Source: Dastarcus helophoroides (taxonomy: Eukaryota > Arthropoda > Insecta > Coleoptera > Bothrideridae). Taken from it: a DNA stretch of 64,000 bases. The stretch spans positions 42,236,059 through 42,300,058 of the forward strand of contig CM053327.1 in assembly GCA_028583605.1 (NCBI GenBank), in the 5' to 3' direction. The notes beneath the pieces are model-generated. The model had not been told where the DNA came from. It saw only the letters and a list, made by a program, of their open reading frames with translations, and ran no database searches. The translations under genes and the position numbers were made by a program. This document shows, piece after piece, positions 1 through 64,000 of the stretch; the first letter of the stretch is position 1, and every line of letters begins with the position of its first letter.

Positions 1-620
1 AAGTTGACAGCTCATTTAAACCCAAGATTTCCTCTTCTTGTCTCAGAATGTCGTATTTTAGCACAAATTTAAAATTCAGTTTCGAAATCTTTAGGAATCT
101 CGATATTATTTTATTATTATCGACCAACATTGTTAAACCTTGATTTTGAGCTCAACATTTTTTAAAGTAAATCGAGAGTTAGAATGTAAACGCGAAATTT
201 CTACTTGTGTTTGTTTTCTTAATTTTGATTTTCGGATCGAAATTAGGATTCAATTTGGGTTCTATCTCGTAAAAAAAATTGCACAAAACTTCAACTTTAA
301 TCCTACAGTTCCATTCTTTATTTCGTTCTAATTTTTTTCTCAAACTTTTATACAATTAAACTGAAGAAACTTTTTTCTCGTTATATTCCTAAAAGAGGTC
401 GATTTTTGTTTAAGGTTTTTATATTTTTTCTCTACTTGCAGAGAATCAGAATTTCATATTTTTAGCAAAAGTTTTAAATTCAATCTCGAATTTTTTTAAT
501 TTTTTTGATCAAACTTTTATGCAATTAAACTGAAGCAATTTCTTTTTTTCGTTATATTTCTGAAAGAGGTCAATTTTTGTTTAAAGTTTTTATATTTGTT
601 CCCCACTTGCAGAGAAAGGG
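1..620. repeat. 417-bp satellite, block 1 (runs off the left edge)
   Basis: The block opens partway into the family, at the segment containing CAGCTCATTTAAACCC, which recurs near 3540 and 5817. Inside are sub-units with the same order of landmarks: a segment with AGCACAAATTTAAAATTC, then TTGTTAAACCTTGATTTTG, then GAAAGAGGTC followed by a T-rich run and CTACTTGCAGAGA. In the larger block at 3536-4833 the spacing of these landmarks is 417 bp. The short open frame at 140-331 is a by-product. No gene is seen. Confidence 0.75.
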
Positions 621-900
621 AAAGCTTTTTTCAAATGAAACAGTATTTCTTGTGACCTCTCGTTGTTTCATGCTTATTATCGGGTTTTGTGATTTAAAAC
701 CGAAAATGAAATAACGTAAACATTGTTTAGATACACGTTTTTTAATCTGTGAAGAGCAGCAACAATGATATAATATGTTTTTTTATGTTTATGATAATGA
801 AAACAATTAAATGTTCTGTTGTTATATTTAACATACCTAAGTAAATAACCGACTTCTGTTACACTGTAATTGGACAGCTTTTTGTAGAAAAGAACCAAAT
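621..900. repeat. Tail segment of the composite repeat, copy 1
   Basis: After CTACTTGCAGAGA comes a segment containing AGAGCAGCAACAATGATATA and AACAATTAAAT. It recurs at 4834-5100 in the same position after the 417-bp units, so it belongs to the composite unit. The minus-strand frame at 677-898 has no recognisable protein features. Confidence 0.6.
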
Positions 901-2400
901 CGAAAATCCTTAAAGATTACATCTTTAGCATATAGATCAGAAGAAATACGATACCCCCACTTCACCATATCCTCCGAACCCCTCATAATTTTACCTCTCA
1001 GTTCTCTGGCAATGAAAATGTAATATTTAGATAAATATCTATAAGTACGAATTATTTCAGATATTTCGACGTATTTTCAGTTTTTTCTACATTATTGATC
1101 ATAACTCGAAAACTATGTGGGCTAAACTTAAACGAAAAACGTTTTTAAGATGTGCAATCTAAGCGCTTTCATATGACACCCCACTTGACTTTGCCCCCCT
1201 AGCCCCCCAAATCTCTATCCCCCATTTCTGATCCTCTGACAATGAAAATTTACTGTTCATATGCGTATCTATTACCATGATTTTTTTCAAAATTTTAGGT
1301 TTGCATACTTTGGAAATAGAAAAAGAAATTTGGACAATTTTAATCATTGTCCAAAAAGTATTCGAGCTAAAATTAAAAATAAAACAGTTTTGAAATATTT
1401 AAACTACTCGCTTTTATATGATACCCCACTTGACTCTGCCCCACCTAGTCCCCCCAAATCTTGATCCGCCATTTCGGATCCTCCGGCTATAAAAATTTAC
1501 TTTTCATATGAGTATCTATTACCCTAATTTTTTTTTCGAAATTTTAGGTCTGCATACTTTGGAAATAGAAGGTGGAATTTGGACAATTTTAATCATTATC
1601 CAAAAACTATTCGAGCTAAAATTAAAAATAAAACAGTCTTGAAGTATTTAAACAACGCACTTTTATATGATACCCCACTTGACCCTGCCCCCCCTAGCCC
1701 CCCAAATCTTGATCCCACATTTCGGATTCTCTGGTAATAAAAATTTACTTTTTATGTGAGTATCTATTAAACAGACTTTTTTTCAAAATTTTAGGTCTGC
1801 ATACTTTGGAAATAGAAAAAGGAATTTAAACAATTTCAATTATAATTCAAAAACGATTCGGTCTTAAAATAAAAAAAAACACTTTTGAAATATTTAAACG
1901 ACGCACTTTCATATGATACCCCATTTGACCCTGGCCCCCCCTAGCCACCTCAAACGTTTCGAGTTTTTTGGTAATGAAAATATAATTTTTATATAAGTAT
2001 CTATTAACCTGACATTTTTTCAAAATTTTAGGTCTACATATTTTGGAAATAGAAGGAGAAATTGCATATATTTACAAAAATTTAATCATAATTCGAAAAC
2101 TATTCGGGCTACAATTGAAAGAAAAACAGTATTGAAATATGAAAATGACGTACTTTTATATGATACCCCACTTGACCATGTCCCCCCTAGCCCCCCTTAA
2201 ATATAGTTTATATTTTTACCCCATAGTAATGCAAATATAATTTGTACATGAGTATCTATTGGTGTGAATTATTTCAAATTTTTCGGCCTATATATTTTGG
2301 ACATAAGAAAGCGGAATCGTATATTTTGACATATTTTTTATCATAATCCAAAAACTGTGTCGGCTCAAATTAAAAAAAAAATAGATTCAATTGGATTCAA
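901..2400. repeat. ~247-bp tandem array, six copies
   Basis: The marker CCCCACTTGAC or a close variant appears near 954, 1179, 1424, 1673, 1919 and 2166, giving spacings of about 225, 245, 249, 246 and 247 bp. Each unit has a C-rich segment (GCCCCCCCTAGCCCCCC type), then AATGAAAATTTA, then TTTTAGGTCTGCATACTTTGG. The first and last units are the most diverged, as expected at array edges. It sits inside the tail of a composite repeat. Confidence 0.85.
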
Positions 2401-2997
<597 letters not shown>

Positions 2998-3007
2998 TTA
3001 TAACACT

Positions 3008-3257
3008 TGTAACACCAACTGATTTCGGAACACTACAATTGTTCACTTTACTAGTAGACTATCTAGCTATTTGACTATCAGACTAATTAACCGACTGAGG
3101 GAAAGACGACCCCGTATTTATGCCCTTACGGTTTTCTAGGCGGATCTCCGAACCGATAAGATTATCGCTTGTGGAAACGTCTGGAGCGCTTACCTGTCGT
3201 ATGATTCATTCTCGCGGCGGTTTCCCATTATCAAATGTTTCTAAAGAATTCCTTACA
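3008..3257 (-). repeat. LTR-like block, copy 1
   Basis: On the plus strand this runs from TGTAACACC to CCTTACA; on the minus strand it starts TGTAAGGAATTC and ends GTGTTACA, so it has LTR-type TG...CA ends. The minus strand shares words and order with the solo LTRs at 24669 and 37867: a GGGAAA then GCGGCCGC-like segment, ATACGACAGGTAAGCG, a TATAAA-like box (CATAAATACGG) and CTTTCCCTC. That points to a diverged LTR of the same retrotransposon lineage. I could not find a convincing target duplication. Confidence 0.6.
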
Positions 3258-3287
3258 TAATCACTAATACAAATATTATTTATGGTG

Positions 3288-3510
3288 GAATGGACTGGTC
3301 CTTGGTTATCTTCAAAAACTGAAATAAAAATCTTGCCCTTGAAACCAAGAAAGATTAAAAAACAGAACAAAGGTTGCTCTAACGCGTTTTGAAGATATTT
3401 CTGTTTCTCAAGATGATAGCTTGGCTATCGAAACGCGTTAGAGCAACCTCTGTTCTGTTTTTAATCTTCCTTGGTCTCAGGGGACAAGATTTCTATTTCA
3501 ATTTCTCAAC
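3288..3510. mobile_element. Foldback element, family C, copy 1
   Basis: Left arm: GGAATGGACTGGTCCTTGG, then CCTTGAAACCAAGAAAG, then GGTTGCTCTAACGCG. Right arm: the reverse complement in reverse order. The right arm carries the hammerhead-like core, but its first box reads CTCAAGA, with a C where the invariant G should be. Stem II is GATAGC/GCTATC and the GAAACGCGTTAGAG block is intact. The left arm is truncated before its own core. It sits between an LTR-like block and 417-bp units, as do the copies at 5569 and 6995. Confidence 0.8.
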
Positions 3511-3535
3511 TGTAATCAGCAAATTTTGGGGAAAA

Positions 3536-4833
3536 AGTGGACAGCTCATTTAAACCCAAGATTTTCTCTACTTGTCTCAGAATTTCATATTTTAGCACAA
3601 ATTTGAAATTCAGTTTCGAAATCTTTAGGAATCTCGATATTATTCTTGACTAACAATGTTAAACCTTGATTCAAAGCTCAAAATTGTTTAAAGTAAATCG
3701 ATAGTTAGACTATAAACTCGAAATTTTCACTTGAGTTTGTCTGTTAATTTCGGTTTCTCAATCGAAGTTTGGGTTCAATTTCGAAAAAAAAATTCCATAA
3801 AATTTCGACTTTAATCCTACAGTTCCATTCTTATCTCACGTCGAAAGTTGGACGAATCTTCTAATTTTCCCCCAAACTTTTGTTATAATTAAACTGAAGC
3901 AATTTTTTTCTCGTTATATTCCTGCAAGAGGTCGATTTTTGTTTAAACTTTTTATATTTTTTCTCTACTTGCAAGAATCAGAATTTTTTATTTTTAGCAC
4001 AAATTTTAAATTCAATTCCGAAATCTTTAGGAATCTCGACATTATTTTCGGCCAACATTGTTAAACCTTGATTTTGAGCTTACAATTTTTTTAAATAAAT
4101 CGAGAGTTAGACTGTAAACGTGAAATTTTCACTTGTGTTTGTTTTTTGATCTCGATTTTTCGATCGAAATTTGGGTTCAATTTCGAAAAAAAATTTCTCC
4201 AAAACTTCGACTTCAGTCCTACAATTCCATTCTTTATTTCATCATGTCAGATAAAAGGTCGAAGGTTGGACCAATCTCCTAATTTCTTTCTCAAATCTTT
4301 ATATAATTAAACTGAAGAAACTTTTTTTTCGTTATATTCTGAAAGAGGTCGATTTTTGTTTAAACTTTTTATATTTTTTCTCTACTTGCAAGAATCAGAA
4401 TTTCTTGTTTTTAGCACAAATTTTAAATTCAATTCCGAAATCTTTAGGAATCTCGACGTTATTTTTGGCTAACATTGTTAAACCTTGATTTTGAGGTCAA
4501 CACTTTTTAAAGCAAATTGAAAGTTAGACTTAAACGCGAAATTTTCACTTGCGTTTGCTGTTGAATTTCGATTTTTCGATCGAAATTTGGGTTGAATTTC
4601 GAAAAACATTTCCTCAAAACTTCGACTGTAATCTTGCAGATCCATTCTTTATCTCGTCATGTCAGATAAAAAGTAGAAAGTTGGAGGAATCTTCTAATTT
4701 TTTTCTCAAACTTTTATATAATTAAATTAATTATTATTGGTCAATATATATTTAAAGTAGAGACTTTTTTTTCGTTATATTCCTGAAAGAGGTCGATTTT
4801 TTTAAAAGTATTCATATTTTTTCCCTACTTGCA
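3536..4833. repeat. 417-bp satellite, block 2
   Basis: About three direct units. CTACTTGCAAGAATCAG occurs near 3965 and 4382, giving 417 bp. Every unit contains AGCACAAATTT, AATCTTTAGGAATCTCGA, ACATTGTTAAACCTTGATT and a GAAAGAGGTCGATTTTTG segment. The CG-containing words TTCGATTTTTCGATCGAAA make a short palindrome in each unit. Confidence 0.85.
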
Positions 4834-5300
4834 GACAAAGTGGTGACTTTTTTTTCTAAGGGAAGAGTATTTCTTGTGAACCCTCGTTTCATGGGAATTA
4901 GGGCTCATTATTAGGTTATGTGGTTCAAAAGCGAAAATAAAAAAGCTCAAACATTGCTTAAATGCACATTTTTTAATCTGTGGAAGTATTTGTCGAATTT
5001 CTTTTGTTAGAAGAGCAGCAACAATGATATAATATGTGTTTTTTATGTTAATGTTAATGAAAACAATTAAATATTCTGTTGTTAAAATTAACATTCGTAA
5101 ACGCATGTCCTGCCAAGGGCGCTTCTATTTAATCGATGTTACTATGCATGCAACACATAATAGAAGAATAAAAAGTTACCTAACTACAGTGACCTTTGCA
5201 ACTTTGGTTACATCGTACATCTATTTGTTAAACATATACGTAGAGTCAATAGTATTGTTGCACGTTATTGGTTCAAAAATTAAAATTTCGTGAATTGTAA
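4834..5300. repeat. Tail segment of the composite repeat, copy 2
   Basis: Shares AGAGCAGCAACAATGATATA with 621-900. Its last part (ATAGTATTGTTGCACG, then AAATTTCGTGAATTG) matches 6659-6720. Frames at 4825-5106 (minus) and 5036-5293 (plus) overlap in opposite directions over repeat sequence and show no protein family features. Confidence 0.65.
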
Positions 5301-5304
5301 CACT

Positions 5305-5542
5305 TGTAACACAAACTGATGTTGGTTCAATTGGGATTCACTTAACTAGTAGACTATCTAGCTAACTGACTATCCGACTAACTCATTGACTGAGGTAAAG
5401 ACGACCGCGTATTTATACCCTGATGGTTTTCTAGACGGATCACCGATTAGATTATCGCTTGTGGAAACGTCTGCTTATCTGCCTTATGATTCATTCTGGC
5501 GACCGCTTCCCATTATCAAATGCTTCTAGAGGATTCCTTACA
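5305..5542 (-). repeat. LTR-like block, copy 2
   Basis: Same block as 3008-3257, with TGTAACACAAACTG at one end and GGATTCCTTACA at the other. It is slightly shorter and lacks part of the CTGGAGCGC segment. Flanks (CACT before, TAATCACT after) are the same as in copies 1 and 3, so the block moved with its surroundings. Confidence 0.6.
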
Positions 5543-5568
5543 TAATCACTAATACAAATATTTTTTTC

Positions 5569-5790
5569 GGTGGAACGGACTGGTCCTTGGTTATCTTCAA
5601 AAACTGAAATACAAATCTTGTCCCCTGAAACCAAGAAAGATTAAAAAACACAACAGAAGTTGCTCTAACCCGTTTGGAAGATATTTCTGTTTCTGAAGGT
5701 GATAGCTTGGCTACCCAACGCTCTGTTGTGTTTTTAATCTTTCTTGGTTTCAGGGAACAAGATTTGTATTTCAATTTCTCAACTGTAATC
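5569..5790. mobile_element. Foldback element, family C, copy 2
   Basis: Left arm starts GGTGGAACGGACTGGTCC and right arm ends GACAAGATTTGTATTTC. The centre is damaged: the stem reads GGTGATAGC then GGCTACC, and the AACGCGTTAGAG block is partly deleted. No functional hammerhead core remains. Frames read through both arms by chance. Confidence 0.75.
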
Positions 5791-5811
5791 TGCAAATTTT
5801 TGGGAAAACAG

Positions 5812-6390
5812 TTGACAGCTTATTTGAATCCCAGATTTCGTCTTCTTGTCTCAGAATTTCATATCTTAGCACAAATTTGAAATTCAGTTTCGAAATCTTT
5901 ACGAATCTCGATGTTATTTTCGACTAACATTGTTAAACCTCGATTTTGAGCTCAACATTTTTTAAAGTAAATCGATAGTTGGACTATAAACGCGAAATTT
6001 TTATTTCAGTTCGTTTTTTAATTTCGGTTTTTCAATCGAAATTTAGGTTCAATTTCGAAAAAAAATTTCCAAAAACTACAGTTCCATTCTTTATTTCGTC
6101 ATGTCAGATAAAAGGTCGAAAGTTGAACCAATCTCCTAATTTATTGGTCAAACTTATATATTTAAAGTAAAGAGACTTTTTTTTCGTTATATTCCTGAAA
6201 GAGGTCGATTTTTGTTTAAGCTTTTTGTATTTTTTCCTTACTTGCAGAGAATCAGAATTTCATATTTTAAGCAAAAGTTTTAAATTCAATTTCGAAATCT
6301 TTAAATTTTTTTCTCAAACTTTTATGGAATTAAGCTGAAGCAATTTCTTTTCTTCGTTATATTTCTGAACGTGGCCAATAAAAAATATAT
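5812..6390. repeat. 417-bp satellite, block 3
   Basis: Begins with GTTGACAGCTTATTTGAA, as blocks 1 and 2 do after their foldback element, and contains one and a half units. It ends in a diverged stretch near a short TATATATC run. Confidence 0.75.
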
Positions 6391-6724
6391 ATATCTATAT
6401 CTCATGGTTGAAATTACCCCATCATTTGGTTCAATGTACCCCGATAGTGGGGCAGTTTGAACCATTTCTAAGGTTTTTTTAACCGCTGATTGTTGGTACT
6501 AAAAGAACTTTTAATTCGCTGAAAGTTAATCAGTCTTGTAAATAAAGGTTTATAGAATACTACCCAGCCCTTAGTTACCAGATTTTTTTAATACAACTTC
6601 AAAAATGGCACATTGAATAAAAAATGGTTAATTCTGCCTTCCTTTCCCTTACATGGAGTCGATAGTATTATGTGTATTGTTGGGTGTTATCGGTTCGAAA
6701 ATTAAATTTCGTGAATTATATCAC
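6391..6724. other. Non-coding spacer with one unplaced segment
   Basis: Bases 6395-6650 are not shared with other composite copies and contain a C/G cluster (ACCCCGATAGTGGGGCAG) that could form a short hairpin. From 6659 the sequence returns to the composite tail seen at 5240-5300. This is probably an insertion of unknown type. Confidence 0.4.
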
Positions 6725-6978
6725 TTCCAACACAAACTGATTTCGGAACAATACAATTGTAATTCACTTAACTAGTAGACTATCTAGCTATTTGACTATC
6801 GGACTAATTAAATGACTGAGGGAAAGACGACCCCATATTTATACCCTTACGGTTTTCTGGGCGGATCTCCGTACCGATAGGATTATGACTTGTGGAAACA
6901 TCTGGAGTGCTTATCCGCCACATGATTCATTTTCGCGGCCGCTTTCCATTATGAAATGTTTCTAGAGAATTCCTTACA
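6725..6978 (-). repeat. LTR-like block, copy 3
   Basis: Third copy of the 3008-3257 block, with its TG end mutated (TCCAACACAAACTG). It ends GAATTCCTTACA and is followed by TAATCACTAAC. The minus strand keeps a full GCGGCCGC word, also found in the solo LTRs at 24669 and 37867. Confidence 0.6.
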
Positions 6979-6994
6979 TAATCACTAACACCAA

Positions 6995-7125
6995 TATTAT
7001 TTTTGGTACAACGGATCTTCAAAAATTGAAATACAAATTGTGTCCCCTGAAACCAAGAAAGATTAAAAAACACAACAAAGGTTGCTCTAACGCATTTCGA
7101 CAGCCAAGCTATCATTTTCAGAAAG
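6995..7125 (-). mobile_element. Foldback element, family C, left arm only (copy 3)
   Basis: Only the left arm is present. Read on the minus strand the hammerhead-like core is CTGAAAA, a stem GATAGC/GCTGTC (one mismatch) and GAAATGCGTTAGAG. The first box has lost the invariant G and the palindromic ACGCGT is ATGCGT, so this copy should be inactive. Confidence 0.75.
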
Positions 7126-8400
7126 ATACTATTATAACTACATTTTGTTATAGTGTATAGTATATAATTGGAAAGTTTTGATACTTTTTTAGTTATCTTC
7201 TTGAACAAGAGAATATGTTGCATCCGAGACAACGCCTCCTGCTCATAATAATTTAAACTTCTCGGAATATGCTGAACAATATGCTATAGACTGAAATGGG
7301 TATTTCATTAATAATTTCTTGAGCTCTCCTCCCGTCAGATATAGACAAATTTGACGTCGACTAACAATGCAGGAGGGCAACAGGAAAACCACGACTGCAT
7401 ATTTGTCGCAGTCGCAGGCGTCGTATGTCACAAGACATAAAGCACCCAAAGACAAATATGTATTTTTAGAATCCCAGTTAAAGCCGCCTGACAGGGCATT
7501 ATGATTTACGAGCAGTTTCGCTCTTCGCACATCTCAATGAGTAATGTAATTTCGTAATTGTCAGTCGAATGTCGTTAGTCTGATCAAATTACGAAAACGA
7601 GCAGCCAACTCGATTGTCATATGCGCGTGGTAAATGGTGATTGATGGTGGGTATTTCCGGTGACAGAACGGGACATATTCTATCACCACGACGGCCATAA
7701 ACACGTTTTTATATGCAACGTGACGCTGCTCGTACATTGTAACAAGTAGGCGGCTAGAATGGCCCTCTAGACGCGTAAATCACCCAGATGTGGACATTGC
7801 ACACACGGGGTTAATATCCTGACTGATTTATGCTATACCGGGGACAATACACGGCGACGGATATAGATACAACCGAACCTCTTCGACGCACCTTTTGCTC
7901 CACGCATTCGGTCTATTGTTCCCTGCGAGTTGAGCTGGTGTTTCGCGAGGTCTAACAAATGGAGTCATATTTTCGAAAGCTAGAAATACGCTGCTTAAGA
8001 AGGTTTTGTGGCGATGTTGGTTCGATTAGAACATAAAAACCACATTTATATAAACATTATATTAATTAGGAATAACAGTGAACAAATGGACTAACTATAT
8101 TCAAGACCCAAACAGAACTGATTCTCGTTGAATTTTTTTTATCTCAACTTCGCCTACAAGTGGGGGTTCTCTCGTCTTCTAGAAATAATATTAATGGCTT
8201 TGGGAGAAAATACTATTCTGAAAACTCTAATGATATTTGTACGTATTTACGCTTATTAAGAAAGATCCTAAAATCCCAATGACGATTTCAATAAGGTCAT
8301 TAGGACGTAATAATAATTCTGTTTACGCCGGTACATTACTCCTAAAACGTACGCTACAGTTTATTTATCTTTCAGATTACAAATGTGTAGTAGAATTAAA
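7126..8400. other. Largely non-repetitive DNA with a GC-richer island
   Basis: No copy of this stretch appears elsewhere in the window. From about 7540 to 7960 the base composition is clearly more GC-rich than the surroundings. The longest frame is on the minus strand at 7243-7530 (95 codons): Cys-rich in the middle, with no recognisable domain or signal peptide. It could be chance, an exon fragment or conserved non-coding DNA. I do not call a gene. Confidence 0.4.
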
Positions 8401-8405
8401 AATGT

Positions 8406-8481
8406 GTGGTCGGCGACCGGAGATCGAACCCGGGACCTTTACGCGAGAGGTAGACTCCTTAACCACAGAGCCAGTGCCACC
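8406..8481 (-). tRNA. tRNA-like sequence (tRNA pseudogene or SINE head)
   Basis: On the minus strand it contains an A-box-like word (TGGCTCTGTGGTTAAGGAG) and, about 30 bases later, a B-box-like word (GGGTTCGATCTCCGG) with a good T-stem (CCGGG/TCCGG with one wobble). The putative acceptor halves do not pair well and there is no clear anticodon arm, so it is not a functional tRNA. A tRNA-derived SINE head or decayed tRNA is more likely. A plus-strand frame of 140 codons runs across it by chance. Confidence 0.6.
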
Positions 8482-8573
8482 ACTAGTTAACTTTTCTTAT
8501 TTCCTTCACGTACTCCACTCATGGTACCTCCTACAAATGTATAACATCTGGGGATTGCAAACACATTATCTAA

Positions 8574-8665
8574 TTTTGATGGAACGGACTGGTCCTTGGT
8601 TATCCTCAAAAATTGAAATACAGAACCTCAGGGGACAAGTTCTGTATTTCAATTTTTGAACATTA
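8574..8665. mobile_element. Miniature foldback of family C (centre missing)
   Basis: GGAACGGACTGGTCCTTGG and AAAATTGAAATACAGAAC are followed, after CTCAGGGGACAA, by the reverse complement of the inner half. The whole ribozyme-like centre is gone, leaving a near-perfect hairpin. The copy at 56757-56855 has a similar shortened form. Confidence 0.7.
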
Positions 8666-8756
8666 TCTAATGATCATCACTATTATTTAGCTGCATCTAT
8701 CAGTGAGAGAGAAGAGTGAGCACCTGAAATTATGAGCAACTAATTAAAATCGATCA

Positions 8757-8897
8757 GTATCCCTCTGAAGATGATACCTTGGCTGTCGAAGCGCGTTAGA
8801 GCAACCTCTATTGTGTTTTTTATTTTTTCTTGGGTTCAGGGGACAAGATTTGTATTTCAATTTTTAAAGATAACCAAGGACCAGTTCGTTCCACCAA
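8757..8897 (+). mobile_element. Family C foldback, right arm
   Basis: Right arm with CTCTGAAGATGATA, a broken stem (GATACC/GGCTGTC), GAAGCGCGTTAGAGC and the terminal CAAGGACCAGTTCGTTCC. The GAAA box is mutated to GAAG and stem II no longer pairs, so the ribozyme-like core is dead. Confidence 0.75.
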
Positions 8898-9407
8898 AAA
8901 AATAAATAAAAACGATGCTTCAAATGCAACTGCACCAATTTTGTTATCGTTACAAAGACAAGGGTAATTTTTATGTATTTGAGACTCTGGGGTACTTACA
9001 AAATAAGACGGTTTCGCAATTGTCAACTTGCAAATAAAAAATATTCTTTTGCTGCTGTTGACTTGACTAATTTGACTGAAATTCGAGAAAATACGGATTT
9101 GAGGATTGGAGACACTGATGAGTGCATCTCAAAATTCAGGGCACTTCCCCAGTGGACAAGAGTGCTCTGTATAGTAGGATAAATTTCGATTCGATTAAAG
9201 AACTTTAATGGAATAGACGATCATCGTCAATAACGTATTGAAGACAAGAAAACGCAATTGGTTGCTATTGTCGAATGAAGAATTTCTATAGAAATTTGTT
9301 ATCAGATAACAATTTAAGGAACCTCCAGATTTGGAACACTATAACACTCCCAATAATGAAAACTGTTTGATTTTAGCGACTGCTAGGAAATTTTGATACT
9401 TAATGAT
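8898..9407. other. Spacer without recognisable gene
   Basis: AT-rich, not repeated in the window. One plus frame at 8973-9182 (69 codons) has ordinary amino-acid composition but no motif I recognise. Confidence 0.4.
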
Positions 9408-9650
9408 TGATACACAAATCTTGCCCCTTGAAACCAAGAAAGATTAAAGAACACAACACTTGCTCTAAGACGTTTCGATGGCCAAATACTGAGTATTTCT
9501 TTGAAGACGATAGTTTGGCTATCAAAAAATATTAGAGCAAATGTTGTTGTGTTCCTTTTAATCCTTGTGATTTTTGATCCTTCTTAGTTTCAGAGGACAG
9601 GATTTGTGCATCAATTTTTGAAGATAACCAAGGACCAGTCGGTTCCACCA
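9408..9650. mobile_element. Family C foldback, degenerate full-length copy
   Basis: Both arms are present: ACACAAATCTTGCCCCTTG on the left, and AGATAACCAAGGACCAGTCG then GTTCCACC on the right. The centre reads TTTGAAGACGATAG and then ATCAAAAAATATTAGAGC, so the GAAAC box is lost. Confidence 0.7.
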
Positions 9651-9800
9651 AACTCAAATCTGATAAGCCTAACTTTGTTAATTTCATCGTCGAAATAAAG
9701 AGAAAAAACGCTTAGAAATTTTTACTTAACCCAATTTTAACATTGTATTTTGTTGACACCAATGAAGATGAGACCAAAGGACATAATGATGGAGCACATC
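9651..9800 (+). repeat. Dispersed repeat downstream of the foldback, copy 1
   Basis: CAAATCTGATAAGCCTAAC through ACCAATGAAGATGAGACC is shared, with a few changes, with 14048-14195, again directly after a family C right arm. The foldback and this flank were therefore duplicated together. Confidence 0.7.
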
Positions 9801-9924
9801 CACTGCGTTCAAAGTGAATTATTTGGCTTGAGAATGATGTTCGAAATCAGATCAGTCATATAAATACTTCTTCATCATGCTGGATTGTACTCCTAATGCT
9901 GGATTGTATTCCTAATGCTGGCTT

Positions 9925-9962
9925 GTACTCCTGATGTGAATTGAGTCGAACAATGATTATTG
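9925..9962 (+). repeat. 38-bp perfect inverted repeat, left partner
   Basis: Reverse complement of 10562-10599 over all 38 positions. The pair encloses a family C foldback and a complete family A element. Its inner end overlaps the right-hand target duplication of the family A insertion. Confidence 0.85.
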
Positions 9963-9973
9963 GGTTAAGTTAA

Positions 9974-10167
9974 AACACAAATCTTGCCTCCTGAAATCAA
10001 GAAAAAATTAAATAACGCAACAAAGGTTGTTCTAGCGCGTTTTGATAGTCCAAGTGTATCTCTCTGAAGATGATAGCTTGGCTATCGAAACGCGTTAGAG
10101 CAAACTTGGTTGTGGTTTTTAACCTTTCTTGGTTTCAGAGGACAATATTTATATTTCAACTTAACCC
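9974..10167. mobile_element. Family C foldback with an intact hammerhead-like core
   Basis: Left arm ACACAAATCTTGCCTCC to GTTGTTCTAGCGCG; right arm from CTCTCTGAAGATG to TTTCTTGGTTTCAGAGG. The right arm keeps every conserved element of the family C core (see the 10060-10100 entry). The family A monomer at 10178 lies directly next to its right end. Confidence 0.8.
10060..10100 (+). ncRNA. Hammerhead-like ribozyme, family C, intact core
   Basis: Order seen: stem I strand CTCT; box CTGAAGA (fits CUGANGA); one unpaired T; stem II GATAGC with loop TTG and GCTATC; GAAA; stem III CGCG then T as position 16.1; T at the cleavage position; stem I partner AGAG. Stem III with the last A of GAAA reads ACGCGT, a self-complementary hexamer that would pair best between two molecules. 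The single base between CUGANGA and stem II departs from the textbook core. From memory, similar variants occur in Penelope-associated repeats. Activity is an inference. Confidence 0.6.
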
Positions 10168-10177
10168 AATAATCATT

Positions 10178-10562
10178 CTAATGCACAAACCATTAGGTTT
10201 GAACATTTATTAGATTTAGAAGTTTTGAATCCAAATACCGGTTTCGATCTTGTTAGATCTCATCAATTTGGTATATCCAACTCGAATGCTGACAAATGTT
10301 CCGACAAGTAAGTACTAAAACATTCACAGACGTCAAGCGAGTGACTCTTAGTACTACCACCTATTGGTCCATAGAGAAACTATGGCCATCGCCAACAATG
10401 TCGTATGCAAGTAGAATGCAACCTAGTCTACAAATTCATGCAGCCCTCCAGGCGGCGTGTATAGCGAATCATAGGTAGCTGAACTACCAACAGTTGAAAC
10501 ACTGCCACCTAGCGAAGCGATTGCTCTCTAGGAAAGTCCCCAGAAGACAAGGATTCTAATGC
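10178..10562 (-). mobile_element. Retrozyme-like element, family A, complete monomer
   Basis: A 385-bp unit flanked by the 10-bp direct repeat AATAATCATT (10168-10177 and 10563-10572). One end is CTAATGCACAAACC and the other TTCTAATGC. It shares its whole length with the family A copies at 16866-18036 and contains ATTGGTCCATAGAGAAAC and CACCTAGCGAAGCG. It encodes no protein; the frame at 10296-10478 is incidental. The hammerhead lies on the minus strand at 10231-10271. Size and structure resemble animal retrozymes (non-coding hammerhead retroelements of roughly 170-400 nt). Confidence 0.8.
10231..10271 (-). ncRNA. Hammerhead ribozyme, family A, inactivated copy
   Basis: Minus strand: CCAAA, then TTGATGA in place of CTGANGA, stem II GATCT/AGATC, GAAACCGGTA and TTTGG. 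The invariant first C of the box is T here, so cleavage should be abolished. The stems and the palindromic ACCGGT stem III are kept. Confidence 0.75.
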
Positions 10563-10599
10563 AATAATCATTGTTCGACTCAATTCACATCAGGAGTAC

Positions 10600-10665
10600 A
10601 ATCTAGGATTTGTGTATCAGTTTTTGAAGATAACCAAGGACAAAACCGTTCCACCAAAGTTGACT
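10600..10665 (+). mobile_element. Family C terminal fragment
   Basis: GGATTTGTGTATCAG, then AGATAACCAAGGACAAAACC and GTTCCACC, are the end of a family C right arm without its core. Together with the 38-bp inverted repeat this suggests that the 9408-10665 stretch grew by nested insertion and inversion. Confidence 0.6.
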
Positions 10666-11710
10666 CAAGTAAAAAGTTTTTAACGTTTTCCTTTAGATGG
10701 CGCTAGTAAGCAATATCTCACGTCGCATCTGGTCATTCTATATTGCGTTTTAAAGGTAACATAACGCTTTAGAAAAAGATCTTTGGCGTTTTATGAATGA
10801 TGAAGCCACTTGAGTGTTAGTGCGTTCCAAAACGGAGGTAAAAAAAAAGAGAATTCGATACATTTTTCAGAACCACTTGGGGGGAAAAGGCGGAGCAGGA
10901 CCCAATATAGTATCTGTTTTGAATGAAATTCGCGTACCACGTAACTGATACACTTTTCTGATGAAATTAAATAGTTATTAACGATTGAAATTAAATAGTT
11001 ATTAGCGATTTAATTCTTTAATTAAAAAACACCAACAATAATCAATAACACTAATTAAAAAAACTAACTAAAATTGAAATTAGTTAGATGTTTGCGAATG
11101 AATAAATGAATGAATCAATGTTTGGTTAAATTATCAACTTGACTCTCTGAAGTTCGACTGAAGGCTTATTTTAGAAAGTTTCGTTTTTCTCCTACAATCT
11201 TCCCTAAAATGACAAATTGATTTTGGTAAAATCCAATTACCAGGGAATGTTTTCTGGAAATTTCTTAAGTTAATGTACATAAATGTTCTGATAATATCTA
11301 TGAAAAGAGTAGAGCTCCCAAACAATTCCATAATGCAGAAATGTGAATATGATTGCTATTTTATAGATGGGGTTGAAAGACCTTGAAAAATTAAATGTCT
11401 GGTACTTGAATTGTTTGCGTGCTCTTTGTCATCAAAGGGAAGAAAATAATTCAATGATATTAAGAACTTCTAAGTAATTTCTCGTTCAATGGTATTTACT
11501 TATACTAATTAACAAGTTCTTAAAATAAGTGTTTCTTAGAATTTATAATATCACTAAACCGTATCGAATGCAACACCAAAACGGTGGTTCCAACGATTCC
11601 GTACTGGTAATATGAACGGATTCATTTGAACCAGTGGAGGAATATAACCACCTGGAAGCAAGCAAGACTGCTGATGGATTAACTTTTGCAATCAAGGGTA
11701 GAAGCACTTA
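10666..11710. other. AT-rich non-repetitive DNA
   Basis: No repeats shared with the rest of the window, apart from short local duplications of GAAATTAAATAGTTATTA near 10960-11000. The minus frame at 11134-11331 has no features I recognise. Confidence 0.45.
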
Positions 11711-11714
11711 TTGC

Positions 11715-11905
11715 AATGAATAAAATCAGACTAAGCAAAGCACTAGGTCTGCTCACTGCACTCACGGGAACTGTAAAGAACACCTGGTTAAACTCAATCT
11801 AGCAGAAAGTGTCCAATGTCGACTATGTGGGACTGAAGAGGAAACAAGTTTACTCATTGGGTGTGCTTGCCCAATCCTTTCAGATACAGATATTATCTGA
11901 CTAGT
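11715..11905 (+). pseudogene. Non-LTR retrotransposon ORF2, C-terminal fragment
   Basis: Two plus frames, joined by a frameshift near 11763, read KIRLSKALGLLT and then HGNCKEHLVKLNLAES, followed by QCRLCGTEEETSLLIGCACP and a stop. This matches the C-terminal end of many insect non-LTR (LINE) ORF2 proteins: the G-(x)-C-L-x-H-L spacing, then a Cys-x2-Cys ... Cys knuckle. The usual His of the knuckle is replaced by Leu. The fragment is broken and non-functional. No reverse transcriptase core is nearby. Confidence 0.6.
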
Positions 11906-12189
11906 AGAGAAACATTAAGACCAGAAGATCTGGAAGGAATAAGTGTAGGTCAAATGTTGAGCCTGTTAATCCAGAAATACTGACTGAGAATTAAACTTGC
12001 AGAAGTTACCATACAAAGGATTTGGAATCTAGATGACAGGCCCCTACAAATGATTAAAAAAATGATGAGGCGCATTCTGGTAGACGTCGATAAAATCATA
12101 GAAATCGTCAAGTGAGACCAACATACGAGCACTTATTCCATTGCCCAGGAATGAAGATTAACCAGAAAACAGTTTGAAATTATTTTCAT

Positions 12190-13165
12190 TAGGTTTGTCT
12201 CAAGAAGAAGCTCGATATATGGATGTTACATCGATGCAAAAAAACATTTTGGACCAAATTGATGCCTCTGATTCTTTATTGAAGAACAACAAAATTTTTA
12301 AAGCGAATGGTGGCTGGTGATGAAAAATATGTCACATACGAGAACAACAAGCGACCAAAGTCGTGGTCCAAGCCATATATGTAATACTTCTATATGGCGC
12401 GTTTTGTCCCTTTGTTTGTGTCAAAAAGGCGCGATGGATATTGTCTTTATCAAGGACACAATATATTAACCAATCCCGCTTCTTGTTGTCATTCATTTAT
12501 TAGTGTCCCCGCCCATCTTGTCATCTGTTCCCGCTATAAATGAATGAATGCTTGTCCTTGAAAGAACACGATATATATACTTTCGTCTCACCTTTTTGAC
12601 AAAGCATTTTGTAGTGGCGATTTTACACAACACGCCATATAGACGTATTATATATATGGTCCAAGCGCGGTAAACCGACTCAAATGGTCGCCAAGCCCGG
12701 ATTAACGACCAAGAAGCTTTTACTGTGTGTTTGGTGGGATTGGAAGGGAATCATACACTATGATCTGCTCCCATCGGGCGAATCACCCAATTCTGACCTA
12801 TACTGTCAACAACTGACTAAATTGAAGCATGCGATTGACGGGAAGCAACCAGAATTGGCCAATTGGAAAGGTGTTGTGTTCCATCAAGGCAATGTCAGAG
12901 GGCACACATCTTTAACGACGCTTCAGAAGCTCAGAGAGCTTGAATGGGACGCTATATCACACTCGCCGTATAGCCTAGAACTTGCTCCAAGCAAACCTCT
13001 TCAAGCATTTGTAACATTTTCTTGATGGTACAAACTTGTCTCAAGAGAGACTTCTGAATATGAGCAGGTCAAATTTTTTACTGATAAGGAAGAGGACTTT
13101 TCAATCGCGATGAAATTGCCATTAAAATGAACAAAAGTTATCGAACTAATGGCGCATATTTGATC
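12190..13165 (+). pseudogene. Mariner-family transposase, decayed 3' two-thirds
   Basis: Conceptual pieces in order: KNILDQIDASDSLLKNNKI, a frameshift, GDEKYVTYEN, the MITE insertion (12374-12656), then VAKPGLTTKK, CVWWDWKGIIHYDLLP, DLYCQQLTKLKHAID, FHQGNVRGHTS, SPYSLELAPSKP and, after stops, FFTDKEEDF. These are mariner transposase landmarks (D,D34D catalytic domain). The first Asp (GDEK) survives. The second (normally HQDNAR) is Gly, and the third (normally LAPSD) is Lys. With frameshifts, stops and an insertion, it cannot be active. The N-terminal DNA-binding domain and the terminal repeats were not found. Confidence 0.88.
12374..12656. mobile_element. 283-bp MITE inserted in the mariner pseudogene
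   Basis: Flanked by the duplicated mariner bases TGGTCCAAGC (12364-12373 and 12657-12666). Ends are inverted repeats of about 30 bp: TAATACTTCTATATGGCGCG at the left, and its counterpart with CGCCATATAGACGTATTA at the right, with a few mismatches. It has no coding capacity. A 9-10-bp duplication with long inverted repeats fits a Mutator-like (MULE) MITE, but this assignment is inference. Removing it restores the mariner reading order, which confirms the boundaries. Confidence 0.85.
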
Positions 13166-13930
13166 TAAATCTGATAATTGAAATCTTGTCCCCTGAAACC
13201 AAGAAACCAAGAGAGATTAAAAGACACAACAAAAGTTGCTCTAACGCGTTTCGATAGTCAAGCTATCTATCTAGCTATCATATTCTCCGTATAGCCCAGA
13301 ACTTGCTTCATGCAAACCTTTTCAAGCATTTGCAACATCTTCTTGATGGTACGAAACTTTTCTCAAGAGAGACTTCTGAATATGAGCTGGTCAAGTTTTT
13401 TACTGATAAGGACGAGGACTTTTTCAATCGCGATGAAATTGCCATTAAAATGAACAAAAGTTATCGAACTAATGGCCCATTTTTGATCTAAATCTGATAA
13501 TTGAAATCTTGTCCCCTGAAACCAAGAAACCAAGAGAGATTAAAAGACACAACAAAGGTTACTCTAACGCGTTTCGATAGTCAAGCTATCTATCTATCTA
13601 TCATACTCTCCGTATAGCCCAGAACTTGCTTCATGCAAACCTTTTCAAGCATTTGCAACATCTTCTTGATGATACGAAACTTGTCTTAAGAGAGACTTCT
13701 GAATATGAGCTGGTCAAATTTTTTACTGATAAGGACGAGGACTTTTTCAATCGCGATGAAATTGCCATTAAAATGAACAAAAGTTATCGAACTAATGGCG
13801 CATTTTTGATCTAAATCTGATAATTGAAATTTTGTCCCCTGAAACCAAGAAACCAAGAAAGATTAAAAGACACAACAAAGGTTGCCCTAACGCGTTTCGA
13901 TAGTCAAGCTATCACCTTCAGAGAGACGCT
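12966..13930 (+). repeat. ~322-bp tandem triplication: mariner tail plus family C arm
   Basis: CCGTATAGCC occurs at 12966, 13287 and 13610 (spacing 321 and 323). Each unit has the last ~200 bp of the mariner transposase (RETSEYELVKFFTDKDEDFF in one frame) followed by the left arm of the family C foldback, TTGTCCCCTGAAACC to TCTAACGCGTTTCGATAG. Units end in a short (CTAT)n run. The 62-codon frames at 13303 and 13626 are copies of the transposase tail, not new genes. Confidence 0.85.
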
Positions 13931-14048
13931 TGGCTATTGAAACGCGTTAGAGCAACCTTTGTTGTGCTTTTTTAACCGTTCTTGGGTTCAGGAGACAAAA
14001 TTTGCATTCGAATTTTTGAAGACAACCAAGGATCAGTCCTTTCCACCA
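13820..14048. mobile_element. Family C foldback, full length
   Basis: Left arm from AATTTTGTCCCCTGAAACC; right arm ending CAAGGATCAGTCC then TTTCCACC. The minus-strand core in the left arm reads CTGAAGG (last A lost). The plus-strand right arm has lost CTGAAGA and begins at ACGCTTGGCTATTG. Neither is intact. Confidence 0.8.
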
Positions 14049-14195
14049 AACTTAAATCTGATAATCCTAACTTTGTTGATTTCATCGTCAAAATAATGAA
14101 AAAGAAACGCTTAGAACTTGTTACTTAACCCAATATTAATGTTGTATTTTGTTGACACCAATGAAGATGAGACCAAAGGACGTAAGTGTTTTTTT
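14049..14195 (+). repeat. Dispersed repeat downstream of the foldback, copy 2
   Basis: Partner of 9651-9800: AATCTGATAATCCTAACTTTG and ACCAATGAAGATGAGACC. The 63-codon frame that starts in it is incidental. Confidence 0.7.
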
Positions 14196-15511
14196 TTTGC
14201 TTACAAGCTGGCTTTTTGAAGTTGAACTCACTGGTCTGTTTCCTCTTCTCGATGGAATTATGCATGAGTTAGGTTTGTTTTTTTTTTTAAGTTTAATCCA
14301 CTTGCAAAGGGTAACTCCATTGTCAAAGCAATGCGAGTAGAATGCGGAAACAAGGATAGATGGCGACGAACCGCCTTCTTAAACAAGGATAGGATCATCC
14401 TATCTTTCTGACTTTAGGAAGAGTCATACAGAGACTAGATGTTGGCTGAAAATTCTACGTAGCACACTTTGTAATAAGCTATTTGGTAAGCATCTATTAG
14501 ATCCAGGACATTTACAAAATTCTAAATCCTAAAGATGGGCAGACCATAGATCTATGGGGCAGAGCCATCATCACAAGTCCTGAAGATGAGCAGGTAATAT
14601 ATTGCCACCCTAAGCCCTGAAGATGAAAAAACATTAACAGGTATACTCTATCCAATCGCAAAATCAGGATTTTCACTAATATAAAATAATTTGATTGAAC
14701 TAGTGGCCAAATTTGTCCAAAAATATGAAGAGATCGTTGAAAAATGTGAAAGTAATATTCCTGGGCCAAATTTTCTCGAAAACTGTCTATTTATAACCAC
14801 AGCTGTTGTGAATGAATCGATAATAAACTCTTCGAACTTTAGACTAAAGACTTTAGACAATAATTTTTCATAGAAAAGTTACTACCTGATAAAGCAGCTC
14901 TTTTTTTTAAGTTGCGTCGAAAAAATCGCAGCTTAATTTTTTGAGTTTAATCCACTAGCAAAGGGTAACCCCATTATGCTTTCAAAACTCTGCGAGTAGG
15001 ATGCGGAAACAAGGATAGATGGCGATGAATCGCCTTCTTAAACAAGGATAGGTTGTAATTTTTGGGGAAAATTCCTTTCGGTAACAAGTTTCATAACTTG
15101 GAAGTTCTATAGAAAAAAGAGTCTCTATAGACAGAAGTCCTCACTGTGTCAAGCTGGACCGCACAGGAATTTGCTGTCTCCGACTGTCTAGTACACCTCA
15201 AGAATCTTGCCCTTGGGGGGATTAATCCTATTAGTTTCTGCGAGCATCTTCCATGATAGTACTTGTAGAAAAGAGTGGGCATTTTAGAAGGTCGTATTTA
15301 CAAATGTGGAATTTAAAAAACTGGCCAAATATTGAAAAAAAGAACGATTTTGAAACAAATAGTTCAGGGATCAATCCTACTAATTCCTGCGAGCATCTTT
15401 CATGATAGTACTTGTAATTTAATGTTAAGGTCATGATAGTACTGTCCCAAGATTGTGGGAATAAACAAACATGACGAAAACAGGATTGTGATTCAATATT
15501 AATTTTTAATC
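14196..15511. other. Non-coding region with two pairs of direct repeats
   Basis: Pair 1: 14287-14392 and 14940-15052 share GTTTAATCCACT, GCAAAGGGTAAC and ATGCGGAAACAAGGATAG. Pair 2: 15216-15268 and 15364-15416 share CTGCGAGCATCTT and CATGATAGTACTTGTA. These are probably remnants of one unidentified element. Frames at 14512-14873 overlap on both strands and have no recognised motif. Confidence 0.5.
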
Positions 15512-15519
15512 CATGTAAC

Positions 15520-15532
15520 TAGGGTTGCCAAC
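15520..15532 (+). other. hAT-like terminal inverted repeat, left
   Basis: TAGGGTTGCCAAC, a perfect 13-bp match to the inverse of the right end. Just inside, the sequence is rich in TACTATA words, typical of subterminal motif clusters. Confidence 0.85.
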
Positions 15533-17051
15533 CGTACTATAATATATAGTATTGTACTATATTTCACGTCTGTGTATTATATACTATTAAAAAAATATAT
15601 AGTACGCAAATATACTATATTTCAGTTGTGTTCTACACGAGTTTTATTTTAAATCTTTAGTTTTTACTAAATATTTTACAAATTTCAAAATAGAAAATTA
15701 AAAAATTAGAAAATTTGAAACACCACTTTTTTCAGGAATTTTTACTTCCTTCTCGAAGTTTAAAGAAAATATTAAGCATTATTAACGCAGTCCTTAACAT
15801 CTGTGAAAAAAATAGAAATTTTAAGCGAAAGTTGAAATTTTGATAAAATATTTTGGATTAAAACTCGAAATTTCTTCAAAAAATCAAAACTTCAGGAAAA
15901 TTTGAAAATTCCGCTAATTCAGATTTCTTTCTAAAATTTCGATTTCTTTAAAAGTCTCACCACTGTCAATTTGAACATTTTTTTAAATTTCGATAGTTTT
16001 TTAAATTCTGGACTTTTCAAACTTTTAACTGAACATTTTGACTTTAAAATTTCGACTTTTATTAAATTTCGACATGTTTTAAAAATTTCGAATATTCTTT
16101 CAAAATTTTGTTGAAATTTTAATTTTTTTTAACATAAAACTTTTATAAAATATCGACTTTTTTCTGCAAAAATCGATTTTTTTAAAATTTGACGTTTCTT
16201 CGAAATGAAGCCTTTTTTTTAAATTTTCGACTGTTTATCAAAATTTTTACCCCTTTTCAAATATCTTCACTTTTTTAGGAAAATTTTAAATGCTTATTAA
16301 TTTATCAACATTTTTAAAAATGTTCAAATTTTCGCCTCGTTTTCCAAAATATTAATATTTTTTTTGGAAAATTTTGGCATTTAAAAATGTTGATCTTTTT
16401 CCAAAATTCATCTATTTTTCAAAATTTTGGCTTTCTCGAAAATTTGAAACTTTTCAGAATACTCCAAATTGGAAATTTTCTTTTTTTCTGAGTTCTTTAA
16501 TAATTATTCAATGTTTAGACTTAATGAAATTATAAAGTTTTCAAAAATTCGTCTTTTCCAAAAACTCTTTTATGAAATTTCTGACATTTCTCAAAATTCT
16601 ACTTTAAATTTTCTACTTTTTTTAAACTTTTGCACTTTTTTTAAAGCATCGCTTTTAAAATTTTCGACATTTTTTCAGAATGCATCCATTTTTCAAGTTG
16701 TTTTAAGTTTTTTGAATAATTTTGAAAATTTGGTTATATTAAAAATTAAAAAAAAATAAAAAAATTAAAATTTCGACTTTTATTAAATTTCGACATTTTT
16801 TCAACACTTCGAATATTCTTTGAAAATCTTGTTGATATTTTAATTTTTTTTAACATAAAACTTTTGCAAGAAGAATGCAACCTAGACTACAAATTCATGC
16901 AGCCCTCCAGGCGTGTATAGTGTGAATCATAGGTAGCTGAACTACCAACAGTTGAAACACTGCCACCTAGCGAAGCGGTTGCTCTCTAGGAGAGTTCCCA
17001 GAAGACAAGGATTCTATAATGCACAGACCAATAGGTTTGAACATTTATTAG

Positions 17052-17124
17052 ATTCGAAGTTTGGAAACCAAATACCGGTTTCGATCTTGTTAGATCTCGT
17101 CAGTTTGGTATATCCAACTCGAAT
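17052..17124 (-). ncRNA. Hammerhead ribozyme, family A, intact
   Basis: Minus strand: outer stem I ATTCGAG and TTGGA, internal loop TATA, inner stem I CCAAA, box CTGACGA, stem II GATCT, loop AACA, AGATC, GAAA, CCGG, T (16.1), A (cleavage position), inner stem I TTTGG, internal loop TT, outer stem I TCCAA and TCGAAT. All invariant bases of the hammerhead core are present. It is a type I topology (open at stem I) with an internal loop in stem I opposite the stem II loop, as needed for tertiary contact. Stem III is the self-complementary ACCGGT. Confidence 0.85.
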
Positions 17125-17545
17125 GCTAATAAATGTTCCGACAAGTAAGTACTAAAACATTCACAGGCGTCGAGCGAGTGACTTTTTAGTACTACCACCT
17201 ATTGGTCCATAGAGAAACTATGGCCATCGCCAACAATGTCGTATGCAAGAAGAATGCAACCTAGGTCTGTGCATTATAGAATCCTTGTCTTCTGGGAACT
17301 CTCCTAGAGAGCAACCACTTCGCTAGGTGGCAGTGTTTCAACTGTTGGTAGTTCAGCTACCTATGATTCACTATACACGCCTGGAGGGCTGCATGAATTT
17401 GTAGTCTAGGTTGCATTCTTCTTGCATACGACATTGTTGGCGATGGCCATAGTTTCTCTATGGACCAATAGGTGGTAGTACTAAAAAGTCACTCGCTCGA
17501 CGCCTGTGAATGTTTTAGTACTTACTTGTCGGAACATTTATTAGC

Positions 17546-17618
17546 ATTCGAGTTGGATATATCAAACTGACGAGATCTAACAAGATCGAAACCGGTATTT
17601 GGTTTCCAAACTTCGAAT
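17546..17618 (+). ncRNA. Hammerhead ribozyme, family A, intact (tandem copy 1)
   Basis: Same fold as 17052-17124, on the plus strand. One base of inner stem I differs (TCAAA instead of CCAAA), which turns a C-G pair with TTTGG into a T-G wobble, so the stem remains. Core CTGACGA and GAAACCGGTA unchanged. Confidence 0.85.
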
Positions 17619-17924
17619 CTAATAAATGTTCAAACCTATTGGTCTGTGCATTAATAGAATCCTTGTCTTCTGGGAACTCTCCTAGAGAGCAACCGCTTCG
17701 CTAGGTGGCAGTGTTTCAACTGTTGGTAGTTCAGCTACCTATGATTCACTTATACACGTCTGGAGGGCTACATGAATTTGTAGTCTAGGTTGCATTCTTC
17801 TTGCATACGACATTGTTGGCGATGGCCATAGTTTCTCTATGGACCAATAGGTGGTAGTACTAAAAAGTCACTCGCTCGACGCCTGTGAATGTTTTAGTAC
17901 TTACTTGTCGGAACATTTATTAGC

Positions 17925-17997
17925 ATTCGAGTTGGATATACCAAACTGACGAGATCTAACAAGATCGAAACCGGTATTTGGTTTCCAAACTTCGAAT
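17925..17997 (+). ncRNA. Hammerhead ribozyme, family A, intact (tandem copy 2)
   Basis: Identical in all core and stem positions to 17052-17124. The distance between the CTGACGA boxes of the two tandem plus copies (17567 and 17946) is 379 bp, so a read-through transcript cleaved at both sites would release a 379-nt monomer. Confidence 0.87.
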
Positions 17998-19689
17998 CTA
18001 ATAAATGTTCAAACCTATTGGTCTGTGCATTATAGAATAAAACTTTTATAAAATATCGACTCTTTTTGCAAATATCAATTTTTTCAAAGCTTGACATTTT
18101 TTCCAAATGTAGTCCTTTTTAAAATTTACAACTGTTTATCAACATTTCTACTCATTTTCGAAAGGCTTCACTTTTATTTTGAAAATTTTAAATGCTTATT
18201 AATACTTTAACATTTTTCATAATTTTGACTTTAAAATTTTCAAATTTTTGCATCTTTTTTCCAAAATACTAACTTTTTTTTTCAATTTGGGGTTTTAAAA
18301 ATTGTGATATTTTTCCAAAATTCATTTATTTTTCAAAATTTTGGCCTTTTCGAAAATTTGAAACTTCAGAATTCTCCAAATTTAAATGTTCTTGTTTTTT
18401 TGCGTTCTCTGATCATTATTCAATGTTTGGACTTTATAAAATTATAGGAAGTTTTTTAAAATTATGTCTTTCCCAAAAACGCTTTACTTTTTTTCTTCTG
18501 ACATTTCTCAAAATTTCATTTTAAATTTGCTACTTTTTTTTAACTTTTTCTCTTTTTTAAAAACATCGCTTTTAAAAATATCGACATTTTTTGAGAATGC
18601 ATCCATTTTTTAAATTGTTTTAAGTTTTCTGAATAATTTTGGAAATGTGATTATATTAAAAATTTAAAAAAATTAAAATTTTGACTTTTTTTGAATTTCT
18701 CAACACTGTCAATTTGGATATTTTTTTAAAATTTAGATAGTCTCTTAAATTCTGGACTTTTTAGACTTTTAAATAAACATTTTGACTTTGAAATTTTGAG
18801 TTTTATTAAATTTCGATATTTTTTCAAAACTTCGAATATTCTTTGAAAATCTTGTTCAAATTTTAATTTTTTTTAACATAAAACTTTTATAAAATATCGA
18901 CTCTTTTTGCAAATATCAATTTTTTTAAAGCTTGACATTTTTTCAAAATGTAGTCCTTTTTAAAATTTACAACTGTTTATCAACATTTCTACTCATTTTC
19001 GAACGGCTTCACTTTTATTTTGAAAATTTTAAATGCCTATTAATATTTTAACATTTTTCATAATTTTGACTTTAAAATTTTCAAATTTTTGCATCTCTTT
19101 TCCAAAATTTACCTTTTTTAAAATGTTGGCTTTTTAAAATTGTGATATTTTTCCAAAATTCATCTATTTTTCAAAATTTTGGCCTTTTCGAAAATTTGAA
19201 ACTTCAGAATTCTCCAAATTTAAATGTCCTTGTTTTTTTGCGTTCTCTGATCATTATTCAATGTTTGGCTTTTATGAAATTATAGGAAGTTTTTCAAAAT
19301 TATGTCTTTCCCAAAAACTCTTTACTATTTTTCCTCTGACATTTCTCAAAATTTCATTTTAAATTTTCTACTTTTTTTTAACTTTTTCTCTTTTTTAAAA
19401 ACATCGCTTTTAAAAATATCGACATTTTTTGAGAATGCATCCATTTTTTAAATTGTTTTAAGTTTTCTGAATAATTTTGGAAATGTGATTTTATTAAAAA
19501 TTTAAAAAAATTAAAATTTAGACTTTTTTTAAATTTCTCGACATGTCAATTTGGATATTTTTTTAAATTTAGATAGTCTCTTAAATTCTGGACTTTTTAG
19601 ACTTTTAAATAAACATTTTGACTTTGAAATTTTGAGTTTTATTAAATTTCGATATTTTTTCAAAACTTCGAATATTCTTTGAAAATCTT

Positions 19690-19944
19690 CTATAATGCAC
19701 AGACCAATAGGTTTGAACATTTATTAGATTCGAAGTTTGGAAACCAAATAACTTCGAATCTAATAAATGTTCAAACCTATTGGTCTGTGCATTATAGAAT
19801 CCTTGTCTTCTGGGAACTCTCCTAGAGAGCAACCGCTTCGCTAGGTGGCAGTGTTTCAACTGTTGGTAGTTCAGCTACCTATGATTCACTATACACGCCT
19901 GGAGGGCTGCATGAATTTGTAGTCTAGGTTGCATTCTTCTTGCA
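19690..19944. mobile_element. Family A insertion, rearranged, hammerhead deleted
   Basis: Flanked by a 12-bp duplication, TTTGAAAATCTT (19678-19689 and 19945-19956). Begins CTATAATGCACAGACC, runs to AACCAAATA, then turns back head-to-head at ACTTCGAATC (a ~48-bp inverted repeat) and continues to TTGCATTCTTCTTGCA. The turn lies exactly where the hammerhead should be, so the ribozyme is missing. Confidence 0.85.
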
Positions 19945-22323
19945 TTTGAAAATCTTGTTGATATTTTAATTTTTTTTAACATAAAACTTTTATAAAATAT
20001 CGACTCTTTTTGCAAATATCAATTTTTTCAAAGCTTGCCTTTTTTTCAAAATGTAGTCCTTTTTAAAATTTACAACTGTTTATCAACATTTCTACTCATT
20101 TTCGAACGGCTTCACTTTTATTTTGAAAATTTTAAATGCTTATTAATATTTTAATATTTTTCAAAATCTTGACTAAAATTTTCAAATTTTTGCATCTTTT
20201 TTCTAAAATATTAACTTTTTTTAAAATTTTGGCTTTTAAAAATTGTGATATTTTTCTTAAATTCATCTATTTTTCAAAATTTTGGCCTTTTCGAGAATTT
20301 GAAACTTCAGAATTCTCCAAATTTAAATGTTCTTGTTTTTTTGCGTTCTCTGATCATTATTCAATGTTTGGCCTTTATGAAATTATAAGAAGTCTTTCCC
20401 AAAAACTCTTTACTATTTTTCTTCTGACATTTCTCAAAATTTCATTTTAAATTTTCTACTTTTTTTTTAACTTTTTCTCTTTTTTAAAAACACCGCTTTT
20501 AAAAATATCGACATTTTTTGAGAATGCATCCATTTTTTAAATTGTTTTATGTTTTCTGAATAATTTTGGAAATGTGATTTTATTAAAAATTTAAAAAAAT
20601 TAAAATTTAGACTTTTTTAAATTTCCCAACACTGTCAATTTGGATATTTTTTTAAATTTAGATAGTCTTTTAAATTCTGGACTTTTCAGACTTTTAAATA
20701 AAAATTTTGACTTTGAAATTTTAACTTTTATTAAATTTCGATATTTTTTCAAAATGTCGAATATTCTTTAAAAATCTTGTTCAAATTTTAATTTTTTTTA
20801 ACATAAAAACTTTTATAAAATATCGACTTATTTTGCAAATATCGATTTTTTCAAAGCTTGACATTTCTTAAAAATGTAGCCCTTTTTGAAATTTTCGACT
20901 GTTTATCAAAATTTCTATTTCTTTTCGAAAAGCTTCACTTTTTTTTTGAAAATTTTACATGCTTATTAATATTTCAACATTTTTCAAAATTTTGACTTCA
21001 AAATTTTTAAATTTTGCTTCATTTTTCCAAAATATCAACTTTTTTTTAATTTAAAATTTTGTTAAAGTTTTGGCTTTTAAAAATTTTAATGTTTTTCCAA
21101 AATTCATCTATTTTTCAAAATTTTGGCATTTTCGAAAATTTGAAACTTTTCAAAATACTTCAAATTTGAAATTTTCTTTTTTTTGAATTCTTTGATCATT
21201 ATTCAATGTTTAGACTTTATGAAATTACAAGAAGTGTTTCAAAACTTTATCTTTTCCAAAAACCCTTTTATGAAATATTTTGACATTTCTCAAAATTATA
21301 ATTTAAATTTTCTACTTTTTTTTTAACTTTTGCTCTTTTTTGAAAATATCGCTTTTAAAAATCTTGACATTTTTTGGGATGCGTCCATTTTTTTACATAT
21401 TTAAAATTTTTTGAATTATTTTAAAAATTTGGTTTTATTTTTTGAATTATTTTAAAAATTTGGTTTTATTATTGGATTTTTTTTTAAATTGCGCTGTTTT
21501 TGAATTTTAAGGAAAATTTTGATATTGTTTTTATTATTTCGCTCTTCTTTTTAAACTCGTTGATTATTTTTCAATATTTTAAATTTTTTAAAATTGCAAA
21601 TTTTTTGAAATCCATTTTTTTTTAATTCTGATTTTTTCGACAATTCAAAATTTTGGGTTGTTTCAACATTTTCGAATTAAAATATGGACAGTTATTTCAA
21701 AACTTTTGTTTTTTAAGCTCCGATTTTTTCTAAAAATTGTTCCATTTATTACTAAATTTTAAATTTTTATTTGGAGGTTTTGACTTTTTTAAATGTCCCC
21801 TTTTTTGGATTCTATGAGTATTTTTCACTATTTCAACGTTTTGAAATAGCACGGATTTACTTAAAACTTTCTACTTTTTTAAAAATTCTGATTCTCTTCT
21901 GTAAATTTTGTATTTTTAAGAAAATTTCGGCATTTCTCAAAATTTGATTTCAAAATTTCAATTTATTTTTTCAAATTTTTGTCTTATTTTAAAAATTTCG
22001 TTTTTTAATGATATTTACACTTTTTGGAAAATTTACCCATTTTTCAAAATGTTGAAGATTTTTCGAATATTTTAAATCATTTTAGAAATTTTATTTTTTC
22101 CATTTTAAGGTTTTTAAACATTGTGCTGTTTTTTAAGATTTTGAATTTCTGGGAAAATTTTGATTGTTTTTTTTAAATCTTATTTTATTTCAAAATTTAA
22201 CATTTTAACTTTTTAAAAAGTAGATTACAAATTTATTCAAAACTTTATTTTTTTGGAAATTTTAATTTTTTTTAGAACATTAACTTTTTTATAAAATTTT
22301 CAATTTTTTTCAAAATTTCTACT

Positions 22324-22530
22324 GACAAATGACCAATTAAATGTTCTGTAATTAAACAGTTAAACGTGCTTAAAATTGAAAATATGTACAACCGCAACCA
22401 TAGACTAGTTTCGGCCTTCCTTGGCCTCATCAGCATGGTACGGTGGTTGTATACACTTCCAATTTAAAGCCAGTAGTCAGTCGTATAAGTATCCAAGAGA
22501 GCAAACAGAACATTTAATTGGTCATTTGTC
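22324..22530. mobile_element. Small hairpin element, family B, with 26-bp perfect inverted repeats
   Basis: Bases 22324-22349 (GACAAATGACCAATTAAATG, then TTCTGT) are the exact reverse complement of 22505-22530. The 155-bp interior holds the family B hammerhead. Part of the interior (AAACGTGCT, then ATTGAAAATAT and TACAACC) resembles 25917-25952 and its copies in the 762-bp array. The plus frame of 80 codons at 22421-22663 starts inside and is incidental. Confidence 0.75.
22387..22451 (-). ncRNA. Hammerhead ribozyme, family B, intact
   Basis: Minus strand: outer stem I TACAACC, inner stem I CCATG, box CTGATGA, stem II GGCC with loop AAGGAA and GGCC, GAAA, CTAG, T (16.1), C (cleavage position), inner stem I TATGG (one G-T wobble), outer stem I GGTTGTA. 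Every invariant core base is present and the cleavage triplet is GTC, the most common one. Stem III is again a palindrome, ACTAGT. The flanking 26-bp inverted repeats extend stem I into a long hairpin. Confidence 0.88.
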
Positions 22531-23094
22531 AAACCTAGATGAAAGTAAAGTCAAGCCGAGGACGTTTGTATCTATGGATGTTGCGATGCAACCCGTGATA
22601 CAAGCTTTGCCTCATCTACGTGAACTTTGCAACATCTACGTGAACTTTGCAATTGCAGTCTAGTTTTCATTAGATTCTAATGAAATTAGATTTCAATTGC
22701 ATCGTAATAAACTTGTATATATTCGTATATACAAGGCTTATTATTTCAAAATTTCGACTGTTTTCAAATACTTTCGAGTTAATTTAAAATACTAACTTTT
22801 TTTAAACATTTCGACTTTTCTAAATATTTACAATTTTGCCTCATTTTTCAAAGAATCGAACTGAAAGTTTCAAAATTTCGACTAAATTTAAGATAACACT
22901 TTTTTAGAATTCTGATTTTTTTAAAATCTCAGTTTTGATTCGAATTTTCCACTTTTATTGAAAAATTTTAAAGGAGGGCATGAACAGATTTTTTTATACT
23001 TTAGGGGGCACACCATATAGATGAACACCTGTCATCAAATATGCTATATTTTTTATTGCTTATTTTGATAAATACTAAAATCAGGCGAAAATAT
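22531..23094. other. Right part of the hAT-like element
   Basis: Bases 22531-22740 are higher-complexity DNA following the family B hairpin, with a local duplication of CATCTACGTGAACTTTGCAA (22614 and 22634). Then comes T-rich satellite to about 22970 and a subterminal segment with GGGGGCACACCATATAGATG. No gene. Confidence 0.5.
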
Positions 23095-23115
23095 GTTGGC
23101 AACCCTACATGTAAC

Positions 23116-24640
23116 TGACATAATTTGAATTTGGTAATACAGCCAAGATATTAGGTAAATCTTATTAGAATTTATTTAAAGTTGCAAACTCAACATTTAT
23201 TATTATAACATGATGGTATTGTGGAAATTCCTTGAAAGGCAATCAATTGTTAGTGCTTGTCTACACTAGAAAAGCTTCTGTGTAAAATTTTAAATTACTA
23301 GAATAAACTGTTTTGGTGGCATTACTTTTGCATACTTATTTTAGAGTTGGGCGATTATGAAAGCTATAATTGAAATAATTCCTATTATGGCTATATAATT
23401 GACCATTCGATGATTGCAAATGAGAAACGAATGATGTTTCATATTTGACATATTCCATTCAATAACGCGACATCATACCTTCTACCAAACGACTGAGAGA
23501 GATTCGTTTTAATGCGATTATTTCGACTTCGACTAACAATGAGTGATATTCCATATTCCATATTCCACATTCCATATTTACCCGACATCATACTTTCTAC
23601 CAAACGACTGAGAGAGATTCATTTCAATGCGATTATTTCGACTTCGACTAACAATGAGAGATATTCCATATTCCACATTCCATATTTCAAAGTGTCCGAG
23701 AAGTGAGAAATCATTTAGCAACTCGATGCCACTGCGCACTTCTACTGAAAGCGATCATTCATTTCACACACAATAAGTGAAAAGGAATATGGAATATGAA
23801 ATATGAATTATCAAGGCTTCGACTTCGAATGAAATATGAGTGACTGATCATTCCCCCTGGAATTTCCAAAAATAACTCTTTAATGCTAGAGTATTTCAGA
23901 CTACACCCAGTGCTTTCATTGCCCATATTAATTTTGGTAGACATGTTTACCCCTTTTCCAAAAATCCCTCCTTGGACCAAGGATCTTGGTGTTCGTCCAC
24001 ATTTAGAATCGGCGCTCGGCGTGGAAATTTGGACGAGCTGTCGAGCAATAAGCGTTGTAAAAGTTGCATCGATTATATTTTGATTTATTTTTGATTAGTG
24101 CATATTATATTAAACACTAAAATACTAACAAAAGCGAGCTGGAAAAACAATTTGCAAATAATAAATAAATGATCACAATACCTCAACGCTATAAAAAACA
24201 GGAAACATATTAAATCAAAACATTTTATTTAGAGTGTATGCAAAAAAGACTGTTTGATCACAGAATGCCATGAACATATAAATGACCCCGGGAAATCATT
24301 TGAATTACAAAAGCCCATTTGACAGGGGTATAATTAATAATTGTTTAAGCCGTTTTGAATCAGCATAATATGTCGGATGAAACAGATAAATATAAAGCTG
24401 TTAAGCTGTTGTCATGTTACGCGGTTTAAATGAAAAATTGTAATTAATAAATCCGCGGCGTCGGCTAACGCACGAAACCGCTCTTAAGGGCTTTTTTAAT
24501 GAAAATTTCGCCGAATTCAACACTCTGGTGGCTGCTAACTGAAAGTCTCCCTAAATCAGTTTTATAAACGAAGCCAAATACTTTCATTTATACAACGTAG
24601 TATTACACATTTTGGCAATATATGCAATGCTTTTTTGAAT
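23116..24640. other. Mostly non-repetitive DNA with a 115-bp direct duplication
   Basis: CCAAACGACTGAGAGAGATTC occurs at 23485 and 23600, within a ~115-bp tandem duplication that also carries (ATTCC)n-like runs (TATTCCATATTCCA). Bases 24420-24540 are GC-richer (CCGCGGCGTCGGC) and look like single-copy DNA. No convincing coding frame. Confidence 0.5.
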
Positions 24641-24668
24641 GGTAGTGGTATCTGTCTGAAGATGATAG
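24640..24668 (+). mobile_element. Family C right arm, 5' part, cut by a solo LTR
   Basis: GTATCTGTCTGAAGATGATAG is the start of the hammerhead-like core. It continues at 25145 with CTTGACTATAGCAACC after the LTR. The insertion point lies inside stem II. Confidence 0.75.
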
Positions 24669-25144
24669 TGTAACGAAATGTAAATCCGACTGAAAGAGCA
24701 TTTGATTCATTTGAGGTACGGAAGAACTGAGAAGTCAAGTGTGGCTCGACATGCTTTTGAATTAGATCATAGGATAGATAATAATGTAACGAAATGTAAT
24801 TTATAGAATTTAGTACGTAGGAAAAGTTTCTAGAAAGATCTGATATGGGGAAAGCGGCCGCGATAACGAAACATACGGCAGATAAGCGTTCCAGAAATTT
24901 CGACAAACGATAAGCCTTATCTGCGGGATTTTTCTAGAACCTGGGAGCCAAAACTATATAAGGCGGTCGCCTTTCCCTCGAATGAGTTAGTTAGAGTCAA
25001 TCAGTGTAATTAGTGAGTTAGTAGTTAAAAGTAAATCAGTGAGTTCATTATCCAGTTGTAGTGATCCGAGTTTAGTTTGGTAATAAAGTGGGTATTATTC
25101 AATTCACGTGTTAATAATCAATTCGAACCGATAAGCCCGTAACA
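24669..25144 (+). mobile_element. Solo LTR, 476 bp
   Basis: Starts TGTAACGAAATG, ends CCCGTAACA, and is flanked by the 4-bp duplication ATAG (24665-24668, 25145-25148). It contains GCGGCCGC, ATACGGCAGATAAGCG, a TATA box (CTATATAAGGCGG) and a GAGTTAG-repeat region. Closest relative in the window is 37867-38334. A 4-5-bp duplication and TG...CA ends fit an LTR retrotransposon (Gypsy or BEL/Pao type). No internal region remains. The start of the LTR is partly repeated inside it near 24784 (TGTAACGAAATGTAA). Confidence 0.85.
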
Positions 25145-25245
25145 ATAGCTTGACTATAGCAACCTTTGTCGTGTTTTTTAATTTTTCTTGGCTTCAGGGG
25201 ACAAGATTTGTATTTCAGTTTTTGAACATAACTAAGGACCACCAA
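25145..25245 (+). mobile_element. Family C right arm, 3' part
   Basis: AGCAACCTTTGTCGTG through CAGGGGACAAGATTTG and ACTAAGGACCACC complete the arm interrupted by the solo LTR. The GAAACGCG box is deleted, so this copy was already dead or was damaged later. Confidence 0.75.
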
Positions 25246-25354
25246 AACTGCCACATTTTTATCAATTTATTTACTACTTAAAAATGAGATTGTTTCTCGA
25301 GTGTTTTAATTATTATCAGCACACTAGCTGCATGAGACAAATAGACAGATAAGC

Positions 25355-28110
25355 TGCAACTGAGTGAAGCTGAAAGTTGAAAATTATTCTTTCCAAAAAA
25401 ATACTAAGTTTCAATGGCCTTGTTTCTGAGGAACGCTGAGGAATGATAGAAATAAGTGAAAGTTTTTCAAAAGGGATTTTACGTCTTACGTCAAACGTTC
25501 AGTCTTACATTGAGGAAATTTTTGTGTTCGTATATTTGGCTCATGAAAGCAACGACCCATTTCTCCTGTTATTTCTCCTGCAGCACCTAAATCAAAAAGA
25601 TGTCTTAAAGATATCATTTTAGCGATATCTTTAAGAGACACGGAAATGTTAACATTTAGATAACTTTTTTTGGTCCTCAGATTACTGACATCTAACAGAT
25701 ATCCATAAGATGATGTTGATAGATGTCTTTAGGATGAGAAATCTTTATGTTAACATAATGTTAACTTTCCGACAATATTTTCTGATGACTTTAAAACATG
25801 ATAACTCGAAGATTTCTTTAAGAGAATTTATTGTTGAGCGGGTTTCTTCAGCATTAGAACATGGAACTCTAAACACAACAGCTCTTATGTTAATTCATGT
25901 TGCCTAGTTAAACGATCAAACGTGCTAAAAGTTGAAAATATTTACAACCACCCAGTTTGGCAACATTGCGCAAAAAGCACGCGCTTTTCTTTAACAGAAA
26001 TATCGAACCACATTTTACTACTGAGTTGTACATGTCTTAGTCTTAATAATATTCATTGTTATAGTCAAAGAGAAGTTAGAGATAAATATTTTATGAGTAT
26101 AACTAAGTGAAACTGAAAGTTAAAAATTGTTCTTACTGGAAAAAATACTCAATTTCAATGGCCTCGTTTCTGAGGGACGCTGAGGAATGACAGCTGATGA
26201 GGAATGATAGAAATAGGTGAAAGTTTTTCAAAAAGGATCTTACGTCTTACGTCAAACGTTCAGTCTTACATTGAGGAAATTTTTGTGTTCGTATACTTGG
26301 CTCATGAAAGCAGCGACCCATTTCTTCTGTTATTTCTCCTACAGCACCTAAATCAAAAAGATATCTTAAAGATATCATTTTAGCGATATCTTTAAGAGAC
26401 ACAGAAATGTTAACATTTAGATAACTTTTTTTAGTCGTCAGATTACTCACATTTAACAAATATCTATAAGATGATGTTGATAGATGCCCTTAGGATGAGA
26501 AATCTTTATGTTAACATAATGTTAACTTTTCGACAATATTTTCTGATGACTTTAAAACATGATAACTCGAAGACCTCTTTAAGAGAGTTTATTGTTGAGC
26601 GGGTTTGTTCAGCATTAGAACATGGAGCTCTAAACACAACAGCTCTTATGTTAATTCGTGTTGCCTAGTTAAACGATCAAACGTGCTAAAAGTTGAAAAT
26701 ATTTACAACCACCCAGTTTGGCAACATTGCGAAAAAAGCACGCGCTTTTCTTTAACAAAAATATCAAACCACATTTTACTACTGAGTTGTACATGTCTTA
26801 GTCTTAATAATATTCATTGTTATAGTCAAAGTGAAGTTAGAGATAAGAATTTTATGAGTATAACAAAGTGAAACTGAAAGTTAAAAATTGTTCTTACTGG
26901 AAAATATACTAAATTTCAATGGCCTCGTTTCTGAGGGACGCTGAGGAATGATAGAAGATGAGGAATGATAGAAATAAGTGAAAGTTTTTCAAAAAGGATT
27001 TTACGTCTTACGTCAAACGTCCTAGTCTTACATTGATGAAAATTTTTGTGTTCGTATATTTGGCTCATGAAAGCAACGACCCATTTCTCCTGTTATTTCT
27101 CGTACAGCACCTAAATCAAAAAGATATCTTAAGGATATCATTTTAGCGATATCTTTAAGAGACACAGAAATGTTAACATTTAGATAACTTTTTTTAGTCG
27201 TCAGATTACTAACATCTAACAGATATCTGTAAGATGATGTTGATAGATGTCTTTAGGATGAGAAATCTTTATGTTAACATAATGTTAACTTTCCAACAAT
27301 ATTTTCTGATGACTTTAAAACATGATAACTCAAAGATTTCTTTAAGAGAGTTTATTGTTGAGCGGGTTTCTTCAGCATTAGAACATGGAACTCTAAACAC
27401 AACAGCTCTTATGTTAATTTGTGTTACCTAGTTAAACGATCAAACGTGCTAAAAGTTGAAAATATTTACAACCACCCAGTTTGGCAACATTGTGAAAAAA
27501 GCACGCGCTTTTCTTTAACAGAGATATCAAACCACATTTTACTACTGAGTTGAATATGTCTTAGTCTTGATAATATTCATTGTTATAGTCAAAGTGAAGT
27601 TAGAGATAAATATTTTATGAGTATAACCAAGTGAAACTGAAAGTTAAAAATTGTTCTTACTGGAAAAAATACTAAATTTCAATGGCCTCGTTTCTGAGGG
27701 ACGCTGAGGAATGATAGATGATGAGGAATGATAGAAATAAGTGAAAGTTTTTCAAAAAGCATTTTACGTCTTACGTCAAACGTCCAGTCTTACATTGATG
27801 AAAATTTTTGTGTTCGTATATTTGGCTCATGAAAGCAACGACCCATTTCTCCTGGTATTTCTCGTACAGCACCTAAATCAAAAAGATATCTTAAAGATAT
27901 CATTTTAGCGATATCTTTAAGAGACACAGAAATGTTAACATTTAGATAACTTTTTTTAGTCGTCAGATTACTGACATCTGACAGATATCTATAAGATGAT
28001 GATGACAGATGTCTTTAGGATGAGAAATCCTTATGTTAACATAATGTTAACTTTCTGACAATATTTCCCGATGTTAGACTCTAAAAAATGATGACTCTAA
28101 GAGCTCTTTA
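25355..28110. repeat. 762-bp tandem array, about 3.6 copies
   Basis: GTGAAACTGAAAGTTA recurs at 26107, 26869 and 27631 (762 bp each), with a first diverged copy from about 25364. Each unit contains two palindromic clusters: AGATATCTTAAAGATATC followed by GCGATATCTTTAAGA, and TTAACATAATGTTAAC. Frames of 62-88 codons repeat with the unit and are not genes. A segment of the unit appears inverted at 36190-36440. Confidence 0.88.
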
Positions 28111-28560
28111 AGAGACTTATTGTACTAAAGATTACGAGAATATTTCTTAATACTTATTAAAATCACCTTACAACTGTGCACGAAATTTAAGGAACCTGGT
28201 CCATTTCAGTAATAAGTGGATACAGCGTTACTTGACATTAGTGCAGGAGAAAGATATTGCAAATAAAACTCTACCCCTCACTTCAACCGCAATAATTATT
28301 GCCGCAGTTACCCTTATCACTCCACTTGAAAATAATTCCTTGTATGCTAATTGCTAAAGTTCACCGTTTTAAATCAGAAGCGGTTGTTTAACCACTCAGA
28401 ATTATGCTACTTTTTATATTATCTCCATGAGAGTAAACCTATTACGGTAAAATTTTAAAACGACCACGTTTTCTCCAAGTTATCAACGCCATTACATCTA
28501 CGAATGCGTTAGAGCAAGGGATCTGCCTCTCTTTTCAGTAAAACTGATGACACCGAACTT
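28111..28560. other. Non-repetitive DNA
   Basis: Higher complexity than its neighbours, no copy elsewhere in the window, no open frame of note. Probably single-copy non-coding DNA between arrays. Confidence 0.45.
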
Positions 28561-31500
28561 TCCTTATCTCGAGCATAAATGGGATTTGTTGCCTGTTTAA
28601 AAATTAAAACGTTAACTTTTAAAAAAATCGTCCTAAATACTCCTGGAGCGAATGCCGCTACAGAGCAGTGGCGGCTCGTAGCCAAAACTAATGGGGGTGC
28701 TGCGACAATATTTAACGTTTCAAAATTTTTAAGATTTCGACTGAAAATTTCGACATTTTCAAAACGTTACTTTCCAAAAACTTTAGATTTCCTGACAATG
28801 TAAACTTTTAATAATGTCGCGTTTTTGGAAAGGATGGATTTTTTCCAAATTTCGACTGTATTGCAAAATTTAATTTTTACCGTTTGAAAATTCCTACTTT
28901 TTCTGAAAATGTTAATTTTTTCAAATCTGCACTTTTGATTTCTTAAATTATCGACTTTTTTCAAAATTTCACCTTTGTCTTATGGAAAATTATAATTTTT
29001 TTGTTGAAAATTTCGATTCTTAATGATTTCGACTGAATGCCAAATATTTTTCAAAATTTCGACTTTTTTTGCAAAGTTTCGATCATTTTTTTGATTTTTA
29101 TTGTTGGAGATTCTTGATTTTGGAAATTGCTTCAAAATTTCGATTTTTTTGAAAATTTCAGAATTTTATGAAATGTTTGACATTTTTTCAAGTAATTTTT
29201 TTGACCCAGCATTTCAACTTTTTAAAAAAATGTTCCTCTTTGATTCAAAATTTTAACTACCAAAAATTTAAACTTTTTCCAAAATTTTAACTTCTCAATA
29301 TTTCGATCTTTGAAAACCTCGATCTATCTGATAATTTTCGCTTGTTTTCAATATTATGGTTTCGAAAATTTAAACTTTTTTAAAATTTCGAATTATTTCG
29401 TAAATTGGATAAAAATTCTCAAATCTTTTGCAAATTTTGAAATTTATTTTAATTGCGACTATATATTTCGACCTTTTCTATTTGCAAATTTCTTCTTTTC
29501 GAAAATGTTGACTTCTTTTGGACATTAGAAAGATTTTGAAAATGTTTACCTTGTCAACAAATTTTGACTTTGTTTATTGAAAATTTTAACCTGCACTTTT
29601 TTGAAATTTTCGACTATTTATTTTAATTCCCACTTTTTTGAAAATTCCGGCCTTTTTCAAATGTTCAAATTTTTCAAAATCTTAGTCATTTTCCAAAATT
29701 TAAAATTTGTGGGAAACTTAAAAATGTTAACTATTTTTTTAAATTCAACTATTTTTAAAATTTTGACATTTTTTGCAAACTGTCGATCCTTTATTTGAAA
29801 ATTGTGATTTTTTTTTAAGCCGGACATTTCTTAAAATCTTTTATTGAAATTTTCAACTAATATTTCGTAAAATTTCGACTCCATTTCAAACTTTTTTCGG
29901 AATTTTTTTTTCAAAATTTCGACTCCTTGAAAACTTGACTTTTTTTTGAAAAGTTTGAACTTTTTTAACTGTTTTTCTTTTTAAAGTTACATTTTTTGAG
30001 AGAAATTTCGAAATAACACTCGAATTAAAAACAATTAATAACAAACATTTCTATTTTTAAAATTGATCAAAGCTTTGAAACAAATTTTCAAAAAAAACTT
30101 ACATTTTATGTACAAACAAATTGCCAGCATTTAAATTTTAATCACAAAAAATTGGTTCAAGCTGGAATATTTGATTTTTGAAATTTCGCTGGAACTTCAA
30201 AATTACTAGAAAAAAATTAAATTAGAACAGTAGATTGTTAATGAATTTTTTCAACATTTTTTTTGAAAAGTTTCAACTTTTTCAAAAATGTTATTTATAC
30301 ATTTTTTAAACATTTCCAATTAAATCTTCGACTAAAAAGAAAATATTCTTTTGAAGCTTTAACTATTGAAAATTTCGACTTTTTTCAAAATTTTCAACTT
30401 TTTTGATAATTACGAATTATTTGATAATTTTGAGTTATCTCCAATATTTATAAAATTCAGCTATTTTGAAAATTTAATTAAAAACTCTGCAATTTATTTT
30501 AAATGTCGATATTTTTCCAAAAATTCGTCTTTTATTCACATTCCCAAAATTATTGAAAATCATTTTAAAAATTGAAATTTGGGTTTTAAAAACTTCGACT
30601 TTTCTGATAATTTCAGCCTTACTTTTGTGGTAATGTTTTTCTTTGTAAATTTACCTTTTTTGAGACAAATTTCGAAATAACACTCGAAATAAAAAAATTA
30701 ATAACAAAAGTTTCTATTTTTAAAATTGATCAAAGCTTTGAAACAAATTTCCAAAAAAAAACTTGCCTTTTATGTGCAAATAAATTACCAAAATTTGAAT
30801 TTTAATCACAAAAAATTGGCTTAGAGTTGGAATATTTGATTTTTGAAATTTCTCTGGAACTACAAAGTTACTAGAAAAAATAATAAATTAGAACAGTAAA
30901 TTGTTAATGAATTTTTTCAACACTTTAATTAATTTTAATTTCGAAATTTTGAGACACTTCTAGAAATGTACTCTTTTTCTCAAAAATTTCATTAATTTCC
31001 ACTTTAAAAGTCGAAATTATGAGAATATTTTTGACAATTAATTTATTACGAAATTTTAATATTTTAAAGTTCATTTTATTTTGTAATTTTGATAAGAATC
31101 TGAAAATTATTACGTATAAGTTTAGGGAAAATAAACTTCAAATCTGTATAAAAATAAGAAAACTTTGAGAAAAATATTGAAATTTCAAGAAAAATAAACC
31201 TTGTAAATTTCAACCTTTTTTCATAATTTGATATTTCTCCAAAAAATTACTACTACTGTAGGACCAAAGGAAATTTTGAATCGAAATTTCCGATTTTTAT
31301 AGAAAGGTTAAATTTATTCTTGAAATTCTCAAGTTCGAATTTAAAATTCAAATTTCGGTAAAAAAAAAGATCGAAATTTAAAAATTAAACTCAAAATTTC
31401 AAGCGAAAACAGATCATATTTCTAGAAAAAGTTGAAATTTCTTATTAGTAAATAACCTTTTTCAAAAAAAAAAAATAACATTTTCGGAATTAAAGAAAGA

Positions 31501-31850
31501 AAAAATTTTTTTGAAATAAATTAATTGTCAAAAATATTTTTATAATTTCGACTTTTAAAATGGGAATTACTGAAATTTTTGAGAAAAAGCGTCAACATTT
31601 CTAGAAGATTCTCAAAATTTTAAAATTAAAATTAATCATAATTTCGAAAAAACGAATTTTGGGAAAAGGTTGGAAAGTTTAGTAAATCGTGTTTAAAATG
31701 AAATCGTAAGCTTTCGAATATTCTCAAAAAATGTTGAAAATTGGAAAAAAATATATTTTTAAAGGTGGAGTTTTCTGAAAAAATGTGTAATTTTCAGAAA
31801 AAGTTCGAGTAAAATTTTCACTGTAAGTGGAGATTTCCAGAAGCATAACA
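28561..31850. repeat. AT-rich low-complexity block with a 663-bp direct repeat
   Basis: Dominated by T runs separated by AAAATTTCGAC-like words. ATTTCGAAATAACACTCGAA occurs at 30004 and 30667 with matching flanks (AATTGATCAAAGCTTTGAAA), so a ~663-bp unit is duplicated. Plus-strand frames (for example 29310-29798) encode Phe/Leu/Lys/Asn-rich strings typical of this composition, with no motif. Confidence 0.65.
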
Positions 31851-32221
31851 CATCCCTATTTAAAGTACGAGTCATAATTTCCAGGATTTTGAAAAACATA
31901 AAATTTTCGGAAATGAAATCAAAAAAAATTCAGAATAAACCAAATATTAAAAAAATGAAAGGTCAATTTTGAGAGAAACAAGTTAAATAAAGTCGTAATT
32001 TCGAAAGCAACGAATTTTGAGAAAAAACCCTATTTTGGGAAAGGATTTTTTAGAAAACCAAAGTTGAATTAAAACCTAACCTTTCGGAAGAACTCGAAAA
32101 ATGCTGAAAATTCTAAAAAAGCCAAATATTTCCAAAGGTCAAATATTGTGAAAAAAATTGCAATTTCCAAAAACACTTTTCTTGAAATTTTTATTTTTTG
32201 ATTCTGTTTGATTTTTTTTTT

Positions 32222-32340
32222 TGAGTTTCTCTCTGAAGATGACAGCTTGGCTGTCGAAACGCGTTAGAGCAACCTTTGTTGTGTTTTTTAATCTTTCTTG
32301 GTTTCAGGGGACAAGTTCTGTGTTTCAATTTTTAGATTTT
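32222..32340 (+). mobile_element. Family C right arm with intact core, lone arm
   Basis: CTCTCTGAAGATGACAGC to CAGGGGACAAGTTCTGTG. There is no left arm next to it and no CCAAGGACC end, so this is a truncated copy inside AT-rich DNA. Confidence 0.8.
32229..32269 (+). ncRNA. Hammerhead-like ribozyme, family C, intact core
   Basis: CTCT, CTGAAGA, unpaired T, stem II GACAGC/GCTGTC around TTG, GAAA, CGCGT, T at the cleavage position, AGAG. Compared with 10060-10100, stem II has changed one pair from A-T/T-A type to C-G (GATAGC/GCTATC to GACAGC/GCTGTC). That is a compensatory double change supporting the helix. Confidence 0.6.
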
Positions 32341-33560
32341 AATTTTCAATAAAGAAATTGAATGTGCAAGAAATCTTTTTCTCGAAATTACCAGAAAATA
32401 TTTATCTCAACTTTTTTAATTCTCTATAATATGCCAATCTAATTTAGAAAAATCAGACAAATTTCGAGAAAATTGAAATTTAAAGGAAAATCCAATTTCG
32501 AGGGAAAATCCAGAAAGTTTCAGAAACGAAAACATCCCATTTTGAAATAAGTAAGTCAAAATTTCGAAAATAAGGCGAAATATGAATTTAAAATTTCTGG
32601 AGTGAAATTTAAAAGTCAAAATTTTCAAAAAAGACAAATATTCAGAAAAGTGGTAGAATTTTTATAGAAAAAATGATTTTCGAAAGAAGAGACCAAAAGG
32701 CAGAATCTTGAGAGAATCTTGAGAATACAGTCGAAATTTCGAAAAAAAGACGAATTTAAACTAATAACTAATAACTAAATTTTACGAGAAAAATTCAAAG
32801 TTTTTAGCAGAGTTGAATACCGAATTTTGATATAAAAATATCGAGAAAAAGACCAATTTTAAGAAACCTGTCTGAAAAATGATATTCTAAAAGATCAAAA
32901 TCTTCAGAAAAACCTGATGTTAATAAAAATAAAGGAATTAAAAAAAACGGAATCTCTGAAAAACAGTTGACATTTCTAGAAATACTAATCAACCAAAGGA
33001 AGCATCAAGGATCGAAATTTTTCAGAAAAATTTCAAACTATAACAAAAAGTACAATTTTGAGAATAGCCGTTTATGAAAAAAAAAACGAATCTTAAAAAG
33101 TCAGAATTTTAAGAAAGATATGAATTTTCCGGAAAAATATTCAGATTTCCGGGAACATACGGGATGGGATTTTAGGATAAATTTCAAATGTGCCAAAAAA
33201 GACGGATTTTAAGAAAAATATCCAAGTTTCGCTTTTTTTAAATTCGTTTTTTCTGGAAATTTTGATTTTTTCCCCTGAAAACAAAAAAGGTTGAAATTTT
33301 GAGAAAAGAGTCGAAATTTAGTAAACACTCGAAATTTTTCAGAGAGTCGAGTTTTGTCGAAATTTTGGAAAAAGGACGAAGTCTGAAAAGAAGGTAATTT
33401 CTAGAATTTTCTCTTGACCGCTTGAATCAGAGGCAGACATGCGCCCTGATCTGCCCCACCCTAAATCGGAAAATGTCCCATATTGAGATAAACGTCGAAA
33501 TTTTGAGAAACAAGTTGTATATATATATATATATATATAGATAAACCATTCCAGGGAAAA
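32341..33560. other. A-rich low-complexity DNA
   Basis: Plus strand rich in GAAAATTTCGAG words, the opposite strand bias to 28700-30900. Bases 32570-32770 are a diverged relative of the 353-bp units that follow. A short (TA)n run lies at 33509-33539. Frames on the minus strand are Phe/Leu/Ser-rich and not genes. Confidence 0.55.
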
Positions 33561-33689
33561 TTTTCTGGAAATTTTTGTTTGTTTACAATATTTCTTAAAA
33601 CAATATAAAAATTTCCAGGTTAAAATTTTTATCAAAAAATGCATCAAATTTTGAAGAAAAAGGTAAATCTTGATAAACAAGTTAAAATT

Positions 33690-35690
33690 TTCAGAAAATC
33701 AAAATTTAAAGAAAAGCCGAAGTTTCCGAAAAAAACGAATTTTGAGAAATGGTAGAATTTCGAAAAATAAAACGTTAAAGTTTGAGGTAAAAATTCGAAA
33801 TTTTGACTTAAGTCCAATTCTGGTGAAAGAAATCGAATTGTGGGAATGTATTTGAAATTTCGAAAGAAATTTATAATAAAAGACGAATTTTGAGAAATAA
33901 GTCGAAAATAAGGCAAAATGTGAAGTTGAAATTTCTGGAGTGAAATTTATAAGTCAAAATTTGCAAAAAAGACAAATTTTCAGAAAAGTGGTAGAATTTT
34001 TATAGAAAAAATGATTTTCGAACAAAGAGGCCAAAAGGTAGAATTTTGAGAATACAGACGAAATTTCGAAAAAAGACGAATTTAAACTAATTTTAAGAGA
34101 AATGGTAGAATTTCGAAAAATAAAACGTTAAAGTTTGAGATAAAAATTCGAAATTTTGACCTAAGTCCAATTCTGGTGAAAGAAATCGAATTGTGGGAAT
34201 ATATTTGAAATTTCGAAAGAAATTTATGATAAAAGACGAATTTTGAGAAATAAGTCGAAAATGAGGCGAAATGTGAAGTTGAAATTTCTGGAGTGAAATT
34301 TATAAGTCAAAATTTGCAAAAAAGACAAATTTTCAGAAAAGTGATAGAATATTAATAGAAAAAATGATTTTCGAACAAAGAGGCCAAAAGGTAGAATTTT
34401 GAGAATACAGACGAAATTTCGAAAAAAGACGAATTTAAACTAATTTTAAGAGAAATGGTAGAATTTCGAAAAATAAAACGTTAAAGTTTGAGATAAAAAT
34501 TCGAAATTTTGACCTAAGTCCAATTCTGGTGAAAGAAATCGAATTGTGGGAATATATTTGAAATTTCGAAAGAAATTTATGATAAAAGACGAATTTTGAG
34601 AAATAAGTCGAAAATTAGGCGAAGTATGAAGATGAAATTTGTGGAGTGAAATTTAAAACCCAAAATTTTCAAAAAAGACAAATTTTCAGAAAAAAGTGGT
34701 AGAATTTTGATAGAAAAAATGATTTTCGAAAGAAGAGGCCAAAAGGTAGAATTTTGAGAATAGAGGCGAAATTTCGAAAAAAGACCAATTTAAACCAATT
34801 TTAAGAGAAATGGTAGAATTTCGAAAAATAAAACGTTAAAGTTTGAGATAAAATTTCGAAATTTTGACCTAAGTCCAATTCTGGTGAAAGAAATCGAATT
34901 GTGGGAATATATTTAAAATTTCGAAAGAAATTTATGATAAAAGACGAATTTTGAGAAATAAGTCGAAAATGAGGCGAAATGTGAAGTTGAAATTTCTGAA
35001 GTGAAATTTATAAGTCAAAATTTGCAAAAAAGACAAATTTTCAGAAAAGTGGTAGAATTTTGATAGAAAAAATGATTTTCGAAAGAAGAGGCCAAAAGGT
35101 AGAATTTTGATAATACAGACGAAATTTTCAAAAAAGACCAATTTAAACTAATTTTAAGAGAAATGGTAGAATTTCGAAAAATAAAACATTGAAGTTTAAG
35201 ATAAAAATTCGAAATTTTGACCTAAGTCCAATTCTGGTGAAAGAAATCGAATTGTGGGAATATATTTGAAATTTCGAAAGAAATTTATGATAAAAGACGA
35301 ATTTTGAGAAATAAGTCGAAAATGAGGCGAAATGTGAAGTTGAAATTTCTGGAGTGAAATTTATAAGTCAAAATTTGCAAAAAAGACAAATTTTTAGAAA
35401 AGTGGTAGAATTTTTATAGAAAAAATGATTTTCGAAAGAAGAGGCCAAATGGTAGAATTTTAAGAATACAGTCGAAATTTCGAAAAAAGACCAATTTAAA
35501 CTAATTTTAAGAGAAATGGTAGAATTTCGAAAAATAAAACGTTAAAGTTTGAGATAAAAATTCGAAATTTTGACCTAAGTTCAATTCTGGTGAAAGAAAT
35601 CGAATTGTGGGAATATATTTGAAATTTCGAAAGAAATTCATGATAAAAGACGAATTTTGAGAAATAAGTCGAAATTTCGAGAAAATGTCA
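33690..35690. repeat. 353-bp tandem array, about six copies
   Basis: GGTAGAATTTCGAAAAATAA occurs at 33751, 34104, 34457, 34812, 35165 and 35518, a spacing of 353-355 bp. Units are highly similar, sharing CCAATTCTGGTGAAAGAAAT and GAGGCCAAAAGGTAGAAT, which indicates recent amplification. No coding capacity. Confidence 0.92.
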
Positions 35691-35749
35691 ATAGTTTAAA
35701 GAAAGACAAATTTTGTGGAATGTAAAATTTTTAAAGAAAGTGTTCTCAG

Positions 35750-36440
35750 TTGAATATAAATTTTCGTTTAACTGGATGAGCCAGGGGGCAAGCGCCCTAC
35801 TAGTCTAGCTACGTCTATGTTAAAACTAACCCCACAAAAACAAGGGCCCCCAAAGATCTACCCGCCTGGAGCCTCGCAATGGCTAAGGGTGTCCCTGATT
35901 TTACCTATTGGTAAAGAACGATCCTTGATCATTCGTAAATACCCGCTCAGCAATAAATCCTCTTAAAGAGTTCTTAGAGTCACTTTTAGAAGTTGGACAT
36001 TTCGAATTCTACTTAATAACTCTCAAACAACGTACAGTTTAAATTGGTAGGTTTAGAGTGCCTACAAGCATAAAATTGCGCACATATTTTCCCCAGATGA
36101 CGTAGGCGAGGCTAGGATCAGATTTCTCGAAATTTCAGAGGGAGTTAAAATGGGCATCAAACTTTATCTAGGTTACATCATGCTCAGCAATAAACTCTCT
36201 TAAAGAGCTCTTAGAGTCATCATTTTTTAGAGTCTGACATCGGGAAATATCTTCGCATTTTAAAATTAAGCCATTATTTTACCCGTTGGTAAAGAACGAT
36301 CCTTGATCATTCATAAATACCAGCTCAGAAATAAATTCTCTTAAAAAGCTCTTACAGTCAACATTTTTTAGAGTCTGACAGAGGAAATATTGTCAGAAAG
36401 TTAACATTATGTTAACATAAAGATTTCTCATCCTAGCATC
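35750..36440. repeat. Mixed dispersed repeats, including an inverted piece of the 762-bp unit
   Basis: CTCTTAAAGAGCTCTTAGAG with TTTTTTAGAGTCTGACA (36193-36245 and again near 36330-36380) and GTTAACATTATGTTAACAT (36401 onward) are reverse complements of 28020-28110 in the 762-bp array. Bases 35989-36180 are one of a pair of ~190-bp direct repeats (partner 36780-36970). Confidence 0.7.
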
Positions 36441-36551
36441 GAATGCCACTACTATACGGAGTGTTACAATCTGTCATTACCTTGAACAGAAGAGAAAAAA
36501 TTATAAAAATCCAAGATTAAAATTGTCTGCTGCTTGTTAAATATTTTTAAT

Positions 36552-36609
36552 AGTTGTCAAGGTACCCTTGATGCCTTGGCAGTAAGATACCAAGGCTACC
36601 TTGATAACT
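36552..36609 (+). other. 58-nt hairpin
   Basis: AGTTGTCAAGGTA pairs with TACCTTGATAACT (one mismatch). Inside, after a 7-base bulge CCCTTGA, TGCCTTGG pairs with CCAAGGC around the loop CAGTAAGATA. It resembles a small-RNA precursor or the core of a foldback element. No other copy was seen. Confidence 0.5.
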
Positions 36610-36779
36610 ACTACTAATTATTGATAAGTGTATGAAATTTCATTCTCCTAGACTCACCCGTTTAGGTTGTGTGCTGTTTGTCAGTCAGTGCTTAGAAATT
36701 TATTAAATAGACTGTTGGAAAATGTTGCAAACTTTGAATACTCTAAAATTGTAAAACAAGTCAAGTTTTAACCATAGAC

Positions 36780-36970
36780 CTTTAGAAGTTGGACATTTCG
36801 AAGTCTACTTAGTAACTCTCAAACAACGTACAGCCTAAACTGGTGGGTTTATAGTGTCTAGAAGCACAAAATTGCGCACATATTTTCCCCATATGACATA
36901 GGCGAGTCTAAAAGATTTCTCGAAATTTCAGAGGGAGTGAAACTGGGCATTAAACTTTATCCATGTTACA
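36780..36970 (+). repeat. ~190-bp dispersed repeat, second copy
   Basis: Shares AGAAGTTGGACATTTCGAA, AACTCTCAAACAACGTACAG and AAAATTGCGCACATATTTTC with 35989-36180. Bases 36655-36720 just upstream also match 51460-51520 (TTTGTCAGTCAGTG). Confidence 0.75.
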
Positions 36971-37866
36971 TAAAATAAATAAATGTATTACAAATTAGCT
37001 ATATAAGTAAACGTGAACTTATTAAGCACGTATTTATCATTTTTTGTGCTTAAAAGTCTTCAGCAAATTACAGAGAAATTTCACTTGAACCAAATATAAA
37101 ATTGAAGAAAGCAACACATAAATATTTGATACGCCACAATAATCGTCATTTCCTATTTACCTGAATTGTGCACATCAATTGATGACAAAAAAATGTAAGA
37201 AAAAATTCTGTTTTATTGCTACATAAAAGGGAAATTGCATTTTGCAAAAATATAGCCGCATTGTGCTTGAAATATGAAAATATAATTATTTACCATCCAA
37301 GCCTACTTTTGTTCGTTAACCAACAATGATTACAATGCAGCTGGGTAAGCCAAGTTTAGTCAAGGAGCATCCAATATGGTGAAGGACCACTGCAGCTGCT
37401 TCAAATTTTATAGGAAATTAGAACTAATATTTTTGCACTTAATATGGGTCGAAATAAACGTGGCGTTTCCTAAGTACATCTGGAAAATAAATGTGGCAAA
37501 AGGGGAAGAGTTATGACAAATCGGTTGGGTTAAGGATTGGGGTTTTGGCACAATCAGCGCGTTGGCGAGAGACTCAGTCTGGTAATATTACAATGCGGAA
37601 AGACAAATGAGCAGCAATATCCAGCCAAGGCGGTAGAGAAATGAAGCCCATAACTTGCAACACCTTCATTTCTCATGAAACCTTCCTGGTTATCACTCAC
37701 CTCAAACCATTGTCCTGAAATAAACGTTTTATAAGGGGATTATTTCCAGCAGCCGACAAAGTTGTATTTCTATACGACTAACTGTTAATTGTTTGAAAGC
37801 GTATTTGTTACTTGTGAAGGATCATACCAAAAAGTATAAAAACCCTGCTACGTTTACTATAGATAT
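36971..37866. other. Non-repetitive DNA
   Basis: No repeats shared with the rest of the window and no open frame above 60 codons. Moderately higher complexity around 37480-37760. Nothing recognisable. Confidence 0.45.
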
Positions 37867-38334
37867 TGTAACGCAATGTAAATAGATGGAATAGAATTTA
37901 GAATAGAATTGTAGAATTTAGTAAATAAAAAAAGGTTCTAGACGGATCTGATAAGGGAAAAGCGGCCGCAATAACGAAACAAACGACAGATAAGCGTTCC
38001 AGAAATTTCGGCAAACGATAAGCCTTCTCTGCCGAAAAGTTCTAGAAGCCGGGAGCCAAAACTGTATAAGGCGGTCAGCTTTCTTTCGAACAAGTCAGTT
38101 AGAATCAGTATAGTTAGTCTTATCTGCCGAAAAGTTCTAGAAGCCGGGAGCCAAAACTATAAAAGGCGGTCAGCTTTCCCTCAAGTCGTCAGTAAGAGTC
38201 AGTGTAATTAGTGAGTTAGTAGAAGTTAATAATAACTGAGTTAATTGTTCAATTGTGGTGATTCAAGTTAAGTCTGGTAATAAAGTGGTGTAATTCACAC
38301 GTGGTAATCAATTCGAACCGATAAGCCCGTAACA
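37867..38334 (+). mobile_element. Solo LTR, 468 bp, with an internal promoter duplication
   Basis: Same family as 24669-25144: starts TGTAACGCAATG, ends CCCGTAACA. Flanks are ATAT and ATAC, a 4-bp duplication with one change. The segment CTGCCGAAAAGTTCTAGAAG with GGGAGCCAAAACT and its TATA box is tandemly duplicated. The first copy reads CTGTATAAGGCGG and the second CTATAAAAGGCGG, so this LTR carries two TATA-like promoters about 95 bp apart. Confidence 0.85.
38030..38190 (+). promoter_or_regulatory. Duplicated TATA promoter segment of the solo LTR
   Basis: Two tandem copies of the core promoter region, each with a TATA-like box followed about 25-30 bp later by CAGTTAGA/CAGTAAGA initiator-like sequence. 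Inference from position in the LTR; no transcription evidence. Confidence 0.45.
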
Positions 38335-40300
38335 ATACCTAGATTAATAAAATTGAATGAAGCATCTAACTGTCTGTCTCTCTCTTGATCTTTGGCCGGG
38401 TTAATCTCAAAATCTGCCAGGTCGATTTTATTAAAACTTCTACTAATATGTAGGGTGCTGTTAGGGGTACCGTTTAGGCTATATTTTGTTCAATTAAATT
38501 CAAACCTTCATAGCTAAAAAGTGCCAACTAGTAGTCCCCTGATCCTGTCCAATCCTGCAAGAATATTTCTCTTGAAACTGGATATTTTAAAATGCAAAAT
38601 TGAGTTTGAATTTAGACTTGGATTTTGTCCAAGCCTAATTTTAAATTCGCGACAGATTTTGCAACATTTTCTGTGAAAAATCTAGATTTGGAAATTTTCT
38701 CGAAAGCGATATCGAAATCGAGATTTATAGAAACTTCAAAATTTAACTTAAACTTTCATTTAAAAACTGAAAACTTATTAATTTATAAAACAATTTTGTG
38801 TGACGAATATCTAAAGATGATAATTTTAAGATGAACTAAAATAAAGGTCTAAAATTTCAGCCTCCAACAACTGACTTTAATCGAAAATGAAATATTTAAT
38901 TTTTCAAGAGAATGAATGAAGTCTGTATAAATTAATGTAAATTTTAATTCGTGTAGCATTTCACAAGTTAATAAAATTTGTCTCTCCCAGTGAAGAAGAG
39001 ATAAAAAGGGACTTAATTTTTGCGACCATACTTTAAATAGGAAACTGTTGGCTGAAATAAAACTTGATATATTTAAATTACGGTGTCACCATCAAGAAAT
39101 TTTAATCCCACTTCCGCGAATATAAAAATGGATATAAAATTCCATAACACGTAACTTCATTGCGGCACTTGTCACCTTCAGTATATTTTCAGTAATGCAA
39201 TAAAAAGAAAACGACGTTTTTACCCTCTTCGAAGTGTATTTTTACATCACTCTGGGGTCTCCAAAATTTCAAATTCCATTTCACGGCAACCATTCCCCCG
39301 ATATGGCACTTTGGCCGGGCCTCTATCAATAGTCGCATTGTAAACTGAGCTCTTTAAGATGTCGAATGGATATGGCTTCACATTCGCGCCACTAGAACCT
39401 GAATTATTTTATATATCTACCTAAATTGAACGTGCCTAAAAATCTTAAAGGATCTAATACATCCTCCTTACTAAAAGCCCCCAATTCGCATCAGCTTTCC
39501 TGTTTGATTTTATAGCTTCATTTCCAAATAAATGCCTTGTAAACTTTCATCCTTGCGGTCCAATATGATCCTTGAACGAAAAATTGAAGCATCTCTTATT
39601 TTATGATAAGACCTCAAAAGCAAAAGTCTTATGTATGCTCATGGTTACAGTATCAGCGGAAATTAAACGTATGATTATCATTACTTTGCATTAAGAAATG
39701 TGAAAAAATGCTATGAAATGATAAAAATTATATTTTAAATAAAAAAAGTAATAGTCAGTCAAGTCAACTGCCAACTGGAGCGAAAACTTAAAATTAGTAT
39801 ATAACAGTGATACATTTTTTCCTGATGTTAATGACTATGAATTTAATTGTTTTGGAACTAACCTAAAATGTTTATATATTTTTATGTTTATATAACATTT
39901 TAAATCACTTACTAGGTGAGAGGCGACTACTAGCTAGCCTTCCCGTTGGTGTCATCCGAATCTTTCTATTTATTCATCATATTATCCAATGCAGGCCCGT
40001 CACCAGAATTTTTTTTCGGAGGGGGTCTGCGATCTTTTTGCTAAAACTACCTTGTCTTTGCTTGCGTTTAGGTTAGAGTTAAAAAGCCACTGTCCAATAC
40101 CTACTACTTTACTATTAATATTATTATTGTATACCAGTATACTAAAATATAAAAAAATACACTAAAACTATTTCTAGAAAAATATTCCTTTTCTAAAATT
40201 TATCTTTGAACTGTCTTCCATAAATTGCAGTTGTGTATAAAAAATGCCTGTAGAAAGTGCTCTTTTTAAAGACATAGTTTGAAGTCAGCTGGAGAAAAAT
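38335..40300. other. Non-repetitive DNA
   Basis: The longest run of DNA with no internal or dispersed repeats in the window. The frame at 38625-38834 (69 codons) shows no motif. GC-richer patches occur near 39240-39320. Nothing identified. Confidence 0.45.
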
Positions 40301-42495
40301 CTTTTTTTTTAAATTTTTTTCAAATTTCGATTAAATTCATAATTTTAACTTTTATATCGAATTTAAAGTTTGCACCCGAACATTTAGAATTTTGATATTT
40401 TTTCTAAATTCTGGAAGATTAGATATTTTTTTTAAGTTCAAGTTCCCTCTTAATGTCCAACTCTTTTTCTAACTGGCAACAACTCCAATTCCTACTTTTT
40501 TTTTAATTTTGGGCAATTTTGGGAATTATTGTTGCTAAATTTGCAATGTCGAAATGCATTTGATTCTTCCGAATTTCGAAAAAAAGTTTTTCAATTTAAA
40601 TTAGATTTTTTGCTAAATGCGAAGTAGGTTAATACTTTTACTTTTTTTTTCAAACGTCAAAGTTTGAAATCTTGGTGTTTACTTCAAACCCACAAATACT
40701 TTTTTAAACATCAATTCTTTCTAGAAACCTGAGAATTTCGCCAAAAGTTTTGTGAAAAATGTCTGATATCGAAATTCTGAACTTAATCTTGAGTTTTTTG
40801 AATTTTGAATTTTAATTCGAAAGATCCAGAAAAGTCTACATTTAGAGTGGACAAACTTGTTCTAGAAAAAGTTTAATTACGACCGTGGTTATACTTAAAA
40901 ATAACCAGAATTCATTATTAAACAGTTCCGAAAATATTAACATTTTTGAAAATTTTGAATTTCCGAACAAAATTACGATATGTTAATTCTTAATGTGATC
41001 TGTTCGAACTCGAAATTTTTAGTTTTTTAAATTCGAAATTTTAGAAATAAGTTGACATTTAGAATTATTCTCTAAATGCGAAAAAAAGAAACGATAATTT
41101 TTGAAAAAAAAAGGTTTGAAGTCAAAATTTTCTAAAAAAAAATCTCTCATTTCCAAAAGATAAAATCTATTAACAAAAAGTAATAACACTCACATTTTGT
41201 CCTGAAACAAAATTTAAAAAATAAACTTTAATATTTCCTGAAACTTTTAGTGTCTTCTCAAAATGGCCAGGAGATTTTCTATAAATTCAATGTCTAGAAA
41301 GAAAGTCAAAATATTTTAAAGAAGTCTGAATTTTAAATTAGTGCTAATGTAAAAATTTTGAAAAATAAACTAAAGTCATTAAGCTCATTTTTTTTTAAAT
41401 TTCGACAATTATTTGGTATCATTTTATGATAGCAAAAATGTTCTCTGCTATTTCATATTTTATAAAAATAACTAGGTCATAAAAGCACAAAAGCTAAAAC
41501 ATTGGTGAATATTAAAATATTACTCACATCAAATTTAATAAAGATTTAAGAAATGTCATTAAAAATATAACAGCCTCGCCACACGCTCTACTAATTCTTG
41601 TCACCCTGTCCATTTTTAAACTCGTGGTAAAAAGTTGTAACAATTTTATAAATCAAGTTTTTCTAAAAATATGAATTTAAAAGTAATTAAAAGTACAATA
41701 AATTCTTAATCAAAGTTGAAATTTGATAACTAAGATCGAAATGTGATTAAAAGTACAATAAATTCTTAATTAAAGTTGAAATTTGATAATTAAGATAGAA
41801 ATTTCAATATTTTTTTGGAGGTTTTCATTTGGAATTGGAATTTTGGAGAAAAAAGTCGAATTTTCGAAATCGTAGTCGAAATATAAACAAATCAACTTCA
41901 TAACAAAAAATTTCGAATGAAGTTATTATGAAGTTAAAACTTTAAAAAAAAATTAAATATTTCGAATTAAGTTGATGGATTAAAGTTACTAAAAAATTCC
42001 TAAATATTTCAACTCAAAAATGCTCAAGTTTTCTGTAAAACTCGAAATTTATTTTATTCAAAAACCGAATTTAAAATTAAAATTTTTAAATTCCAAAACT
42101 GTAAAACTATTATTACAAAATCCAAGTTTTTCTCAAATTTTGGTGATAAATCTCGAAAAATCGCTTCTTCTCAAAATTTGTTTTTTATTTAAATAGGGAG
42201 TTTAAGCTTGAAAAACTTGCAAATTCTACATTATTTTAATAAAATTCAAAACGTAATTTTTTAAATTCTAAAACTGTAAAATTATTATTACAAAATCCAA
42301 GTTTTTCTCAAAATTTAGTGTTAAATCTTGAAAAATCGTTTTTATAAATTTCTAGTTCTTCCCAAGATTTGAATTTTTTTTTAAAATAGGGAGTTTAAGC
42401 ATGAAAAACTTGCAAATTCAACATTATTTTAATAAAATTCAAAACGTAAGACTGAAATTTCAAATAAAAAAAGAAATGTCAAGAAAAGTTTAAAA
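40301..42495. repeat. AT-rich low-complexity block with local duplications
   Basis: TTTCGAAA-type low-complexity DNA. Local direct repeats include AAGTACAATAAATTCTTAAT at about 41691 and 41750, and a ~188-bp duplication (AAACTGTAAAACTATTATTAC near 42097 and its partner near 42285). Bases 41440-41595 are the first part of a dispersed repeat shared with 53130-53290. Confidence 0.6.
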
Positions 42496-42535
42496 CCAAA
42501 CTGACGAGATCTAACAAGATCGAAACCGGTCTTTG
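42496..42535 (+). ncRNA. Hammerhead ribozyme, family A, intact minimal core
   Basis: CCAAA, CTGACGA, GATCT/AGATC, GAAA, CCGGT, C, TTTGG. The cleavage position is C rather than A, giving the canonical GTC triplet. The inner stem I is complete, but the outer stem I and its tertiary loop are truncated, which would lower activity. Confidence 0.75.
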
Positions 42536-42600
42536 GTTTCCAAAATTTGAATCTAATAAATATTCAACCCTATTGGTCTGTCCATTAGAATCCTTAAGAT
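42496..42600 (+). mobile_element. Family A fragment with hammerhead
   Basis: Carries the family A hammerhead and the adjacent AATCTAATAAATATTCAACC and CTATTGGTCTGTCCATTAG, then ends at AGAATCC. The other 270 bp of the unit are absent and the outer stem I is lost on the 5' side. Confidence 0.8.
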
Positions 42601-42830
42601 TGCGGTTTTTTCAAAATTTTGACTCTAATTTGAAAATGCGATGTCCCCAATCGTGTAATTTTCAAGTAAAAATACACATTACTAAACCAGAAGGTTTTCT
42701 TTTTTACCTACGAGTTTTTTAGAATGATTGTTGTTGCCCTTCCCCCTTAAAGAAAATCTTGCCTACGCTCATATCCAAGATATTTCATGAATCGTGGAAA
42801 TTTATGTTCTTTTTTTTCATCAAATTGGGC

Positions 42831-42864
42831 ATGTGGCTCGCGGGCCACGTTTTGCTCATCCCTG
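42831..42864 (+). mobile_element. hAT-type terminal inverted repeat, one end only
   Basis: Ends in GCTCATCCCTG, preceded by GTGGCTCGCGGGCCACG. The inverse, CAGGGATGAGCAAAACG followed by GGCCCGCG, matches the well-known hAT end type (CAGGGGTGGGCAAAC with a GGCCCGCGGGCC cluster). The opposite end was not found upstream, so this is a truncated element. Confidence 0.65.
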
Positions 42865-42889
42865 ATTTAAACAATTATAGTAAACACAT

Positions 42890-43190
42890 TTGTAAGTAAG
42901 TAAGTAAATATTTTATTTAGTAAATAATCTAATACATTACCCATGATTGAATTATATCAAACAATAATTTTACATGTTCATTGTCTACAAATTTATAATT
43001 AAATAATTACTCTAAAAAAACATTGTACATAACAATAAAATTTAAAAGACACATTAAACATTTGTTTGATGTTAGGAATATTTTTAAGAGTAAAATAGCT
43101 GAGAATTGAGCTTGAAGAAGAACATTTATCTTTTTTTGTGTAAGTTCTATAACACCAATTTCCGTGGTGTGCACTTTTGTCTGTACCAAC
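42890..43190 (-). mobile_element. Non-LTR retrotransposon 3' end with (ACTT)n tail
   Basis: On the minus strand the sequence ends ATTAGATTATTTACTAAATA, then AAATATTTACTTACTTAC, a microsatellite-type tail. The same final ~45 bp occur alone at 58835-58884. A 60-codon minus frame ends upstream of the tail but has no recognisable domain. LINE identity is inferred from the shared 3' end, the tail and the 5'-truncated second copy. Confidence 0.6.
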
Positions 43191-43329
43191 GATTTGAAAA
43201 ATTTTTTAGGTTGGATTTTTTCCTTTCTGAATCAAAAGTTGATTCAATTTTATTTTAATTTCCGAAAAAGACTATGTTGCAATTTCGTCGTTCGTCTTAA
43301 AACTTTTACTTTGATCAATAAAGTCGATA

Positions 43330-43548
43330 TCTCCCACGTCACATCCGCTTTGACGCCTGACGGTGCTTTGCCAGCATTTTTTCTTTTCTGATACAGTCAG
43401 CTTTCGTTTACGGAGAGAATAGGAATAATAATAATCAAATTAAGACACAACATAAACATTATACCATACACATTTTCGCATATTCAATTTAACTTCAAAG
43501 ATAGGGTTAGATTATCAGACGAGTTTAGCTTTCAGGTTAACAAGCGAC
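43330..43548 (+). repeat. Dispersed repeat shared with 53395-53590
   Basis: TTTTCTGATACAGTCAGC, AATAATAATCAAATTAA and GATAGGGTTAGATTATCAG match 53430-53580. With 41440-41595 it corresponds to one continuous copy at 53130-53590. The intervening 1.7 kb, with its LINE tail, hAT end and family A fragment, was inserted later. Confidence 0.7.
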
Positions 43549-43550
43549 CG

Positions 43551-43625
43551 TGGCGCAGTGATAAAGCAGTTGTTTTGAGCGTGGCGGGTCCTAGGTTCGA
43601 ACCTCGCTGCCGATCACGCGTTTTT
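43551..43625 (+). tRNA. tRNA-like SINE head
   Basis: A-box-like TGGCGCAGTGATAAAGCAG and B-box-like GGTTCGAACCTC lie about 32 bases apart in the order and spacing of an RNA polymerase III promoter. Acceptor and T-stem pairing are imperfect, so it is not a working tRNA. A T run (CGCGTTTTTTAAA) directly follows, which could end transcription. Likely a SINE 5' region; the 33-bp minisatellite begins ~50 bp later. Confidence 0.6.
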
Positions 43626-43671
43626 TAAATTCTAATGCTGGATCTATTCATAGATACGTTTACCTACTAGA

Positions 43672-44190
43672 CATTAGAACATGTCGACAATTTAAATTAC
43701 TAGACATTGAGTATGTGGGTAATTCAAGTTACTAAACATTAGGGTATGACGGTAGTTCAAATTACTAAACATTAGGGCATATCGGTAGTTCAAATTACTA
43801 GACATTAGAGTATGTGGGTAATTCAAATTACTAGACATTAGAGTATGTGGGTAGTTCAAGTTACTAGACATTAGGGTATGACGGTAGTTCAAATTACTAG
43901 ACATTAGGGCATATCGGTAGTTCAAATTACTAGACATTAGAGTATGTGGGTAATTCAAATTAGCAGACATTAGAGTATGTGGGTAGTTCAAGTTACTAGA
44001 CATTAGGGTATGACGGTAGTTCAAATTACTAGACATTAGAGTATGTGGGTAGTTCAAGTTACTAGACATTAGGGTATGACGGTAGTTCAAATTACTAGAC
44101 ATTGGGGCATATCGGTAGTTCAAATTACTAAACATTAGAGCATGTCTGTAGTTCAAATTACTAGACATTAGAGCATGTCGGTAGTTTAAA
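43672..44190. repeat. 33-bp minisatellite, about 15 copies
   Basis: The unit reads like ACTAGACATTAGAG then TATGTGGGTAGTTCAA. Variants alternate between GAGTATGTGGG, GGGTATGACGG and GGGCATATCGG in a partly regular order, suggesting a higher-order repeat. Because 33 is a multiple of three, a 158-codon minus frame of 11-residue repeats (SSNLNYRHTLM) stays open. I do not regard it as a gene. Confidence 0.93.
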
Positions 44191-44760
44191 TTAGCGTTAT
44201 TGGTAACGCGAAACCATTCGTTTACACTTTAAAAATGTATCGTATAGATTCACACGCGTATGTAGCCCTCACTGTAGAAACGTTGCTGCTTATTTAATGC
44301 AGTCGAAGGAAACAGTTTCAAATAAATTGTTTGCGACAAAGGAAGAGATGAAATTTGATCTTAATAGAGTTGCGAACAGAATAGGTAACAGAACGTTTTA
44401 AAGTATATTTTTAGTTATTTGACGTTGACAAGATAACTGATAGTATAAAATGTATTCTTGTACGTCAGGTCTTGTAACTTTAAAATATAATAATAAAACA
44501 CTGTAACATAACGCTGTGACTTTCTTGATATTTTTCAATATTTAATATTTAATATTTTTCAATAACTTTCAATGCTGCATGCTGCAAACGGTTGATAATT
44601 TATGAACGAGGCAACTGCTTAGATTGATTTCCATTTGTTAGACGATAAATGGCGAAAACATCTAGAGTTTAAAAAAAAAAATTAATTCAAATGTTGCTCA
44701 AAAAAAACTAAACGAATTTGTCTGTAAATAATTAGTAATAAACATATTTAGCTTGTACTT
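44191..44760. other. Non-repetitive AT-rich DNA
   Basis: Includes short direct repeats of TTTCAATATTTAATATTT near 44530-44570. No gene recognised. Confidence 0.4.
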
Positions 44761-44764
44761 CAAA

Positions 44765-44872
44765 TTGAAATACAAAACTTGTCCCCTGAAACCAAGAAAG
44801 ATTAAAAAACACAACAAAGTTACTCTAACGCGTTGCGACAGCCAAACTATCATCTTCAGAGAGATACTGTAC
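44765..44872 (-). mobile_element. Family C foldback, left arm only
   Basis: TTGAAATACAAAACTTGTCC to TCATCTTCAGAGAGATAC. Minus-strand core: CTGAAGA intact, stem II GATAG/CTGTC with one mismatch, but GAAA is mutated to GCAA. Inactive. Confidence 0.78.
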
Positions 44873-45835
44873 TTTGAATTAGTTATTAAAATTTAAGTAT
44901 TGCCAAACTGGGCCGAAGAAATGTTAAATAAATTGAGAGAAACATAATATTTCCGGTCAATAAGGGTCTGCCATGAAGAATAGTTATTTTTTGTTCAAAA
45001 ACTTGTCTAGTTCCATGTTTAGCAACACTCCACTAAATTTAGCAAATCTTCGTCATTTTGTAATAATTCTTTTTTTTTTATAAAAACTGAATTATGTTTG
45101 AGGGTAAATTAATATGAAAGCTTTAGTAAATGTTAATAATTCATACGTAATAAATGTTAGCTTTTCAATATGAGGGTGTTCGCGAACACATTCAATCTTA
45201 AAAATACAACCGTTCAACTGTCGATATAAAGAGCTTAACGAATGCACACACTTTGGGATAAATATTCCGATTGAATATTTTTGTTGGTTTGTGACTGACA
45301 CATTTCGATTATATCTCTATTTATGACAGCATAAATAATAATGCTTTACAATAGAAACGTTTAAATTGTAAATCTGGAAATATTTCAATGAACCCTGTTG
45401 GATGTTTATTTATAAACCAGCAGATATTAGACAGCATGTATAATGGGTGGACACAACAATCAATTTTTATTGTAAGTCTACGTGTTATAACAAAATTTGT
45501 AGAAACTTGAATTCGGTACAAAAAGTTATTTTTACTTCTTTGGCTATGAGTAATATTTTGTTAAACATTAAAACTAATTTTTATTAATACTGATATTGTG
45601 AACTTCCCAGAACGTCCTGGAAATAAGATCCACGAAATAAAACATTATTAAATTGCTGTGCACCCAATGAGATTAAAGATTACATTTCAGGAACCATTAG
45701 ACTTTGTCAAATGTTAAGAATTGTGTGTGCATACCCTTTATACCTTGTGTGTTTTGAATTATATTCTTCCTCGGGTCGATGTTTCTATTTTAATAAATCA
45801 AAACCCTTGAATCAGTCGAATTGTGGTTAAAATGA
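44873..45835. other. Non-repetitive AT-rich DNA
   Basis: Minus frames at 45092-45301 and 45321-45521 (69 and 66 codons) lie close together, but neither has motifs I recognise and they are in DNA of similar composition to the flanks. No gene called. Confidence 0.4.
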
Positions 45836-45945
45836 CCTCATGTATTATCAAAGTTTTTCGTTCTGCGCCAGTTTTACAGTGGCATGGACACATAGATAAG
45901 AAATGCGATAGAGCAAAGTAAATACCGCCGCACCGGGAATATGCC

Positions 45946-46050
45946 CAACATATGATAAATTACAGTTGTTACAGCTTATTTCGTAAATTTCGGAATTCTC
46001 AAGCTTGTCCAATTTATCTGGTGTCGCGTAATTATTTATTTAATTGCCTA
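45946..46050 (-). pseudogene. Penelope-like GIY-YIG fragment, deletion copy
   Basis: Only the N-terminal part of the endonuclease segment remains (the NSEIYEISCNNCNLSYVG region on the minus strand). The sequence jumps from CCGGGAATATG directly to CCCAACATATG, removing the rest of the domain. Confidence 0.7.
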
Positions 46051-46382
46051 TGGGGTAAAGGGGTGAAACCTTCTTGGACTTAAGGCAAAATACTCTAAAA
46101 AAGGCATTAAATTGACCCCATGTATTATCAACGTTTTTCGTTCCGTGCCAGTTTTACCGTCGCATGGTCACACAGATAAGAAATGCGATAGAGCAAAGTA
46201 AATACCGCCGCACCGGGGATATGTTGTCATGCAATCAGAGTAATAAGTAGAAACCGGATTGTAAACACAATCAAATAAGGTAAAAAGGTAAACAAAATGT
46301 TAATTTAGGCAAAAACAAACAGTTAAAAAAGGCAAAACACTCTCTAAAGCACAAAACTAAACGCTGTAGCTTGTGATTAAGT

Positions 46383-46422
46383 CCCCTTTACCACATCGGC
46401 AATTAAATAAATAATTACGCGA
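46383..46422 (+). repeat. 40-bp inverted repeat flanking the endonuclease segment, left (unit 1)
   Basis: CCCCTTTACCACATCGGCAA and the following 20 bp are the reverse complement of 46935-46974 with two mismatches. The same pair recurs in every full unit, for example 47291-47332 with 47845-47884. Confidence 0.85.
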
Positions 46423-46551
46423 TACGTATTTCGCCAGCAGAACTAGCATTTTCAAGCGTACTAATCTGAAAAGATTAGCAAAAGATGCATCGGCGTCATC
46501 TGCATTGAGATTCAAATCGATACTGGCGGCCTTTTACTTTCTTTCCTATTT

Positions 46552-46946
46552 CTAATTGTTTAATACATCTGGTGCATGCAATTTTGACCTGCCACAAATA
46601 ACCTTCAATAAACTAGATGCCCCCAATGGTCCTTTATCTCCGTTAAGGGTAACTGGCCCCTGATTGATATAAATTGTTTCGTATGCATCAAGTTCTCTGT
46701 TACTTGTGACCGATCTTAACAATTTTAAATTTTCAATGTTAATTTTGTGTCCTGTACTTATCATATGTAGGGCGACGCTTCATTTTTCTTCTCTATTGTA
46801 TCTAAAATGAGCGATATGTTCCTTAAATCTGGTTTTAATGGATCTCTTGGTCTGTCCAACATATGATAAATTACAGTTGTTACAGCTTATTTCGTAAATT
46901 TCGGAATTCTCAAGCTTGTCCAATTTATCTTGTGTCGCGTAATTAC
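46552..46946 (-). pseudogene. Penelope-like retroelement GIY-YIG endonuclease domain, copy 1
   Basis: The minus frame reads YEISCNNCNLSYVGQTKR, IKTRFKEHIAHFRYN, REEK, a TGA stop, then SVALHMISTGHKINIENL, a segment with RELDAYETIYINQ and a stop after KLHAPDVLNN. This is the C-terminal GIY-YIG nuclease of Penelope-like retroelements, which nicks target DNA for reverse transcription. Landmarks: the CxxC before SYVGQT, the Arg of the R-x3-TRF-x-EH helix, and the His/Glu of GH and ETIYI. The reverse transcriptase domain is absent and the stop splits the domain, so it is inactive. Confidence 0.85.
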
Positions 46947-46974
46947 TTATTTAATTGCCGATGGGGTAAAGGGG
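46935..46974 (+). repeat. 40-bp inverted repeat flanking the endonuclease segment, right (unit 1)
   Basis: TCGCGTAATTACTTATTTAA to GGTAAAGGGG; partner of 46383-46422. It overlaps the upstream edge of the endonuclease reading frame. Confidence 0.85.
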
Positions 46975-47461
46975 TGAAACCTTCTTGGACTTAAGGCAAA
47001 ATACTCTAAAAAGGCATTAAAATGACCTCATGTATTATCAACGTTTTTCGTTTCGCGCCAGTTTTACCGTCGCATGGTCACGCAGATAAGAAATGCGATA
47101 GAGCAAAGTAAATACCGCCGCACCGGGAATATGTTGTCATGCAATCAAGGTGATAAGTAGAAACCGGATTGTAAACACAATCAAATAAGGTAAAAAGGTA
47201 AACAAAATGTTAATTTAGGCAAAAACAAACAGTTAAAAAAGGCAAAACACTATCTAAAGCACTAAACTAAACGCTGTGGCTTGTGATTAAGTACCCTTTA
47301 CCACATCGGCAATTAAATAAATAATTACGCGATACGTATTTCGCCAGCAGAACTGGCATTTTCAAGCGTACTAATCTGAGAAGATTAGCAAAAGATGCAT
47401 CGACGTCATCTGCATTGAGATTCAAATCGATACTGGCGGCCTTTTACTTTCTTTTCTATTT

Positions 47462-47856
47462 CTAATTGTTTAACACATCTGGTGCATGCAATTTTGACCT
47501 GCCACAAATATCCGTCAATAAACTAGATGCCCCCAAAGGTCCTTTATCTCCGTTAAGGGTAACTGGCTCCTGACTGATATAAATTGTTTCGTATGCATCA
47601 AGTTCTCTGTTATCTGTGACCGATCTTAACAATTTTAAATTTTCAATGTTAATTTTATGTCCTATACTTATCATATGTAGGGCGACACTTCATTTTTCTT
47701 CTCTATTGTATCTAAAATGAGCGATATGTTCCCCAAATCTGGTTTTAACGGATCTCTTGGTCTGTCCAACATATGATAAATTACAGTTGCTACAGCTTAT
47801 TTCGTAAATTTCGGAATTCTCAAGCTTGTCCAATTTATCTTGTGTCGCGTAATTAC
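47462..47856 (-). pseudogene. Penelope-like GIY-YIG endonuclease, copy 2
   Basis: Same structure as copy 1 with the same in-frame TGA after REEK. Distinguishing changes include SIGHK instead of STGHK and a LLTDICGRS segment near the C-terminus. 910 bp from copy 1. Confidence 0.83.
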
Positions 47857-48371
47857 CTATTTAATTGCCGATGGGGTAAAGGGGTGAAACCTTCTAGGAC
47901 TTAAGGCAAAATACTCTAAAAAAGGCATTAAAATGACCTCATGTATTATCAACGTTTTTCGTTCCGTTCCAGTTTTACCGTCGCATGGTCACACAGAAAA
48001 GAAATGCGATAGAGCAAAGTAAATATCGCCGCACCGGGAATATGTTGTCATGCAATCAAAGTAATAAGTAGAAACCGGATTGTAAACACAATCAAATAAA
48101 GTAAAAAGGTGAACAAAATGTTAATTTAGGCAAAACAAACAGTTAAAAAAGGCAAAACACTCTCTAAAGCACAAAACTAAACGCTGTGGCTTGTGATTAA
48201 GTCCCCTTTACCACATCGGGAATTAAATAAATAATTACGCGATACGTATTTCGCCAGCAGAACTGGCATTTTCAAGCGTACTAATCTGAAAAGATTAGCA
48301 AAAGATGCATCGACGTTATCTGCATTGAGATTCAAATCGATACTAGCGGCCTTTTGCTTTCTTTCCTATTT

Positions 48372-48766
48372 CTAATTGTTTAATACATCTGGTGCATGCA
48401 ATTTTGACCTGCCACAAATAACCTTCAATAAACTAGATGCCCCCAATGGTCCTTTATCTCCGTTAAGGGTAACTGGCCTCTGATTGATATAAATTGTTTC
48501 GTATGCATCAAGTTCCCTGTTATTTGTGACCGATCTTAACAATTTTAAATTTTCAATGTTAATTTTGTGTCCTGTACTTATCATATGTAGGGCGACACTT
48601 CATTTTTCTTCTCTATTGTATCTAAAATGAGCGATACGTTCCTTAAATCTGGTTTTAATGGATCTCTTGGTCTGTCCAACATATCATAAATTACAGTTGT
48701 TACAGCTTATTTCGTAAATTTCGGAATTCTCAAGCTTGTCCAATTTATCTGGTGTCGCGTAATTAT
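48372..48766 (-). pseudogene. Penelope-like GIY-YIG endonuclease, copy 3
   Basis: Same TGA after REEK. Reads INQRPVTLNGDKGPLGASS in the C-terminal part. 910 bp from copy 2. Confidence 0.83.
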
Positions 48767-49283
48767 TTATTTAATTGTCGATGGGGTAAAGGGGTAAAAC
48801 CTTCTTGGACTTAAGGCAAAATACTCTAAAAAAGGCATTAAAATGACCTCATGTATTATTCAACGTTTTTCGTTCCGCGCCAGTTTTACCGTCGCATGGT
48901 CACGCAGATAAGAAATGCGATAGAGCAAAGTAAATACCGCCGCACCGGGAATATGTTGTCATGCAATCAAAGTAATAAGTAGAAACCGGATTGTAAACAC
49001 AATCAAATAAGGTAAAAAGGTAAACAAAATGTTAATTTAGGCAAAAACAAACAGCTAAAAAAGGCAAAACACTCTCTAAAGCACTAAACTAAACGCTGTG
49101 GCTTGTGATTAAGTACCCTTTACCACATCGGCAATTAAATAAATAATTACGCGATACGTATTTCGCCAGCAGAACTGGCATTTTCAAGCGTACTAATCTG
49201 AGAAGATTAGCAAAAGATGCATCGACGTCATCTGCATTGAGATTCAAATCGATACTGGCGGCCTTTTGCTTTCTTTCCTATTT

Positions 49284-49677
49284 TTAATTGTTTAACACAT
49301 CTGGTGCATGCAATTTTGACCTGTCACAAATAACCTTCAATAAACTAGATGCCCCCAATGGTCCTTTATCTCCGTTAAGGGTAACTGGCCTCTGATTGAT
49401 ATAAATTGTTTCGTATGCATCAAGTTCTCTGTTATTTGTGACCGATCTTAACCATTTTAAATTTTCAATGTTAATTTTGTGTCCTGTACTTATCATATGT
49501 AGGGCGACACTTCATTTTTCTTCTCTATTGTATCTAAAATGAGCGATATGTTTCTTAAATCTGGTTTTAATGGATCTCTTGGTCTGTCCAACATATGATA
49601 AATTACAATTGTTACAGCTTATTTCGTAAATTTCGGAATTCTCAAGCTTGTCCAATTTATCTTGTGTCGCGTAATTA
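49284..49677 (-). pseudogene. Penelope-like GIY-YIG endonuclease, copy 4
   Basis: Same TGA after REEK. Differs at NLKWLRS and ICDRS (the latter ICGRS in copies 1-3). 912 bp from copy 3. Shares INQRPVT with copy 3, so copies 3 and 4 are probably the closest pair. Confidence 0.83.
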
Positions 49678-49960
49678 CTTATTTAATTGCCGATGGGGTA
49701 AAGGGGTGAAACCTTCTTGGACTTAAGGCAAAATACTCTAAAAAAGGCATTAAAACGACCTCATGTGTTATCAACGTTTTTCGTTTCGCGCCAGTTTTAC
49801 CGTCGCATGGTCACACAGATAAGAAATGCGATAGAGCAAAGTAAATACCGCCGTACCGGGAATATCTTGTCATGCAATCAAGGTGATGAGTAGTAACCAG
49901 ATTATAGACACAATCAAATAAGATAAAAAGGTAAACAAAATGTTAAATTAGGCAAAAACA

Positions 49961-50965
49961 AGCAGTTAAAAAAGCCAAAATACTCTAAAAAAGCATTAAA
50001 AGGACATAACCACAAATTGACAGTTTTGAACATTACTTTTTATTCCAATTACAAATTAAAAATCCCTCAATATTTTCCGCTGTACAATTTGTGCTACTTC
50101 ATGTAATTTGATGCATTTTAATGCATCAAAACCTATGAATGAGGCAAATTCTGATTAAAATGACCTCACGTATTATCAATGTTTTTCGTTCTGCGCCAAT
50201 TTTACCGTCGGTAAAAAGGTAAACAAAAAATCAAATATGTAAAAGAGTGAACAAAATGTTAAATTAGGCAAAAACGAACAGTTAAAAAAGGAATTTAAAA
50301 GTCAAAATACTTTAAAAAGGCATTAAAAGGTCAAAACCACAAATTGACAATTTTAAACATTACTTTTTTTTCCAATTACAAATTAAAATTCCCTAAATAT
50401 TTTTCGTTGGGCAATTTCTGCTATTTCATGGCAATAAATATTCGTAATTTAAAAAGTTTTTCTCCATATCAGCATTTCCTAAACTTTTTTTGTCATGGAC
50501 CGGTAATTTTTATGCTTCTTCATCGCTATTCCTTTAAAAATCTCAACCATATTTTAAAATTCAAAGTCAAAATTTCATCTTTTCTTTCTAGGATTATTTA
50601 ATTTTCTTTCCTCAAAATTTTGACTTTAATCATCCCAAAATTTTGTCTTAAAATACCGAATTTGATCGATTTATAAACTAGATTTTTTCTCCAGGCTGAG
50701 TTTCTTTTAAAATTTTCGTTCTTTCTGAAATTTTTTAAGCTTATTTAATTCTTTATATTTTTCTAAAAGGTCGATGTTGAAACAGAGATTTTTTTCTCAA
50801 CATTTCGGTTACAATTTACAATTCTATTATTTTAAATTTCAAAGTCAAAACTTCAACAAAAAATGCAGAATGTTCTATTCTAGCTTAAAAACATGAAATG
50901 GTAATGTATTTCAGAAAATTCTCAATTTAACTTTTTAATTTTTGATGCTTGATCTAAAATTTTTA
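49961..50965. repeat. Penelope-array companion module, copy 1
   Basis: CCACAAATTGACARTTTTGAA, CTACTTCATG, CATGGACCGGTAATTTT and TTTTCTCCAGGCTGAG also occur at 57510-57800, 58140-58450 and 58750-59400. This module follows the GACCTCA landmark module in both clusters, so the two are parts of one larger unit. The frame at 50344-50601 is repeat sequence. Confidence 0.75.
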
Positions 50966-51125
50966 TTTGAAATACAAAACTTGTTCCCTGAAATCAAGAA
51001 AGATTAAAAAACACAACAAACGTTGCTCTAACGCGTTTCGACAGCCAAGCTGTCATCTTCAAGGAGATATCTCTGATGATGACAGTAGTCAAAGTATTTC
51101 TCTGAAGATGACAGCAACAAGCGAC
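50966..51125. mobile_element. Family C foldback, rearranged
   Basis: Left arm TTGAAATACAAAACTTG to TGTCATCTTCAAGG, then two short repeats of the CTCTGAAGATGACAG core start (51094-51113), then loss of the right arm. Minus-strand core: TTGAAGA (first C lost), stem II GACAGC/GCTGTC perfect, GAAACGCGTTAGAG intact. Its insertion ends the similarity between 50030-50955 and 58740-59430. Confidence 0.75.
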
Positions 51126-51239
51126 AAGCTGTTTTTGAAAATAGGTGCAAATTATTAAAAGGCAAAAAAACTAGCGAAATTGAAATTTAGGCAATAACTC
51201 ATAAAAAACGCAGAAAAAAAGTGAAAAAGTAGGATCATA

Positions 51240-52900
51240 GAATTTTACCTAAAATCCGGTCTCTAGTGAGAGTTATCGCGTACAGGCAACTTGAAATACA
51301 TTCGTGTGTATTATTTATTGCCTACCCTTCCCGTTTTAATTTTTCAGTGCCCATTTTTAGGCCCTCAGAAGTTGAATTTTGAAAAATACTTCCTTAGTGT
51401 TTACCTACGTTATACGTAACTTTCGTGGCAAAATATTATTATTGTAGAGCCATCCGTTTAGGCTATGCTTTCTTTGTCAGTCAGTGTTAGAGTTTTATTA
51501 AATAGATAGATTATACTGCACACTTAATTAGAGCAGCAATTTCTGTTGAGTAATCTGGTAACTAAATGCCTACATTATAGCAGAAGTGAAACTCCTTTCT
51601 GTTAATTTAATTGGACAAACTATGGAATTTATTGATTAATTTTGATCACCTTCTATACAGAAAAGAAGCTCTGACCGCTAGTTGGTGGTGGGAGAGCTGG
51701 ATCCAGATCTCCAAATTTACTTAATGGCGGAAATAACAATTAAGTGGGTCTTTACTAAAGCCATGAGCGCCACCTAACAGACCTATGAGCGCTACTTGAT
51801 ATATAAAAAATTAAAAAACAGCGGTGTCAATTCTAATACAAAACCATCTCAGGAAACTTGTAGGGATTTGGTCAGTGTCGATTAAACAAACACCTCCACA
51901 AAACGGGAATTATAAACGACCCGAGTTCTAGGGGGCGTTTAAAAGAAGATAAAGAGTGTCGAGCACGTGATGTACCACTGCCTGGCACTAGCATTAATCA
52001 GAGGATCCATGCTGGGGGACTCCTGACCCAGTGTGGCCAGTTTGAGACAGGTGCATCCATAGACCTCACATATGTCAGATCTATGAGCGCATCCAATGGA
52101 GGTTCTTCAGTTTCTCAACTGAATAAATGACCAAGGACACCTCAGTCACAGAAGTAGCACAATGGGCCCAGAAAGGGTGACCTAAGTGCTGACCTAAACC
52201 CCAGGCCACCCACCTCAAATCCAGAATCCAATATAAAAGGAGCTTCATATAAATATATTACTCTTCAATTAGGAGTAATTCAATCAATTCTCGGTATTGA
52301 AAAGGGGGGATCCGCCTTGAAAGGAGCGCTTTTGTCAACGTCGAAACGTCACCCGAAAAGACACAAAACCCGTAATTAACGAGAACATGAATCAAAGCGT
52401 AGTTGAGTGGTGAATGAGGTAAAAACATGCCGTATTAACGTTTGTAGCGTGCAATTAAAATAAATTTGGTGATTAAGCAGCGACACGAGAAGAGACGGTT
52501 GGGAGTGCGGTGAATGTCAAGAGTGATTTACCTGAGGTCTCGCGGGAACTCGCCGCGCTACGTATTAATGAGCTGGCAATGGGCCGTCACGGACTAATTA
52601 AAGCCGCGGTAATTGAGTGGCCGATGTCAGCGAACGGGTTAACCCTCTCTCCCTAAACCTCCATGATTAGTGGAGCAGCTTTGCTGTTACATTTCTCTCG
52701 GCTTATTTGCTCTTGCTACAACATTGCTCTCTTGGAGTAATTGTCGTTGGTTACAAAGGTGTTGTAAAGTCACTCTGTTGTCTGCCTACGTGTGAGGACG
52801 TGATATCCTTGTATGCTCTGTTAATTAAATTATCACACGCCGGCCAAGACAAAGCCTCAAGGGGATGGTTTAATATGGAAGAGAAAAGGAATTATACCTG
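51240..52900. other. Mostly non-repetitive, GC-richer DNA
   Basis: Bases 51460-51520 match 36655-36720. Bases 51680-52680 are the most GC-rich stretch in the second half of the window, and 52490-52640 in particular looks like single-copy DNA. A frame at 52707-52901 (64 codons) has no motif. No gene called, but this is a candidate for conserved non-coding or exonic host sequence. Confidence 0.45.
52231..52290 (+). promoter_or_regulatory. Possible TATA promoter
   Basis: CCAATATAAAAGGAGC followed ~30 bp later by CTCTTCAATTAGG. A consensus TATA box in otherwise GC-richer DNA. It could belong to a degraded LTR or a host gene; no downstream coding frame supports either. Confidence 0.3.
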
Positions 52901-52903
52901 AGC

Positions 52904-53102
52904 CATATCATGAGAAACGAACAACGATATGACCTTCTCCAACTAATACTGCAAAGAAAAGTGTGCGGTAAGAGAGGACCAGGACGAAGACGAATCTCAT
53001 GGCTTCAGAATTTAAGAAATTGGTTTAACATGACCACAACTGGACTGTACCAATAAAGTAAGAATAACCATGCTTGTCGCCAACATTTGGAGCGAATAGG
53101 CA
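52904..53102 (+). pseudogene. Non-LTR retrotransposon C-terminal fragment
   Basis: The plus frame reads HIMRNEQRYDLLQLILQRK, then GPGRRRISWLQNLRNWF and TTTGLYQ, followed by a stop and a shifted SKNNHACRQHLERIGTA. This matches the C-terminal tail found in many insect non-LTR retrotransposon proteins (G-x-I-x-G-K-R-x2-G-R-R-x-x-S-W-L-x-x-L-R-x-W). Truncated and frameshifted. Confidence 0.65.
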
Positions 53103-53129
53103 CTGCAAGAAGAAAAGGAATTTTGTATA

Positions 53130-53590
53130 TATAACTGGGTCACAAAAGCACAAAAGTTTAAAACATTTAACTGTGAGTGTTAAAATATTACTTAAATCAA
53201 AATATTTAATAAAAATTTAATAAATGTCATTAAAAATATAACAGCGTCGCCACACGCTAGGCCAAATATTAATAATTCTTGATGTTACTCTGCCATTCGT
53301 AATGCGCAGACGAAATTATGTACGTCTGAAGCGTTTTTTTACGCTGTCTTGATTTCTATTTAAATCTTGCACGTCGCATGACGTCTTTCGTATTGATGCT
53401 TGCCCCTAATTTGCCAGCGTTTTTACTTTTCTGATATAATCAGCTTTCGTTTAGGGAAAGAATAAGAATAACAATAATAATCAAATTAAAACACAATTTA
53501 AACAGTTAAAGTATAGAGATGTTCGCATATACAATTTAACTTCGGTGATAGGGTTAGATTATCAGGCTAGTTTAGCTTTCAAAAGGATAA
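53130..53590 (+). repeat. Dispersed repeat, uninterrupted copy
   Basis: Matches 41440-41595 in its first third (AGCACAAAAGTTTAAAACAT, GTCATTAAAAATATAACAGC, GCCACACGCT) and 43330-43548 in its last part. Presumably one transposable element of unknown class. The imperfect CGTCTGAAGCG-type words near its middle are also seen near 61590. Confidence 0.65.
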
Positions 53591-53747
53591 AGTTCAAAAA
53601 AACTTAAATAGATTGTTGCGCAGTACAACAACACAACAGTGGTAGAGTCGAAATTTTCAGAAACCGTTGGGGATTTCCATATTACTTACATTAAACTCAG
53701 AAGATATATTTGTTGAATGGCAAGAGAACACTTTCAAGTTGAAAGGA

Positions 53748-54105
53748 TTTTTTTTGGCGAAACGGACTGGTCCTTGGTTATCTTCAAAAATTGAAATACA
53801 GAAGTTGTCCCCTGAAACCAAGAAAGATTTAAAAACACAACAAAGATTGCTCTAAGGCGTTTCGACCGCCAAGCTGTCATCTTCAGAGAGAAACTCAGTT
53901 TCTTGGCTTTCTTGGTTTCAGGGGACAAGTTCTGTATTTCAACTTTTGAGGTTAAAAGGAGAAAAAAAATGAAATTTCATCTCTCTGAAGATGACAGCTT
54001 GGTTATTAAAATGCCTTAGAGCAACCTTTGTTGAGTGTTTTAATCTTTCTTGTTTTCAGGGGACAAGATTTGTAATTAAATTTTGGACCAATCCGTTCCA
54101 CCATA
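53748..54105. mobile_element. Family C foldback, long copy
   Basis: Left arm from CGAAACGGACTGGTCC; then a second partial right arm (TCTTGGTTTCAGGGGACAAG at 53907), then a full right arm to GGACCAATCCGTTCCACC. Minus-strand core in the left arm: CTGAAGA, stem II GACAGC/GCGGTC with one mismatch, GAAA, CGCCT, nearly intact. The plus-strand core has lost stem II and GAAAC. Confidence 0.75.
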
Positions 54106-54840
54106 ATTTAAAATAATAATTTATTTCAAAAATTTAAATTCGATCACCGAAAAATCGACTTCTAGTTCAAAATGATGCCAAAAATATTAAAACAAATTTA
54201 ACATTTTAGGAAAAACTCTAAATTTATAAACAAAACTGCAAGTCGAATATCAATAACAAAAAATTAAATAAAAAACAATATTTTTCTGATATTATTTACC
54301 CTAAAGTTAAAAATTTGATATGAAATTAATAATTTTGAAAATATCTTCGAGATTTCGTAAAAAATATTTATTAAATTTTTAGTTTTATTTGAAATGTTTG
54401 TAACGAAAATGGAAATTTAGAGAAACACTTGAAAATTTTAATTGACGAACGACAATTTTTTTTAATTTTGTCTATCTTTTTGAAAAATTTTACTTCGACA
54501 TTTCAACTTTAATAAAAGTCTCCATCGGATTTCGCGAAAAAGAAAGAAACAGTAAAACTTTCGAATAAAAAAAAAATGAAATTTCGATGGAAAACTAAAC
54601 ACTTTCAAAAAATTGTTAGTAAATTTCCTTTAGAAAAGTTTATTTTTAGAAATACAGACCTTTATCAAAATTTTTAGTAACGAAATTCGATTTTGAACTA
54701 AAAATTCGGAGAAAAAATTCAAATATTTATTTTCAACTAGGATTTTTCACAACTAAAACCGAAATTTGAACAAAAACTTGGAAATTTTAATTAAAAGTTT
54801 AAAAGAACCATTTTTTCAAATTAACAATTAAACAAAAACA
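54106..54840. other. A-rich low-complexity DNA
   Basis: AAAATTTCGA-type words on both strands; nothing recognisable. Confidence 0.5.
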
Positions 54841-54842
54841 AA

Positions 54843-55037
54843 AATTGAAACACAGAACTTGTCCCCTGAAACCAAGAAAGATTAAAAAACACACTTTCTC
54901 TCTGAAGATGACAGCTTGTCTGTCGAAACGCGTTAGAGCAACCTCTGTTGTGTTTTTTAATCTTTCTTGGTTTCAGGGGACAAGTTCCGTGTTTCAATTT
55001 TTGAAAATAACCAAGGACCAGTCCGTTCCATCAAACA
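54843..55037. mobile_element. Family C foldback with intact core
   Basis: Short left arm (TTGAAACACAGAACTTGTCC to AAAAAACACAC) followed directly by the right arm from CTCTCTGAAGATG to CAGTCCGTTCCATC. The left arm lost its own ribozyme-like centre. Confidence 0.82.
54898..54938 (+). ncRNA. Hammerhead-like ribozyme, family C, intact core
   Basis: CTCT, CTGAAGA, unpaired T, GACAG, loop CTTGT, CTGTC, GAAA, CGCGT, T, AGAG. It differs from 32229-32269 only in the loop (TTGT instead of TTGG), so all paired and conserved positions are kept. Confidence 0.6.
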
Positions 55038-56756
55038 AAAACAATTAAATTAATTTTTTTAACTTGACTTTTAATCTCGAAACGTTGACTTTTAAGCTCA
55101 TTATAAAAGTCTCGTTTCAAAAAAATACAAATTGCGAAAAAAAAAATTAAAATAAAATTTTTGAATAAAAAAAAACACAATGTTGATAGATAAATAAAAA
55201 TTTTGGGAAAGTGTTACAAAATTTAATTACACAAATTTATTTTTAGAAATACAATTCTCAATTTTTTTTAATCAAAATTCGAATTTTAACTTTAAATTCA
55301 GGAAAAAGTTAGTTTTCATTAAAATTTTCGAAGCTAAAATCGAAACTTGGACAAAAATCTTAATTGAAGAAAGACCATTTTTTATTTCGCCTATTTTTTT
55401 TGAAAAATTTAATTTTTCGACTCGAAATTTTGACTTTAGACTTGAAATTTCACAATTCTCGTTTTAATTTTTGAGTCGAATGAAAAAAAAAACCAAATTC
55501 CGATAGAAAAGCGAAAATGTTGCGAAATTTTAATTAAATAAATAGAAAAGGTTATATTTTACAAATACAAACTTTTTTCCACCTTTGCTATCGAAATCCA
55601 AATTTTAACTTAAAATTTCATAATTCTCGTTTTAATTTTAGAATTGAACTACACGGAAAAGCATAAATATGAATTTTTGAAATAAAAAAACGAAATTCCG
55701 ATAGAAAAGCGAAAATGTTGCGAAATTTTGAATAAATGATTAGAAAAGGTTATATTTTACAAATACAGACTTTTTTTCATATTTACTATCGAAATCCAAA
55801 TTTTAACTTAAAATTTTATAATTTTGGTTTTAATTTTACACGAAAAAGTATAAATATAAATTTTCGAATAAAAAAAGGGGAAATTCCGATAGAAAAGCGA
55901 AAATGTTGCGAAATTTTGAATAAACAATTAGAAAAGGTTATATTTTATAAATACAGACTTTTTTTATCTTTACTGTCGAAATCTAAATTTTAACTTGAAA
56001 TTAAAAGAAAAATCAAAAACATTTTTTTTTCATTTAACCGGCAAAAAATATAAATCTCTGGAAAAAATTTAAAATTTTTTGACAGGCTCTCAGTTTAGTT
56101 TAAAGTGAAAAAAAATTGGAATTAAATAGTATAAATTCGAAATTTTATAATTCTCTTCATAGTGGACTCTTATTGGTCAAATATATTGTTTATTAATTTT
56201 ATTTAACCCACTTTGGATCGTAGAAATGTTAAATATTCATAATTGTCGTTTTAATTTTACAATCAAACTACACCAAAAAGCATAAATATAAATTTTTGAA
56301 TAAAAAAAACGAAATTTCGATAGAAAAGCCAAAATGTTGAGAACTTTTAAATAGAAAAGGCTAAATTTTAGAAATACAGGCCTTTTTTGTTTTTACTATC
56401 GAAATTCGAAGTTTAATTTGAAATTTAAAGAAAAAATTAAACTTAACAGAAAAAAGTATAAATGGAAAATTAAAATTTAGAGAAAAAAGTATAAATGACT
56501 GAAAAAAATTTCTTGACAGGATCTCAATTTACTTTAAAGTCAAAGATATTTGGAATTAAGCAAATCTTTTATCGAAATTTTTGTTTTAAACATTAAATAT
56601 CAAAACCCACGTGGAAATTGTTTCGAAAGTGATCCCAAAATTTTGAAAAATACCTTATATTTCGAAAATCAAAATTTCTTCATCATGGTGGACCCTTCTT
56701 GGTAAGAAACATTGTTTATTGATTTTATTTAAGATGAGGTGACGTTCTAAATAAAT
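55038..56756. repeat. A-rich block with ~190-bp tandem units
   Basis: CGATAGAAAAGCGAAAATG occurs at about 55501, 55699 and 55887, with a diverged copy near 56319; each is followed by AGAAAAGGTTATATTTTA and a poly-T segment. The first three are spaced 188-198 bp apart. Frame 55736-55993 is composed of this repeat. Confidence 0.7.
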
Positions 56757-56855
56757 GTTGGTGGAACGGACTGGTCCTTGGTTATCTTCAAAAATTGTTC
56801 AAAAGTTGTGTTTTAATCTTTTTTGGTTTCAGGAGAAAAGATTTGTATTTCAAAT
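56757..56855. mobile_element. Miniature family C foldback
   Basis: GTGGAACGGACTGGTCCTTG and TCTTCAAAAATTG, then a direct jump to AAGTTGTGTTTTAATC and TTGGTTTCAGGAG. Centre deleted; compare 8574-8665. Confidence 0.7.
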
Positions 56856-56929
56856 AAATTTAGATATCACGTAGTCATATTTCAAAAAGAGTTTGGGGAT
56901 ATTATCAACTTTCATTAATAAAAAAAGCT

Positions 56930-59440
56930 AAAATGACCTCACGTATTATCAACGTTTTTCATTCTGCGCCAGTTTTACCGTCGCATGGTCACACAGATAA
57001 GAAATGCAATAGAGCAAAGTAAATACTGCCGCGCCGGGAAAATGTTGTCATGCAGTCAAGGTGATGAGTAGATGCCGGATTTAAGGCACAATCAAATAAG
57101 GTAAAGGGTAAACAAAATGTTAAATTATGCAAAAACGAACACTTAAAAAAAGCATTAAAAGGGGAAAATACTCTTAAAAAAGCATTAAAACGTCTTCCCC
57201 AGCCGATATTTCTATTTTAATATATTAAAACTCTTAAATCAGTCGAATTCTGGTTAAAATGACCTCATGTATTATCAAAGTTTTTGGTTCTGCGCCAGTT
57301 TTACCGTCGCATGCTCACACAGATAAGAAATGCGATAGAGCAAAGTAAATATTGCCGTGCCAGAAATATGTTGTCGTGCAATCAAGGTGATGGGTAGAAA
57401 CCAGATTGTAGACACAATCAAATAAGGTAAAAAGCTAAACATAATGTTAAATTAGGCAAAAACAAGCAGTTAAAAAAGCCAAAATACTCTAAAAAAGGCA
57501 TTAAAAGGACATAACCACAAATTGACAATTTTGAACATTTCTTTTTTTTTCAATTACAAATTAAAAATCCCTAAATATTTTCCGTTGTACTGTTTGTGAT
57601 ACTTCATGGCAATAAATATTCGTAATTTAATAAGTTTTTCTCAATACCAGCGTTTCGCAAAATTTTTTTGTCATGGACCGTTAATTTTCATGCTTCTTTT
57701 TCGCTTTTCCTTTAAAATTTTCTACCACATTTTGAGTCTCGAAGTCAAAATTTTGTCTTTTCTTCCTAGGATCATTTAACCTTCTTTCCTCAAAATTTTG
57801 ACTTTAATCATTTCACGTAGTCATATTTCAAAAAGAGTTTCGGAATATTTTCAACTTTCATTAATAAAAAAGTTAAAATGACCCCACGCATTATCAACGT
57901 CTTTCGTTCTGCGCCAGTTTTACCGCCGCGTGGTCACACAGATAAGAAATGCGATAGAGCAAAGTAAATACTGCCGCTCCGGGAATATATTGTCATGCAG
58001 TCAAGGTGATGAGTAGAGACCGGATTTTAAGCACAATCAAATAAGGTAAAAGGGTGAACAAAATGTTGAATTAGGCAAAACCGAACAGTTAAAAAAGGCA
58101 TTAAAAAGGCAGAATACTTTAAAAAAGGTATTAAAAGGTCAAAAACACAAATTAACAATTTTGAATATTACTTTTTTTTTCAATTACAAATTAAAAATCG
58201 CTAAATATTTTCCGCTGTACAATTTGTGCTACTTCATGGCAATAAATATTCGTAATTTAATAAGTTTTTCTCCATATCAGCATTTCCCAAAATTTTTTAT
58301 CATGGACCGGTAATTTTCATGCTTCTTTTTAGCTTTTCCTTTAAAATTTTCTGCCACATTTTGAGCTTTGAAGTCAAAATGTTGTTTTTTCTTTCTAAGA
58401 TCATTTAACCTTCTTTCCTCAAAATGTTGACTCTAATCATTCCACGCAGTCATATTTCAAGAGTTTCGGAATATTTTCAACTTTCATTAATAAAAAAGTT
58501 AAAATGACCCCACGTATTATCGAAGTCTTTCGTTCTGCGCCAGTTTTACCGTCGCGTGGTCACACAGATAAGAAATGCGATAGAGCAAAGTAAATACTGC
58601 CGTACCGGGAATATGTTGTCATGCAATCAAGGCAATAAATAGAGACCGGATTGTAGACACAATCAAATGAGGTAAAAGGTAAACAAAATGTTAAATTAGA
58701 CAAAAACAGTTAAAAAAGCAAAATACCCTAAAAAAGGCATTAAAAAGGCATAACCACAAATTGACAATTTTGAACATTACTTTTTTCCAATTACAAATTA
58801 AAAATCCCTAAATATTTTCCTTCGTACAATTTGTAAGTAAGCAAGTAAGTAAATGTTTTATTTATTAAATAATCTAATAATAATTGTGCTACTTCATGGT
58901 AATAAATATTCGTAATTTAAAAAGTTTTTCTCCATATCAGCATTTCCTAAAATTTTTTCGTCATGGACCGGTCATTTTCATGCTTCTTCTTCGCTTTTCC
59001 TTTAAAATTTTCTACCAAATTTTGAGCTGCAAAGTCAAAATGTCGTCTTTTCTTTCTAGGATTATTTAACTCTCTTTCCTCAAAATTTTGACTTTAATCA
59101 TCCCAAAATTTTGTCTTCAAATACCGAATTTTATCGATTTAAAAACTGGATCTTTTCTCCAGGCTGAGTTTCTTTTAAAATTTCGATTCTTTCTGAAACT
59201 TTTTCGAGCATATTTAATTATTTATATTTTTCTAAAAAGTCGATGTCAAAAAGAGAGATATTTTTCTCAAAATTTCGATAACAATCCTACTATTTCAAAC
59301 TTCAAAATTAAAATTTCAACAAAAAATGCAGAACGTTTTATTATAGCTTAAAAACATGAAATGGTAAAGCATTTCAGAAAATTCTCAATTTAATTTTCCA
59401 ATTTTCGATGCTTAAACTAAAATTTTGATTTTTTTTTTAG
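56930..59440. repeat. Penelope-array companion modules without endonuclease
   Basis: The GACCYCACG landmark followed by CAGTTTTACCGTCGC and GATAAGAAATGCGATAGAGC occurs at 56936, 57260, 57880 and 58505. Units at 57880 and 58505 are 620-625 bp apart and alternate with the CATGGACCG module. The landmark half is shared with the 910-bp array, but the 512-bp endonuclease segment with its inverted repeats is absent, so these may represent the pre-insertion form. Confidence 0.8.
58835..58884 (-). mobile_element. 45-50-bp retrotransposon tail insertion
   Basis: Sister units read ACAATTTGTGCTACTTC. Here AAGTAAGCAAGTAAGTAAAT, then GTTTTATTTATTAAATAATC and TAATA, interrupt it after ACAATTTGT, and the target resumes as AATTGTGCTAC. 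The insert equals the extreme 3' end of the 42890-43190 element, so it is an extreme 5'-truncated LINE insertion. Confidence 0.75.
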
Positions 59441-60941
59441 TTAGAGTTTTTTTCTAAAGATTTCGACTTAAAAAATCGTAGGTTCTTTTCCAGATTATTT
59501 GTTAAATAGTTTCTTTTTATGTTTCTCCAACACAAACGTTTAATTTTTTTGTAGAACTTCTTTAAACTCAATTTTGTCTTTTTTCTAAAGAAAATTCTCA
59601 ATGTAACCTTCCAATTTTTAATGCTTAACCCAACATTTTGATTTTTTTAGTCAGTATTTTTTTCTGAAGATTTCGTTTTTAAAAACCGTAAGGTTCTTTT
59701 CCAGATTTTTTGTTAAATAAAATAAAAATATCATTTTCTTTTTATGTTTCTCCAAACATTTAATTTTTTTGCGAAACTTCGTCTTTAAACCCAAATTTGC
59801 CTTTTTTCTAAGACCAATTTTGGCTAGACTTTTTCTCAATATCGAGATTGATTGACATTGATGTTCTACAAACTTTTGGTGAATATTGAAACATTATTAA
59901 ACCGAAGATATCTACTTTAAAATAGGAATTGGAATTTTTTTTCTTGAAATTTAGAAATTGGAAGTTATAATTGGGTGTTTTTCTTCTAGAATCTTTTATG
60001 ATTTATTCATCATGGTAGACTGTTATTGGTCAGAAACATTATCATTATCAGTTTTATTTAACGTTTTTGCGACCCAAAAATATTATATATTTCCGAACTG
60101 GGTCGTAGAAATGTTAAATAAAATTAATAAACAAAATTTTTGTGGCCGAAATTACCGAAAAAATTTAGAATATTTTTTCAAAACCTCCACTTTATCCAGC
60201 CATTTCGAATTCACAGACAAAATTTCGAATTATTTTCCAGCCATTTCGAATTCACGGACAAAATTCCGAATTATCTTTTAAAGATTTAATTTTGAAATTG
60301 AAATTTCTCGAAAATATTTGAGATTTTGAGAATAAAAGTAAAATCGAGTAACATTAGAAAATATGTTAAATTTTTTTTTAACTTCATATTTAGAATTCGA
60401 CAATTTGTATTCAGTTGAAATCGAAAAACTGCAAAATTTTTGAAAAACAATTTTTTACCGAAGTTAAAACTTAAATTTTGATATTAAAGTGGAAATTTTG
60501 TGACAGCTTTGAACTTTCTAAGAATAATTATCGTAACTAAATTCAGTCGAAGCTTGAAACTTAACCCATAACAGTTTTTGAAATTAAAAATATATATTTT
60601 ACAAATTTCGAGTTTAAAGTGAAAATGTCCGATTTAAAATCAAAATTATAAGATTGGGAATCTAGAAAATATAAAAATTTGTTAAAAATGTACCTCGAAA
60701 TTGCTAGATACGACTCCATAGTTTCTGGTATTTTTGTTTAAGTTAAGAGTTTAACAGTTAAAGTTTTGCGTGAAAAGAATTTTATTAACATTTGAGTCAG
60801 GCTTTAAATTTAAAAAAAACCTGAAATTTCCAAATTAAAATTGATATTTCGAAAAAATAAACGTAAGTTTCAATAAATTCCAAGAAAAAGTCAAAATCAA
60901 GCAAAAATCTCACCAAAAAATAAAAAAAATATAGAAGTTTA
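59441..60941. other. AT-rich DNA with a 213-bp duplication
   Basis: AATTCTCAATTTAATTTTCC and GGTTCTTTTCCAGATT recur ~213 bp apart (59380-59520 and 59592-59730). The plus frame at 59958-60281 (107 codons) is Phe/Asn-rich with an internal near-duplicate (SNYFPAISNS-like), without recognised domains. Confidence 0.5.
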
Positions 60942-61177
60942 AAAATTGAAATACAAATCTTGTTCCCTGAAACCAAGAAGGCATAAAAAACACAACAGAG
61001 GTTGGTCTAACGCGTTTCGATAGCCAAACTATCATCTTTAGAAAGATACTGATAGCTTGGCTATCGAAACGCGTTAAAGCAATTTCTGTTGTGTTTTTTA
61101 ATCTGTCTTGATTTCAGGGGATAAGATTTGTATTTTAATTTTTAAAGATAACCAAGGACCGGTCCATTCCACCAAAA
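60942..61177. mobile_element. Family C foldback, full length, cores decayed
   Basis: Left arm TTGAAATACAAATCTTG to CATCTTTAGAAAG; right arm GATAGCTTGGCTATCG to ACCGGTCCATTCCACC. Minus core has CTAAAGA (invariant G lost). The plus core has lost CTGAAGA but keeps a perfect stem II and GAAACGCGTTA. Confidence 0.8.
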
Positions 61178-62200
61178 AAAAAGAAGTTTAAATTCAAAAT
61201 TTTTTTGGAAAAAAATGAAAGATTCAAAAAAAAAAACCAAATATGCCATAAACTGTTTGATATAACATATAATTATTAAATAAATTGACCAAAATTGTTA
61301 GTGCATTGAGCTAATAAATATTCCTCGGTATGTTCATGGTGGTTTGATTGTGGAAATATTTACTTTAGAAATAAGTCCATTTACTATGTCTGCATACTAT
61401 ATTTCTCTGTCGGCGTTTAGGGACTTAAGCTACTGATCTTCGCAACTCAGTTCTCCCCACGTTTTGCATAAGAAATGTTGTCAACAAATTAAGAGTAAAG
61501 TGTTATCGAAACTTAACAGGCGCAAGACCTCACAAAAGCGAAATTTAATTCGACGAAGCTTTTACAAAAAATTTAATTCAGACCGACGTGTCTACGTCTG
61601 AAAAACTTTTATCAAATACAACACCGTTCGGAATTTTCCACGACGTCCGATATTTTCAAGCTTTAAAATATATTTATTATATTAGACAAGAAATTACATA
61701 TGATGTCGAACTTAAACGCGTCAAACGTTAAAATATAAAATAAGCCGATGTGAAGGGCTTGTATGCTGGCAATTGCTTAAATCCAATTTCGAACAAAATG
61801 TCAAGTGACCGTTCAACGAAATCTCTGAAATCCCAACTGTCTTGGAAAGCGTACTGTAAACATATATATCAAAGCTCTCGTGGATTATCCTCTGATCGAT
61901 TTGAGACCTCACTTCCCTGTCCGACAATCGTGTTCAAATTGTTAGCAATCTTCGACATCTCTAAAAAGGAAATATTTTATCGCAAAACCCCCGGGAATTA
62001 TAATAACGTGTGGGGTCGTAACAGTGTGTTATAAACTTTTTTCGGGATTAAATGACTTTCGAATAGTCGAAGGAAAACTGCGGATTAAAAAGAAATATGT
62101 TTTTCGATAGATTTAACTCGAAATTTTAACTTCATAGCTCGAAAGTCGAAAAAATCGAAATTAATTAACATTTCAAACCCTTACTTACTGGAGTTCTTTA
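61178..62200. other. Non-repetitive DNA, no firm gene
   Basis: A plus frame of 94 codons (61750-62034) overlaps a minus frame of 68 codons (61721-61927). The plus frame has a mixed composition with Cys and Trp residues but no motif I recognise. The codon texture differs from the AT blocks around it, so a degraded transposon ORF is possible. Confidence 0.35.
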
Positions 62201-64000
62201 ATATTAATACCTAGAGCCCGGAAGTTTGCCATTTGATGACATATTTACCAGTTTTGACAATTTTCAGGTTATTTTGCCATTTTTGGTGTTATTGCCATTT
62301 TTTTGGCTTATATTCCAAAAAAGATTTAAATTGCATCAATTAAAATTTTATAATAATTATAATTCTCATCATATCTTTATTTGATTAATGATTCTTTAAT
62401 ATTTGGTCCATTACCCATGATGTGGGCAGAATTTGCTTCATTGGGAGGCATTAATTATTTTGAAAAATCGATGAACAAAAAACGACATAATTTGTAAAAA
62501 AACTTTCGGTTGAGTATTTGTAAACATTTAACTACATTCTATTTTCATTTAGTAACATGAACTGGGGGTAGAAATTTCAAAAAATAACTAAATACTTAGA
62601 AAATCGATTTTAAAATAGGAATCGACACTTTCCGACTATTTATAAAAATTTCGCAATTTTAAAAACAAAAATTCAGAATTTCCCAAAGTCGAATTTTGTG
62701 AAAAAGAAGCATTTAAAAAAAAGCAATTTCCAAAGATCAGAATTTTTACCTTATTTAAATTTTAACAATCTTGAAATTTACAAGAAATCTTTCTCGGAAT
62801 TGTTAGCTTTATTTTAAAATTTCGATACAATTTTGGAAAAATAAACGAAACGAAATGTTATTTAGAGATAAAATCTAATTTCGAGTTCAAATTTTCATAG
62901 ACTTAATTTAAAGTACAAGTCAAAATTTTGGAAATTAGACGAATTATGTAAACCAAGCAAAAACTCCCAAAGGTCAAATTTTGAAAAAAATTTCAGAAAA
63001 AGCTAAATACTAATGAAAATAATTTGAAAAAATTAGCTATTTTTGAAAAATACAGTCGAAATTTAGAGAAAAAGGATGACATTTCTAAGAGTAAACCCAG
63101 TTTTGGGGAAAAAAATTATTTTTAAATCGAAACTAAACTAAGAAATTAATATTTCGGAAAGATCGAAAAACCTTAAAAATTCGGAAAATATCAAAATTTT
63201 TTGAAGGCAAATTTTGTGAAAATAAAATTGCAAGTCCACGAGAAGTTAAATTTTGAAAAAGAAGTTGTAATTTCAAACAATATTCTTCCTCGAAAAAAAA
63301 TCCAAATTTCAGAAACATCGAATTTTAAAGTTACAATCTTGAAATCTCGAGAATAATGCAGATCTTGATGGACGAGCTGAAATATCTAGAAAGTCAAATT
63401 AAAAAAAGTCAAACTTTTCAGAAAAAAAACATATATTACGGAAAATGGCGAAATTTTGAAAACGAGCGAATTTTGGAAAAAAAGTCGAAAGAGCATAATT
63501 TTGAGAATAAAGTCGAAATTTATATAAATACAATTATTTAGAATTAGGCGAATTTTGGAAAAAAGACTTATTTTACGTTCGAGAGAAAACTAAATATGGA
63601 ATTTGTGTTAAAAATTTGAATCTTAGGAAATCAGTAAAACTTTTTGGTAAGCCAAATTCGAACAAAGTTTGAACCTTTAGAAAAGGCCCAATATTGAAAA
63701 TATAACGGAATTGTAAACAGAAATCGAAATACTAAGAAAAGGATAATACTTCCAAAAAAGGTCACCTTTTTAAGAAAAATTATTAAAAATAATTAAGAAA
63801 AAACCATCGATTTAAGTCGAAAAAAAAAGACGAATTTTGAAAAAATAGTCGAAATTTCGAAAAAAAGTAACATTTCAAAATAAATGGATATCTGAATTTG
63901 TCAAATTTTTTAAGAAATTCTTTAACGGTGTGAATGAAACTGATTTGCAATTTTTATCTTTTTCGAAAAATTCATTGCTGAAAAATATGAAAGTTCCCAA
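62201..64000. other. A-rich low-complexity DNA to the window end
   Basis: Bases 62222-62310 hold a local run with TTTGCCATTT repeated four times. The rest is GAAATTTCGA-type DNA with purine-rich plus strand. Short frames at 63133-63541 are Lys/Phe-rich by composition. No gene. Confidence 0.5.

Follow-up and report, generated by a model that had tools for sequence, protein, structure and literature searches.

Two-ended insertions of a hammerhead retrozyme in Dastarcus helophoroides suggest that both target strands prime on one RNA circle

How does a small non-coding repeat come to lie, as one antisense and two sense copies, between the two halves of an exact 11-bp duplication? The question is raised by the element at 16866-18036 (insertion 1) of the window, by which we mean the whole 64,000-nucleotide stretch of Dastarcus helophoroides DNA analysed here. 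A first-pass annotation had read this element as a retrozyme that reached the genome by retro-insertion, possibly with Penelope enzymes supplied in trans. The anatomy of the copies that we examined supports both the retrozyme identity and the retro-insertion, and, through a layout and a duplication length like those of resident Penelope copies, it also points to the Penelope enzymes. With a probability of roughly 0.8, we consider the element to be a non-autonomous metazoan retrozyme whose circle would be primed at two sites, A and B, on both target strands by resident Penelope acting in trans.

Anatomy of insertion 1

Insertion 1 consists of one antisense unit followed by two sense units of 377-379 nt each, which agrees with the three inverted and tandem units of ~379 bp described before. 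It contains no long ORF (of the stop-to-stop frames listed for it, the longest have 61-74 aa) and is thus non-coding. Sites A and B, at which the sense-3' ends of its segments lie, are near nt 60 and near nt 206, respectively, counted after the hammerhead cleavage site.

16855-16865: left target site duplication of insertion 1, ATAAAACTTTT, with an exact copy at 18037-18047
16866-17263, minus strand: antisense segment, 398 nt (one lap plus 19), left edge (sense-3' end) at site B
17264-18036, plus strand: sense segment, 773 nt (laps of 377 and 379 plus 17), right edge (sense-3' end) at site A
18037-18047: right target site duplication of insertion 1, an exact 11-bp match to 16855-16865

The flanking duplication is therefore present as annotated, and so is the empty site in sister satellite units, where an uninterrupted sequence with a single copy of ATAAAACTTTT is found at 18829-18937, at 20757-20863 and partly at 19945-20037. 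By chance, edge matches of at least 10 nt occur at 0.6% of random positions in the satellite block and at 0.4% in the window (4000 draws each). The insertion sits within this satellite block and itself forms tandem units.

Hammerhead ribozymes

The Rfam covariance models gave no match at gathering score for the hammerheads of insertion 1 (the gathering score of RF02275 is 52), and the following matches were obtained with an E-value threshold instead.

17050-17121, minus strand: type I hammerhead of unit 1, RF02275 (Hammerhead_HH9), 34.4 bits, E = 1.4e-6, below gathering score
17549-17620, plus strand: type I hammerhead of unit 2, RF02275 (Hammerhead_HH9), 32.4 bits, E = 6.2e-6, below gathering score
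17928-17999, plus strand: type I hammerhead of unit 3, RF02275 (Hammerhead_HH9), 34.4 bits, E = 1.4e-6, below gathering score

The covariance-model check proposed in the first-pass annotation thus came out positive by E-value (3/3) and negative by gathering score (none), and its claim of a complete type I hammerhead in each unit stands at E ~1e-6 in 3/3 units, under the gathering score of 52. Scored over the whole window, the same matches have E values of 6.9e-5 to 3.1e-4. The predicted cleavage triplet is GTA and stem III is the palindrome ACCGGT; the gap in the RF02275 alignment coincides exactly with the absent loop of stem III, and we attribute the scores under the gathering score to this loop-less palindrome. 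Across the family of insertion 1 (family 1), the core of the predicted ribozyme is intact in 151 of the 156 laps that retain the stem II word. A search of viral contigs for the exact hammerhead word found none.

Hammerheads of newt, salamander and Penelope that are active as dimers are reportedly the subject of Lunse 2017 and Forster 1988. As described in the available parts of PMC7229834 and PMC7761336, those hammerheads resemble the ones found here in that the monomer has too short a stem III for good closure; they differ from the two unrelated families found here, in both of which stem III forms a perfect palindrome of 6 nt (ACCGGT in family 1 and ACTAGT in family 2, described below).

Insertion pattern across the genome

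In a search of the 539 Mb of the host genome we examined 43 copies of family 1; 40 of the 1899 candidates were taken, on a basis of choice that is not visible. The segments lie head-to-head with one end at A and the other at B in 36 of the 43 loci, with no A+A and no B+B combination, and two further loci (L026 and L028) fit A+B when their ends are defined by the duplication. Single-primed copies make up 4 of the 43. Of 82 sense-3' ends, 41 lie no more than 12 nt from A and 38 equally close to B (79 in total), in a zone that covers 13% of the circle. Among 28 loci that, by our own reading, were listed only through direct-tandem or single-lap matches, 23 are strictly A+B, so that inversion is not visibly selected in those loci. 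The inverted-plus-tandem layout is the prevailing form of the family and no oddity of insertion 1.

The target duplication, whose recurrence had been named as a check of the retro-insertion, is reproduced at other genomic copies: duplications of at least 9 nt occur at 36 of the 43 (10-14 bp, mode 12, exactly 12 in 21), and none of 300 swapped-flank controls does so under the same criterion. Segments measure from 0.1 to 5.5 laps, with more than one lap in 66 of 81, and paired segments meet head-to-head mostly with an overlap of 0-5 nt. The prevailing event in the examined insertions thus comprises two cDNAs, one for each target strand, of which one begins at site A and its partner at site B. 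The 5' ends cluster weakly near the hammerhead cleavage site (6 of 81 within 6 nt, 2.8 expected). A stop of the laps 7-20 nt past the full circle, as seen in three segments of the window, was rejected as a rule, since the 5' ends of the genome copies are scattered.

Evidence for one monomer per insertion

We scored lap variants at sites covered three times or more. Variants present in all laps number 54, of which 46 are found in both segments and 26 represent two common alleles, while 130 are confined to one lap and 15 are intermediate, occurring in some laps only; of 24 different all-lap variants, 16 occur in a single insertion each. Because a variant tends either to recur in every lap, on both strands, or to be confined to a single lap, one monomer appears to have been read repeatedly, as expected for a circle. 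The copies across the genome suggest one RNA circle that would be read several times from two fixed starts and pasted into a cut of ~12 bases.

The alternative that survives best, though we consider it unlikely, is a linear template: a genomic tandem array would be transcribed into an uncleaved multimer, and no circle would be involved. It draws on the in vitro insertion of unprocessed RNA by the published Penelope, which has no need of its hammerhead (PMC11167929), on segment 5' ends that scarcely favour the cleavage site, and on the variants present in some laps only. The predominance of all-lap and one-lap variants, with most of the distinct all-lap ones private, argues against it and implies that those insertions passed through one monomer.

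Resident Penelope and the probable inserting machinery

Penelope is present in the host genome with at least 100 matches, open frames of up to 814 aa and head-to-head pairs, and the piece used as query carries RVT_1 (E = 1.2e-11) and GIY-YIG (E = 1.2e-6) domains. In four of the four head-to-head pairs examined, one end is short and the other ~35 nt longer, and their duplications are 12, 12, 12 and 15 bp, where the retrozyme mode is 12. Comparable copies are known from Adineta, where the pLTRs of Penelope are inverted, one of them may carry a 31-bp tail, and the duplications measure 8-10 bp (PMC3846280). A purified Penelope protein is reported to cut both strands, to extend both of them and to begin at two internal sites of the RNA; the two strands did not differ in where synthesis started, unlike the pairing of A with B here (PMC11167929).

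Family 1 thus shares with Penelope-type insertion the head-to-head copies, the two fixed internal starts and the duplication length of the resident Penelope. Since the examined Penelope copies match in layout, duplication length and the asymmetry of a short and a tailed end, the resident enzymes may act in trans, and the circle is probably inserted via Penelope-type priming on both target strands. The start sites have no significant similarity that would indicate a recognition sequence in common with Penelope RNA: no motif common to Penelope and both retrozymes was found at them, and of 500 random window pairs, 35 do as well as the best pair at A. A common TTGGWC motif was rejected as not significant. 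In predicted folds, A pairs with B in two units (P ~0.6-0.9) and in neither unit 3 nor insertion 3, and the start sites of family 2 lie in separate hairpins; A and B as direct partners in an RNA rod, which holds in two units and fails in others including family 2, was likewise rejected.

In the mechanism that we propose, multimeric transcripts would self-cleave at their type I hammerheads. A loop-less palindromic stem III would need two hammerheads, so that multimers would be cut and the monomeric circle spared, and the circle would be closed by a host ligase. The resident Penelope protein (reverse transcriptase plus GIY-YIG endonuclease) would make a staggered cut of ~12 bp and prime in trans the two cDNAs, one per target strand, that start at A and B of the same monomer and meet head-to-head within the 10-14-bp duplication. 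We also lean, somewhat beyond even odds, towards a wider model in which a Penelope dimer would cut ~12 bp apart and both 3' ends would prime on a single hammerhead circle, at fixed sites that differ between them, a process of bidirectional rolling-circle target-primed reverse transcription; the short and tailed ends would then be a general rule of Penelope integration and retrozymes dedicated parasites based on circular RNA. If this is true, each two-ended insertion preserves in DNA the simultaneous reading of a single RNA circle from the two strands of the target. The proposed Penelope integration rule is directly testable with the purified enzyme, and the pattern offers a genome-only fingerprint for tracing RNA circles in other animals.

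Mobilization by LINE-type machinery with ordinary twin priming appears improbable, even though twin priming yields inverted 5' parts and both the duplications and the microhomology are also compatible with target-primed reverse transcription. LINE twin priming, as it is generally described, has one fixed 3' end and variable duplications, whereas here there are two fixed, different ends and a sharp duplication mode of 12, as in the Penelope pairs. A reading of the units as pseudo-LTRs left by truncated copies of Penelope, with no separate retrozyme, is very improbable: the inverted unit next to direct units does resemble Penelope pLTRs (PMC3846280), but the units run on from lap to lap, closing on themselves, with no long ORF, show no similarity better than E = 0.04 to one 4.6-kb Penelope locus, and have a hammerhead that an Rfam search did not find in the two Penelope 3' ends tried. 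Spread at the DNA level as a satellite, by reinsertion of excised circular or hairpin DNA followed by unequal exchange, would suit tandem units in a satellite block and is the most strongly disfavoured, because dispersed loci show constant ends, a constant duplication, the head-to-head rule and variants in both segments.

Relation to known elements

Family 1 resembles the metazoan non-LTR retrozymes as characterized in the available part of Cervera and de la Pena 2020 (PMC7229834), which are non-coding tandem type I hammerhead units of 150-450 bp with target duplications of >4 bp, patchily distributed among invertebrates including insects. It matches them in the type I hammerhead carried by every unit of insertion 1, in tandem units of 377-379 nt, in the absence of coding capacity and in duplications of >4 bp. 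In the same part of that source, the circle is proposed as template and Penelope is named as a strong candidate for mobilising these elements; both the inserting machinery of animal retrozymes and the circle as template were still a proposal in 2020 (PMC7229834). Our data add strong sequence evidence on the template (laps of one monomer) and on the machinery (the two-ended 12-bp Penelope signature). The two-site head-to-head rule, the fixed duplication length and the test for one monomer per insertion do not figure in the available part of PMC7229834. Plant LTR retrozymes, as presented there, also use hammerhead circles as retrotransposition intermediates and differ in having type III hammerheads, LTRs, 4-bp duplications and probably Gypsy machinery (PMC7229834).

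Penelope-like elements (PMC3846280, PMC11167929) are similar in their head-to-head copies, direct tandem units, short and tailed ends, AT-rich targets, duplication size and internal start of reverse transcription. They encode a reverse transcriptase and a GIY-YIG endonuclease, whereas the non-coding units here encode neither and are not members of that group. The two ends are ~35 nt apart in the resident Penelope versus 146 and ~198 nt in the two retrozymes.

Other copies in the window and family 2

The first-pass annotation did not list the further copies at 19690-19944, 10178-10562 and 42497-42594, nor another hammerhead family, represented at 22320-22743.

19678-19689: left target site duplication of insertion 2, TTTGAAAATCTT
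19690-19750, minus strand: antisense segment of insertion 2, 61 nt, ends at A
19751-19944, plus strand: sense segment of insertion 2, 194 nt, ends at B
19945-19956: right target site duplication of insertion 2
10178-10562, minus strand: insertion 3, single segment of one unit plus 7 nt, A-type end, identity ~93%
10168-10177 and 10563-10572: duplications of insertion 3, AATAATCATT
42497-42594, plus strand: insertion 4, 5'-truncated, A-type end
22320-22506, minus strand: insertion 5, hammerhead segment of family 2, ends at A2, hammerhead at 22380-22452 (minus strand)
22507-22743, plus strand: opposite segment of insertion 5, ends at B2
22308-22319 and 22744-22755: candidate duplication of insertion 5, TTTCAAAATTTC, a word that recurs once nearby, at 22868

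The inner end of the antisense segment of insertion 2 is 2 nt from the predicted hammerhead cleavage site. In insertion 3 the hammerhead core is altered (TTGATGA), and no target duplication was found at insertion 4 (42497-42594). Among ten ORFs picked from the window, Pfam recognized a piece of mariner transposase only.

Family 2 is unrelated to family 1 and has a unit of 466 nt, slightly above the retrozyme range of 150-450 bp. A 424-nt stretch of the window, considered as its unit together with a fold and likenesses to family 1, was rejected because this stretch is an inverted insertion. The 5' ends of family 2 lie within 6 nt of the cleavage site in 4 of 58 cases (1.6 expected). Duplications of at least 9 nt are present in 20 of 29 loci, and the pairing rule of family 1 holds here too, with A2 and B2 combined head-to-head in 22 of the 29, a count obtained with a query that is itself inverted and favours inverted matches.

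Insertion 1 and the other copies of the window

The window (C3:42236059-42300058 of a 538.9-Mb assembly) holds the following copies.

Retrozyme-like insertions in the window
16866-18036: insertion 1, antisense and sense segments, flanked by exact ATAAAACTTTT
16855-16865 and 18037-18047: target duplication ATAAAACTTTT, exact copies around insertion 1
19690-19944: insertion 2, head-to-head, 12-bp duplication
10178-10562: insertion 3, single unit, more diverged, 10-bp duplication
42497-42594: insertion 4, truncated copy
22320-22743: insertion 5, second hammerhead family, hammerhead on the minus strand (CTGATGA, palindromic ACTAGT, GTC)

Insertion 1 consists of two segments, each a continuous run of laps around the unit, the antisense one 398 nt long and the sense one 773 nt; both are built from a single unit of 377-379 nt, circularly permuted. 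It is surrounded by an AT-rich satellite block in which sister units keep the empty site; this satellite, present as several diverged units at 16044-21439, is the target of insertions 1 and 2. Every unit of insertion 1 carries CTGACGA, GATCT/AACA/AGATC, GAAA and CCGGTA together with a long stem I. The first-pass annotation had called these hammerheads intact; Rfam returned no match at the gathering score but gave three to RF02275 (E 1.4e-6 to 6.2e-6), in whose alignment the gap is the stem III loop, absent here as ACCGGT is palindromic. Folded as a circle, unit 1 has an energy of -129.9 kcal/mol, with z = -7.0 relative to 100 shuffled sequences.

Two fixed ends in family 1

A genome search with insertion 1 gave at least 325 matches (40 scored out of 1899 candidates), and the family-1 set (n = 43) comprises 39 other loci among the matches listed and four window copies, each split into segments on unit coordinates in which 1 is the first base past the cleavage site. 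The sense-3' ends have two modes, A at 59 and B at 206, with 79 of 82 ends lying no more than 12 nt from one of them (41 A, 38 B, 3 other), and the inner ends are scattered. Two head-to-head segments, one with an A end and one with a B end, are found at 36 of the 43 loci, with A on the left in 22 and on the right in 14, and A+A or B+B pairing occurs at none of the 43. L022, which is interrupted by N, is outside this count, yet L014, which also abuts N, is included; L026 and L028 fall outside the strict count and fit A+B once their ends are defined by the duplications, and L035, L041 and insertions 3 and 4 are single-segment copies. At the head-to-head junctions, 0-5 nt are common to both segments in 30 of 38 cases (range -32 to 7).

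The query was itself inverted, and the sampling favours long copies (more than one lap in 66 of 81 segments). Direct-tandem or single-lap matches alone put 28 of the 39 loci on the list; the strict A+B form is present in 23 of these, or 25 if L026 and L028 are added. The A+B rule is therefore not visibly due to the inverted query, an argument qualified by the fact that the basis for picking the 40 scored candidates is not open to inspection. Among the window copies besides insertion 1, for which score played no part, insertions 2 and 5 are two-ended and insertions 3 and 4 single.

Target duplications, described for insertion 1 in the first-pass annotation, are found at other copies too: exact duplications of at least 9 nt are present at 36 of the 43 loci (12 bp in 21, 13 in seven, 11 in five, 10 in two and 14 in one). 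When right flanks were swapped between loci as a control, none of 300 combinations scored as a duplication, and 4 of 300 reached 9 nt by length alone. The target continues the unit at A by 1-3 nt in 29 of 35 copies, a raw count with no chance level attached. Over both families, the A+T content of 30 12-bp duplications is 76.9%, versus 70.6% in flanks 100-900 nt away.

A second hammerhead family

Searching the genome with the window stretch of the second family gave at least 124 matches, and tandem copies define its unit as 466 nt. Among 29 distinct loci, 22 are head-to-head with ends A2 (near 79) and B2 (near 277), a proportion biased upward by a query that is an inverted composite; one locus (L050) has two A2 ends and six are other or truncated. 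Duplications of at least 9 nt occur at 20 of the 29 loci. The inverted query alone does not explain the fixed end positions and the duplications of this family.

Evidence for one monomer per insertion

At sites covered at least three times within an insertion, we counted 54 all-lap variants, 130 one-lap variants and 15 in between. A mixed-array linear multimer as template is expected to produce many intermediate variants; their small number indicates that the laps on both strands derive mostly from a single monomer, as a circle would predict. The all-lap variants are present in both segments in 46 of 54 cases, and two common alleles account for 26 of the 54; 24 are distinct, of which 16 are private to one insertion. 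Two of the unit's positions recur as all-lap variants, 290 T in 14 insertions and 266 G in 12 (L009-L047), which suggests subfamilies of circulating circles.

The resident Penelope

A GIY-YIG search of the genome gave at least 91 matches (150 scored of 1070 candidates), at one of which a 417-aa frame contains RVT_1 (E 1.2e-11) and GIY-YIG (E 1.2e-6); used as a query, this frame gave at least 100 matches, from 5510 candidates of which 100 were scored. Identity is 94-97% in the best of the Penelope matches listed, and open frames among them reach 814 aa. The copies below have probably been active recently, given their frames and identity.

Penelope copies with frames of 780-814 aa and 96-97% identity to the query
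C20:68891-70105
C9:21061096-21062310
C8:18826054-18827268

By eye, eight head-to-head Penelope pairs within about 1.1 kb and two wider ones were noticed among the matches listed, and no tail-to-tail pairs. For four of these close pairs we compared the outer ends, and in all four one 3' end lies at reference positions 213-218 and the other reaches 251, which is the trimmed end of the reference (untrimmed pairwise alignments place the long end at 251-255); the duplications around them are 12, 12, 12 and 15 bp. Adineta copies, as described in PMC3846280, have duplications of 8-10 bp and inverted pLTRs of which one may bear a tail, and the resident element matches them in both the one-ended tail and the duplications. 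Purified anole Penelope protein, according to PMC11167929, cuts and extends both strands and has two internal start sites, which the two ends seen here match; in vitro, however, its start site is alike on both strands, whereas the two-ended copies here each use both sites.

A proposed mechanism for two-ended insertion

As read from the copies themselves, each target strand has its own start site, both sites being fixed, with a stagger of about 12 bp at the target; the insertions are several laps of one monomer, and most joints have short overlaps. Under the mechanism we propose, multimers would be cleaved by hammerheads acting as dimers, a ligase would close the circle, and Penelope protein would work in trans, as the first-pass annotation had considered possible, with both primings on one circle. 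PMC7229834 notes that something must prevent cleavage of animal circles; the loop-less stem III of both families could let multimers cleave and the monomeric circle stay whole. Four observations count against this mechanism: no start-site motif common to Penelope and the retrozymes was found, the two Penelope ends tried gave no hammerhead match, 5' ends cluster only weakly at the cleavage site, and the folds at the start sites differ between the two families.

Metazoan retrozymes, including those of insects, and the circle-plus-Penelope proposal are already described in PMC7229834 and PMC7761336. We noticed no two-site head-to-head retrozyme insertion in the literature searched, a scope with subscription papers mostly outside it.

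Other features of the window

A mariner-type transposase remnant (12615-13022, plus strand; PF01359, E 4.1e-22) adjoins a 323-bp tandem repeat at 12955-13913. Simple and satellite repeats include a 373-bp stretch of pure (TG)n (2622-2994), a 353-bp satellite in 5.5 copies (33733-35674) and a 33-bp minisatellite in 16 copies (43665-44193). A short repeat at 46290, 47200 and 48112 recurs at 910-912 bp with ORFs in step, and is probably part of a larger tandem repeat past the 500-bp limit of the finder. MicroRNA-family matches below threshold on both strands, at 53792-53941 and 54855-54987, may be palindromic (MITE-like) repeats.
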